A stretch of 64,000 bases of DNA, from the NCBI RefSeq assembly GCF_022458985.1, contig NC_061771.1, forward strand, positions 21,711,501-21,775,500, read 5' to 3'. How positions within the stretch are numbered: position 1 is the stretch's first letter; every line of letters begins with the position of its first letter. The notes below the pieces were generated by a model. The model made no database searches. It was not told the origin of the DNA and worked only from the letters and a program-made list of their open reading frames with translations. Below, piece after piece: positions 1 to 64,000 of the stretch. Position numbers and translations under genes: made by a program. The DNA comes from Mugil cephalus (lineage: Eukaryota; Chordata; Actinopteri; Mugiliformes; Mugilidae).

Positions 1-849
1 TCTTCAGTTATTCTAAAATGTATAAACTTAACGTAGAAACAAATCTACGACGGCAAACTAAAACACAAGATACAGCTGATTATATACACATTCGCTTTTC
101 AAGTAAAAGTTCTGACGTGATGAAGGCACTGGATAAACATTTCTGATGATTTATCCTCTCAGGAATGTGAATGTCTGTATTAAATGAACTTTAAGCATTG
201 TTTTTTTTTTTTTTTTTTTTAAAGTTGCATCAATGAAAATCTAAACAGTGGAAGAAATTTGGGGAACCACAGTTGCGTACATCCTGCGGGGACCATGAAA
301 GTCAGCATAAAACATATGGAAAAAGTGGACATTATGACAGCTCCTCAAAAGTGAAGCCAAAGCAAGTAGAGCGCCCCCTGGTGTCTGGCTGCAGTATAGG
401 CCATAAGCTCCGCCTCCTCCATGTTGGTGGATGTGAATTTGGTTAAACTAAACTTACTCAAGTAGGAAAATTATTTTGTCAAGAATGCTGCCTGTCAGTT
501 TAGGTTGTTAATATAATGCTGGTGTATTTTTAAGCCTCCATATTTGTGGGACGTTTAGGTTTAGTTAGCTATTTGACACCATAAAAACAGAATGTGGCAT
601 TATGACAACTGACAGGTACTTGGACAGGCCATCGATAACATTGCTTCACTCTTGCAAGATGGCACCACCAATATCCCTGGGAAACTAGAATTGGTTTGAC
701 TCATAAACGTAAGCAGGGCTGTTTCAAGACCCCCACATATGTTCAAAAACCGCTGTTCTCATCCTCTGAGGAACTTCAATTTCTACACAAAATGTTATGG
801 CATGGGGCTAGGAATCGATCATTTTCCAATGGTTACCTCTCTGTTACAG
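1..849. other. Upstream intron or flank of rdh8; no exon seen
   Basis: I see no open frame resembling the missing first rdh8 exon. A T homopolymer lies at about 200-221. The 3' end (to 849) supplies the acceptor (ctgttacag) of the first visible exon, so most of this stretch is probably intron. Confidence 0.5.
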
Positions 850-2392
850 TAATAGCCACAATGCGTGATCTGAAACGCAAAGACAAGCTGGTGGAAGCTG
901 CCGGGGAAGCGTATGGGAAAACTCTCTCTCTGGCCGTACTGGACGTCTGCAACGATGAGTCCGTCAAACAGTGCATCAATGGCATCAAAGATCGTCACGT
1001 GGACGTCCTCAGTGAGTAAAGTCAAAACATCTCGTCATCAAACTGTCTAAAATCGATCCTAATTACACACTTTTTTTTCTTTTTTTCTGCACTTCGCTCC
1101 TCGTTCCAGTCAACAACGCAGGTATCGGCCTGGTGGGTCCCCTGGAGAGCATCCCCATTGAAGAGATGAAGAAGGTTTTTGAGACCAATTTCTTCGGGGT
1201 GATCCGCATGATCAAGGAGGTGATGCCTGATATGAAGAAAAGGAAAGGCGGACACATCATTGTGGTCAGCAGCGTGATGGGACTGCAAGGTGAGCAGGGA
1301 CGGAGGGACGGAGGTGTGGAAGCAGAGGGGGCGGAGTGGGGCGTTTAATGGCACAAGGAGAAATTAAAGGTTTTCCAGCTTCTTTCTGACGGATGAGTGG
1401 GTGGATGATGGACAAACGGCCGTGTGGATGGATGAAGGTGCTTTAAATACTAGCGTCTGTCTCCTCAAACAAGAAGTGGGCTTAGTAGTGTGCTGTGTTT
1501 TTTTTTCCAGGAGTGGTATTTAATGACGTATACGCAGCTTCCAAGTTTGCCATGGAGGGTTTTTGTGAGAGTCTGGCCGTTCAACTCTTGAAGTTTAACG
1601 TCACGTGAGTGTCACTAATGCCATGTCCTGTTTACCTCTGTCATTAAAGCCACAAACGAGTGACAAATTAAAGGATTATCTTACTTTAACTGAGATTAAC
1701 ATTAAAATGTCAAATGCTTTCAAAGTAATTAGTCCAGGATTCATGAATCCTGTCTCATAATCTGTGTCGTTTATCTTTTTTCATTACGTGTTTGTTTGTT
1801 TGCTGTGGAAATCTTCCCTTTAACCTTGTGTTTGAGTGTCAGTTTTATCATATTCCCTCTTCTCTCTCTTCAGACTGTCGATGATTGAGCCGGGCCCAGT
1901 GCACACAGAATTTGAAGCAAAGATGATTCAGGATGTGAAAAAGAAGGAGTACCCTGGAGCCGATCCTGACACGGTGCATTACTTCAAGAATGTCTACCTT
2001 CCTTCTTCTGTTGACATCTTTGAGGCGCTGGGACAAACGCCTGATGACATTGCCAGAGTGAGTTGACAGGTGGCGTGTGTCTGATCTCTCTGGCTGCATC
2101 ATTGATTAATCCTCTAATCCTGCCAATTGTGTGTCTTATCATCTTCATCTTCCCGGTTCCTCAGTGCACCAAGAAAGTGATTGAGGCGAGCAGCCCGCGT
2201 TTCCGTAACCTGACCAACCCGCTGTACACACCGATCGTGGCGCTGAAATACGCCGATGAAACCGGAGGCCTGTCCGTCCACGCCTTCTACCACATGCTTT
2301 TTAACCTGGGCTCTATAATGCACGTCAGCATGACCGCCATGAAGTACCTCACCTGTGGATGTCTGAGGAGCAGGACTATTTCACCTAACTAG
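850..2392 (+). CDS. rdh8: Retinol dehydrogenase 8-like short-chain dehydrogenase, 3' five exons (partial)
   Basis: Five exons join in frame at 850-1011, 1110-1289, 1511-1604, 1874-2057 and 2165-2392, all with GT-AG borders, ending in TAG. The first exon, with the start codon and the TGxxxGIG cofactor loop, is not visible and should lie left of the window. What is seen: the ATMRDL cofactor-specificity stretch, NNAG, the catalytic Tyr and Lys in VYAASKF, and the EPGPV segment of classical short-chain dehydrogenases. The phrases DVYAASKF and [12 protein letters not shown] and a cysteine-rich C-terminus (LTCGCL) fit the RDH8 family, which reduces all-trans-retinal to retinol in photoreceptor outer segments using NADPH. 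Fish carry rdh8 paralogues, so the exact one is uncertain. An HSD17B1-like enzyme is the closest alternative but fits the C-terminus less well. No break is seen in the five exons. Confidence 0.85.
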
Positions 2393-4049
2393 AAACTAGA
2401 AATGTTTTGTGCATTTGGTGGGAACACAAACTCACAATAGAGCTCAGTTAAGATTACACAACACTGCCTGAAGTCATGTAGCTTGGTCACAACACTCAGA
2501 TCTCAGATCCTATCATCCATTATCTCATCTTACTCATCACTTTCCCTTTTGTACATATGGAGTATTTATTGTTACGATCAGTCTTCTCTGTGTTCTTGTG
2601 TATAACATCGTAGATTATTAATATATAGTCCAGCGTTCAAAGACTACAGGTGTATGTTAAGGTTTGTTATCCTACCCAGAGTGCCAAATGAGTAGGGTAT
2701 GCATGTATGAGGCAACAAAGTGAAGACTCGTGTCATTATTTGGTTTCCAGCATTGTCATTTCAGACAGTGTGAAATTCGATTTAGAAAAAAAAGGTAAGA
2801 AAGAATGTCTACACTTTGTTGATTTGGGGCCAGTGCATCTAAATATTTACATTTTCCAAATGCTGGTACTGTACTGGAACTATTTTGGCATGGAAAGTGT
2901 AATTTATGCCAACTGAAAATGTATGAGTGCTTAGAAAACTTTTCAGCAAACATGCAAAATACGATTATACATATTGTATAATACTACCATATTGATACAT
3001 GTACTGACAGTTGCTTTTATTTATTAAATTATCTGTAATTATCTGTAAATGCATCAAAACAAAAATAAATAAAAGAAAGTCGTGTGGATATTTTTGTAAG
3101 TTTATGCACCAAACTGTCTCATTAAAAGGAAAATTCAAATGATGAAACTTTAGCACTTACATAGAAAATAAATAATTTCTTATATGGAAGGTATTTAAGT
3201 TAGCGATGCAGGTTTTGTCTGTAAGATTTTCTTTGACTAACTCTTTCTATTTATGTCTCAGTTTTATTATGTGACTCAGTAGGCAGATAGCTAGCTAACA
3301 TTAAACACTGCTAACCTTATTCCAATGCACACAACACTGTCTTCATGGAAGCCATTGATTCACTGATTATATTCTAATTTAAGCTAAATGTGACTTTGTC
3401 TGTTTAAATATTAAGCTTTACAAAAAAATACAAAAAAAAAAAGACTTTTGGTTTCTCTGAATTCATTTGACACGTTTAATGGTTAATATCTACCTTAAAC
3501 ATTTGATAATCACATAGCTTTAAACATAAATGTCAAGTCAGTACGTTGTTATATGTTTTACACGTGGATGTATTATGAGTGAATGAATGAATGCTTTATT
3601 TCGAACATGTAACAAAAAAACAGGAAGAAGCCTCACGCTCATTTAATGCTACCCCTTCTCAATTTAACATCTACGTCCTGTGTGTTTGTTTTTCTCTTCT
3701 CCTTTTTGTCGTCTTCTTTTCCCCTTTTCACATGCTCATAAATATATAGATTTTGCATATTCCGCCCCCATCCACCCCCCACAAACAAATTATATACCCC
3801 CTCTTTTTTTTAAAAAAAAAAAAAAGGTTTTGAATGTTACCTACTGTACAAGTAGGTTCTTTATTGGTTTATTCAGAATTTGCGTACGTGATTTCATATT
3901 ATGGGGAAAGTATAAAGCAAAACGTTTACGTATTTCAGTGTGAACAGGAAGTTTTGTATTTACCTCTGCGCCGATCGAGTACTCTGGGTTTCCACTGCTC
4001 GTGTCTGTTCGCGTCGCGGGAAATTTGAACTAAATCGATACCCGCACGA
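2393..4049. other. rdh8 3' UTR and intergenic spacer with a LINE-type tail
   Basis: AT-rich, without a supportable gene. AATAAA-like signals near 3064 could end rdh8 transcripts. At about 3585-3830 a stretch reading GTTCGAAATAAAGCATTC on the minus strand, with a GAAT run at its end, resembles the 3' tail of a fish retroposon. It is followed by an A/T homopolymer block at about 3807-3826. The family assignment is from memory of similar tails. Confidence 0.4.
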
Positions 4050-4352
4050 TCGAACATCAAAATAAAGCTTCCTCGGCGGAGTCGAGGAGGCTTCGTGGGA
4101 AAAAAAAGAGTCATGTGTCATATTAAGAGGTGAGTTACACGCTCAACATGCACACCCGACTGTTAATATTTCCGTGTGTTTTCTGCTATAAAGGTTATGA
4201 GAGTAACTTTAAGTCGGAACTGTTAGCCCGCTAGCGCGTGTAGGCTAATGTTTGGAGTAAACACTGATAGAAACGTAACTAATGACTGTCAACCCTGCTA
4301 AGGCTACATGTAAACCTTGCACTGTGTGTCAGGAGTGTGTAGAGTGAGCAGG
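4050..4352 (+). promoter_or_regulatory. palb2 promoter-proximal region and 5' UTR
   Basis: CpGs are frequent here compared with the flanks. A splice donor (AAGAG|GTGAGT) at 4129/4130 and an acceptor (tgtgtcag|GAGTG) at 4332/4333 suggest a non-coding first exon ending at 4129 and a second exon carrying the ATG at 4353. The transcription start is not visible as a TATA box, so this is an inference from splice signals and base composition. Confidence 0.45.
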
Positions 4353-7300
4353 ATGGAGGTCGGTGTGGGAGATATTCTGCACTGTGAGGAGAAGCTGAGG
4401 AGCACACTACACTCCGACGATAAGGAGAAGGTAACTTTACATGTGTCAACACACCTCACCTAGATATAATGCTGCCCTGCACCTTTCTTAATTTAATTTG
4501 ACATCTGCTGATGTGTCTTTGCAGCTTCGCAGGAAGTTGGCACAGTTACAAAGGGAATATCTCAGGACAGCCCAGAGACTGCAGGTGACACACACACACT
4601 CTTGTCAATGAGCTTTGAAAAGTAAAATGTAGCTGTGTCTCAACCTCATGTTCATCTGACAACAGCGTGCTGAGCGTTTGGACGCAGTGCGGAAACATGT
4701 GAGGAAGAAGATCGCTCTGCAGACCCACCAGGACCAGAGAGGTCCAGAGGCCACATCTGTTCCCTGTGTGAACCCCCTGGATCCACTGACACTGAACACC
4801 AGCTCTGCAGAAACCTCAGGCTTAGCTCACACTGAAGGTCAGTCTGCAGTGATGCAACTCTTATGCCTACACAGAAATCAGACAACTTAATATTTGATCA
4901 CTGCAGTAGTGTTACAGCGTATACACTGATCAGGCATAACATTATGTAGGTCATCTTTGTGCCTCTGAAACAGTTTCAACTGACGGTAGAATGGACATGG
5001 GTCTTCTGAGGGTGTCCTGTGTGGCAACACAATGTTGTTAGTGTGGCCTTTTGCCTCTGTGGACAGCCACAACTCGTCATGCAGAGGGTGAGAGGGATTG
5101 TCCAGTATTGCACAGATTTTGTCCTTCACCCTCCTCTCAGCCAGTGTTTCCACACAGATCCCACAGATACTTGATCAGTTTGGGATCTAGTGAATCTGGA
5201 GGCCAAGTCAACAACTTGTGCTGTTCAGTATGTTTTTTTTTTAGTTGTTCCAAACCTGCTTTTGTGTGTTGTGTGCCTGTGTCAGGCTGTGTCGTTGCTA
5301 TGGGGTGGGGGTGTCTGGTCTGGTCTAGGTGGGTGGTGCATGTCTAAGTAACATCCACATGAATACCAGGTCTGAAAGTTTCCCAGCAGAACATTGAAGT
5401 GTCACAAGATGGTCGTTATTTTGTGGCTGATCGGTGCATGATTTGTCAGGATACACTGTTGTAACTGAGATGAGCAGGAAATGCTTTCCTGTGCAAATTA
5501 TAAATCACAAATTATCTGATGTTTTACCAGGTCCAGCTGATTCTGAACAACTCAGGAGGAGCCAAGTGGTCACATTTCAACTCCCGTCTGCTGCTGCTTC
5601 TTACCCACAAACCCCAGATCACAGCCTTCATGCAAACCAAGGTTACAGACCCAGTCCCACCCTGAGCCTCAGGTCACGGCGCAGCCGCCTACGCTGCGAA
5701 AGGAGGAGCGTTGAGGCTGAGAGAATAACAGACAACGATGAGAAAGGACCGGACCAGAGTGGGAGGGTGGACACCACTGGAGCAACAGAACAGGAGGAAG
5801 AGGAGGAGGAGGAGGAGGATGTGAAGTCAGAAGCAACAAACGTGAACAAATGTGTCGAGTTAGTTTCGGACACAGAGTCTGACTCTCCCTCTCTGCTGCT
5901 TTCACACTGGAGCGCACATGGATACTCTGACACAGGAGGTGTAAAGGGAAAGGAGATCCAACAGCAAGAACAAAGAGCAAAAGAAACGGAGTTGAGAGTT
6001 GCTGAAGAGAAAAAAGAGTCAACATCTGCATTAACCACTGAAGAAAGGGAACAAGATAAAAATGGTAGAGAGCTGAGTGAAATGAAAATATGTGAAGAGA
6101 ATAGTAATGAAGATGGCAATAAAGAAAATGCAGGAGAGAAAATAGAAAGTGGAAAAAATCAGGATGATAAAACAGATCTAAAAGAAGACGGGAGCGGGAA
6201 CGCGGGGGATGGAAAAGCCGGGAGCCTCCTGGACTCTTGTACATTAGTGGAAGGACTACTTTTCCCAGCGGAGTACTACGTTCGCACAACGAGGCGTATG
6301 ACACTTTCACAGAGCCAGCCTGACATGCAGGCCGTCATACTCTCCCAGCTGAGCTTAGGACGGCGCCGCAGGAGTCGGGGCCGCGGCCGAGGACGAGGAT
6401 CTGACAGGAACTCACACACCAGCCAAAGCTCAGATCAGCGCACAGAGACAGATTTCTCCTCTCCGACGTCTGCGGATCCTCTTGAAACACCGCACTGCCC
6501 CAGCTCCAGTGAGATTTCAGATCGCACCTCGTCTTGTCGGATGAACTCAGACACTTGCTTTTCTCCTGCGGTCACACCCGCTCGTCCAGCCAGAGGCAGG
6601 AGGAGGAAGAGAGGGAGGGGCAGAGGGAGGCCTCAGACACCACGACCCCCTCTGGGTCTAGACCCTCATCAGCTCGACCGTACGCCGACCTCACATCACC
6701 CCCAACACACCTGCACCCCGCTCTCTTCCTCCCACTCTCTACATGATGAACCTCCAGGTGAGAGAGCTCCAGCTGAGTCCATTGACGCCGCTGCTCTCCA
6801 TCTTTCTACTGAAGTTAACAGAGCACCGTCCAACTCGGCCTCTGGACACGTGGAGAAGGTGTTTCCCATCTTTCTGAAGAGCAACGACTGCAGCACCAGA
6901 TCCCCACAGACGAACAGAAGTAAGACTTGTGTATTAATGTATATTAGTGTGTGTCAAAGCTTTTGATACAGTGCAATGTTTGGATTTAGTAGGATAATGG
7001 CAGCCTGGTGTAGGCAGACTCGGTTCTTATCAGAATATGAGTCTGATAATGCGTCTTTCAGATTACATTATGGGGATAAAAATGTGGATCAGGTATTTTT
7101 AAATTCTGACAGTATCACAGTATTATTATTATTATTTTTTCATGCATAATCACGTATTCACAACATTAATTTACTGGTTGAGAGAGGAACTAATGCAGTA
7201 GATTGACTAAGGATGGACTATTTTACGAGATGATGAGTAAATATTGTAGAATAATCCCACACTAGTAGTAAAGCAGGTTTGCATGGCTTCGTGTTGGCAC

Positions 7301-10300
7301 TGACTACTGATGTGTTAATCTGGGAACATTTAGACAATTACTATTCATTTATTTTCACATATTTAAACTCACTATGTCTGTAATGTTAATAGCAGCGCAA
7401 CCAGCTACCGTAATAATTGTAGTCAGTGCGCAACATATTTGTTCTCATTCATAAAAAGCTAAAACTGGGGACACTTTCAGGGACAGCTATAGCCGGGGGG
7501 GACAGGTCATCCAGAACTGGGACCCAGAAATCTGGGACGTCTATGTCATCAATTACACCAGTATGCCGGTATATTAAAAAAAAATATCATAACAAAAAAA
7601 AATAAATAAATACTGGTATTCGGTGTGAACCAGAACCACTCAGCCCTAATCAGAGCTATGAAAAACTACATCAGTGTTACAGTCTGAGAAATGTGCGTCA
7701 CCTGCCAGGTCTTTGCCAGAGCACGATTAGATGCTAGTTGAGCTATTTCAGACCAACCGTCCAAGCTAAGATAATGGTATCATATATAATTTAATTCAAG
7801 TGAATGTCCTGGTTTCACTCTTAATAACTCTTTGCCTGGATTGTCATTGTCTTTGTGTAGCTTCTGGCTCATTGATCCCTCACACAACACTTTGCATCAG
7901 AGGCCACGAGCTATTAAAACCAAGTGAGAGTCGCTGTTGTGTTGACGGGTCGACTGAACTGAAACACGATCGCGTCAGTTCATGATAGGGCAAAGTGTTC
8001 GAGATGATTAAATGGTGTGTGATAAATATCTCATGAGGGTTTGTATGAGCTGGCGCCGCACAAACTAAAGCTGTAGTTCACTCTGCAGTGATGCTGGTCC
8101 AAGTCCAGTAAAAAGTGAAAAAAGGTTTAAAATACACTTTCTTTTTTTTATATAATGTCTCATTTTACTCTGAAATAAAAGCATAGACCAAATAAACAGA
8201 AGTAAAAAAAAATCAATATATAACCCAAAATATATTCTGAATTTAGGATGATTTAACATGTGAACACACTTTTGAGATTCTTTCTTTCTAAAATGAAAAC
8301 AAATATTTTTTGGGGAGTTCTTCCCAATTTTGCGGCAGAAGTTCCCAGAAACGTGTGGCACTTGTAGAGTGCTTTGCTTTCACTCAGTGTTGTCAGACGC
8401 ACCATAATTATTATGATGGTACAATAATATCACCCTGTGTACGATCAGTAACTACAAATAATCCCATAATGTATAATAATTTGACCCCTTTATTACTTCA
8501 TTACTTCATTACACAATCAGTGCTATTTATTAAACTACTTGTGATCTAGGTAACGTTCCTGAGCAACGTCAACTCAAGTACGTACGATGATTTTCCTTAA
8601 AATGAGATAATTTGTTATTTCCCATCTCGCAACACACCTTCACTCTTCTGTCCAGTTCATCATAAAAACCAGCTCTGTGGGGTTAAAGTCTAGAGACTGG
8701 TCCACTTCATGTTGTCAATCTTTCCATCTTGTTTTTATCCTGAGGTAGATCAAGTTTAACGTGGACTAAAGTTTCTGGTCATTATCTCGCTGACCAACTA
8801 TACCAGAGGATACTGGTGATGTTTTCAGCAAGATAAATGAAAATGTAGACAGTTTTCATCATAAAACTGCTGTGTGAGTGTTGTAATGGTGCGATGAACC
8901 GTGAGGTCACATTGATTCAGTCTCACATTGTATTTTCGTGTCCCTCAGGCTCATCCAGCTGGAGGTCTCTGCTCCTGCCGTCCTCCCCGCTGCCTCTGCT
9001 CCCCCTCCCCTCCCCGTCCCCTTCTGGCCTCCTGTCCAAGAGCAGCCTGATGAACTTGGACACCCACCAAGACTTTCATCTCCCCGACGACCAGTTCGCC
9101 TCCCTGAAGCTGCTCAAGCTCCGTCAGGCCGCCCTGGGTTCAGGAGTCGAGCATTTACTGTCGCCGTCTTACAACACGCGCAGCAGCATGAGGCGGTTTG
9201 AGTCTCTCTGCAGCAGCAGTGAAGCGGCGACGCCTGCTCCTCTCCCACTCAGCCTCACCCCCACAATCTCAAATTCACCGCGTCCTGTTGAAGAACGACA
9301 AGCTGGTTCAGAGCACACGCTTAGAGATCAATCACAGGGGCGGCCTTTAAGCGAAGAGCCGCCTGGAGAGAGTGAAAACCTCGAAGTGGAGACTCACTCC
9401 AGCTGTGACTGTGGAGCTCAGAGCAGCAGCTTCACAGACAAACCAGCAGGTGATTCTATCAGCGGACGCTCGGATAAAAATAAAACGAAACCGACTGCAC
9501 CTGAAACAGAGGATCAGAGAAACCTTCGAGGCGACGCTCTCATTAAGACTCTCGACTTTGATCGCCCTCTGCAGGTGATGCCGTGTAACGACGGCTCTGT
9601 TTTACCTGCGAAGGAGGAATCTCCTAAAAAATCCTCTCAGACCGAAGCTATTATTTCCCCCGATGCACCGATTGAAAATCAGACCGATTATTCACCGCAG
9701 CGCGCCCTCCGCTCTCAGCTGCTCAGATCTCCTGTGGTCACCCCTCGCCTTCCCTCGTGCACTCAGACCTCCAGCCCCGTGCTGCCCTCTCTGGGCCTCA
9801 CCCCCTACGCTGGCCCCCTGACCTCCTCCCCCTCCGCCCCTTCTCTCAACCTGCCTCCCCCTCACAGCCCATCGACGCAAGCTCTCTCTCCTCCCGCGCT
9901 CTCACCGTGTCCGTCCATCGCTTATCTCCCTCCTACCCCTCCTCCTCCTCCTCCTCCTCCTTCTCCTCCTTCGTCTGAGGCAACAGGTGATCACAGAGCT
10001 GAACCCTCCGGGTGTTACCTGCAGGGCTCAGGTGAGGAGGGGTTGGGCCTGAAAACACAGGAGAGGGGAGAGGAACCCACGATGAGGAGCACACACACGC
10101 TGAAGGTAAAACTTGTCGTGATTAACGTTGTCGGTCTTTTTGCTGGGTTTGAGGGAACCACCACCCTGTGTGTGTGTGTGTTTTTTTTCAGGCTGCGGCT
10201 GGGGGACGCCTGGTGGACGCCTGCTGTCTGCCCGGGTCCTCGGGGGGTTTGTGCGTGGCAGCAGCAGGAAAGTGGGCTGTGTGTCTCTGGAGTCAGACGC

Positions 10301-13300
10301 CAGCGTCCGACTGGAGCCTAACGCACACCTGGACCTTCAACGAGGCAGGTTTCACTCCCCGTACGCCGATCAGCCATAACATTAGGACCACCGACAGGAG
10401 AGCTGAATAACGTTGACCGTCCAGTGACAATATACGTGTATGCGTGTTGATGTTACTTAGATGAGGGAGGCACAAGGGAGAATATTAGGAAGACTTTTTA
10501 TTTTTTAATTTTTTTTAATTTAGAGTTTAGACTTCATTGTCTTCACAGCACTGTCTCCAAACAACAAAGTCCACTACAGTGCAGCACAGAACAAGACACA
10601 CATTTGAAAACAGTATTTAACATTCAGTCCAGTTCACTCGAGGCCGTTTGTTAATAGCAGCTCTTTTTCCTAAAGCCAGTCCTTCTGTAGCTCAGCGCTC
10701 TATGTCTCTGCCCTGAGGGGAGTGGGGTGAAGTGGATGTTTAGTGGGTGTTTAGTGGGTGTGTGATGCTCTGCTCTGTTGCGGTTGTGAAGCGTGTAATG
10801 AACATGTTGTTGAGATCTGTTGGATTTTGTGTGGGGAGATTATTCTGGAAGCTGTGGTGGTTGCACCTTTAACAGATAGAAGCAGCAGCAGCAGGTGGAA
10901 GAGAACAGGAGTTTGGATTGAATCATAGTTTTATACAGAAGCGGTTTTAAGTTTGCATATGGCCGACAGTCTTTGGTGGCTCCTCCACCTCTAGAAACGT
11001 GGTCATAATGTTATGTTGAAGTAGAGTTGAATCTAATCTGGACCAGTCAGATATAACAGTGAATCAGCGATGGACTCTTACTCTTAATGTGTGTGTTTGC
11101 AGCCAGTGATCAGTGTGTTTCCCGTCCCGGACGCTGCTGGCCTGATGTGTGTGGCTCTGGGTCAGCTGGAGATCAGAGAAGTGAGGCGAGTACAGTGTTG
11201 TTTATTTAAGTGTTGCCTCCAGAAACAAGCTCCCGGTGTTTGCACCCTTCAGTGATTCAGAAATCGAACCTGGATGTATTTACATGTTTTTGTTATTTTT
11301 GCACGCAGGATGCTGTCGTGCTCCAGCTTCGCGCAGACGCTTTTCCGCGAGGGGGTCGTCCAGGCCGTCGTGGGCGTTTCCAAGTCCAGAGTGGTGACCT
11401 CCTCCCACTCGGCCACGGGCTCCATCCTGCAGGCGTTCACGCTGTCAGACACCAGCAGGTGACACGTTGTATCTGTCGTCTCTCGTGTGTCCTGATACGG
11501 TTCACGGCCTCTCAGTGGTGTCTCACATCTCTCCTCTCCCTCTCAGCTCGCCGAGCTCTCAGGTCCTCGCGTCTCCTGACGTCTGCGTCGGGTCCCTCGC
11601 TCCGGTGGACAGACTTCCTGACGCTCTCATCGGCACAGACGAGGCTGGACACCTGTTCTTGTGGTCAGTGCCGAGGTCATCGGATCATTAGTCAGAAATA
11701 GTTTCACACTCAGAGCCATATATTAGAGAGTCTGACCAACTCAGATCATAGACGCCATGTTTGCTACATCAGAGAGAAGATTCTACAGTGTTACCCTATG
11801 GGGCGGATGTTGAAATATATGTGTTATTTCCACCATTAACGGACCTATAAATGTTATTACCAACGTCTGTCAATATGTAAAAGGACCTCACTTAAATATC
11901 CCAGCGTCTACATACTTTAAATATCTTAAATGAGCCTGTAAAATGTTTTGTAGCCCAATCACCTCATCAGTCATGGAGCTGTGTTTACCTTCTCCTCAGT
12001 CTCTGTGTCCATTAGTGTTGAAAGTTTGAAATTACTCACTACTTCACTATTATTACTAATAATTATAAATAGTCAGAAATAGTTAAAATCAAACTAGTCT
12101 TGCTGCTATTTAGTAGCACAATAGACATAATAACTTTTGTAGTAACCGAGGTAAAGTTACCTGTCAATTAAATTTGTCTATCTGCATGGACATAAACACA
12201 CATGAGTTTCACAGTAGATATGACGATAGCTGCTTTTAGCCTCTAGATAACTAGCTAGCATAAGGCTAACATAAGACTTGGTTAACTTCAAACTTCATTC
12301 ATTTGTAAAGCGGTGTTGGACGTTTTTGAGATCAAGGTTCACATTAATGATGGTATGACTTTATTTTTCCTGTCTTAACAAACGTCAAAGAGACAAATTG
12401 ATACTCACCTCATATAATAAGGAGAAATCATTTGACGTCCAGTTCTTCCTTTTAATCTTCTGCTCCCATAACTTTCTCTGTTTTTCGTTCACTGTGTTTT
12501 CTGTGTTTTCCTGATCCTGTGGCATATTTTAACTTTTAATCCAACTTCATTCTCTGTTATTGCCACTTCTCTATCTGTGAATATTGGTTAGATGTATCTA
12601 ACATGGCGCCCATGAAACACGTGACCAGCTCTGAACCAATCAGCATAAAGGGACAGCTCAGACAGTCTCTAATATACAGCTGTGTTCATACCTTGTTTCT
12701 GCTGCCCCCTCGTGACACAAATAATCTGCTGCATGTTTAAACGTACAGAACTAAAAGAGATAAATAATTATAATAATCTTAATAATGACTTGATCATCCG
12801 CCCTGCTGCTGTTTACTATCAACTTCTTTTCTTGTGTTTCTTACAGGAACTTAAACTCCGGACAGCTGCTGTGTAGAGTCCTCCTCGGAGACAATTTGTG
12901 TCACACAGCCTGTCTCAGAGGATACTCCTACTGCGTAAGTAACAAATCTGTAGCTGCACCACTCAGTAGAGCAGTGGTCTTCAATGTTTTTCAGGCCAAG
13001 GACCCCCAATCAGTGGGAAACCCCTACCTATTATTTGTGTTCTATATTAAACTCTGCTTAGTGCTATTTATAAATACACATCATTATTATCATTTTGCAT
13101 TCAATATTAAGCTATTCACATAATACACAGATTCAAATTTTTTTATTTCAAACATGTGCAACAGTAGGGTGGCCGTGCAACTGCAGTAAACAGAAACATA
13201 CCTGACACAATAGTAGTATACAGAGTTATAGTCATAAAGAAAATAAATACCTTAGGTCCTTTGGCTAATTGCAAGGAATCTGTCAGAGTTAGTGCGTAAT

Positions 13301-14108
13301 ATGCGTCTTAATACAGACTTTTAGATTGTGATGTTGAGACAAAATATGTTGGATTCATGTTAATGTGTATTTAAAGAATATTAAATGTGTGGGGTAAAAT
13401 AAAAAAAAATATATAAAAATGTCTAATCAACCAAAGATTTTGCAATCCACCCCCTGCTGCAGTACTTCCATGAAACCCCTAGGGGTCGCAGACGCCCTCT
13501 TGCAGACCTATGCTGTAGAAGACTTGACTCTTGTGTTTCTGTGTGTGTCTGCAGGGCGTGTTGTTTGTCCTGCTGCAGCATCAGTTTCTAAGCTCCTTGG
13601 AGGAAGAAGAAAAAGAAGAAAAACTAAAATGCGGGGAGTTTTTAGAGGAGGAGAAGAAGAAGAAGAAGAAGACTTTGTTCTCCTTGGTCGCCATTAACCC
13701 TCTGAGCGGGAAATCCGTCCTGGCCACACGGCTGCATCCACCCAAAGCCTGGTCCGGGAGGTGAGCTGGGGTCTGGGGCAGGGGGGACAGTGGTGGTGGA
13801 GGAGGCGTCTCTGTGCGGACATGTCTTCACGTGTGTCTCCGTGTCCCCGCAGGCTGTGTGAAGCCGACGCCAGCCGCTCCAGAGTGGTGGGCCTGAGTCA
13901 GAGCGGCTGTGTCTGCGTGTGGGAGCTCGGGCGTCCGGGGGCTTCACGGATGCTGTGGGCTCCTGAGAGCGAAGGGTGGCAGCTGGCCAGATGGGGGGGA
14001 GACACGCTGGTGACGGGACATCACAACGGAGACGTTACTCTACACTGCTTTCACACTTTTAATACCGGCGACACAAAGATACAACATCGTACTCAGCTGG
14101 AGTTTTAG
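4353..14108 (+). CDS. palb2: Partner and localizer of BRCA2 (PALB2), complete
   Basis: Twelve coding exons: 4353-4430, 4525-4584, 4666-4837, 5531-6919, 8949-10105, 10192-10348, 11107-11185, 11309-11458, 11547-11663, 12847-12934, 13555-13760, 13853-14108. They total 3909 nt, giving 1302 residues (human PALB2 has about 1186). PALB2 links BRCA1 to BRCA2 and RAD51 in homologous recombination. The N-terminal coiled coil for BRCA1 contact is at about 19-63 (KEKLRRKLAQLQREY). The chromatin-association motif is at about 344-359 (GLLFPAEYYVRTTRRM) and is followed by Arg/Gly-rich blocks at 381-393 and 458-470. The LPDDQF block in exon 5 matches a conserved central motif. The C-terminal WD40 propeller for BRCA2 contact runs from about 955 to the end. 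Oddities: a Glu/Lys-rich insertion in the propeller (exon 11), a proline run in exon 5, and an apparent GC donor after 11185. The exon 6/7 join could also be shifted by a few bases using a GC donor at 10345. Confidence 0.93.
4918..5442. mobile_element. Inverted-repeat interspersed element in palb2 intron 3 (family R, copy 1)
   Basis: It begins at about 4918 with ACACTGATCAGGCATAACAT and ends near 5442 with GGCTGATCGGTGCA, the reverse complement of its start. The interior shares phrases with copies at 54990-55392 and 61729-62105 (for example the region around GGACATGGGTCTTCTGAGG). There is no intact coding frame, so I read it as a non-autonomous DNA element. The family name is not known to me from the sequence alone. 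Confidence 0.65.
6920..8948 (+). other. palb2 intron 4; no further gene
   Basis: Two kilobases between the two large palb2 exons. It is AT-rich, with short A and T runs, and no coding frame has support. I see no recognisable transposon end in it. Confidence 0.5.
10366..11016. mobile_element. Family R copy with nested LINE tail in palb2 intron 6
   Basis: The left end (CCGATCAGCCATAACATTAG) and right end (GTGGTCATAATGTTATG) are inverted copies of the family R terminus. Between them, 10516-10900 holds a minus-strand LINE-type 3' tail (GACAATGAAGTCTAAACTC when read on the minus strand) with the usual CCCTCAGGGCAGAG-type stretch. I infer the LINE tail inserted in, or was trapped with, the family R element. 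Confidence 0.5.
11664..12846 (+). other. palb2 intron 9; nothing recognised
   Basis: AT-rich intron between propeller exons. No coding frame, RNA gene or clear transposon end is visible. Confidence 0.45.
12972..13512. mobile_element. hAT-type MITE in palb2 intron 10 (family H, copy 1)
   Basis: It starts CAGTGGTCTTCAATG and ends GCAGACCTATG, whose reverse complement starts CATAGGTCTGC. The flanking 8-mers cagtagag (12964-12971) and ctgtagaa (13513-13520) match at six of eight positions, as expected for an old hAT target duplication. The interior (GGCCAAGGACCCCCAAT) recurs at 14419-14908. It encodes nothing. Confidence 0.7.
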
Positions 14109-14314
14109 TTGATCCTGTTGCTGGCGTACGGTTGAGTCTTTTTTACCGGTGAGGTCACTGTACGGCAAAAACACAGGCATTCATGTAAAGTCACTTTAAA
14201 AAAAATAACATTTTTATTTTAACTCCGTGTTTTTAGTCGGCTGTAACACCAGTGTGTTAGACCAGCTTTGTGTTTTATTACGGTCGCTGTTTGGACTGTT
14301 CTTTGACATATTTA

Positions 14315-14320
14315 AATAAA
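14315..14320 (+). terminator. palb2 polyadenylation signal
   Basis: AATAAA lies 207 bases after the palb2 stop codon and is followed within 30-60 bases by T/GT-rich sequence. Confidence 0.6.
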
Positions 14321-14410
14321 AAGACTGATATCTTTTACAAGTTTACATAAAATGGATGTGAATTGTGTTGTTTTTTTATTTTTTACATCATTCCACCATT
14401 ACTCAGTATG

Positions 14411-14916
14411 ATTTAAATCAGGGGTCTTTTCAGACCAAGGACCCCAAACTGATGGAGAGATTAAGATTATTATATTTGTCACATATTAAACTTGGCCTAA
14501 TGCTATTAATAAATATACATTATTATATTTACACAGTTGACAGATAAAGAAAATAACTGACAGATTCAAGTTTTAATTTTACCTGGGGACTGAATAGGCT
14601 CTTGGCCAATTGCCTTGTCTGACAAGAGTCAGTTTGTAATATGCAGCCTCGTGATTGGCTCAGCAGTGATGGGGGCGGGGCCTACTACCAGTGACGTACT
14701 GACTGAAAGAACGTCTTCTACCTTCACTAAAATATATTGGATTCATGTTAAAGTGTAGTATTTAAAGGAATGAAATTTGTGGGGGGAAATTTATATATAT
14801 ATATATATAGCATCATAAATGATGGGGAAAGCATCATTTAAAAAAAAATATATATATATATATAAATCATTTAAAAAAATATATATATATATTAAATGAA
14901 GACCTATGATTTAAAT
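14411..14916. mobile_element. hAT-type MITE with perfect 8-bp duplication (family H, copy 2)
   Basis: The element runs 14419-14908 and starts CAGGGGTCTTTTCAGACC. It ends GAAGACCTATG, an inverted match. It is bordered on both sides by the identical 8-mer ATTTAAAT (14411-14418 and 14909-14916), a hAT-sized target site duplication. The right half contains (AT)n runs at about 14794-14892. It lies just beyond the palb2 polyadenylation signal. Confidence 0.8.
14794..14892. repeat. AT dinucleotide tracts
   Basis: Three AT runs separated by A runs and a repeated GCATCATTTA-like phrase, inside the second family H element. Confidence 0.8.
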
Positions 14917-15343
14917 GATGCTTTCCCATTTAATCAGCCATTCACCAAATGATCTTTTCCTAATGCACCTGCACCTTTTCTCAGCTACAGCACTGAAATA
15001 TTGAGCTACTTGCATTTCACATTTCATAATGTCACCAATGTTGATACAAAGTCATTTTGTATTTCAAAAAGGAAACGAAAAACACATGTTGCAACATCAC
15101 TTTAATCATCATACATACAGTCTTTACATTATACTGTATAGTTTTATATAGTTTGATTACTTGTAATTAAAGCAAACTACTAAATCTGAAATTTGAAGAA
15201 ATCAGTCTTACTCAAAAAATCCTTGCGGGCCACATGTTAATGCACCTCAGTAACTTCAGTAATAAGGAACACAAAATACAATCTTACAGAACAGTCACTT
15301 CATCAAACATGAACTCAAGTCAGTTTCTGTGTTCAAGAGAATC

Positions 15344-15349
15344 TTTATT
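15344..15349 (-). terminator. plk1 polyadenylation signal
   Basis: Minus-strand AATAAA (plus TTTATT) about 730 bases beyond the plk1 stop. No closer canonical signal is evident, so the 3' UTR would span roughly 15330-16081. Confidence 0.5.
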
Positions 15350-16081
15350 TAAACTTGGGTAAAATTAATCCATCTTTACAACATGTATGCATATTCAACA
15401 GTACGTACAAATCTGTACATCTTGTTGAAAACGACATCCAATATAAACATTTAAAAAAAAAAAAGAAAAGAGAAGAGTAAAAAGTAACTACAGGAAGAAT
15501 GTACATGATGAAGATGTATTAACATGGTCCATTTCTCCACATACAAGCCAGATAAAAGAGACGTACTAGAGAAAGCAGACCAGAGAAGCTCTCATCCGTC
15601 CACACACAAACACACACAATCACACTCCGTCCAGTCAGCTTCACGAGTAAAAGGAAAACTGATACGTGAACAAACGACAAACGAGAAGCAGAGAGGATCT
15701 TTGAGGACCGTTCCAACGTGAAGATGATTCGTCTGAACAAAGGGGAACCTCATCTTTACTTTCATTTGAACAAACATGGTCGACACCGTGTGCTGTGATG
15801 CCAGTGATTCAGCCGGCTGATGTGTCAGAGTCGGCTTCATCAAGAAAGTTAAGAGAAACAGAGCTGGAGTGAGCTTATATTAACAGCAGGAAGATAAAAT
15901 AAAACAAAAACAGTGTCTGAGTGACTGAACGTTTGTGTACAAAGATTTTCATAGTAGTTAAAAAAATAATTATGCCGCAACTCTTCAATAAAATAACAAG
16001 AGCATTTAAAGGTCTGCCCCATCCTGACAGGTGGAAAGAAGAAGAAGGTTGGCGAGTTAAAGACCGGAGGGACAAGCCGGT

Positions 16082-20058
<3,977 letters not shown>

Positions 20059-20640
20059 TTTGGACTAAGTGCTGTTCGGCGTGTTTTTAAAAAGGAAAAA
20101 AAAAAACGCGTAAAAAGGTTCCTCAGTGGTTGAGTTGTGGATAACAGCTTCAAAAGGGTCAAACTATTGTTCACCCTACCTACCTCAACCGACGTTACTC
20201 AAGCCTCAGAGACTAGTCCCATACACGTCTGAATTTAAATCAAAACTAACGTTAACAACCTCTGGACGCGAACGTTATCTTAACATTTGGTTGAATAATA
20301 TAAAATTCCCTGCATGCGGATGTCGAAATTTAAAAAAATAACCCGAGGTGGACATAAAATGAGTCGCTGCTCTCTCCCTCGGTGGCTGCAGCGTTGCCCG
20401 TTCTGCCTTTTGACAACAGTCACAGGACAAGTTTAAAATGCTGCCTCCGGTAGAAACGGCGCTCTCTGATTGGTCCGCTCGATTTGAATTCCGAGGCATT
20501 GCCGCAAAGCACCCTGGGAAGTTCGATGCAAAAATAGCCAATCGCTGAGCGAGTAGCCCGCGCTCCGCGTTGTGATTGGCTGATTCGCGATTCGTGACGT
20601 GCTCACGGGAAATGTAGTCGCAGTGGGATTTAATGCCTGT
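20059..20640 (-). promoter_or_regulatory. plk1 promoter region with CCAAT boxes and a CHR-like site
   Basis: Three CCAAT pentamers lie upstream of the plk1 start: minus-strand copies at 20469-20473 and 20575-20579, and a plus-strand copy at 20538-20542. A minus-strand TTTGAA at 20149-20154 resembles the cell-cycle homology region used with CCAAT boxes in G2/M genes such as vertebrate PLK1. The stretch 20340-20610 is relatively rich in CpG. Role inferred from motif content and position. Confidence 0.5.
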
Positions 20641-20721
20641 GAACAGAAACAAAAAATGCCAGTCAACAACTTTTGGAACACGAGTACGTTACAGGTCGCG
20701 GATTTAAAATCCTGATTTAAA

Positions 20722-21190
20722 TCAGGATCAGAATTTATTGTCATTGTACAGCAGCACGACGAAAATTAAAAGCTTAACCTTTTAAAGTACACATCACGTA
20801 GCAAAACAAGACATTAAACAATAAGCAATCGGTGCCACCATTCAGAATTCAATAGTTAATGAATTATCCTCAGTATAGAGTTGGAATATATAAAGTAAAA
20901 GCGCAAGTGAATTGAGATACACTAACATAAGTAATAGTGTTACATAAGAATTTAAGAACTTGTCACTGTCAAACAATATATCTATTGGCAGTTAGTGCAT
21001 GTTTTCATCAAGCTGAGATAAAAGCAGTTTCTGTTTGTCTGTTTGTTCTGGTTTTAATGCATCTATAGCCCCACCCAGAGGGCAGTAAATTGAACAGATG
21101 ATGGCCGGGGTGCAAACTGTCTAATATCTGTTTGAGCAGCAGGAGTCCAGTGAGGGGAGAGAGCAGCCTGCAGTGTTGATCAGTCCCTGT
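20722..21190 (-). mobile_element. LINE 3' fragment
   Basis: Read on the minus strand, it contains CTGCCCTCTGGGTGGGG and ends GTACAATGACAATAAATTCT followed by a CTGAT-type tail. This is a familiar arrangement for fish LINE 3' ends. It is truncated, with no open frame, and it marks the border between the plk1 promoter and the repeat array. Confidence 0.55.
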
Positions 21191-21263
21191 AGGCAGAAGT
21201 GAAAGTTAGGCCATCATCAGTGGTCAGGAAACAGAGACCAAGTGAACATTTTCCTTGTGTTTT

Positions 21264-22709
21264 TTATAGCTTTACTCTACTACTATTATTATTGAATGAA
21301 TTGTGTTTTGTCTTTGATAGCTTTCAGGTTTTTCCTGATAAAACCTTGTGTTTGTCAGGGAATAATCCAGCCAGCCACTGTGTAGAAAATGGCTGAAATT
21401 AAATGCACGTCAAAGAAAAACTACAAAATACCAGCTGAATGTTTTTTAACTGCATTGTGATCTGGTAAGAAATAAAGCTGTGTGGCCTGATCATTTTACA
21501 AGTCCTGCTCTGTCGGGTACTTAAAGAAGATACTGATCAGAGATTCATGAAACTTTGAATTCAGTAGTTAGTAGATAGTTTGTTTTCTCATCAGTAAGGG
21601 GCAGCATTTCACACAACTGCACTGCTTCCATTGTGATCATCTATCAATTAACTTCCTGCCTTGCAGACAACAAGTTCATTTGGCCACCACTACTTCTGAC
21701 TCTGGCTCAGTTTTTACATCATCTCCTTGTTTGGTTTGTCCCTGTGAAATGTAAATACAGACTCATCCGCATTGTCCAAAACAGTGTTAAAACCACTCAG
21801 GGGAAAAACAAATAAACAAAATGTCCCACATTCACGTTTTTTCTCTTTTTCCACAAACAGTTGCTTGTTTTATCTGTCCTGACTGTGCAGTCCTGTCTAT
21901 ATCTGTCTCTAAATAGAGACACATCTTTGTCACTTATATGGAACTTACAGGTTTTAGTATTTGCTTCCCAATATCTATGTTGCCGTTTTAGTGCCTGTAT
22001 TGTTTTCAGTTCTTATTCTACTTCCTGGTACATGCCTGTTCACCTGTCTGACTATGCAACCCAACCGACTATAAGATAAGACAAGATAGACTTCACTGAT
22101 CAGGACAACAATGTTACGCTTTGGTTATAGGTTATACAGGCACATATTGACCAGGTGGGTCAGTCAGTCGGTCAGTCAGTCACAGATCTGTTGCACACCA
22201 GCAAAGAGACCCGATGGGTGCAGGCAGAGACTCCTCAGAGTCTCCACTTCCATCAGGTCTCTTTGCTAGTGGACAGCTGATCTGTTGTCTCTGTGGCCAG
22301 TGGCACAGAGTCGTACCCCCCTCCATACAGTGATGGTGAGGGGTCCTAAAATGTCCATCGAAAGATGGACTCTGACAGACTACTGTCGAGGGCTTCTATT
22401 TAAAACCTCGGTTCCTCTGTGGCCGTACGACATGATGACCTCATGATGACGTCATCAAAGAGCAAGCCCTGTTCGTCTCCATAGCAACTGTCAACTATGT
22501 GTTTTCGAAATGTGTACACAAACTGGTCCATGTCATGTCGATATTTTAGCTTCATAATTAAACCTCGGAGACATCTGCTGGACACGCTGGCGTGGACATA
22601 ATGTGACGGACTTTCTCACTTCCTGGTTTATTTACAGCTTGACCTCAGTTGACCTCGTATGTCTGTGAATTTAAACCAGCGATAAAAACCCTCTATTTCT
22701 GTACAATAG
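21264..22709 (+). repeat. Array modules A+B, copy 1
   Basis: Module A (about 21264-21858) is followed by B (21859-22709). B contains a short GTCA tract (22157-22182), the hairpin 22200-22267 and a perfect CRE at 22447-22454. Ends directly at the first gypsy LTR. Confidence 0.8.
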
Positions 22710-24303
22710 TGTAGCGATCCTGCAGTAAGGTTTCCAATGTTTTAATGTTCATGTTAGAGTTCTGTGTTTTCCCACGGTCTGTGAACGTGTTGTGATGAGT
22801 GTGAGAGGGAGGGGCCGTGGGAGTGAAGGAGAGGGGGAGTGAATGGAGCCCGACTGAAGAGTGAAGTTGAAGTTTGAGATTGTGCTTGTTCGTGTTGTTG
22901 TTTTGGCGTGGTTACGGCCGACAGTAACCAAGACGTTCTGCAATAAAGGCAAGTTTGTTTAATAACGCCTCGTTATTTGTCACGAACGCTACATTGGTGT
23001 CAGAAGTAAAACCGCCGAAGTTTGACTGGCTAACTTCCGCTAGCCCGGACCTGGCAAATTCATGGCAGCACAGCGGAAAATGACCGGAGCTCGTCCGAAA
23101 ATCAAAGAGGAGCCGATGGACAATGCTTATGCCGGTATGTCAGGGCATGAGGCGGAGTTTCACCGTGCTTCAGAGCATGTTGCTCACATAAAGCAGTCAG
23201 CTAGAGAGGCTGGTCTCGGCCGGCGGGAGAACGCGCCGCAGAGCTGAATGTAAACAAAGATGGCGGCGCCCGCTATAACCAGGTTCAAGTGAAGACGCCG
23301 GAATACTCCGGTGGGTCGGACTGGGAGGCCTTCCACGCCCAATTTGAACTCTTAGCACGGGCTGCAGGCTGGTCAGAGGACATTAAAGCGCTCCAGCTGG
23401 CCCTGTGCCTTACAGATGAAGCTTTGACATGCTTGCTGCTGCTGAAAGAAAGGACTATGGAGCTCTAGTGGGTTTTGTGCCGTGTTGGACAATGCAACCA
23501 GCCTGGTGTTCTGCGCTCAGAACTGTCAAACAGGATGAGGCAGGCCAGGGAGCCGCTCCGGGCATTGGCTAATGACATTGAAACCCTGACAAGGAGAGCG
23601 GATGCAGGGCTGGAGCAGGGCTCCATTTCCCCCAGATGCAGATGACATCACCGAGGCTGCGAGAGTTGTGGGCTGGACCCACATGGGGTATTTCTGCCAT
23701 GTCCCCATCACCCTGGCGGGAGCCCCATGTATAGCTCTCGTCGACGCCGGCTCCACGGCAACACTGATGAGACCCGGCCTGGTCCCAGCGGGGATACAGC
23801 TGGAACCTACTGTGGTGAAGCTGCGGACAGTGACTGGTGAGCTAACCCCTATGCTTGGAAGAGGGGTGGTGGCTATACAAGTGGGAGGGCTCTCAGTGAA
23901 CTTTAAAGTGTGGGTTGCCCCTTTCCCCCACATCCCGTATCCCTGCTGTTGAGCAGCCCCCCGCCCCTGACCCGCAGCCCACAGCAGGTGAGGAGGACAG
24001 ACTGGCAGCAGTACGAGAGATATGGAGGCGCAGCTGTGATAACCTGGAGCCCGGGCAGCAGCAGGAGTTGTGGCAGTTGTTGCTGGGCTTTAAGGACATT
24101 TTTGCTCTAACAGAAGAGGAGGTGGGCCTGACACACCTGGTGCAGCACGAAATTGATACCCATCAAGACACGCCCCCACCGCCTTCCCATGAGGCACCAA
24201 GCTGCTGCAGACAGTGCTATTGACGAGATGCTGAAGACTGGCATCATCGAGCCATCTGACAGCCCATGGGCCTCGGGGGCTGTGATGGTCAATAAGAAGA
24301 AGG
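22710..24303 (+). mobile_element. Truncated Ty3/gypsy-type retrotransposon, copy 1
   Basis: A 284-bp 5' LTR (22710-22993) begins TGTAGCGATCC and ends CGCTACA. The primer-binding stretch TGGTGTCAGAAGT follows. A gag-like start lies at 23062, with a stop after 61 codons that all three copies share. Most of gag is deleted by a join near 23600 to a protease-like segment (23602-23952), where the expected Asp-Thr-Gly reads DAG. The element is cut near 24303 at the very start of reverse transcriptase. There is no integrase or 3' LTR. It is a non-functional relic. Confidence 0.85.
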
Positions 24304-25549
24304 CAAGTTTGAATGAATTGTGTTTTGTCTTTGATAGCTTCAGGTTTTTCCAGATAAAACCTTGTATTTGTCAAGGAATAATCCAGCAAGCCACTGTAGA
24401 AAATGGCTGAAATTAAATGCACCTCAACGTAAAACTACAAAATGTCGGCTGGATGTTTTTATATCTGCATTGTGATCTGGTAAGAAATAAAACTGTGTGG
24501 CCTGATCATTTTACAGGTCCTGCTCTGTCGGGTACTTAAAGTAGATTTTACTGATAAAAGATTCATTAAACTTTGAATTCAGTAGTAAGTAGATAGTTTG
24601 TTTTCTCATCAGTAAGGGGCAGCATTTCCCACAACTACACTGCTTCCATTGTGCTCATCTATCAATTAACTTCCTGTCTTGTGGACAACAAGTTCACTTG
24701 GTCACCACTACTTCTGACTCTGGGAAAACTGAGCCAGAGTCAAAAAAGAAAAAACGTGTAACGTGTCTTTGTTTTCCCCCACAGTGTTAAAACCACTGTG
24801 GGGGAAAACGAAGACACGTTTCACGTTTTTTCTTTTTTTCCGCCACAGGGCCCAAAGCAGTTGCTTGTTTTGCCTGTCCTGACTGTGCAGTCCTGTCTAT
24901 GTCTGTCTCTAAATAGAGTCACATCATTGTCACTTATATGGAACTTAGAGGTTTTAGTATTTGCTTCCCAATATCTACGTTGCCGTTTTAGTGCCTGATT
25001 TGTTTTCAGTTCTTATTCTACTTCCTGGTACATGCCTGTTCACCTGTCTGACTATGCAACCCAACCGACTATAAGATAAGGCAAGATAGACTTCACTGAT
25101 CAGGACAACAATGTTACGCTTTGGTTATAGGTTATTCAGGCACATATTGACCAGGTGGGTCAGTCAGTCAGTCAGTCAGTCAGTCAGTCAGTCAGTCAGT
25201 CGGTCATAGATCTGTTCTCCACCAGCAAAGAGACCCGATGGGTGCAGGCAGAGACTCCTCAGAGTCTCCACTTCCATCAGGTCTCTTTGCTAGTGGACAG
25301 CTGATCTGTTGTCTCTGTGGCCAGTGGCACAGAGTCGTACCCCCCTCCATACAGTGATGGTGAGGGGTCCTAAAATGTCCATCGAAAGATGGACTCTGAC
25401 AGACTACTGTCGAGGGCTTCTATTTAAAACCTCTGTTCCTCCGTGGCCGTACGGCATGATGACCTCACGATGACATCATCAAAGAGCAAGCCCTGTTCGT
25501 CTCCATAGCAACTGTCAACAATGTGTTTTCGAAATGTGTAAACAAACTG
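24304..25549 (+). repeat. Array modules A+B, copy 2, with snap-back palindrome
   Basis: A-type sequence to about 24740, a long palindrome (24742-24838), then B from about 24858 with an expanded GTCA tract at 25157-25205. The CRE position carries TGACATCA instead of TGACGTCA. Confidence 0.8.
24742..24838. repeat. 97-nt near-perfect palindrome
   Basis: Arms 24748-24786 and 24794-24832 match at 37 of 39 positions around the 7-nt loop TTAAAAC, and flanking A and T runs extend the pairing. A second small hairpin (GACTCTGG/CCAGAGTC, 24716-24741) sits immediately to its left. Other array copies contain only one side of this sequence. Confidence 0.9.
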
Positions 25550-25746
25550 GTTTAAACAAATGAAACTGCAAACACAAATCAATAAAGTTGTTTTATTTAC
25601 ATGACATAAAAAATGTAAGTGTAATATCAAACGACATGAATCGTTAACATATAGACTATAAAGTGCATCCTGTTGCTGCCCTTGTCATTATTCACAGGTT
25701 GTTACTTGTCCGCCCGCTTGAGATCAAATCGGGCTGTATGTGGCCC
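25550..25746 (-). mobile_element. Module D copy 1: hAT-type relic end
   Basis: Shares TTTAAACAAATGAAACTGC and GATCAAATCGGGCTGTATG with the other D copies. Complete D copies (37-, 48- and 51-kb) end in the reverse complement of CAGGGGTATCAAACTCATTT, a familiar hAT-type terminus. Here that end is interrupted by the gene-carrying transposon. Confidence 0.65.
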
Positions 25747-28408
25747 TTGAACTATTTAAATCCAGAGTCAGAGTTATTTCACAGAGTTGATCAGATGAGT
25801 GTTAGTTTAACTCTGCAAAGACATTATTAATCTCCGCATTTTCTCCTGCACGTCACTTCTTCAGTACTATTTTCCTCCTCTCGCATGTCAAACACGGTAA
25901 GTGAAATTTAGTTAAAACTTACTAAAACAATTATGAATTGATGTTGTGAACTGCAGTACGTACATTAATACGTCGAATATATACTCTTCAAAGCCTTGTT
26001 TGTTGCCAGGACTGAACAGTAAATTTGTCCACGTGTGGTGAGCTAGCAAGATAACGTTAGCTTAATTAGCTAACTGCTAGTTACTAAAACTGTCTGTAAT
26101 TATCAATGACGAATTAACAACAAGCTGCTGTTATCTTTTTTTACTGTTAAAAGTCTTGTTTGAGGCTGGAGCGACCACGAAGGGCGCAGCTAAAAGCTAA
26201 GCACGGCTAATGCTAAACGCTAGCTTAATTAGCTAGTTCGGCGGCTAACTCATCTGCTAACTGTAGATCATCCCTATGTAGGACATGTTTTTAGCTTATG
26301 CTAAAGCGCTATTTCTCCTGTCTTGTCTGTGTGACCGGGACTTATCTTACCCTTATTCCTGTTAATGTTAATTTACTTGTGAATATTTTTTTGCATGTCC
26401 AAGTAAAAAGATGCTGGTACAGGTAAAGCACAACAGACATGAGAAGTATGTGAAGTTGGCCGAGGTAGAAGGAAACTTTGACTTTCTTCAATCCCACGAA
26501 AATGGTAAGTTATTTTTCTTTAGCTTAAAGGCTTTGAAAAACGAGTTTAAAAACACACACATGCTGTTTTATAACCTCTTTCTGCTTTCCTCACATATCT
26601 TGAAAATATTATTCACTTTTGAGGAGCTGAAATTTCCTTTTTTCTCAAAACATTATGCAAATTGATGTTTATCAATATAGTTAATACATTGAATAGTATT
26701 ATCTTACAACTTTGCCACCAGATGCACAAGTCATTTACAAGGACAAAACAGTGACAGAAGTCGATGAAGAAATATTCAGCGACCTGGTTGGACAAGGCAA
26801 TGTGGTGCTGACAGTTTTCTCAAATGATGGTGAGATATAAATGCAAATATAATCAGGCACTCTACAGAATAAGATAACTTACTTCTTTTAAAAAAAAATC
26901 CTTTAGAGTTTTGTGATTGGTCCTTGTCTTCGGCTTCTGAGTCGGACTCAAGCTTCAGCTCAAATACATCGACTGTAAACATGGATGAGGTCCCAAGGAA
27001 GAGACGACGATTTGAAGATGCAAATGCAGCGTCTGCTAAACAGGTTCACTTGATTCTCATGAGTTTAACATTTTTGCATTTTTCAGTCTCCAGAAAAGTT
27101 GTTAATAACCATGTTTGACATTCTTGTGGTTTTGTTTTTTAATTAGTTGATAGACGCTGTGCTTAGAGGCAAGTCCGGTGGTGAAGAGGTGCTACAGGAG
27201 AACTGAAGAACAGAAACATTAACAGATGCTGCAAGACGGCAAATGGTGAAACATACTGGTGGCTCACGTGATTGATAACCATGGGTATGTGTGTTTTATA
27301 TTCTTTTTGTTATTGCCAAACAACTGTATGGCCATTGCATACATTTGGGTCACTAATTTATTATCCCCTCTCAGGCACCTCCCCATTAAAGCGATCGTAG
27401 AAGAGTTTGCTCTTGGTATCGTGATGCTGTTTCCTTCCCTCAAGGATCCATATTCCAAGAAAGGCTTTGTAAATCATTATTATTGTTTTCATGACACTTG
27501 CATGTTGAGATGCAAAGTCGTGTACTTGACTTTGACATTTGAATTCTCAGATTTGTCATGAGCCAAGTATGACAATGCTTTTTTTTTTTTTTCAGGAACA
27601 CTTCTTTGATCCTACAAGCAACACAGGATACGTTTCTTGGCGTCTGAAAACAGTCCAAAGGCAGATTTGTCGAGGGTCTGCAACGCCACCAAGTAGCTCC
27701 ATTGTCTTTTCTCCAGGAGGCCCAACTTTCCAAAGGATTGTTAATGTTGAAGGACAGTGTGGAGTATAAAGCTGGACTTGTTGTGTGCTGTACAGTGGAA
27801 GAAGACATGCCAGTCTTTTTTGAAATAAGTGATGTACTTTTGGTTGATAATCACATTTTTTTTCTGACAAACAAGCTATTCACAGAGAATTTTGATGGCC
27901 ATCATCATGCGTTCAGTGTTTTGCGAAGTGAAGGAAGGTCATAAACATGTCAAAGCTTAAATGTTATAAACTGTTTGATATTCAAAGCTCATACAATGTT
28001 TCAGATGAAACTTTGTACATTATACCTTTATTTGTGATGTTTTGAACGACTGCAAGGGAGGAAAAATAAATGCTAGTTTAAAAAATTATATTGATTGGAA
28101 TTATTTTAAAATACATATTAATTTTAATACTGTTTCACTGTTAGCTTAACATGTTAGGGAGTTAAATGGACGCTACCAAATAGTAAAAAAATGAACTCTG
28201 AGCAGTGTTACTCGTCCAATCCCTTAGTGTTAATTTAACTCTGTTTTGGGAGTTAAAGAAGGAACTCTGGCAAAGTGTTAAATGTTTAACTATTTTGAAA
28301 GTGTTAATTTAACTCTGGAGAGTGTGGAGCTAAATAAACCCTCAAAAAGTGTTGAAATCAACTCTGTGGGAGTTAATTCAACACTGGACTTTTTGCTGTG
28401 TTGAACTA
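25747..28408 (+). mobile_element. Gene-carrying DNA transposon, copy 1 (with TSDs)
   Basis: Element body 25755-28400, flanked by TTGAACTA at 25747-25754 and 28401-28408. The left end (TCCAGAGTCAGAGTTA, then ACAGAGTTGAT) is an imperfect inverted match of the right end (CCAGTGTTGAATTAACTC and ACAGAGTTGAT on the minus strand). The palindromic word AGTGTTAATTTAACTCT or close variants occurs near both ends (25798-25814, 28226-28242, 28300-28316, 28348-28365). The interior carries the pseudogene described separately. No transposase is seen, so it is non-autonomous. The 8-bp duplication is hAT-like. Confidence 0.75.
25850..28080 (+). pseudogene. Captured multi-exon gene, SAMD3-like/uncharacterised fish family, copy 1
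   Basis: A 5' non-coding exon ends at a donor near 25896 (AACACG|GTAAGT). Coding exons follow: about 26411-26503 (MLVQVKHNRHEKYVK), 26722-26829 (DAQVIYKDKT), 26908-27041 (Ser-rich, then a VPRKRRRFEDA basic patch), 27148-27285, 27375-27468 (ALGIVMLFPSLKDPYSKKGF), 27598-27738 (ISWRLKTVQR type) and a C-terminal piece to 27944. AATAAA lies near 28063. The N-terminus looks like a small ubiquitin/PB1-like fold. The LFPSLKD...SWRLKTVQR part resembles multi-copy fish proteins annotated SAMD3-like; that link is from memory. Lesions here: the acceptor of the second coding exon is deleted, a TGA in the fourth coding exon, and a one-base insertion after RRQMV. Introns are retained, so it is not a processed copy. 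Confidence 0.6.
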
Positions 28409-29285
28409 AAATGAGTTTGATAAAACAGTTGCTTGTTTTGCTTGTCCTGACTGTGCAGTCCTGTCTATATCTGTCTCTGAATAGAGTCACATCATTGTCC
28501 ATTAAATGGAACTTAGAGGTTTTAGTATTTGCTTCCCAATATCTATGTTGTCGTTTTAGTGCCTGTGTTGTTTTCAGTTATTATTCTACTTCCTGGTACA
28601 TGCCTGTTCACCTGTCTGACTATGCAACCCAACCGACTATAAGATAAGACAAGATAGACTTCACTGATCAGGACAACAATGTTACGCTTTGGTTATAGGT
28701 TATTCAGGCACATATTGACCAGGTGGGTCAGTCGCTCAGTCAGTCAGTCAGTCGGTCATAGATCTGTTGCACACCAGCAAAGAGACCCGATGGGTGCAGG
28801 CAGAGACTCCTCAGAGTCTCCACTTCCATCAGGTCTCTTTGCTAGTGGACAGCTGATCTGTTGTCTCTGTGGCCAGTGGCACAGAGTCGTACCCCCCTCC
28901 ATACAGTGATGGTGAGGGGTCCTAAAATGTCCATCGAAAGATGGACTCTGACAGACTACTGTCGAGGGCTTCTATTTATAACCTCGGTTCCTCTGTGGCC
29001 GTACGACATGATGACCTCATGATGACATCATCAAAGAGCAAGCCCTGTTCGTCTCCATAGCAACTGTCAACTATGTGTTTTCCAAATGTGTACACAGACT
29101 GTTCCATGTCATGTCGATAGTTTAGCTTCATAATTAAACCTCAGAGACATCTGCTGGACACGCTGGCGTGGACATAATGTGACGGACTTTCTCACTTCCT
29201 GGTTTATTTACAGCTTGACCTCAGTTGACCTCGTATGTCTGTGAATTTAAACCAGCGATAAAAACCCTCTATTTCTGTACAATAG
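28409..29285 (+). repeat. Array module B, copy 3
   Basis: Starts at CAGTTGCTTG (about 28427) and contains a GTCA tract at 28725-28757 and the hairpin. The CRE position reads TGACATCA. Ends at the second gypsy LTR with the same flank as copy 1. Confidence 0.8.
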
Positions 29286-31290
29286 TGTAGCGATCCTGCA
29301 GTAAGGTTTCCAATGTTTTAATGTTCATGTTAGAGTTCTGTGTTTTCCCACGGTCTGTGAACGTGTTGTGATGAGTGTGAGAGGGAGGGGCCGTGGGAGT
29401 GAGGGAGAGGGGGAGTGAATGGAGCCCGACTGAAGAGTGAAGTTGAAGTTTGAGATTGTGCTTGTTCGTGTTGTTGTTTTGGCGTGGTTACGGCCGACAG
29501 TAACCAAGACGTTCTGCAATAAAGGCAAGTTTGTTTAATAACGCCTCATTATTTGTCACGAACGCTACGTTGGTGTCAGAAGTAAAACCGCCGAAGTTTG
29601 ACTGGCTAACTTCCGCTAGCGCGGACCTGGCAAATTCATGGCAGCACAGCGGAAAATGACCGGAGCTCGTCCGAAAATCATAGAGGAGCCGATGGACAGT
29701 GCTTATGCCGGTATGTCAGGGCATGAGGCGGAGTTTCACCGTGCTTCAGAGCGTGTTGCTCACATAAAGCAGTCAGCTAGAGAGGCTGGTCTCGGCCGGC
29801 GGGAGAACGCGCCGCAGAGCTGAATGTAAACAAAGATGGCGGCGCCCGCTATAACCAGGTTCAAGTGAAGACGCCGAAATACTCCGGTGGGGCGGACTGG
29901 GAGGCCTTCCACGCCCAATTTGAACTCTTAGCACGGGCTGCAGGCTGGTCAGAGGACATTAAAGCGCTCCAGCTGGCCCTGTGCCTTACAGATGAGGCTT
30001 TGTCATGCTTGCTGCTGCATTGTCCAGCCGAAAGAGAGGACTATGGAGCTCTAGTGGGAGCTCTGCAGCGCCGTTTTGGACAATGCAACCAGCCTGGTGT
30101 TCTGCGCTCAGAACTGTCAAACAGGAAGAGGCAGGCCGGGGAGCTGCTCCGGGCATTGGCTAATGACATTGAAGCCCTGACAAGGAGAGCGTATGCAAAC
30201 ATGTCCCCTGAAGTGCAGAGTGAACTGGCCAGGGACCAGTTCATCCGGGCCATAACTCCCAGGGAGCTGCACATACAGACACAACTAGCGCGCCCCCAAA
30301 ATCTGCAAGAGGCGCTGGAGCTGGCCTTGGAAAGAGAGATCATCGGAGACACCACAAGTAATGGCATCAGTGGCGACCCTGTGGTGAGAACCGCGGTGCA
30401 GGAGGGCCCAGACCAAGCGAAGCCGGCATGGGCAGATGAGCTGACTGAATTGATCCGTGCTGCGTCACTGCAGTCGCCGCGCCTCGTCGAGGCCCTCCTG
30501 TGTGTTGGGTGTGTGGTCAGTCCGGCCATATCAGCGTGAGGTGCCCCAAGCAGGCTGGTGTCCAGGGAAACGCTCCGGGGTCTGTGTAGACGGGACGACA
30601 CAGACCTCTGTCCCTGTTTCCCTCCATGCTTTGTTGCCTCGGGACAGAGCCCAACTGTACAGACGGGGGAGCGGGGCTCCACTTCCCCCAGAAGCAGATG
30701 ACAACACCGAGGCTGCGAGAGTGGTGGGATGGACCCACATGGGGTATTTCTGCCATGTCCCCATCACCCTGGCAGGGGCCCCATGTATAGCTCTCGTCGA
30801 CACCGGCTCCACGGCAACACTGATGAGACCCGGCCTGGTCCCAGCGGGGATACAGCTGGAACCTACTGTGGTGAAGCTGTGGACAGTGACTGGTGAGCTA
30901 ACCCCTATGCTTGGAAGAGGGGTGGTGGCTATACAAGTGGGAGGGCTCTCAGTGAACTTTAAAGTGTGGGTTGCCCCTTTCACCCACATCCCGTATCCCT
31001 GCTGTTGAGCAGCCCCCGCCCCTGACCCGCAGCCCACAGCAGGTGAGGAGGACAGACTGGCAGCAGTACGAGAGATATGGAGGCGCAGCTGTGATAACCT
31101 GGAGCCCGGGCAGCAGCAGGAGTTGTGGCAGTTGTTGCTGGGCTTTAAGGACATTTTTGCTCTAACAGAAGAGGAGGTGGGCCTGACACACCTGGTGCAG
31201 CACGAAATTGATACCGGCGATGCGCGGCCCATCAATACACGCCCCCGCCGCCTTCCCATGAGGCACCAAGCTGCTGCAGACAGTGCTATT
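29286..31290 (+). mobile_element. Truncated Ty3/gypsy-type retrotransposon, copy 2
   Basis: The 284-bp LTR (29286-29569) is nearly identical to copy 1 but ends ACG rather than ACA. A gag frame runs 29865-30539 and includes a Cys-rich end (CVGC) that looks like a degraded zinc knuckle. A protease-like segment at about 30700-31008 keeps an Asp-Thr-Gly-Ser motif. Sequence stops at about 31290, before reverse transcriptase, where module A begins. No integrase or 3' LTR. The frame between gag and protease is broken. Confidence 0.87.
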
Positions 31291-32844
31291 CAGGTTCTTC
31301 CAGATAAAACCTTGTGTTTGTTAAGGAATAATCCCGCCAGCTACTGTGTAGAAAATGTCTGAAATTAAATGCACGTCACAGAAAAACTACAAAATACCGG
31401 CTTGATGTTTTTATATCTGCATTGTGATCTGGTAAGAAATAAAGCTGTGTGGCCTGATCATTTTACAGGTCCTGCTCTGTCGGTACTTAAAGTAGATTTT
31501 ACAGATAAAAGATGAATTAAACTTTGAATTCAGTAGTTAGTAGATAGTTTGTTTTCTCATCAGTAAGGGGCAGCATTTCCCACAACTGCACTGCTTCCAT
31601 TGTGATCATCTATCAATTAACTTCCTGCCTTGTGGACAACAAGTTCACTTGGTCACCACTACTTCTGACTCTGGCTCAGGTTTCCCATCATCTCCTTGTT
31701 TGGTTTGTCCCTGTGAAATGTAAATACAGACTCATCCACATTGTCCAAAACAGTGTTAAAACCACTGTGGGGAAAAAACAAAGAAACAAAATGCCCCACA
31801 TTCACGTTTTTTCTCTTTTTTTCCGCTACAGGGCCCAAAGCAGTTGCTTGTTTTGCTTGTCCTGACTGTGCAGTCCTGTCTATATCTGTCTCTAAATAGA
31901 GTCACATCATTGTCACTTATATGGAACTTACACGTTTTAGTATTTGCTTCCCAATATCTACGTTGCCGTTTTAGTGCCTGTGTTGTTTTCAGTTCTTATT
32001 CTACTTCCTGGTACATGCCTGTTCACCTGTCTGACTATGCAACCCAACCGACTATAAGATAAGACAAGATAGACTTCACTGATCAGGACAACAATGTTAC
32101 GCTTTGGTTATAGGTTATACAGGCACATATTGACCAGGTGGGTCAGTCAGTCAGTCAGTCGGTCATAGATCTGTTCTCCACCAGCAAAGAGACCCGATGG
32201 GTGCAGGCAGAGACCTCAGAGTCTCCACATCCATCAGGTCTCTTTGCTAGTGGACAGCTGATCTGTTGTCTCTGTGGCCAGTGGCACAGAGTCGTACCCC
32301 CCTCCATACAGTGATGGTGAGGGGTCCTAAAATGTCCATCGAAAGATGGACTCTGACAGACTACTGTCGAGGGCTTCTATTTATAACCTCGGTTCCTCTG
32401 TGGCCGTACGACATGATGACCTCACGATGACGTCATCAAAGAGCAAGCATTGTTCGTCTCCATAGCAACTGTCAACTATGTCTTTTCGAAATGTGTACAC
32501 AAACTGGTCCATGTCATGTCGATAGTTTAACTTCATAATTAAACCTCGGAGACATCTGCTGGACACGCTGGCGTGGACATAATGTGACGGACTGTTTTCT
32601 CACTTCCTGGTTTATTTACAGCTTGACCTCAGCTGACCTCGTATGTCTGTGAATTTAAACCAGCGATAAAAACCCTCCAAACGGTGAAAGCCTTTCAGCT
32701 ATTTCTGTATAATAGTAATAAATATCCATCCTTTCACCTGTGTTAGCCACTTGGTTTTCTTATATTCAGACAGATGATTGAATCATTCTTCTGGTTGAGT
32801 ACGTGCAGGTACAACATAAGTTAAATTCGGTACTAAGTGTAAGT
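31291..32844 (+). repeat. Array modules A+B, copy 4, with an empty gypsy site
   Basis: A from 31291, B from about 31841. Perfect CRE at 32428-32435 and GTCA tract at 32141-32163. At about 32707-32716 the sequence reads TGTATAATAGTAATAAA, uninterrupted where gypsy copies 1-3 join their LTR. Confidence 0.8.
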
Positions 32845-33041
32845 GTTTAAACAAATGAAACTGCAAACACAAATCAATAAAGTTGTTTTATTTACATGAC
32901 ATAAAAAATGTAAGTTTAATATCAAACGACATGAATCGTTAACATATAGACTATAAAGTGCATCCTGTTGCTGCCCTTGTCATTATTCATAGGTTGTTAC
33001 TTGTCCGCCCGCTTGAGATCAAATCGGGCTGTATGTGGCCC
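32845..33041 (-). mobile_element. Module D copy 2: hAT-type relic end
   Basis: Same sequence as D copy 1, again interrupted at TTGAACTA by the gene-carrying transposon. Confidence 0.65.
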
Positions 33042-35681
33042 TTGAACTATTTAAATCCAGAGTCAGAGTTATTTCACAGAGTTGATCAGATCAGTGTTAG
33101 TTTAACTCTGCAAAGACATTATTAATCTCCGCATTTTCTCCTGCACTTCACTTCTTCAGTCAGAACTATTTTCCTCCTCTCGCATGTCAAACACGGTAAG
33201 TGAAATTTAGTTAAAACTTACTAAAACAATTATGAATTGATGTTGTGGACTGCGATATGTACATTAATACGTTGAATATATACTCTTCAAAGCCTTGTTT
33301 GTTGCCAGGACTGAACAGTAAATTTGTCCACGTGTGGTGAGCTAGCAAGATAACGTTAGCTTAATTAGCTAACTGCTAGTTACTAAAACTGTCTGTAATT
33401 ATCAATGACAAGTTAACAACAAGCTGCTGTTATCTTTTTTACTGTTTAAAGTCTTGTTTGAGGCTGGAGCGACCACGAAGGGCGCAGCTAAAAGCTAAGC
33501 GCGGCTAATGCTAAACGCTAGCTTAATTAGCTAGTTCGGCGGCTAACTCATCTGCTAACTGTAGATCATCCCTATGTAGGACATGTTTTTAAAAACTAAG
33601 CGCTGTTTATGCTAAAGCGCTATTTCTCCTGTCTTGTCTGTGTGACCGGGACTTATCTTACCCTTATTCCTGTTAATGTTAATTTACTTGTGAATATTTT
33701 TTTGCATGTCCAAGTAAAAAGATGCTGGTACAGGTAAAGCACAACAGAGAAGTATATGAAGTTGGCCGAGGTAGAAGGAAACTTTGACTTTCTTCAATTC
33801 CACGAAAATGGTAAGTTATTTTTCTTTAGCTTAACGACTTTGAAAAACAAGTTTAAAAATACACACATACTGTTTTATAACCTCTTTCTGCTTTCCTCAC
33901 ATATCTTGAAAATATTATTCACTTTTAAGGAGCTGAAATTTCCTTTTTTCTCAAAACATTATGCAAATTGATGTTTATCAATATAGTTAATGCATTGAAT
34001 AGTATTATCTTACAACTTTTTTTCCAGTTCTTGAGAGATTTTGCCTGCCACCAGATGCACAAGTCATTTACAAGGACAAAACAGGGACAGAAGTCGATGA
34101 AGAAATATTCAGCGACCTGGTTGGACAAGGCAATGTGGTGCTGACAGTTTTCTCAAATGATGGTGAGATATAAATGCAAATTTAATCAGGTCCTTGGTCC
34201 TTGTCTTCGGCTTCTGAGTCGGACTCGAGCTTCAGCTCAAAAGCATCGACTGTAAACATGGATGAGGTCCCAAGGAAGAGACAACGATTTGAAGATGCAA
34301 ATGCAGCGTCTGCTAAACAGGTTCACTTGATTCTCATGAGTTTAACATTTTTGCATTTTTCAGTCTCCAGAAAAGTTGTTAATAACCATGTTTGACATTC
34401 TCGTGGTTTTGTTTTTTTATTCATTGATAGAAGCTGTGCTTAGAGGCAAGTCCGGTGGTGAAGAGGTGCTACAGGAGAACTGAAGAACAGAAACATTAAC
34501 AGATGCTGCAAGATGGCAAATGGTGAACGTACTGGTGGCTCACATGGTTGATAACCATGGGTTTGTATGTTTTATATTCTTTTTGTTTTTGCCAAACAAC
34601 TGTATGGCCATTGCATACATTTGGGTCACTAATTTATTATCCCCTCTCAGGCACCTCCCCATTAAAGCGACCAGAGAAGAGTTTGCTCTTGGTATCGTGA
34701 TGCTGTTCCCTTCCCTCAAGGATCCATATTCCAAGAAAGGCTTTGTAAATCCTTATTATTGTTTTCATGACACTTGCATGTTGAGATGCAAAGTCGTGTA
34801 CTTGACTTTGACATTTGAATTCTCAGATTTGTCATGAGCCAAGTGTGACAATGCTTTTTTTTTTTTTTCAGGAACACTTCTTTGATCCTGGAAGCAACAC
34901 AGGACACATTTCTTGGCGTCTGAAAACAGTCCAAAGGCAGATTTGTCGAGGGTCTGCAACGCCACCAAGTAGCTCCATTGTCTTTTCTCCAGGAGGCCCA
35001 ACTTTCCAAAGGATTGTTAATGTTGAAGGACAGTGTGGAGTATAAAGCTGGACTTGTTGTGTGCTGTACAGTGGAAGACATGTCAGTGTTTTGTGAAATA
35101 AGTGATGTACTTTTGGTTGATAATCACATTTTTTTTCTGACAAACAAGCTATTCACAGAGAATTTTGATGGCCGTCATCATGCATTCAGAATATTGCCAA
35201 GTGAAGAAAGGTCATAAACATGTCAAAGCTTAAATGTTATAAACTGTTTGATATTCAAAGCTCATACAATGTTTCAGATGAAACTTTGTACATTATACCT
35301 TCATTTGTGATGTTTTGAACGACTGCAAGGGAGGAAAAATAAATGCTAGTTTAAAAAATTATATTGATTGGAATTATTTTAAAATACATATTAATTTTAA
35401 TACTGTTTCACTGTTGACAACTTAACACTTTAGGGAGTTAAATGGACGCTACCAAATAGTAAAAAATGAACTCTGAGCAGTGTTACTCGTCCAATCCCTT
35501 AGTGTTAATTTAACTGTGTTTTGGGAGTTAAAGAAGGAACTCTGGCAAAGTGTTAAATGTTTAACTATTTTGAAAGTGTTAATTTATCTCTGGAGAGTGG
35601 AGCTAAATAAACCCTCAAAAAGTGTTGAAATCAACTCTGTGGGAGTTAATTCAACACTGGACTTTTTGCTGTGTTGAACTA
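33042..35681 (+). mobile_element. Gene-carrying DNA transposon, copy 2 (with TSDs)
   Basis: Body 33050-35673, flanked by TTGAACTA at 33042-33049 and 35674-35681. Ends and subterminal palindromic words are as in copy 1. Confidence 0.75.
33140..35340 (+). pseudogene. Captured multi-exon gene, copy 2
   Basis: Same exon order as copy 1. The second coding exon keeps its acceptor here (tttttttccag before TTCTTGAGAG at about 34028), and the RRQMVNVLVAH join is in frame, unlike copies 1 and 3. Its own lesions: a 5-base deletion in the first coding exon near 33750, deletion of most of the intron and acceptor before the Ser-rich exon (near 34190), and a TGA in the VLQEN region. The three copies are therefore broken at different places. 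Confidence 0.6.
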
Positions 35682-35689
35682 AAATGAGT

Positions 35690-35728
35690 TTGATAAAACA
35701 CACTTTTCAGTTTTTTATTGCTTTACTC

Positions 35729-35777
<49 letters not shown>

Positions 35778-37046
35778 GAATTAATTGTGTTTTGTCTTTG
35801 ATAGCTTCAAGATTTTCCAGATAAAACCTTGTGTTTGTTAAGGAATAATCCAGCCAGCCACTGTGTAGAAAATGTCTGAAATTAAATGCACGTCACAGAA
35901 AAACTACAAAATACCAGCTGGATGTTTTTATATCTGCATTGTGATCTGGTAAGAAATAAAACTGTGTGGCCTGATCATTTTGCAGGTCACCTTTTTTCTC
36001 TTTTTCCACAAACAGTTGCTTGTTTTGCTTGTCCTGACTGTGCAGTCCTGTCTATATCTGTCTCTGAATAGAGTCACATCATTGTCCATTGAATGGAACT
36101 TACAGGTTTTAGTATTTGCTTCCCAATATCTATGTTGTCGTTTTAGTGCCTGTGTTGTTTTCAGTTATTATTATATTTCCTGGTACATGCCTGTTCACCT
36201 GTCTGACTATGCAACCCAACCGACTATAAGATAAGGTAAGATAGACTTCACTGATCAGGACAACAATGTTACGCTTTGGTTATAGGTTATACAGGCACAT
36301 ATTGACCAGGTGGGTCAGTCAGTCAGTCGGTCAGTCAGTCGGTCAGTCGGTCGGTCATAGATCTGTTCTCCACCAGCAAAGAGACCCGATGGGTGCAGGC
36401 AGAGACTCCTCAGAGTCTCCACATCCATCAGGTCTCTTTGCTAGTGGACAGCTGATCTGTTGTCTCTGTGGCCAGTGGCACAGAGTCGTACCCCCCTCCA
36501 TACAGTGATGGTGAGGGGTCCTAAAATGTCCATTGAAAGATGGACTCTGACAGACTACTGTCGAGGGCTTCTATTTAAAACCTCTGTTCCTCTGTGGCCA
36601 TACGACATGATGACCTCGTGATGACGTCATCAAAGAGCAAGCCCTGTTCGTCTCCATAGCAACTGTCAACTAAGTATTTTCGAAATGTGTACACAAACTG
36701 GCTCATGTCATGTCGATAGTTTAGCTTCATAATTAAACCTCGGAGACATCTGCTGGACACGCTGGCGTGGACATAATGTGACGGACTGTTTTCTCCCTTC
36801 CTGGTTTATTTACAGCTTGACCTCAGCTGACCTCGTATGTCTGTGAATTTAAACCAGCGATAAAAACCCTCCAAACGGTGAAAGCCTTTCAGCTATTTCT
36901 GTATAATAGTAATAAATATCCATCCTTTCACCTAGCATCTGTGTTATCCACTTGGTTTTCTTATATTCAGACAGATGATTGAATCTTTCTTCTGGTTGAG
37001 TACGTGCAGGTACAACATAAGTTAAATTCGGTACTAAGTGTAAGTG
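35690..37046 (+). repeat. Array modules A+B, copy 5, with an empty gypsy site
   Basis: Includes a perfect (ATT)n tract at 35729-35777. B starts about 36014, with GTCA tract 36312-36356 and CRE 36622-36629. The uninterrupted gypsy target is at 36901-36913. Confidence 0.8.
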
Positions 37047-37250
37047 TTTAAACAAATGAAACTGCAAACACAAATCAATAAAGTTGTTTTATTTACATGA
37101 CGTGAAAAATGTAAGTGTAATATTAAACGACACGAATCGTTAACATATAGACTATAAAGTGCATCCTGTTGCTGCCCTTGTCATTATTCATAGGTTGTTA
37201 CTTGTCCGCCCGCTTGAGATCAAATCGGGCTGTATGTGGCCCTTGAACTA
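37047..37250 (-). mobile_element. Module D copy 3: hAT-type relic end
   Basis: Same block, ending at the left TTGAACTA (37243-37250) of the shrunken transposon copy. Confidence 0.65.
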
Positions 37251-37506
37251 TTTAAATCCAGAGTCAGAGTTATTTCACAGAGTTGATCAGATCAGTGTTA
37301 GTTTAACTCTGCAAAGACATCATTAATCTCCGCCTTTTCTCCTGCACGTCACTTCTTCAGTCAGAACTATTTTCCTCCTCTCGCATGTCAAACACGGTAA
37401 GTGAAATTTAGTTAAAACTTACTAAAACAATTATGAATTGATGTTGTGGACTGCGATATGTACATTAATACGTCGAATATATACTCTTCAAACCTTGTTT
37501 GAACTA
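37243..37506 (+). mobile_element. Shrunken gene-carrying transposon, copy 4
   Basis: Only the first ~250 bp of the element remains (37251-37498): the left terminal sequence, 5' non-coding exon and start of the intron. It then jumps straight to the right-hand TTGAACTA (37499-37506) and the hAT flank. The break falls at CCTTGTTTGAACT, so a short TTG microhomology could explain the deletion. Confidence 0.8.
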
Positions 37507-37854
37507 AAATGAGTTTGATACCCTTACCTTAGATTATAATAAATATGAAAAACCTTTGGTCCTTCCAGGACAATAAAGTTCCACTTCGGGACCTTTCCAC
37601 CTCTGGACAGCAGGTAGGTGGGTGGGTGATGACCAGCAACACCTGAACACCGGAAGTCCGGAGCGTTTCTACGACAGGACGCAGCTGTCGTGCTTCTTCA
37701 GCGGGGGTCTCTTCTTCTCTGCCGTTCTCGGTATCGTGTCCCTGCGTCTCAACACTGCGGGGCTCAGCCGGTGCGGCACATTCACCTGCTGCAGCAGCGC
37801 TGAACACGCCCACAGCGTTCCCACCTGTGCGCGCGGACGCCTCCACAAAGTTAG
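37507..37854 (-). pseudogene. Duplicated 3' end of the Ras-like GTPase gene, copy a
   Basis: Matches 51728-52077: 3' flank plus the last ~62 codons including the CVLS terminus. It shares a 2-base deletion (GCAGCGCTGAAC instead of GCAGCGCGCTGAAC) with copy b, which shifts the frame. It stops at CTCCACAAAGTTAG and joins GTGTTAAAACCACTGTGGG. Confidence 0.88.
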
Positions 37855-37919
37855 TTGAAACAGTGTTAAAACCACTGTGGGAAAAAACAAAGAAACAAAA
37901 TGTCCCACATTCAAGTTTT

Positions 37920-38444
37920 TTTTTGTCATGTAAATTAAACAACTTTATTGATTTGTGTTTGCAGTTTCATTTGTTTAAACCAGTTTGTTTACACATTTCG
38001 AAAACACATTGTTGACAGTTGCTATGGAGACGAACAGGGCTTGCTCTTTGATGACGTCATCGTGAGGTCATCATGCCGTACGGCCACAGAGGAACCGAGG
38101 CTTTAAATAGAAGCCCTCGACAGTAGTCTGTCAGAGTCCATCTTTCGATGGACATTTTAGGACCCCTCACCATCACTGTATGGAGGGGGGTACGACTCTG
38201 TGCCACTGGCCACAGAGACAACAGATCAGCTGTCCACTAGCAAAGAGACCTGATGGAAGTGGAGACTCTGAGGAGTCTCTGCCTGCACCCATCGGGTCTC
38301 TTTGCTGGTGTGCAACCGATCTATGACTGACTGACCGACTGACTGACTGAACGACCGACCGACTGACTGACTGACTGACTGACCGACTGACTGACCGACT
38401 GACTGACCGACTGACTGACTGACTGACTGACTGACCGACTGACT
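37920..38444 (-). repeat. Inverted modules D/B, copy 6
   Basis: Reverse complement of the D start and of B, with CRE at 38052-38059. Its GTCA tract (38324-38444) is much longer than in most direct copies and mixes GACT and GACC units. Confidence 0.85.
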
Positions 38445-38605
38445 TCTCCTGGCCCTGGATGTGAGACCAGGGGCATTACCTTGTTGAAACGTCCAGTTTT
38501 GAAAGGCACAATGGAGACAGTTACATGACCAACACCAGCAGCATTCATGAATCCCCAAACCATGATGGATGGAGTCTCCACCGTCCTCTTGGTCCAATGA
38601 CAGCT
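38445..38605 (-). mobile_element. Tc1/mariner transposase fragment, copy 1
   Basis: Minus strand encodes SIMVWGFMNAAGVGHV and, in a second frame, NWTFQQGNAPGLTSRA. These resemble the VWG...AAGVG and WxFQQDNDPxHTS parts of Tc1-family DDE transposases. Internal deletion and frame change make it non-functional. Confidence 0.7.
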
Positions 38606-39526
38606 GGGATAGACTCCAGCTCCAATTATTTTCGTCTCATTTAATTAAAGTCAGACAATAACTCCCACCTGGTCAATATAGGCCTGAATAACCTATAACC
38701 AAAGCGTATCTGTTTATAGCTGCTTTTTATATTCTCACGAGAATGGCTACCAGTTGACGCCCTTGTTATATCTTGGTTTCCTGAAGCTCATCCAGTGTAA
38801 AAAATTTAGGGAGCAGCCTGTGAGCTAATTTAGTCATTCAACATCAGCCCTTAGAAACGGGTGCAGGAAGTTAATATTTAGGTCAGTCACAAAAATAGCT
38901 CTACTCTTTGCATAAAACTGCATCTCACTGTCATGGAAAGTGGACACACACACACAGACACCTGTTGTAAATCAGCAGGAACAAAGGGGATAAACAAAAC
39001 CACTGGTGTCGTCGTGTGCACTCTCTTCACGTGCTGCCTCTTATCTTTTACATGTCGCCTCTATATTCTGCTCCTCGGTGGCGTTAACACAAAAGAGGAG
39101 CTGTGACTGAAGACAAGACAAGGATTCTGCCAAGGATGCTGTTGCAAGATGACACAATGGACGTATCTGAGGGGCAACCTGTGCTGTCCAAAAGTGGACT
39201 CAAGTGACTTTATTTCCCACATATTACATACAGATCACACTTTAAGTAAAACAATACAATGTAAAGAAAATCACAAAAATACAAGGACCTTTGGTGTGAG
39301 CAGTTCAGTCTCTTAAATTCAAGACTGTAGGGCCCTTGAGAAAAGCACTTAACTACATAAAAGTCTGTGAAGGTTCTCAGTCGTCCAGGTCATGGTTTTT
39401 CCAAAAGGCGTTGAATAAAGGAAACTGGACTTCAGTTCTGAAGAAGCCACTCGGATGAACGACGAAACGTGTTCAAGAAATTAACTATGTAAACTTCTCC
39501 TTGAGTGCTACACGCAGTTGTGCTGA
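38606..39526. repeat. Duplicated block E, copy 1
   Basis: Repeated at 49321-50234 at high identity with small indels. The minus strand reads as a 3' UTR or retroposon tail: GAAGTCCAGTTTCC and later GGGAAATAAAGTCACTTGAG. A (CA)n run sits at about 38943-38958. The phrase TGAAGAAGCCACTCGGATGA at 39439-39458 is common in fish repeats. No open frame. Confidence 0.65.
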
Positions 39527-39715
39527 TCAGTGAAGTCTATCTTGCCTTATCTTATAGTCAGACAGGTGAACAGGCATGTACCAGGAAGTAGAATAAGAAC
39601 TGAAAACAACACAGGCACTAAAACGACAACATAGATATTGGGAAGCAAATACTAAAACCTGTAAGTTCCATATAACTATAAGCAAAACCAGTAACTGTTA
39701 ATGGAAAAAAAGAAA
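39527..39715 (-). repeat. Inverted head of module B
   Basis: Reverse complement of the first part of B (GCACTAAAACGACAACATAG etc.). The same arrangement follows block E copy 2 at 50235. Confidence 0.8.
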
Positions 39716-39725
39716 AAACGTGAAT

Positions 39726-39792
39726 GTAGCACCGATGCGGAGGGTCGCGTGGTACCTTTGGTGGGGGCCATGGCCACGGTGGAGGGGGAGTG
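39726..39792 (+). pseudogene. 67-bp inverted fragment of the Ras-like GTPase gene, copy d
   Basis: Matches the reverse complement of about 52083-52147 (GAGGGTCGCGTGGT, CCATGGCCACGGTGGAGG), the piece of the coding region immediately next to the breakpoint of copies a-c. It joins the same TGTTAAAACCACTGTGGG sequence. Confidence 0.85.
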
Positions 39793-40741
39793 TTAAAACC
39801 ACTGTGGGAAAAAACAAAGAAACGAAATGTCCCACATTCAAGTTTTTTTCTCTTTTTCCACAAACAGTTGCTTGTTTTGCTTGTCCTGACTGTGCAGTCC
39901 TGTCTATATCTGTCTCTAAATAGAGTCACATCATTGTCACTTATATGGAACTTACAGGTTTTAGTATTTGCTTCCCAATATCTATGTTGTCGTTTTAGTG
40001 CCTGTGTTGTTTTCAGTTATTATTCTACTTCCTGGTACATGCCTGTTCACCTGTCTGACTATGCAACCCAACCGACTATAAGATAAGACAAGATAGACTT
40101 CACTGATCAGGACAACAATGTTACGCTTTGGTTATAGGTTATACAGGCACATATTGACCAGGTGGGTCGGTCGGTCAGTCAGTCAGTCATAGATCGGTTG
40201 CACACCAGCAAAGAGACCCGATGGGTGCAGGCAGAGACTCCTCAGAGTCTCCACTTCCATCAGGTCTCTTTGCTAGTGGACAGCTGATCTGTTGTCTCTG
40301 TGGCCAGTGGCACAGAGTCGTACCCCCCTCCATACAGTGATGGTGAGGGGTCCTAAAATGTCCATCGAAAGATGGACTCTGACAGACTACTGTCGAGGGC
40401 TTCTATTTATAACCTCGGTTCCTCTGTGGCCGTACGACATGATGACCTCACGATGACGTCATCAAAGAGCAAGCATTGTTCGTCTCCATAGCAACTGTCA
40501 ACTATGTCTTTTCGAAATGTGTACACAAACTGGTCCATGTCATGTCGATAGTTTAACTTCATAATTAAACCTCGGAGACATCTGCTGGACACGCTGGCGT
40601 GGACATAATGTGACGGACTGTTTTCTCACTTCCTGGTTTATTTACAGCTTGACCTCAGCTGACCTCGTATGTCTGTGAATTTAAACCAGCGATAAAAACC
40701 CTCCAAACGGTGAAAGACTTTCAGCTATTTCTGTATAATAG
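39793..40741 (+). repeat. Array module B, copy 7
   Basis: B starts about 39867. GTCA tract at 40165-40188, CRE at 40454-40461. Ends CTGTATAATAG at the third gypsy LTR. Confidence 0.8.
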
Positions 40742-42824
40742 TGTAGGGATCCTGCAGTAAGGTTCCCAATGTTTTAATGTTCATGTTAGAGTTCTGTGTT
40801 TTCCCACGGTCTGTGAACGTGTTGTGATGAGTGTGAGAGGGAGGGGCCGTGGGAGTGAAGGAGAGGGGGAGTGAATGGAGCCCGACTGAAGAGTGAAGTT
40901 GAAGTTTGAGATTGTGCTTGTTCGTGTTGTTGTTTTGGCGTGGTTACGGCCGACAGTAACCAAGACGTTCTGCAATAAAGGCAAGTTTGTTCAATAACGC
41001 CTCAGTATTAGTCACGAACGCTACGTTGGTGTCAGAAGTAAAACCGCCGAAGTTTGACTGGCTAACTTCCGCTAGCCCGGACCTGGCAAATTCATGGCAG
41101 CACAGCGGAAAATGACCGGAGCTCGTCCGAAAATCAAAGAGGAGCCGATGGACAATGCTTATGCCGGTATATCAGGGCATGAGGCGGAGTTTCACCGTGC
41201 TTCAGAGCATGTTGCTCACATAAAGCAGTCAGCTAGAGAGGCTGGTCTCGGCCGGCGGGAGAACGCGCCGCAGAGCTGAATGTAAACAAAGATGGCGGCG
41301 CCCGCTATAACCAGGTTCAAGTGAAGACGCCGAAATACTCCGGTGGGGCGGACTGGGAGGCCTTCCACGCCCAATTTGAACTCTTAGCACGGGCTGCAGG
41401 CTGGTCAGAGGACATTAAAGCGCTCCAGCTGGCCCTGTGCCTTACAGATGAAGCTTTGTCATGCTTGCTGCTGCTTTGCCCAGCCGAAAGAGAGGACTAT
41501 GGAGCTCTAGTGGGAGCTCTGCAGCGCCGTTTTGGACAATGCAACCAGCCTGGTGTTCTGCGCTCAGAACTGTCAAACAGGATGAGGCAGGCCGGGGAGC
41601 CGCTCCGGGCATCGGCTAATGACATTGAAGCCCTGACAAGGAGAGCGTATGCAAACATGTCCCCTGAAGTGCAGAGTGAACTGGCCAGGGACCAGTTCAT
41701 CCGGGCCATAACTCCCAGGGAGCTGCGCATACAGACACCACTAGCGCGCCCCCATAATCTGCAAGAGGCGCTGGAGCTGTCCTTGGAAATAGAGATCATC
41801 GGAGACACCACAAGTAATGGCATCGGTGGCGACCCTGTGGTGAGAACTGCGGTGCAGGAGGGCCCAGACCAAGCGAAGCCGGCATGGGCAGATGAGCTGA
41901 CTGAATTGATCCGTGCTGCATCACTGCAATATCGGGGGTTGTGATGGTCAATAAGAAGAAGAATCCAAAGATGAGGTTCTGTGTCGACTACAGGCCCCTA
42001 AACAGTGTGACCAAGAAAGACTCGTACCCGCTGCCCCGCATCGACGAATCTCTGGACTTGGTGTCCGGCTCATCTTGGTTTTCCTCCTTAGACCTTTGCA
42101 GTGGATGTTGGCAGGTGCCCCTCAGCCAGACCAAAGACTGCTTTCTGTACCGGCAGATGGTTGTGGCAGTTCCGAGTCCTCTGCTTTGGCCTGTGCAACG
42201 CCCCGGCCAAGTTCGAACAGCTGATGGAGAAGGTGCTGAGTGACATCCCCCGACAGGAGTGTCTGGTCTACTTGGACGACATACTGGTCCACGGGGACTC
42301 TTTCCATGCAGCCTTGGGGGCCCTGCGGCGGGTTCTACAGAGGATATCGGCGGCCGGCCGAAAGCTTCACCCAGACAAGTGCTGCTTCATGAGGAGAGAG
42401 CTGGAGTTTCTGGGGCACAGGGTTGGGGAAGATGGCATTAGCACATTACAGGAGAAGGTGCAAGCAGTGAGAGACTGGCCGGTCATCACTAACTTGCGTG
42501 AGCTGAAGAGCTTCATCGGACTGGCGTCTTATTACAGGCGGTTTGTGCGCGGCTTCTCTTGCATAGCTGCAGCCCTGTTCCGCCTGCAGCAGAAAGACAG
42601 TGATTTTTCTTGGACTCCTGAGTGCGAACAGGCCTTTAGCTCTTTGAAGAAGGCCTTGACAGAGTCTCTGGGTCCTCACCCCCCCAGACCCCAACCTGCC
42701 ATTCGTCTTGGACACAGACGCCAGCGATGTTGGGATGGGGGCGGTGCTGAGTCAGGTCGGGGCGGAGGGGGAAAAAGTGGTGGCGTACTTCAGTAAAACT
42801 TTCAACAAAGCTGAACGGCGCTAG
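40742..42824 (+). mobile_element. Truncated Ty3/gypsy-type retrotransposon, copy 3
   Basis: LTR 40742-41025, gag frame 41321-41944, then a deletion joining gag directly to reverse transcriptase. RT motifs are visible: FCVDYRPLNSVT, SSLDLCSGCWQVPL, VYLDDILVHG, EFLGHRVGEDGI and LKSFIGLASYYRRFV (about 41941-42640, with frame changes near 42165 and in the C run at 42680). An RNase H start (DTDASDVG) follows. The sequence stops at 42824 where a GTPase gene copy begins. This domain order (RT then RNase H) and the protease type support Ty3/gypsy. No integrase or 3' LTR. Confidence 0.9.
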
Positions 42825-43044
42825 CCAGCAACACCTGAACACCGGAAGTCCGGAGCGTTTCTACGACAGGACGCAGCTGTCGTGCTTCTTCAGCGGGGGT
42901 CTCTTCTTCGCTGCCGTTCTCGGTATCGTGTCCCTGCGTCTCAACACTGCGGGGCTCAGCCGGTGCGGCACATTCACCTGCTGCAGCAGCGCTGAACACG
43001 CCCACAGCGTTCCCACCTGTGCGCGCGGACGCCTCCACAAAGTT
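42825..43044 (-). pseudogene. Duplicated 3' end of the Ras-like GTPase gene, copy b
   Basis: Matches 51855-52077. Shares the 2-base deletion of copy a. Its left end is fused to RNase H sequence of gypsy copy 3, its right end to TTGAAACAGTGTTAAAACC. Confidence 0.88.
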
Positions 43045-43824
43045 GGTTGAAACAGTGTTAAAACCACTGTGGGAAAAACAAAGAAACAAAATGTCCCACA
43101 TTCATGTTTTTTCTCTATTTTTCCGCTACAGGGCCCAAAGCAGTTGCTTGTTTTGCTTGTCCTGACTGTGCAGTCCTGTCTATGTCTGTCTCTAAATAGA
43201 GTCACATCATTGTCACTTATATGGAACTTACAGGTTTTAGTATTTGCTTCCCAATATCTACGTTGTCGTTTTAGTGCCTGTGTTGTTTTCAGTTATTATT
43301 CTACTTCCTGGTACATGCCTGTTCACCTGTCTGACTATGCAACCCAACCGACTATAAGATAAGGCAAGATAGACTTCACTGATCAGGACAACAATGTTAC
43401 GCTTTGGTTATAGGTTATACAGGCACATATTGACCAGGTGGGTCAGTCAGTCAGTCAGTCAGTCAGTCAGTCAGTCGGTCATAGATCTGTTCTCCACCAG
43501 CAAAGAGACCCGATGGGTGCAGGCAGAGACCTCAGAGTCTCCACTTCCATCAGGTCTCTTTGCTAGTGGACAGCTGATCTGTTGTCTCTGTGGCCAGTGG
43601 CACAGAGTCGTACCCCCCTCCATACAGTGATGGTGAGGGGTCCTAAAATGTCCATCGAAAGATGGACTCTGACAGACTACTGTCGAGGGCTTCTATTTAT
43701 AACCTCGATTCCTCTGTGGTCGTACGGCATGATGACCTCATGATGACGTCATGAAAGAGCAAGCCCTGTTCGTCTCCATAGCAACTGTCAACTATGTATT
43801 TTCGAAATGTGTACACAAACTGGT
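43045..43824 (+). repeat. Array module B, copy 8
   Basis: B from about 43140. GTCA tract 43440-43481, CRE 43744-43751. Confidence 0.8.
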
Positions 43825-44019
43825 TTAAACAAATGAAACTGCAAACACAAATCAATAAAGTTGTTTTATTTACATGACATAAAAAATGTAAGTTTAATAT
43901 CAAACGACATGAATCGTTAACATATAGACTATAAAGTGCATCCTGTTGCTGCCCTTGTCATTATTCATAGGTTGTTACTTGTCCGCCCGCTTGAGATCAA
44001 ATCGGGCTGTATGTGGCCC
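43825..44019 (-). mobile_element. Module D copy 4: hAT-type relic end
   Basis: Interrupted at TTGAACTA by transposon copy 3, as in D copies 1 and 2. Confidence 0.65.
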
Positions 44020-46625
44020 TTGAACTATTTAAATCCAGAGTCAGTTATTTTACAGAGTTGATCAGATCAGTGTTAGTTTAACTCTGCAAAGACATCATTA
44101 AGCTCCGCATTTTCTCCTGCACGTCACTTCTTCAGTACTATTTTCCTCCTCTCGCATGTCAAACACGGTAAGTGAAATTTAGTTAAAACTTACTAAAACA
44201 ATTATGAATTGATGTTGTGAACTGCAGTACGTACATTAATACTTCAAATATATACTCTTCAAAGCCTTGTTTGTTGCCAGGACTGAACAGTAAATTTGTC
44301 CACGTGTGGTGAGCTAGCAAGATAACGTTAGCTTAATTAGCTAACTGCTAGTTACTAAAACTGTCTGTAATTATCAATGACAAGTTAACAACAAGCTGCT
44401 GTTATCTTTTTTTACTGTTTAAAGTCTTGTTTGAGGCTGGAGCGACCACGAAGCTAAAAGCTAAGCGCGGCTAATGCTAAACGCTAGCTTAATTAGCTAG
44501 TTCGGCGGCTAACTCATCTGCTAACTGTAGATCATCCCTATGTAGAACACGTTTTTAAAAACTAAGCGCTGTTTATGCTTAAGCGCTATTTCTCCTGTCT
44601 TGTCTGTGTGACCGGGACTTATTTTACCCTTATTCCTGTTAATGTTAATTTACTTGTGAATATTTTTTTTTGCATGTCCAAGTAAAAAGATGCTGGTACA
44701 GTTAAAGCACAACAGACATGAGAAGTATGTGAAGTATTTTTCTTTAGCTTAAAGACTTTAAAAAAACAAGTTTAAAAATACACACATACTGTTTTATAAC
44801 CTCTTTCTGCTTTCCTCACATATCTTGAAAATATTATTCACTTTTAAGGAGCTGAAATTTCCTTTCTTCTCTAAAAATTATGCAAATTGATGTTTATCAA
44901 TATAGTTAATGCATTGAATAGTATTATCTTACAACTTTTTTCCAGTTCTTGAGAGATTTTTCCTGCCACCAGATGCACAAGTCATTTACAAGGACAAAAC
45001 AGGGACAGAAGTCGATGAAGAAATATTCAGCGACCTGGTTGGACAAGGCAATGTGGTGCTGACAGTTTTCTGTAATGATGGTGAGATATAAATGCAAATA
45101 TAATCAGGCACTCTACAGAATAAGATAACTTACTTCTTTATGAAAAAAATCCTTTAGAGTTTTCTGATTGGTCCTTGTCTTCGGCTTCTGAGTCGGACTC
45201 GAGCTTCAGCTCAAAAGCATCGACTGTAAACAACGATTTGAAGATGCAAATGCAGCGTCTGCTAAACAGGTTCACTTGATTCTCGTGGGTTTAACATTTT
45301 TGCATTTTTCAGTCTCCAGAAAAGTTGTTAATAACCATGTTTGACATTCTTGTGGTTTTGTTTTTTAATTAGTTGATAGAGGCAAGTCCGGTGGTGAAGA
45401 GGTGCTACAGGAGAACCGAAGAACAGAAACATTAACAGATGCTGCAAGACGGCAAATGGTGAAACATACTGGTGGCTCACATGATTGATAACCATGGGTA
45501 TGTGTGTTTTATATTCTTTTTGTTTGTGCCAAACAACTGTATGGCCATTGCATACATTTGGGTTACTAATTTATTATCCCCTCTCAGGCACCTCCCCATT
45601 AAAGCGACCAGAGAAGAGTTTGCTCTTGGTATCGTGATGCTGTTCCCTTCCCTCAAGGATCCATATTCCAAGAAAGGCTTTGTAAGTCATTATTATTGTT
45701 TTCATGACACTTGCATGTTGAGATGCAAAGTCGTGTACTTGACATTGACATTTGAATTCTCAGATTTGTCATGAGCCAAGTATGACAATGCTTTTTTTTT
45801 TTTTCAGGAACACTTCTTTGATCCTGGAAGCAACACAGGACACATTTCTTGGCGTCTGAAAACAGTCCAAAGGCAGATTTGTCGAGGGTCTGCAACGCCA
45901 CCAAGTAGCTCCATTGTCTTTTCTCCAGGAGGCCCAACTTTCCAAAGGATTGTTAATGTTGAAGGACAGTGTGGAGTATAAAGCTGGACTTGTTGTGTGC
46001 TGTACAGTGGAAGAAGACATGCCAGTCTTTTGTGAAATAAGTGATGTACTTTTGGTTGATAATCACATTTTTTTTTCTGACAAACAAGCTATTCACAGAG
46101 AATTTTGATGGCCATCATCATGCGTTCAGAATATTGCCAAGTGAAGAAAGGTGTGTCATAAACATGTCAAAGCTTAAATGTTATAAACTGTTTGATATTC
46201 AAAGCTCATACAATGTTTCAGATGAAACTTTGTACATTATACCTTTATTTGTGATGTTTTGAACGACTGCAAGGGAGGAAAAATAAATGCTAGTTTAAAA
46301 AATGATATTGATTGGAATTATTTTAAAATACATATTAATTTTAATACTGTTTCACTGTTAGCTTAACATGTTAGGGAGTTAAATGGACACTACCAAATAG
46401 TAAAAAAATGAACTCTGAGCAGTGTTACTCGTCCAATCCCTTAGTGTTAATTTAACTCTGTTTTAGGAGTTAAAGAAGGAACTCTGGCAAAGTGTTAAAT
46501 GTTTAACTATTTTGAAAGTGTTAATTTAACTCTGGAGAGTGTGGAGCTAAATAAACCCTCAAAAAGTGTTGAAATCAACTCTGTGGGAGTTAATTCAACA
46601 CTGGACTTTTTGCTGTGTTGAACTA
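44020..46625 (+). mobile_element. Gene-carrying DNA transposon, copy 3 (with TSDs)
   Basis: Body 44028-46617, flanked by TTGAACTA at 44020-44027 and 46618-46625. Same ends and subterminal palindromic words. Confidence 0.75.
44110..46285 (+). pseudogene. Captured multi-exon gene, copy 3
   Basis: Same exon order. Here the fourth coding exon reads CGA where copies 1 and 2 have TGA, so that stop probably arose by CpG decay in the others. Its own lesions: loss of the end of the first coding exon and its donor (near 44733), a deletion removing the VPRK basic patch start (near 45230), and the same one-base insertion after RRQMV as copy 1. The C-terminal segment (EYKAGLVVCC, DNHIFF) is intact but its join to the upstream exon is out of frame. 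Confidence 0.6.
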
Positions 46626-46639
46626 AAATGAGTTTGATA

Positions 46640-47960
46640 AAACACACTTTTCAGTTTTTTATTGCTTTACTCTATTATTATGATTATTATTATTATTATT
46701 GAATTAATTGTGTTTTGTCTTTGATAGCTTCAGGTTCTTCCAGATAAAACCTTGTGTTTGTTAAGGAATAATCCAGCCAGCCACTGTGTAGAAAATGTCT
46801 GAAATTAAATGCACGTCACAGAAAAACTACAAAATACCAGCTGAATGTTTTTATATCTGCATTGTGATCTGGTAAGAAATGAAGCTGTGTGGCCTGATCA
46901 TTTTGCAGGTCACCTTTTTTCTCTTTTTCCACAAACAGTTGCTTGTTTTATCTGTCCTGACTGTGCAGTCCTGTCTATGTCTGTCTCTGAATAGAGTCAC
47001 ATCATTGTCCATTGAATGGAACTTACAGGTTTTAGTATTTGCTTCCCAATATCTATATTGTCGTTTTAGTGCCTGTGTTGTTTTCAGTTATTATTCTACT
47101 TCCTGGTACATGCCTGTTCACCTGTCTGACTATGCAACCCAACCGACTATAAGATAAGGCAAGATAGACTTCACTGATCAGGACAACAATGTTACGCTTT
47201 GGTTATAGGTTATACAGGCACATATTGACCAGGTGGGTCAGTCAGTCAGTCAGTCAGTCAGTCAGTCAGTCAGTCAGTCGGTCATAGATCTGTTCTCCAC
47301 CAGCAAAGAGACCCGATGGGTGCAGGCAGAGACTCCTCAGAGTCTCCACTTCCATCAGGTCTCTTTGCTAGTGGACAGCTGATCTGTTGTCTCTGTGGCC
47401 AGTGGCACAGAGTCGTACCCCCCTCCATACAGTGATGGTGAGGGGTCCTAAAATGTCCATCGAAAGATGGACTCTGACAGACTACTGTCGAGGGCTTCTA
47501 TTTATAACCTCGGTTCCTCTGTGGCCGTACGGCATGATGACCTCGTGATGACGTCATGAAAGAGCAAGCCCTGTTCGTCTCCATAGCAACTGTCAACTAT
47601 GTTTTCCAAATGTGTACACAAACTGGTCCATGTCATGTCGATAGTTTAGCTTCATAATTAAACCTCGGAGACATCTGCTGGACACGCTGGCGTGGACATA
47701 ATGTGACGGACTGTTTTCTCACTTTCTGGTTTATTTACAGCTTGACCTCAGCTGACCTCGTATGTCTGTGAATTTAAACCAGCGATAAAAACCCTCCAAA
47801 CGCTGAAAGCCTTTCAGCTATTTCTGTATAATAGTAATAAATATCCATCCTTTCACCTGTGTTAGCCACTTGGTTTTCTTATATTCAGACTGATGATTGA
47901 ATCATTCTTCTGGTTGAGTACGTGCAGGTACAATATAAGTTAAATTCGGTACTAAGTGTA
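46640..47960 (+). repeat. Array modules A+B, copy 9, with an empty gypsy site
   Basis: ATT tract near 46675-46700, B from about 46938, GTCA tract 47237-47284, CRE 47549-47556. Uninterrupted gypsy target near 47825-47838. Confidence 0.8.
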
Positions 47961-48183
47961 AGTGTTTAAACAAATGAAACTGCAAACACAAATCAATAAA
48001 GTTGTTTTATTTACATGACATGAAAAATGTAAGTTTAATATCAAACGACATGAATCGTTAACATATAGACTATAAAGTGCATCCTGTTGCTGCCCTTGTC
48101 ATTATTCATAGGTTGTTACTTGTCCGCCTGCTTGAGATCAAATTGGACTGTATGTGGCCCTTGAACTAAAATGAGTTTGATAC
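47961..48183 (-). mobile_element. Module D copy 5: hAT-type relic with empty TTGAACTA site
   Basis: Reads continuously through TTGAACTA (48161-48168) to GAGTTTGATACCCCTG, the hAT-type end. No gene-carrying transposon is present. Confidence 0.7.
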
Positions 48184-48518
48184 CCCTGCCTTAGATTATA
48201 ATAAATATAAAAAAGTTTTCGTCCTTCCAGGACAATAAAGTTCCACTTCGGGACCTTTCCACCTCTGGACAGCAGGTAGGTGGGTGGGTGATGACCAGCA
48301 ACACCTGAACACCGGAAGTCCGGAGCGTTTCTACGACAGGACGCAGCTGTCGTGCTTCTTCAGCGGGGGTCTCTTCTTCGCTGCCGTTCTCGGTATCGTG
48401 TCCCTGCGTCTCAACACTGCGGGGCTCAGCCGGTGCGGCACATTCACCTGCTGCAGCAGCGCGCTGAACACGCCGACAGCGTTCACACCTGTGCGCGCGG
48501 ACGCCTCCACAAAGTTGG
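48169..48518 (-). pseudogene. Duplicated 3' end of the Ras-like GTPase gene, copy c
   Basis: Matches 51728-52077 without the 2-base deletion of copies a and b, so it is closer to the source gene. The CVLS end and stop are kept. Ends at CTCCACAAAGTTGG and joins the same TTGAAACAGTG sequence. Confidence 0.88.
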
Positions 48519-48589
48519 TTGAAACAGTGTTAAAACCACTGTGGGAAAAAACAAAGAAACAAAATGTCCCACATTCAAGTTTTTTTTTT

Positions 48590-49164
48590 TTTTTGTCATG
48601 TAAATAAAACAACTTTATTGATTTGTGTTTGCAGTTTAATTTGTTTAAACCAGTCTGTGTACACATTTGGAAAACACATAGTTGACAGTTGCTATGGAGA
48701 CGAACAGGGCTTGCTCTTTGATGACGTCATCATGTCGTACGGCCACAGAGGACCCGAGGTTTTAAATAGAAGCCCTCGACAGTAGTCTGTCAGAGTCCAT
48801 CTTTCGATGGACATTTTAGGACCCCTCACCATCACTGTATGGAGGGGGGTACGACTCTGTGCCACTGGCCACAGAGACAACAGATCAGCTGTCCACTAGC
48901 AAAGAGACCTGATGGAAGTGGAGACTCTGAGGAGTCTCTGCCTGCACCCATCGGGTCTCTTTGCTGGTGTGCAACAGATCTATGACCGACTGACTGACTG
49001 ACTGACTGACTGACCGACTGACTGACTGACCGACCGACTGACCGACCGACTGACTGACTGACCGACCGACCGACTGACTGACTTACTGACTGACTGACCG
49101 ACTGACCGACTGACCGACGACTGACCAACTGAACGACCGCCTGACTGACTTACTGACCGACTGA
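48590..49164 (-). repeat. Inverted modules D/B, copy 10
   Basis: Same arrangement as 37920-38444, with CRE 48722-48729 and the longest GTCA tract of the window (48982-49164). Confidence 0.85.
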
Positions 49165-49325
49165 CTTCTCCTGGCCCTGGATGTGAGACCAGGGGCATTA
49201 CCTTGTTGAAACATCCAGTTTTGAAAGGCACAATGGAGACAGTTACATGACCAACACCAGCAGCATTCATGAATCCCCAAACCATGATGGATGGAGTCTC
49301 CACCGTCCTCTTGGTCCAATAACAG
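49165..49325 (-). mobile_element. Tc1/mariner transposase fragment, copy 2
   Basis: Near-identical duplicate of 38445-38605 with the same VWG...AAGVG stretch. Confidence 0.7.
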
Positions 49326-50234
49326 CTGGGATAGGCTCCAGCTCCAATTATTTTCGTCTCATTTAATTAAAGTCAGACAATAACTCCCACCTGGTCAATA
49401 TAGGCCTGAATAACCTACAACCAAAGTGTATCTGTTTATAGCTGCTTTTTATATTCGAACAAGAATGGCTACTAGTTGATGCCCTTGTTATATCTTGGTT
49501 TCCTGAAGCTCATCCAGTGTAAAAGTTTTAGGGAGCAGCCTGTGAGCTAATTTAGTCATTCAACATCAGCCTTTATAAACGGGGTCAGTTATAAAAATAG
49601 CTCTACTCTTTGCATAAAACTGCATCTCTTTGTCATGGGAAGTGGACACACACACACACACAGAGACACAGGCACCTGTTGTAAATCAGCAGGAAAAAAG
49701 GGGATAAACAAAACCACTGGTGTCGTCGTGTGCGCTCTCTTCACGTGCTGCCTCTGATCATTTACATGTCGGCTCTATATTCTGCTCCTTGTCTGCGTAA
49801 CACAAAAGAGGAGCTGTGACTGAAGACAAGACAAGGATTCTGCCAAGGATGTTGTTGCAAGATGACACAATGGACGTATCTGAGGGGCAACTTGTGCTGT
49901 CCAAAAGTGGACTCAAGTGACTTTATTTCCCACATATTACATACAGATCACACTTTAAGTAAAACAATGTAAAGAAAATCACAAAAATACAAGGACCTTT
50001 GGTTTGAGCAGTTCAGTCTCTTAAATTCAAGACTGTAGGGCCCTTGAGAAAAGCACTTACGTAACTACATAAAAGTCTGTGAAGGTTCTCAGTCGTCCAG
50101 GTCATGGTTTTTCCAAAAGGCGTTGATTAAAGGAAACTGGACTTCAGTTCTGAAGAAGCCACTCGGATGAACGACGAAACGTGTTCAAGAAATTAACTAT
50201 GTAAACTTCTCCTTGAGCGCTACACGCAGTTGTG
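49326..50234. repeat. Duplicated block E, copy 2
   Basis: Counterpart of 38606-39526. The (CA)n run is longer, and a ~20-base deletion lies near 49582. Confidence 0.65.
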
Positions 50235-50478
50235 CTGATCAGTGAAGTCTATCTTGCCTTATCTTATAGTCAGACAGGTGAACAGGCATGTACCAGGAAG
50301 TAGAATAAGAACTGAAAACAACACAGGCACTAAAACTGCCACGTAGATATTGGGAAGCAAATACTAAAACCTGTAAGTTCCATATAAGTGACAATGATGT
50401 GACTCTATTTAGAGACAGATATAGACAGGACTGCACAGTAAGGACAAGCAAAACAAGCAACTGTTTGTGGAAAAAAAG
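50235..50478 (-). repeat. Inverted head of module B, second copy
   Basis: Reverse complement of the start of B. It meets the direct B copy at 50479, making an inverted pair around about 50480. Confidence 0.8.
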
Positions 50479-51500
50479 AGTCACATCATTGTCACTTATA
50501 TGGAACTTACAGGTTTTAGTATTTGCTTCCCAATATCTACGTTGGAGTTTTAGTGCCTGTGTTGTTTTCAGTTATTATTCTACTTCCTGGTACATGCCTG
50601 TTCACCTGTCTGACTATGCAACCCAACCGACTATAAGATAAGGCAAGATAGACTTCACTGATCAGGACAACAATGTTACGCTTTGGTTATAGGTTATTCA
50701 GGCACATATTGACCAGGTGGGTCAGTCAGTCAGTCGGTCAGTCGGTCAGTCAGTCGATCATAGATCTGTTCTCCACCAGCAAAGAGACCCGATGGGTGCA
50801 GGCAGAGACTCCTCAGAGTCTCCACATCCATCAGGTCTCTTTGCTAGTGGACAGCTGATCTGTTGTCTCTGTGGCCAGTGGCACAGAGTCGTACCCCCCT
50901 CCATACAGTGATGGTGAGGGGTCCTGAAATGTCCATTGAAAGATGGACTCTGACAAACTACTGTCGAGGGCTTCTATTTAAAACCTCTGTTCCTCTGTGG
51001 CCATACGACATGATGACCTCATGATGACGTCATGAAAGAGAAAGCCCTGTTCGTCTCCATAGCAACTGTCAACTAAGTATTTTCGAAATGTGTAAACAAA
51101 CTGGCTCATGTCATGTCGATAGTTTAACTTCATAATTAAACCTCGGAGACATCTGCTGGACACGCTGGCGTGGACATAATGTGACGGACTGTTTTCTCAC
51201 TTCCTGGTTTATTTACAGCTTGACCTCAGCTGACCTCGTATGTCTGTGAATTTAAACCAGCGATAAAAACCCTTCAAACGGTGAAAGCCTTTCAGTTATT
51301 TCTGTATGACAGTAATAAATATCCATCCTTTCATCTGTGTTAGCCACTTGGTTCTCTTGTATTCAGACAGATGATTGAATCATTCTTCTGGTTGAGTACG
51401 TGCAGGTGCAACATAAGTTAAATTCTGTGTGAGTTTTGGAGTCAAATGAGCAGTTTTATGTGCACTGCTCCGTTTTTGTGAGTATAACATGTGGAGAACT
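50479..51500 (+). repeat. Array module B, copy 11, with an empty gypsy site
   Basis: GTCA tract 50720-50759 and CRE 51025-51032. The gypsy target reads TGTATGACAGTAATAAA near 51303-51319, uninterrupted. An extra ~80 bases at 51424-51505 are absent from other copies. Confidence 0.75.
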
Positions 51501-51504
51501 AACT

Positions 51505-51742
51505 GTAAGGGTTTAAAGAAATGAAACTGCAAACACAAATCAATAAAGTTGTTTTATTTACATGACATGAAAAAATGTACGTTTAATATCAAACGACACG
51601 AACTCGTTAACACTCGTCAACATATAGACTATAAAGTGCATCCTGTTGCTGCCCTTGTCATTATTCATAGGTTGTTACTTGTCCGCCCGCTTGAGATCAA
51701 ATCGGGCTGTATGTGGCCCTTGAACTAAAATGAGTTTGATAC
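51505..51742 (-). mobile_element. Module D copy 6: hAT-type relic in the GTPase 3' flank, empty site
   Basis: Runs through TTGAACTA (51720-51727) to the hAT-type end. It carries a minus-strand AATAAA at 51553-51558 that could serve the GTPase transcript. This appears to be the parental context of the D copies. Confidence 0.65.
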
Positions 51743-51889
51743 CCCTGCCTTAGATTATAATAAATATGAAAAAGTTTTCGTCCTTCCAGGACAATAAAGT
51801 TCCACTTCGGGACCTTTCCACCTCTGGACAGCAGGTAGGTGGGTGGGTGATGACCAGCAACACCTGAACACCGGAAGTCCGGAGCGTTT

Positions 51890-52528
51890 CTACGACAGGA
51901 CGCAGCTGTCGTGCTTCTTCAGCGGGGGTCTCTTCTTCGCTGCCGTTCTCGGTATCGTGTCCCTGCGTCTCAACACTGCGGGGCTCAGCCGGTGCGGCAC
52001 ATTCACCTGCTGCAGCAGCGCGCTGAACACGCCCACAGCGTTCCCACCTGTGCGCGCGGACGCCTCCACAAAGTTGGCGTCCCACTCCCCCTCCACCGTG
52101 GCCATGGCCCCCACCGCGGGCACCACGCGACCCTCCGCCTCGGTCAGGTCCGCCTTGCTGCCGACCACCGTGATGGGCGCGCTCTTGTCGCCCCGCAGCT
52201 CCAGGATCTCGTCGCGGAGCCTCCGCACCTCCTCGAAGGACGCGGCGTCATCCACGGCGTACACCAGCGCGAAAGCGTCGCTGTTCCGGATGCGCAGCTG
52301 CCGCATGGCCGGGAACGAGTAGCTCCCGCTAGTGTCTAAAATCTCCAGACGCGTCTTCCCGGTGCTCGCGAGGTTGTCGTACTCCAGCACGTGGAGCTCC
52401 TCGACTGTGCGCGTGTACTTGTGCTCGAAGCGGTCGCGGAGGAAGCGGTGGATGAGCGCGCTCTTCCCGACCCCCGCTGCTCCGAGGAACACCAGCCGGA
52501 CGGTGACGGGATGTCCCGACTGAGACAT
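51890..52528 (-). CDS. Ras-like small GTPase (RASD/Di-Ras-like), intronless, intact
   Basis: A single open frame of 212 residues. The ATG at 52528 is chosen because the family core starts right after it (TVRLVFLGAAGVGKSAL) and a TATA box lies 50 bases upstream; an in-frame upstream ATG at 52699 would precede the TATA box. Visible: P-loop GAAGVGKS (16-23), effector-loop Thr in YTRTVEE, a G3 box DTSGS instead of the usual DTAGQ, G4 as GSKAD instead of NKxD, and G5 as EASARTG. The C-terminus is basic (KKRPPLKK) and ends CVLS, a CAAX box suited to farnesylation and membrane attachment. DTSG and FPAMR recall RASD1/RASD2 (Dexras/Rhes) and Di-Ras proteins. The altered G3 may lower GTP hydrolysis, as inferred for those families. 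The exact orthologue is uncertain. Pieces of this gene are scattered in the adjacent array. Confidence 0.88.
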   Translation of the reverse strand: MSQSGHPVTVRLVFLGAAGVGKSALIHRFLRDRFEHKYTRTVEELHVLEYDNLASTGKTRLEILDTSGSYSFPAMRQLRIRNSDAFALVYAVDDAASFEEVRRLRDEILELRGDKSAPITVVGSKADLTEAEGRVVPAVGAMATVEGEWDANFVEASARTGGNAVGVFSALLQQVNVPHRLSPAVLRRRDTIPRTAAKKRPPLKKHDSCVLS

Positions 52529-52577
52529 GCTGAGCCGAGGACGTGAGTCGTGTGTCACCCTCTGTCTTTCTGCGACT

Positions 52578-52585
52578 CTTTTATA
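52578..52585 (-). promoter_or_regulatory. TATA box of the Ras-like GTPase gene
   Basis: TATAAAAG on the minus strand, 50 bases upstream of the ATG, in a GC-rich setting. The 5' UTR would be about 20-30 bases. Confidence 0.65.
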
Positions 52586-52740
52586 GGCGGCTCCGCAACG
52601 ACCAGCCCCTATTACCTCCCACCCTCCTCTGCCCTGCGCGTGATATTGAGCACGATTAAAAACACACCACTCACAGAGTGGAACGTGCACTGGAAACACA
52701 AGTGATTCATGAATATATAGTGTTTTTTCTTTCCTTTTTT

Positions 52741-53990
52741 AACTCGACAATAACCTCTCAGGGCCGATATTAGCTCGACTCACTCTTACCACAAACATGC
52801 GCCCTTGTTTGCATCACGAGTCAAGGAGCTTTTTCTCGGGAACCTCAAATAAACCATTTCCGCAACATAGTTTATGAACGTGCTGGAGATCGGCTGATAA
52901 TCATACTTAAAGGTCATGTTGTTTGTCAAACAGACAAAAGCAGGCGCGTTTCAGATTTCGTGTAGCCTCCTATAGCCAACTCAAATAATAGCCTATAGGA
53001 AGGAGACACTGTAGACGTAGACTTTATTCATCCACAAGGGAAATGACTTGGTCACAGTAGTTTTGTTTGACATAAACAAACACTCTTGAGAAGTAAAATA
53101 AAATAAAATAAAAAATACAACATAATATAATAATATACAAATAAATATATGTAAATAATATAAATATATAATAAAATAGTAAAATATAATTAAATAAATC
53201 AATTTGCATATGAACAAACGTACAAGAAATAGAGACAGAATTAAACAGATTGATGATTAATAGAACTGTCCTGCACTAGAGCATAGCTTTGTGACTATTT
53301 ATAGTTCGCGTTGTGTTGAAACAGCATCAGGGAAGTGGCGATTCAACTGTTTGACATGTTTCCGTTATTTGGCCAAGCTCATTGACTTAAAAGGGGGGCT
53401 GTCAAAATGATAGAAACAGTGCAACACAATTCTACTACAAACCACAATGAACACACGGTTCAACAGCTCTCCCTGATTTTAATAAAACGCTCAGTAACCA
53501 ACCCCGATCTTCATGCAGGATTATTATTATTATTTTTCTTATTATTATCATTATTTTCAACCACCACAGCCTCCATCACACAGGTGACCTGACGTGCCAC
53601 GCATTACACTCGGCCATCGCTTTGTTTTTCTTCATTTGGCTCATTTCCCTCATTGCTTTTACTCTCGGTTCACCGTCTCTCACATGGTTTTGTTATTGTG
53701 CTCCTAGGAACCGGCGGCCCGGCTGGAGTGCGCCTCGCCATAAAGAGACGGCCATTCATGCACACACGACCGAGAAACGCACACGTGCGCTCGTATTTAC
53801 TCCAGGCGTGAGTCATGGAAGGTTTCTCTTTTCCTGCAAAGATCTGCTGTTTGATACAAACACGCGCTTCCCGTTGCGCGTTGTCACCTGTTGAAAAAAA
53901 CACACATGGGAGCACGACGTTACGGGAAACACTCTAATTGTAGATTCAGATGGAACCGTCTGGACAATCAGACGGCTGCGATATGAGCGG
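52741..53990. other. Intergenic spacer with a LINE-type tail
   Basis: At 53012-53270 a minus-strand LINE-type end (CCCTTGTGGATGAATAAAGT, then A/T-rich simple sequence on the plus strand at 53095-53190). No supportable gene in the remainder; short open frames here have no recognisable motif. Confidence 0.5.
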
Positions 53991-54138
53991 CTGAGTGGAC
54001 CCCACCCTGCATGATTTCTTGAGAAGCACTTAGTGACATGATGAAGTCAAACAGACTGATAGCACGTCAGATGGAGAGCGGGGATTGGGATTTCAAAATA
54101 GCACTCGGGGTAATATAAAGCCAACAATGAGGTTTTAT

Positions 54139-54237
54139 TCATCATCATCATCATCATCATCATCATTATTATTATTATTTTTATTATCATTATTTTTATT
54201 ATTATTATTATTATCATTATTTTTATTATATTATTAC

Positions 54238-54298
<61 letters not shown>

Positions 54299-54300
54299 TT
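54139..54300. repeat. ATC/ATT trinucleotide microsatellite
   Basis: About 160 bases of CAT then TTA repeats with a few interruptions. The poly-Asn and poly-Tyr translations are artefacts of the repeat. Confidence 0.95.
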
Positions 54301-54988
54301 TATGTAGTAGTAGTAGTTGTGTCACAAGATGCAGTTAACAATATTTCACTGGTCTCATTCTGACCTGAACTCTCTAGACGTGGCTATCGCTGGGCAAATA
54401 CATGTTATGATAATTCGTCAACGTGAGTGTGCAGTTGCGTTAGTTTGTTCTTTTTCTTATCTCTACCCTTGAAGAAGGTCTGTGCAATAACACGAGGGAG
54501 CAAATAAGTCAGGACCGAATTAAACAGACCGAAGTCATTGAGACCCCGAGCGCAACAACCCTTTCAGCAGCGTCCTTCAGTGCAAACCCGTTAAATGTTC
54601 GTGACAGATAAGACATAAATCTCATATCAATTTCCCAGTGAGTACCGATTAATCAGTGCGTCTTCCTCCGTTGATAACCAAGAACTTTAGAGAAGTGGAG
54701 TCCTGATCTGATAAGATGTGGCTGTAGCTACGTCACATAAAGTTGGTGATATGTTGTGTTAAAGGGTCGTTCTCAAACTCATTACAGAAATATAACTAGT
54801 TTAATTAGGATTAGATAAAAACCGATGTGTCTATTTACTTTTGGTCATATAGTGCATCAAGTGAAACCAGTTTTAAATCACCTACACATAATCTACAGCA
54901 GATGGCAGCAGCGGACACGTTAAAACAGGCGAACAGTCTGATGTACTCGTTCAGAGCAGATACACTGGAAAATGACTGCCTTTAGAAA
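54301..54988. other. Intergenic; nothing recognised
   Basis: No coding frame, RNA gene or transposon end found. Confidence 0.4.
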
Positions 54989-55396
54989 TATACACCGATC
55001 ATACATAACAATATGACCACATTCCTAATATTGTGTAGGTCTCCCTTGTGCCTCCAAAACAGTTGTGACTCATCAGTGAGTGGACATGGGCCCTCTGAGG
55101 GCGTCTTGTGGAGTCTGGTAAAAGAAAAGTTGTTAGTGGGGGTCTTTGGTCAGTTTGGGATCTAGTGAATTTGGAGGTCAACAACATGTGCTGTTGTTCC
55201 TAAACCATGTTTGTGTGTGTGTGTCTGTGTCAGGCTGCATCTTGCTGGGGATGGCTGCTGCCATCAAGGAGTGTTATTGTGGTACATACCTAAGTAACAA
55301 GAATGTCAGGTCCAAGAGTTTGCCAGCAAAAATGGTCAGTGTTATCGTTACTTCTCCTGTCAGTGGTCATAATGTTATGCTTGATCGGTGGTGTAA
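54989..55396. mobile_element. Family R inverted-repeat element
   Basis: Starts TACACCGATCATACATAACA and ends GTCATAATGTTATGCTTGAT followed by CGGTG, an inverted match of about 30 bp. The interior matches the copy at 4918-5442. Non-coding. Confidence 0.75.
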
Positions 55397-57736
55397 TTTA
55401 ATGTATGAATGAAAACCAGTTCCTCCCACGTTTTGACTGTGCTGATCGTGTCGGTCCAAGTATTTGGACTGGCCTGCAGTGCAATCCGAGAAGGATAGGG
55501 AGAAAAAAATCTCAATTACAACTGAAGGACTGGTGAGAGAAGAAGATCATCCCAAGCACAGACAAGGAACGACATATTAAGCCAGAGACTGAGAAAATAA
55601 ACACACATCACATACAAAAGGAAAAAAAAAAAAAAAAAAACCTTGCCGGCCCAGGTAAGAAATTCTACATCTGCCACCGTTCTCACTCTCCTTGATCACC
55701 CTCTTTCTCTTCTTTCATTTCCTGCTTTTGTCTCTTTCTGCTGTTTATTCTCTCTTCCACTCCGGTGCCATATTTTCTGGCAGGCATTTTTGGCTCCAGC
55801 TGGACATGTGTTTTCTCTTTACACACAACGCCCCCTTCCAACCCCCACCCTCAAAAAAAAAACAAAAAAACGACTAACTGAAAAGGACGGAGACTATTGA
55901 ATTAATATAAGCACAATGGATGGTCCAATTCATTTGGGGACTATCGCATGTCTGTGCTCATCCTCAGGCTCTTTATTTACCAAGTCTTCTTCCAGTCATT
56001 TAGCATGTAAGCAGCACCCACGCAACACTCAGCATCGCACGGTTTATTTGATGTATTGATCTATGAGCGTCTGTTATATTCCTGAAAATGCATCCTCTTT
56101 CGTCCCTGCTATCACTTGTTACCATGGCAACGTGAAGTGATCCCGCGGCGTAAAATGAAGGGTGCTCATTTTTATTCGCTCTCGTGTGCAGTGTGAGTCC
56201 AAATTCACATGCGAAGTTTTGCATAAACTCATTTTTGTTGTGGGGCGAGTTGAACTCAGAGAGTTGAGTTTCCTCTGCAGAAGGACAGAGAAAGTAGAGT
56301 AGGTTACCTCCCTCTCCACCTCGCATTCCTGTTTCTTCTACAGTTCTGGATCAGCGAAATCTCAAGAGGACATGATGCAAGCTCTTTCTTTTTTTTCTTT
56401 TTTTTTTTTCTTCTCCCACACACAAATGGCTTTTTCAAAACCATGACAATGAATTTTCTTGTTGAATCACGATGGTTGCCAGACTGAGAGTGCCCATAGC
56501 CCCTAAAAGGAAGAGATAATGGGCAGCCACCCACATTCAATTCAGGCTAAGAGCGAAAGGGACATGTGACCTGGTGCAACAATTAACTAGTTGTTTTGGT
56601 TTGACAGCGTGCAGTATAAAAGTACAGATCTGATACTTTCCCTCTTGGCTCAAGCTCTGAGATTTTTAGCCCTTTGTGCAAGATCATTATATGATTGCAC
56701 TACTTAGAGCTTTTCCTGTTATCGGTTTTATTTTTTTTCTAGGATTGATTCATTCAAATTACAAAAAAGACTAGTACTGTTAACAACTAGGGGCAGGTTT
56801 TTAAAGTCAAGTTGCTGATGACATCACTAATAAAGAAACAGTGCAACAATGAAATCTATATTCCTGACCTGCTGAGAACAGACAGAATGAGCTACATACT
56901 GTGCTCTGCAGATATGTATAGCCTGTATAAAAATAGGCCGGACGTCAGCACCGTCAATTGCATTTAATAGTCCTCCACAGTGGTTTGTAAGATGGGGTAG
57001 TGTAGCTGGCGTCAAAATATGCAGTATTTCTCTGCCTTCTCGCTCTACTGCAACTGAAGGTCTTATGACTTAAAAAATTAAATTCACCAGCAAATTGTTT
57101 ATTAGGAGCCTTCTTCTCTCTGTTACTGCAGGGCATTTGGTTGGTTGTTGAGAGGATTCGGACCGTTCCTCCGCTAGCGTTAGCAGATCAGATGAGTGTA
57201 GGAATGTTGCAGCAGTACTTTTGTTGTATTTCAGAACTGACTTACTTATTTAGGGCACCATGGTTGCATTATGCACAGTTGATGAACACACTGGAATCCT
57301 CACCTGTCTTCTAGGAGGCATCCATGTTGTTATTGTCACATGATCGGTGATTAGTCGACATGATGCTTAAAGCCTCATGTAACAGGAGAGAAGTCATATA
57401 AGCCCTAATGGTAACTTGTGACGCCATAGTTTGAGTTACATGCTACCATTAGCATAGTAGCATGCACAGAATGTCAATGTAGACACAACTGATTCTCAAT
57501 TAATTCAAAATGAGAACAAAATCCAAAGATGCAAAGAGTTTGAGTGGAGCATAGGTGATCGAATGATGTCTTGGTGGACTACAAGTAACTTTAACACGCC
57601 ACTTAATGTAGAAGTTATGTAAAAATTCAAACCCTTTTAAGACGTCAACATTGGGGAAATTTGCTCCAGAAACCAAGCCTTTGTAAATATGTTAATATGT
57701 TTATTAATGCGATTTAACGCACTTTTGGAGCCATTC
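55397..57736. other. Intergenic; possible conserved regulatory block
   Basis: No gene supported. A-runs occur at 55621-55640 and 55852-55869, T-runs at 56388-56409. The stretch 56050-56250 is less AT-rich, contains a perfect X-box palindrome and looks unlike a repeat. Confidence 0.4.
56118..56131. promoter_or_regulatory. Perfect palindromic RFX X-box
   Basis: GTTACCATGGCAAC fits the RFX consensus GTTRCCATGGYAAC on both half-sites and is further framed by CACTT and AAGTG. Confidence 0.55.
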
Positions 57737-58355
57737 TCAAGTGGCTTTTTGTGGAACTGCAGTTTGTTTACATGATAGCATTTGCTCATAGCACAAAACG
57801 TCCTCACAATTCACATATTTTGTGCAAAAAGGGAAAACTTTATTGCCGTTTTAACTAAGATCAGTTCAAATTTAAAGGCATGAAGGAGAAAAGACTGAAT
57901 GCTCCATAGAAGGCACAGTCACACTGAGGCCCATGAGCCAGCCTCAAGTGGCTATTTGTGGAACTGCAGTTTTTTTACATTTGCTAAATAGCGCAAAAAT
58001 TCCCTGCAAATCACATATTTTGTGCCAGTCCATTTGTTTGATTTTTTTTTTCATGTATATATCTCTTACAAAATGGTGACCAGACAGACTGACACCAGCA
58101 ACCATTGACCTACACTGCTACCATGGCTAAAATCAGTTGCTCCTTGTAACAATCAGGCTTTGGCTGGTTTTCTTAAAACGAAATAGCTCAACATGAGAAC
58201 TTTAAAAATGAAGATGAATAAAACACACAAAAAAAAATAAGAGGAGAAGGTTCACTGTTAAGAGGGAAAACTTTATTGGCGTTTTATCTCAGATCAGTTG
58301 AAATGTAAGAGCATGAAGGAGAAAAGACTGAATGCTCCATAGAAGGCACAGTCAC
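57737..58355. repeat. Local partial duplication
   Basis: TCAAGTGGCT...GTGGAACTGCAG occurs at about 57737-57767 and 57947-57973. A ~90-bp block (AAACTTTATTG to GGCACAGTCAC) occurs at 57835-57932 and 58266-58355. No coding content. Confidence 0.8.
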
Positions 58356-59472
58356 GATGACGGCCAGAAACACGACTCTACCATATCGTCTAAGGCAGAC
58401 AATTCATCACCACCAACATGTGCTTTTAACTCGGTTCAAATGGACACTTTCTCATTGTGCTGTCGTGTCACAATTAGATTTAATTTATTCATGACAGCAG
58501 CGTCTACGTATGTATTTATGTGCATTTAAGTATGTCCTGTGTGCTCATTAGGCCTTATCCAACACTCGCTCGGCCGAGAAGGCTCCTCCGCTCAATGGGT
58601 GCATTTAAAAGCTCCTTTCAGTCACCTCCATGAGTTTCCTCTTGGAATATGATTAAAACATGTTAATCATCTCGGGAGACAGGAGGGAGGCCTAAGTGGA
58701 TCTACAGTTGAAGGAAAACCTGTAGCCACTGACTGAAGATGCATCTCTGAGGAGATTTTGTCTGCACACTGACAACCAACGAAGCAAAACTGGAAAGTGC
58801 ACAGGCCGGAAAAAAAAAAGCCCAATCTGCCACCTTAACCCCTTTCTGTATTTCTATGGTTACAATGTTTTGTTTTTCATCCAGAGACAAAGAAAGCATT
58901 ATTTACAGCAGAAGCATGTAAATCAGTAGCGTCCCTTTATCCAAGTGCTTTATGCATTTTAGTATGAAGGAGAAGAAGAAGAAGAAGAAGAGATGAAAGC
59001 AGAGTTAGAGCCAGTGGGACATTTATCGGGAGAAGGTTAGATATCGTAAGTTATGAGTTATATCATGTCACCAGTAGATAGCACAGATAGGCACGACTAA
59101 TAACAGCAGTTGTCCTGACGTCCACCAGGTACAGCTTGTGTTAAATATGACTGGAGGTGAAACAAGTAATGTGTAACTGACCACACTATAACACATTCAT
59201 TGAAACAGCAAGTGATTGAGAATTCAAAACTCCAGTAAAAAGCCCAGTAAGAAGAGATAATGAAAGTAAAAAAAAAAAAAAAAACACCTGTAGCGCTTTG
59301 GTGCCATGACTTCCAGTTTATCGCTTTCAGGTCCCACCACACATCCATCCAAACAACTTCACAACTACACACACATGCACGCGCACGTATGCAAAAAAAC
59401 AAACAACAACAACAACAACAAAAGAAAATAAAAGAACAGCTAGTTTGATGCATTGTGTCCGACTGTGCTTTC
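58356..59472. other. fascin 3' flank and 3' UTR
   Basis: Contains a GAA repeat (58967-58990), an A run at 59266-59283 and CAA repeats near 59401-59420. I cannot fix a polyadenylation site. Nothing coding. Confidence 0.45.
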
Positions 59473-62400
59473 TCAGTATTCCCAGAGGGTGGCGTTGTCC
59501 AGGGAGTCTGCGCTGGCCTTCAGCCCTCCAGCGTGGTCTCCTTTAAGGTACTTCCCGCCCAGGGCACGGATGGCCATCTTGTTGAGGTCGCAGAACTCAA
59601 GCAGGAACTGGACGGGCGAGGAGCTTCCGCACATGACCGCTGAGTCGTCTCCAACGCACCAGTACTTCCCCTGAGAGTCTGGACAAACAAGACACTTAAT
59701 GAAGACTGACGCACACGTACACACACATACATACACGGCACATATAGAGCCAGGTGATAAGTGCTCACTACACTACAACGTCATTAGAGGTTCCCAGTGA
59801 TGGTGATGTAATCGTCAATGTATGTGTGAAGTGTTGTGGTGAACACTAGATTTCTAAGGGTTAAAATTTTAATCTTAAAGTTACACTTACCAGGTGCTGC
59901 AAAACTATTTTCTATGCTTTTTTATACATATTTTTGCATTGATATATATTTTAGTATATTTTATAGATATACAGATTTTATAGATATACCTTTGTATATT
60001 TTATATCTACTTGTTTTTCTTTCTTTTTTACATATTTACTTTGTATATTGCATGTACTGTATAGTTTGCATATTGCTTTTGTATATTTTACATACTCTTT
60101 GTATATTGCTTATACACTGTCGCTCAATAAACTAATAAACGTCTTGTCGTGAATTGTGACAAGGTGATTTATATAAATAGGAAATAAAAGAGTAATGAGT
60201 TTTTTTTTATACATTCTACCTCTATTTTATTTTATTTTGTGACACTTTTTGCCTACTTTTATTCCTCCTGTCTCTGTGCGATGACGCCACCGGGTATCAA
60301 AATTAAAATGCGAAGGATTTGAATGTGTCAGGATGTCAGGAGAAGCGAACACACTTACTTTCCTACGGTCGTAAGCCACGCAACATTTATAGAGACTATG
60401 TGTCTTCTGCTACAAAAGCAAAACATGCTTGAAAACCTCCACGACGGTGAAAATGATGTGATTTTTGAACACAACTGCAAACCTTTTAGGGAGTAGCCGC
60501 CGTTGTGGAACTCCAGCTGGAAAACATCGTATGATGCTCGGTTGGAGTCCAGCGTCGCCGTTCCAGCCTTGCGAGCCCCGATGAAGCCATGTTCGCCGCG
60601 GAGGACGATGAGCGGACGGTTGATCAGCTTCATCAGGAACTGCTCAGCCTCCCCTGAACACACAGACCGGTCAGGGCTCTGTTTCTCAAAACCATCCTGA
60701 AGTTAACAGACTAATAATTCAGAGGTACTGTGGTTAGCTAAACTTTGTAATTATTTTGGGAAATACAAATGGAGGGAAAGATGCACCGTAATCAGGAAGT
60801 ACTGACACTTTTTCCTAAAATTTGAATGAATTAATCCCACAGCGCACTAAAAAAAGTACACACAGAGCTGGAGAGCATTCATTGCTTTCCATCCTTGCCC
60901 CTTTTCATGGCCTCGCCTTATTCCACACACGTCTCAAACATGGCTGACCTGCGTTGTCGATGGTAGCGGCCAGCTGTCCGTTCTTCTTAGCTATCACGTA
61001 CTTGCCGTTGGCTGCGCGAACACACACACGACCATCACGCCACTCCAGTTCAAAGTAACTGTTGGCAGACCTGAAACACGCCCACACATAACAGAGCTCA
61101 GTCAACAGACTGTGAAGGATGGTTACGTATGAACGAAAGTGTGCTGTATGTGTGTGTGTGTGCTCGCAGGTACTTGGTGGAGGCGGTGCACTGCAGTCCT
61201 CCGCTTGCTGTCAGCGTCCAGTATTTTCCGGCAGCAGTTCGGAAGGCACACTTCCTGTCCTCGCGACTCATCTCCAACTGGAAGACTTCCTGGTCCCCTT
61301 CCTCGTCCTGATTGGCCGACAGGTCCATGCCTAGAAAAGTGGGGCAGCACGCTGTCAGATTTCATTTCTCTCTGGAGGTTTGAAACTTCCCTACCCTGAT
61401 TCATGGTGTTCCCCCCTCTGGGACAGGCTCTTAAAGGGACAGGACGTCCTAAACCCTCTGCACCCGAATGTGTGGCTGAACAGATTTGTGCACCCATGCG
61501 GGCGATGTGCCGTCCTGAATGGGGCGAGATGAGAGGATGAAAGAGGAGAAAGAGTGAGAGGGTTTCCCACATGGTAAACGTTGATGAGTCAGCCCTAGAT
61601 GATTAAACTAGACTGACCACTCAGAACCGCAGCACATTGAGTAATTGTACTGCGTTCTTATCTAATGAAGAAATATTTAGGCTGAAAAACACACATCATC
61701 TAATCAAGTCAAGTGCTGGCCAAGTACCATATGCCCATCAGGCACAACATTAAAACCACTGAAAGGAGAACATTTTGTGGTAATTCAATGTTCTGCTGGG
61801 AAACTTTTGGACCTTTTGGACCTGGCATTTGTGTGGACATTACTTAGACATGTACCACCCACCTAGACCAGACCAGGGACCCCCATCCCATAGCCTGCAC
61901 AGCCTGACACAGGTTTGGGAACAACTCAAAAAAACTCACTAGATCCCAAACTGGTCAAGTATCTGTGGGATGATTCACAGAGGCCCCTCCCCTCAACCCA
62001 TTGAACCCAAAGCCCCAAAACCCAAAACATTGTGTTTCCAGACATCACTGGACACTCTGAGAAGACCCATGTCCATTATCTGATGAGTCACAACCTGACT
62101 GTATTCCTTTTAACGTGAGGTCCATGAACCCACTCACTAATGAAACCAGGCTCAAGTGGACATTAGAGGAACCACATTTTTTGCTATGGCCTCATTTTGC
62201 TTTTGCATGTTTGTGGTCAACTGACATCTATCTCTCAAATAGTCCCTTCTTCATGGTGTAGTTTTTGTCTAAAACTCTAAAACAGCCATAGAGCAGAGTG
62301 AAAACTATTTATTGGTTCATCACCAGGAGAATCTCTACAACCATCTTTTGAAGTTTACACCTCGAGACCGGAGCCACTGACCGACAATTGGTTGTTAGAG

Positions 62401-64000
62401 TATTATACACTGTAGAAAGAGGACGGGGTCACACAGTCTCCTTCAACTACAGGCAACAGACACTTCACTTTAAGAACAATAGGTTCTGGAGATCCTTTAA
62501 ATGTCTGAGAACCCTTTTCTCGCTGTATAAGGTTCTTCGTGGAACTGAATCTCAAAAAGGCTCCATTAAGAACTGAAGTTCTCAGAACTGAAGTTCTCTG
62601 AAAAACAGGAAAACACAGAGTTTTTTGAAGGACCGATAGGCAGAAGGTTCCTTGAAACATTTTTAAAACGTTCCACTTATGGCATCAATGCAAAGAAGCA
62701 CTTTCGGTTCCAATTTTGAACTTTTATTTTTAAGGGTGCAGTCAAAGAAGTTTCTGATGGTAACACCCAGAGTTGTTCCTGTTTTATCCCAAACTACTGA
62801 AAATCTACTTTGAGGAATCGTCTTCAAGAAACTCTACACGTCTAGTTGCCCTACCTTAGCGTTTCTGGATGTCTTAAAGTTCAGATAAAACCTTTTGGTC
62901 CTCACTAAGATATTGAAACAACAACATATTCTTGTACAAAACGCTTGTACATGGCCACACTAAGACTTTTACGACTAGATGCAAGATCCACAAACACTGG
63001 TGGTCCTTTGAAAACAGAGGAATTCGAGTCTCTCCGCCCTTTAAGTGAACGTCTTCTCCATCTTGCAATTACAGCCACAGTTGGGGTCACAAGAAGGAGT
63101 CACTCACTGCCCTGCACTGACCTCATTCAAACAAGCACAATCTCCCTTCTTACACAAGCCATCGCCCCTGGAATGCTCACACACACACACACAAACAAAC
63201 ACACACACACACACACACACATTACTCCAGAATACACTAATGCATATTGACTTCATGGATAAACTACTGTTAATGATCGGTCCCAGCAAAAAAAAGAGCC
63301 CCGGCTCAGACCCAGAGACAAAGAGGACGCATGTGGAAACAAAGATCCACATCGAAACGAACTGCCTGAGTCACACCTCTCTCTTTGTGGCCTCTTTTCT
63401 CTGCGCCTCCTCCATTTTACTCGCCTTTTGTCCCCAAAAAGCAAATCCGTCCTCATTCTCTGTCTATTCTGAGATAAAGAATGACGGATAACAGTGTAGG
63501 GCCCGGGCCGAGGCTGACCCTGGACCGGCAACCACAATGCAGGGGTAGAATTACTGCAGAAAAATGTTAAGCTAGGCAGGGACTGGCCAAAAAGGAGGGA
63601 GGGAGGGAGGGAAGGAGGGGGGAGAAAGTGAGAGCATGATAATGAGAAACACATGGTGTGGAAAAAAATGCAGTAACAGGGTCCTCTAATTCTGCTCTAC
63701 CCCCACTGACATGCACATTAATATCATGCAACAGCTGGTTCTGGTGTGTGTGTGTTGAGTTATGCTGTGATTTCATCAGTGTGATATGAAATGGGACCCC
63801 CCCGCCCAGTCTGCTTCCGTGGAGCTGCAGAATCTCACCTTGCCTCGTGGAGACGTTTCTCTCGTTGCCCGCAGTCAGCACAACCTGCGCGTGGCTGCGC
63901 TCCAGGCCGAACAGCTCATCCTTCCCGACCTTCCCGCTCCTCCCCGACTTCATCGTGCCGCTGGGGCCCGCGGGCGCCAGGTAGCGGCCGTTGCAGTCGC
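59473..64000 (-). CDS. fscn1: Fascin actin-bundling protein, 3' exons (partial)
   Basis: Minus-strand exons: >64000-63839, 61330-61174, 61070-60949, 60653-60483, 59678-59473, all GT-AG and in frame, ending in the family's typical LWEY followed by TGA. The 5' part of the first exon, with most of the first two beta-trefoil domains, lies beyond the window. Fascin cross-links actin filaments into tight parallel bundles in filopodia and other protrusions. Visible: GRYLAP then [80 protein letters not shown] and [14 protein letters not shown]. These segments match vertebrate FSCN1 closely and FSCN2 less well, but fish have fscn1a and fscn1b and I cannot choose between them. The first intron (61331-63838) holds repeats. 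No lesion seen. Confidence 0.88.
61729..62105. mobile_element. Family R element in fascin intron 1
   Basis: Starts near CCCATCAGGCACAACATTAA; contains the reverse complement of family R interior phrases (AGACCCATGTCCATT, CAAACTGGTCAAGTATC). The far end is degraded. Confidence 0.6.
62430..62740. repeat. AAGAACC/GGTTC-rich interspersed repeat
   Basis: The words AAGAAC, GGTTC and GAAC recur in both orientations, with a likely inverted end pair (CACTTTAAGAACAATAGG and a TTTTTAAGGGTG end). It resembles fish MITEs rich in this word. Non-coding. Confidence 0.45.
63179..63221. repeat. CA dinucleotide microsatellite
   Basis: Two (CA)n runs separated by AAACAAA within the fascin first intron. Confidence 0.9.

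Follow-up and report, generated by a model that had tools for sequence, protein, structure and literature searches.

An apparent gene capture in Mugil cephalus is probably an internally deleted derivative of a two-gene CACTA/EnSpm-related transposon

How does a short DNA transposon come to hold the exons and introns of what looks like a complete gene? This question is raised by an element in the genome of the fish Mugil cephalus, found within a stretch of 64,000 nucleotides of contig NC_061771.1 that was analysed whole (the window), which the initial annotation described as a non-autonomous hAT-like transposon that had captured an entire multi-exon gene. Our findings indicate that the element is very probably an internally deleted, non-autonomous member of a CACTA/EnSpm (CMC)-related fish family with CACAG...CTGTG ends and a TA target duplication, that its interior is most likely made of the element's own genes, and that the copy in the window may have joined its site as a fragment. 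The supposedly captured gene is most likely the element's own first gene.

Exons of two genes between the ends of one element

The element, here copy A, comprises 2,662 bp on the plus strand (25747–28408) when the 8-bp repeat TTGAACTA present at both of its borders (25747–25754 and 28401–28408) is included, with the element proper at 25755–28400; it has two companions in the same target, copy B (33042–35681, 93% identical) and copy C (44020–46625, 92% identical), both also on the plus strand. The interior of copy A, read on that strand throughout, starts with a truncated left end, some 90 bases short of the canonical one (TA|CACAGCAAAAA...), and a 5' non-coding exon (both within 25755–25896; donor GTAAGT at 25897), and continues with six coding-type exons that have GT/AG borders and keep their introns. 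The first coding exon of what we term gene 1 (26411–26504) opens with an ATG at 26411 (MLVQVKHNRHEKYVKL...), and is followed by exons at 26722–26829, where copy A is without the stretch holding the likely original acceptor that copies B and C have, at 26907–27043 (serine-rich, with KRRRFED), at 27147–27284 (in copy A with an in-frame TGA and a +1 shift), at 27375–27468 (HLPIKA..EEFALGIVMLFPSLKDPYSKKGF) and at 27596–27757 (EHFFDP..FSPGGPTFQR), the last retained exon, which stops near the internal-deletion junction. In copies A, B and C this last exon leads into a stretch of 60-odd codons in a different frame, which in copy A is the end of gene 2, the transposase gene (27758–27944, stop TAA, the junction base being approximate). 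A polyadenylation signal AATAAA (28065–28070) and the right end (28154–28400), with subterminal repeats GAGTTAA / AACTCTG and the canonical terminus ...GGACTTTTTGCTGTG, complete the element. The non-coding exon, the retained introns and the AATAAA were thus correctly recognized at the outset, and the introns exclude an RNA-mediated origin as proposed; the interior is not a whole gene, as it has six coding-type exons rather than about seven and lacks both the later portion of gene 1 and gene 2's core. Nor is it working cargo, as none of the three copies in the window is open. In copy A the fifth exon (counting the non-coding exon as the first) contains a stop and a shift, and the third is without its likely original acceptor; copy B has a 5-base deletion in the second exon, a lost acceptor before the fourth and the same stop as A; and copy C is without half of the second exon and its donor and is also short of 25 bases in the fourth exon and 13 in the fifth. 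The tail drew two weak PDB matches only (E 0.075 and 0.58), its AlphaFold2 fold (mean pLDDT 64.6, mostly strands) is too weak to use, and Rfam and tRNA scans returned nothing.

A search of the fish's own genome (635 Mb in 24 contigs), in which the best candidates were scored such that copy counts are lower bounds, recovered dispersed copies of the element at a minimum of six further sites. Near-full copies are located on contigs C22, C13, C16 (two), C8 (two) and C10, alongside partial and right-end-only matches; the two C16 copies lie 25 kb apart with the same flanks and represent one insertion. Interior and ends therefore occur together at several loci of this genome, as the initial annotation had anticipated. 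An exact pattern located the junction of the two genes in six of the seven dispersed copies, with small differences just past it; in the seventh, C8b, the exact pattern was not found, yet a BLAST match spans the junction. Since the junction is common to the dispersed copies, the deletion preceded the spread of the shortened form.

Among the best candidates of the own-genome search, gene 1 also has relatives at 44-45% identity on contigs C7 (759 kb), C17 and C13 (26.1 Mb). The C17 element (5,680 bp, TA|CACAGTAAATT...AATTTACTGTG|TA, ends identical at 22 of 24 positions) carries exon-like stretches of gene 1 that begin with the second coding exon and end in the C-terminus ...VRPRLLH (E 1.4e-14 for gene 1 against this locus, in which the first coding exon was not detected), then a C2H2 stretch, then a homologue of the window's last stretch, with about 2 kb of the middle of gene 2 absent. 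A genome search with this last stretch of C17 reached long reading frames on C7 and C2. The C7 element (5,689 bp, TA on both sides) has gene 2 from C2H2 fingers (PF00096, E 6.3e-5, 23.6 bits against a cut-off of 25.2) via the transposase core to the C-terminus, split over several reading frames, and a partly deleted gene 1. The C2 element (L074, about 5.2 kb) has the same ends and DNA of parts of both genes; its borders are CT/GC, not TA, such that TA stands on both sides in two of the three two-gene relatives and on neither side of L074. In all three elements gene 1 is located 5' of the gene 2 sequence, and from their sequences the C17 and C7 elements appear to be complementary deletions of one two-gene layout and the C2 element another pattern of loss. 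A further internal deletion is seen by DNA comparison at C2:30.4 Mb, where the C-terminal part of gene 1 leads into the end of gene 2, and C10:23.7 Mb is similar to this fusion by reading frame only. Elements about 45% identical in gene 1 thus carry similar ends and a transposase gene; both genes are complete in none of those examined, and the best candidates in this genome included no full-length two-gene member of the subfamily to which the window copy belongs.

The identity of the window's tail as the end of gene 2 is supported by matches with E 6.4e-9 at the C7 locus and 1.9e-8 at the C2 locus, whereas 200 shuffled tails compared with the C7 locus reached E 0.009 at best. The tail has no significant direct match at C17 or C13, where the lowest value was E 0.49; the reverse genome search with the C17 tail matches the end of the tail of copy C (46089–46238 of the window) with E 1.9e-4. 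The interior of the window element is most likely, then, an internal-deletion derivative in which the first exons of gene 1 and the end of gene 2 are joined in different frames. The family layout would comprise two genes in one direction, an intron-rich gene 1 followed by a gene 2 that encodes C2H2 fingers and a DDE-type transposase. The junction and the relatives show one internal deletion, in which gene 1 lost its remaining part and gene 2 almost its whole length, leaving the out-of-frame fusion. The shortened element would then have spread to five or more additional places, presumably with transposase supplied in trans. The two-gene relatives that support this layout are only about 45% identical to the window in gene 1.

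The presence of gene 1 in the family may itself have a history. It is conceivable, though we regard it as somewhat unlikely, that an ancestor of the CACAG/TA family captured gene 1 long ago and that it has since been a resident accessory gene, a reading that is compatible with the internal-deletion explanation and concerns only the deeper origin. Pieces of gene 1 matched no Pfam family at cut-off and no PDB chain, such that nothing ties the gene to transposition, and this, with its place ahead of gene 2 in the elements on C17, C7 and C2, is consistent with such an acquisition. Against it, no donor-type host relative was found in the one genome searched.

A truncated copy with an abnormal 8-bp target duplication

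The window copy was initially described as having imperfect inverted ends. Comparison of its terminal 80 bases at the duplicated target revealed no proper terminal inverted repeats; the best inverted match, 12 bp (CACAGAGTTGAT) is situated 25 and 32 bases inside the ends, and an equal score arose in 23 of 5,000 trials with random placement in the window and in 12 of 5,000 shuffles. Elsewhere in the window, these ends had weak matches only, the best with E 0.006 under lax blastn scoring and E 7.2 by nhmmer. The dispersed copies reveal a different terminus. In the six that have a left end (all but C10) this end is longer than that of the window copy, reaching CACAGC/GAAAAA and starting with CACAGCAAAAA or CACAGGAAAAA, and the spacing from the start to TCCAGAG is 99 bases in C22, C13 and C16a versus 6 in the window copy. 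Complete copies take the form TA|CACAGCAAAAA...TTTTTGCTGTG|TA, with about 90 more bases on the left than the window copy, and have CA..TG termini (CACAG...GTG), the right end being GCTGTG save in C22 (GCGGTG) and C8b (GCAGTG), each of which differs by that one base from a right terminus otherwise the same as the window's. TA precedes CACAG in five of the six copies with a left end, C16a having GA, and follows the right terminus in all seven copies of the window subfamily (with the C16 pair as one insertion). No empty site was seen for the TA-flanked copies, and the normal target duplication of the family appears to be TA. The fresh 8-bp duplications expected at other loci were not found: an 8-bp duplication was seen at the window site and in none of the dispersed copies, and at the C10 locus (L012) the only candidate for a non-standard duplication is a 6-base, non-abutting repeat that we judged uninformative. 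In the window copy, CTGTG is followed on the right by TTGAACTA, not TA. Because other loci have longer left ends and TA borders, the window copy is left-truncated and was inserted in a non-standard way.

That an insertion did occur here is evident from the array in which the element resides. The window contains 11 occurrences of TTGAACTA against 3.9 expected, and 10 of these are copies of one target, the exception being at 4025. Copies A, B and C and a remnant, D (37243–37506, plus strand), have a common left flank and a common first 14 bases past the right repeat, and two array units, at 48161–48168 and at 51720–51727 (the latter adjoining a Ras-family reading frame at 51890–52699 on the minus strand), carry a single uninterrupted TTGAACTA with matching flanks and no insert. 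Given these two empty targets with the same flanks as the filled sites, insertion accompanied by an 8-bp duplication is certain, and on this point the initial annotation was right; this repeat stems from a single abnormal insertion. The single common target with its shared flanks and the empty units likewise establish that the copies in the window multiplied via segmental duplication and not by repeated jumping. In the window alignment, the pairwise identity of A, B and C is 94-100%, with exons and introns about equal, save for intron 3 in the pairs with B (90.6% over 32 sites); larger deletions are present in copies B and C. In remnant D the first 250 or so bases of the element are fused straight onto the right TTGAACTA through a 3-base microhomology, the break running from inside the first intron to the right border, and it resembles the repair product of a break at the right border.

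The ancestor of the window copies would accordingly be pictured as a copy with a complete right end and no left terminus that entered the TTGAACTA site and generated the 8-bp duplication. Most simply, an excised or broken transposon fragment may have been joined into a staggered break, and later segmental duplication, together with LTR-retrotransposon sequence, would have yielded the three copies and the remnant. As a second possibility, the window site could be an ordinary TA insertion that was altered afterwards, its left end deleted exactly to the TA of TTGAACTA and TTGAAC added at the right border. The last two bases of the target are indeed TA, and the left flank extends through them, in keeping with such a history; however, two independent exact events would be needed where a single 8-bp staggered joining is simpler, and we consider later alteration unlikely.

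Relationship to captured genes and to known superfamilies

The window copy most likely bears the remains of its own genes, and this would distinguish it from Pack-type elements. Recent capture of a host gene by a non-autonomous transposon would account for the kept introns and polyadenylation signal, and a survey of 100 animal genomes documents 370 cases, of which hAT accounts for 208 and most have hAT or Tc1/mariner ends (PMC8277862); a gene captured by a Helitron is described from platyfish (PMC4021074). Like these animal Pack-TIRs, the window element has gene-like sequence between transposon ends; however, their inserts are host DNA with a median of 224 bp, far shorter than the interior here, which is common to transposase-bearing relatives (PMC8277862). 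Three further observations oppose capture: the interior ends in part of a transposase gene; relatives about 45% identical, with similar ends, hold the same gene with transposase downstream; and an exon-by-exon search of the fish's own genome found no clear free-standing host gene 1 among the best candidates, which in this one genome included a small fragment on C4 without ends and matches on C20, C7 (759 kb) and C13 (26.1 Mb) with ends partly resolved. Genome searches with gene 1 and with the C17 form of the fused tail likewise disfavoured recent host-gene capture, which we regard as improbable, and the claim of a captured whole gene is not upheld. A parallel to gene 1 is texim of platyfish, also a multicopy fish gene that moves with a transposon and for which it is unclear whether it serves element or host; texim is an SGNH hydrolase in a Helitron, whereas the window element is a TIR element with a different gene (PMC4021074).

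The assignment of the internally deleted element to a superfamily draws on its relatives. Pieces of gene 2 match PF02992 (tnp2) with E 0.017 and 0.04 (14.7 and 13.5 bits, below the cut-off of 28.6) and PF13960 (DUF4218), which we take to be linked to CACTA, with E 0.081 and 0.045 (13.2 and 14.0 bits, below the cut-off of 27), and these sub-threshold matches stand in the right order. The pieces L061:286-795 and L060:1360-1701 matched nothing in Pfam, and one gene 2 frame had no match in the PDB. The motif H(3)H..EAKH is present in four of four distinct loci, with the D/E residues assigned by motif, not structure, and GDYLG..C(2)C in three of the four, C(2)C being changed in L061; for these counts L060 and L073 are one locus and were counted once. 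As described, the CMCT group (CACTA/EnSpm, Mirage, Chapaev and relatives) has mostly CA..TG ends, duplications of 2-5 bp and C(2)C / H(3-4)H motifs, and includes ESTA, EnSpm-like elements with TA duplications (PMC12730594). The fish element agrees with this clade in its CA..TG termini, TA borders and C(2)C and H(3-4)H motifs; unlike it, a multi-exon companion gene precedes the transposase, the transposase gene opens with C2H2 fingers and Pfam scores fall below cut-off, and ESTA is described there from fungi, not fish (PMC12730594). Non-autonomous EnSpm elements are known in zebrafish, for instance EnSpmN6_DR, which like the window element is an EnSpm-type fish element with terminal inverted repeats; the part of that report consulted mentions no remains such as the recognisable exons of two genes that the 2.7-kb window element contains (PMC3485254). 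The initial annotation was therefore sound in calling the element a non-autonomous DNA transposon and mistaken in calling it hAT. A true hAT element with degenerate ends, which would share the 8-bp target duplication proven by the empty sites, is highly improbable, as hAT elements differ in ends, normal target duplication and transposase, the window copy is without the family's left terminus, complete copies carry CACAG ends and TA borders, and the related transposase pieces have CACTA/EnSpm-type motifs, weakly match CACTA models and, among the pieces scanned against Pfam, match no hAT model.

Searches beyond this genome, which covered viral and genome contigs for the right terminus, viral contigs for the tail and plasmids for the element, yielded no confirmed relative; for gene 1, pattern matches in viral contigs, phages and genome contigs were not confirmed by tblastn. 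No recognisable description of the two-gene element was encountered in the open-access literature searched.

A gene family that may belong to a transposon

Our analysis recasts an apparent gene capture as the ordinary birth of a deletion derivative, and carries a general caution, as gene-like exons between transposon ends call for a search for the transposon's own genes. The window locus, which retains empty sites, is also a further example in which a truncated DNA transposon was inserted with a non-standard 8-bp duplication. We presume gene 1 to belong to the multicopy "SAMD3-like" family of teleosts, which we take to be a large one. If so, and we hold the proposition to be about evenly balanced, a large multicopy fish gene family annotated as host genes would be the accessory gene of a two-gene CACTA/EnSpm-like transposon, perhaps one that aids the transposase or counteracts host control, and the numerous members of the family would be transposon copies and their internal-deletion derivatives. 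In summary, our findings point to a two-gene CACTA-like element of fish, the first gene of which may be annotated as a host gene family.

Local surroundings of the element and remnant D

The element lies within a local array (positions 21854-51425) of nine copies of an LTR-like unit of approximately 0.7-0.9 kb, part of whose pieces are in inverted orientation. Two gag-like reading frames were identified by eye, at 29865-30539 and at 41321-41944, the latter giving no match in a Pfam scan, and a reverse-transcriptase frame (PF00078) occupies 42101-42796. A Ras-family frame (51890-52699, minus strand; PF00071) adjoins an empty site (an uninterrupted copy of the target), and a portion of its 3' region recurs in the local array. 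A protein-kinase frame (PF00069), which we take to be similar to PLK1, is located at 19582-20058 on the minus strand.

In remnant D (37243-37506), the right copy of the 8-bp target duplication is joined directly to the first ~250 bases of the element, with 3 bases of microhomology at the joint, which looks like the outcome of repair after breakage at the right border.

Dispersed copies and apparent internal-deletion derivatives

The dispersed copy L012 (G000:C10:27969600-27973290) is also left-truncated, at a point different from that of the window copy; its right border is TA, the apparent normal target duplication, and its flanks have in common only a non-abutting 6-base repeat. Copies L011 and L014 (G000:C16:419-447 kb), 25 kb apart, have flanks in common and therefore represent a single insertion that was duplicated along with its surroundings.

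Additional internal-deletion derivatives are apparently present at L065 (C2:30.42 Mb) and L072 (C10:23.66 Mb), where the C-terminal part of the intron-rich gene 1 continues straight into the last codons of the downstream transposase gene, gene 2, as demonstrated at the DNA level for L065 only.

Right-end-only matches

The own-genome search also returned matches to the right end only, at L017, L019-L024 and C5:11.546-11.576 Mb, the last holding four within 30 kb. At the seven numbered loci, the CACAG terminus is adjoined by TA in four and by AA in one (L023), while the terminus pattern was sought and not found at L019 and L024. The right-end-only matches suggest shorter non-autonomous relatives of the element.
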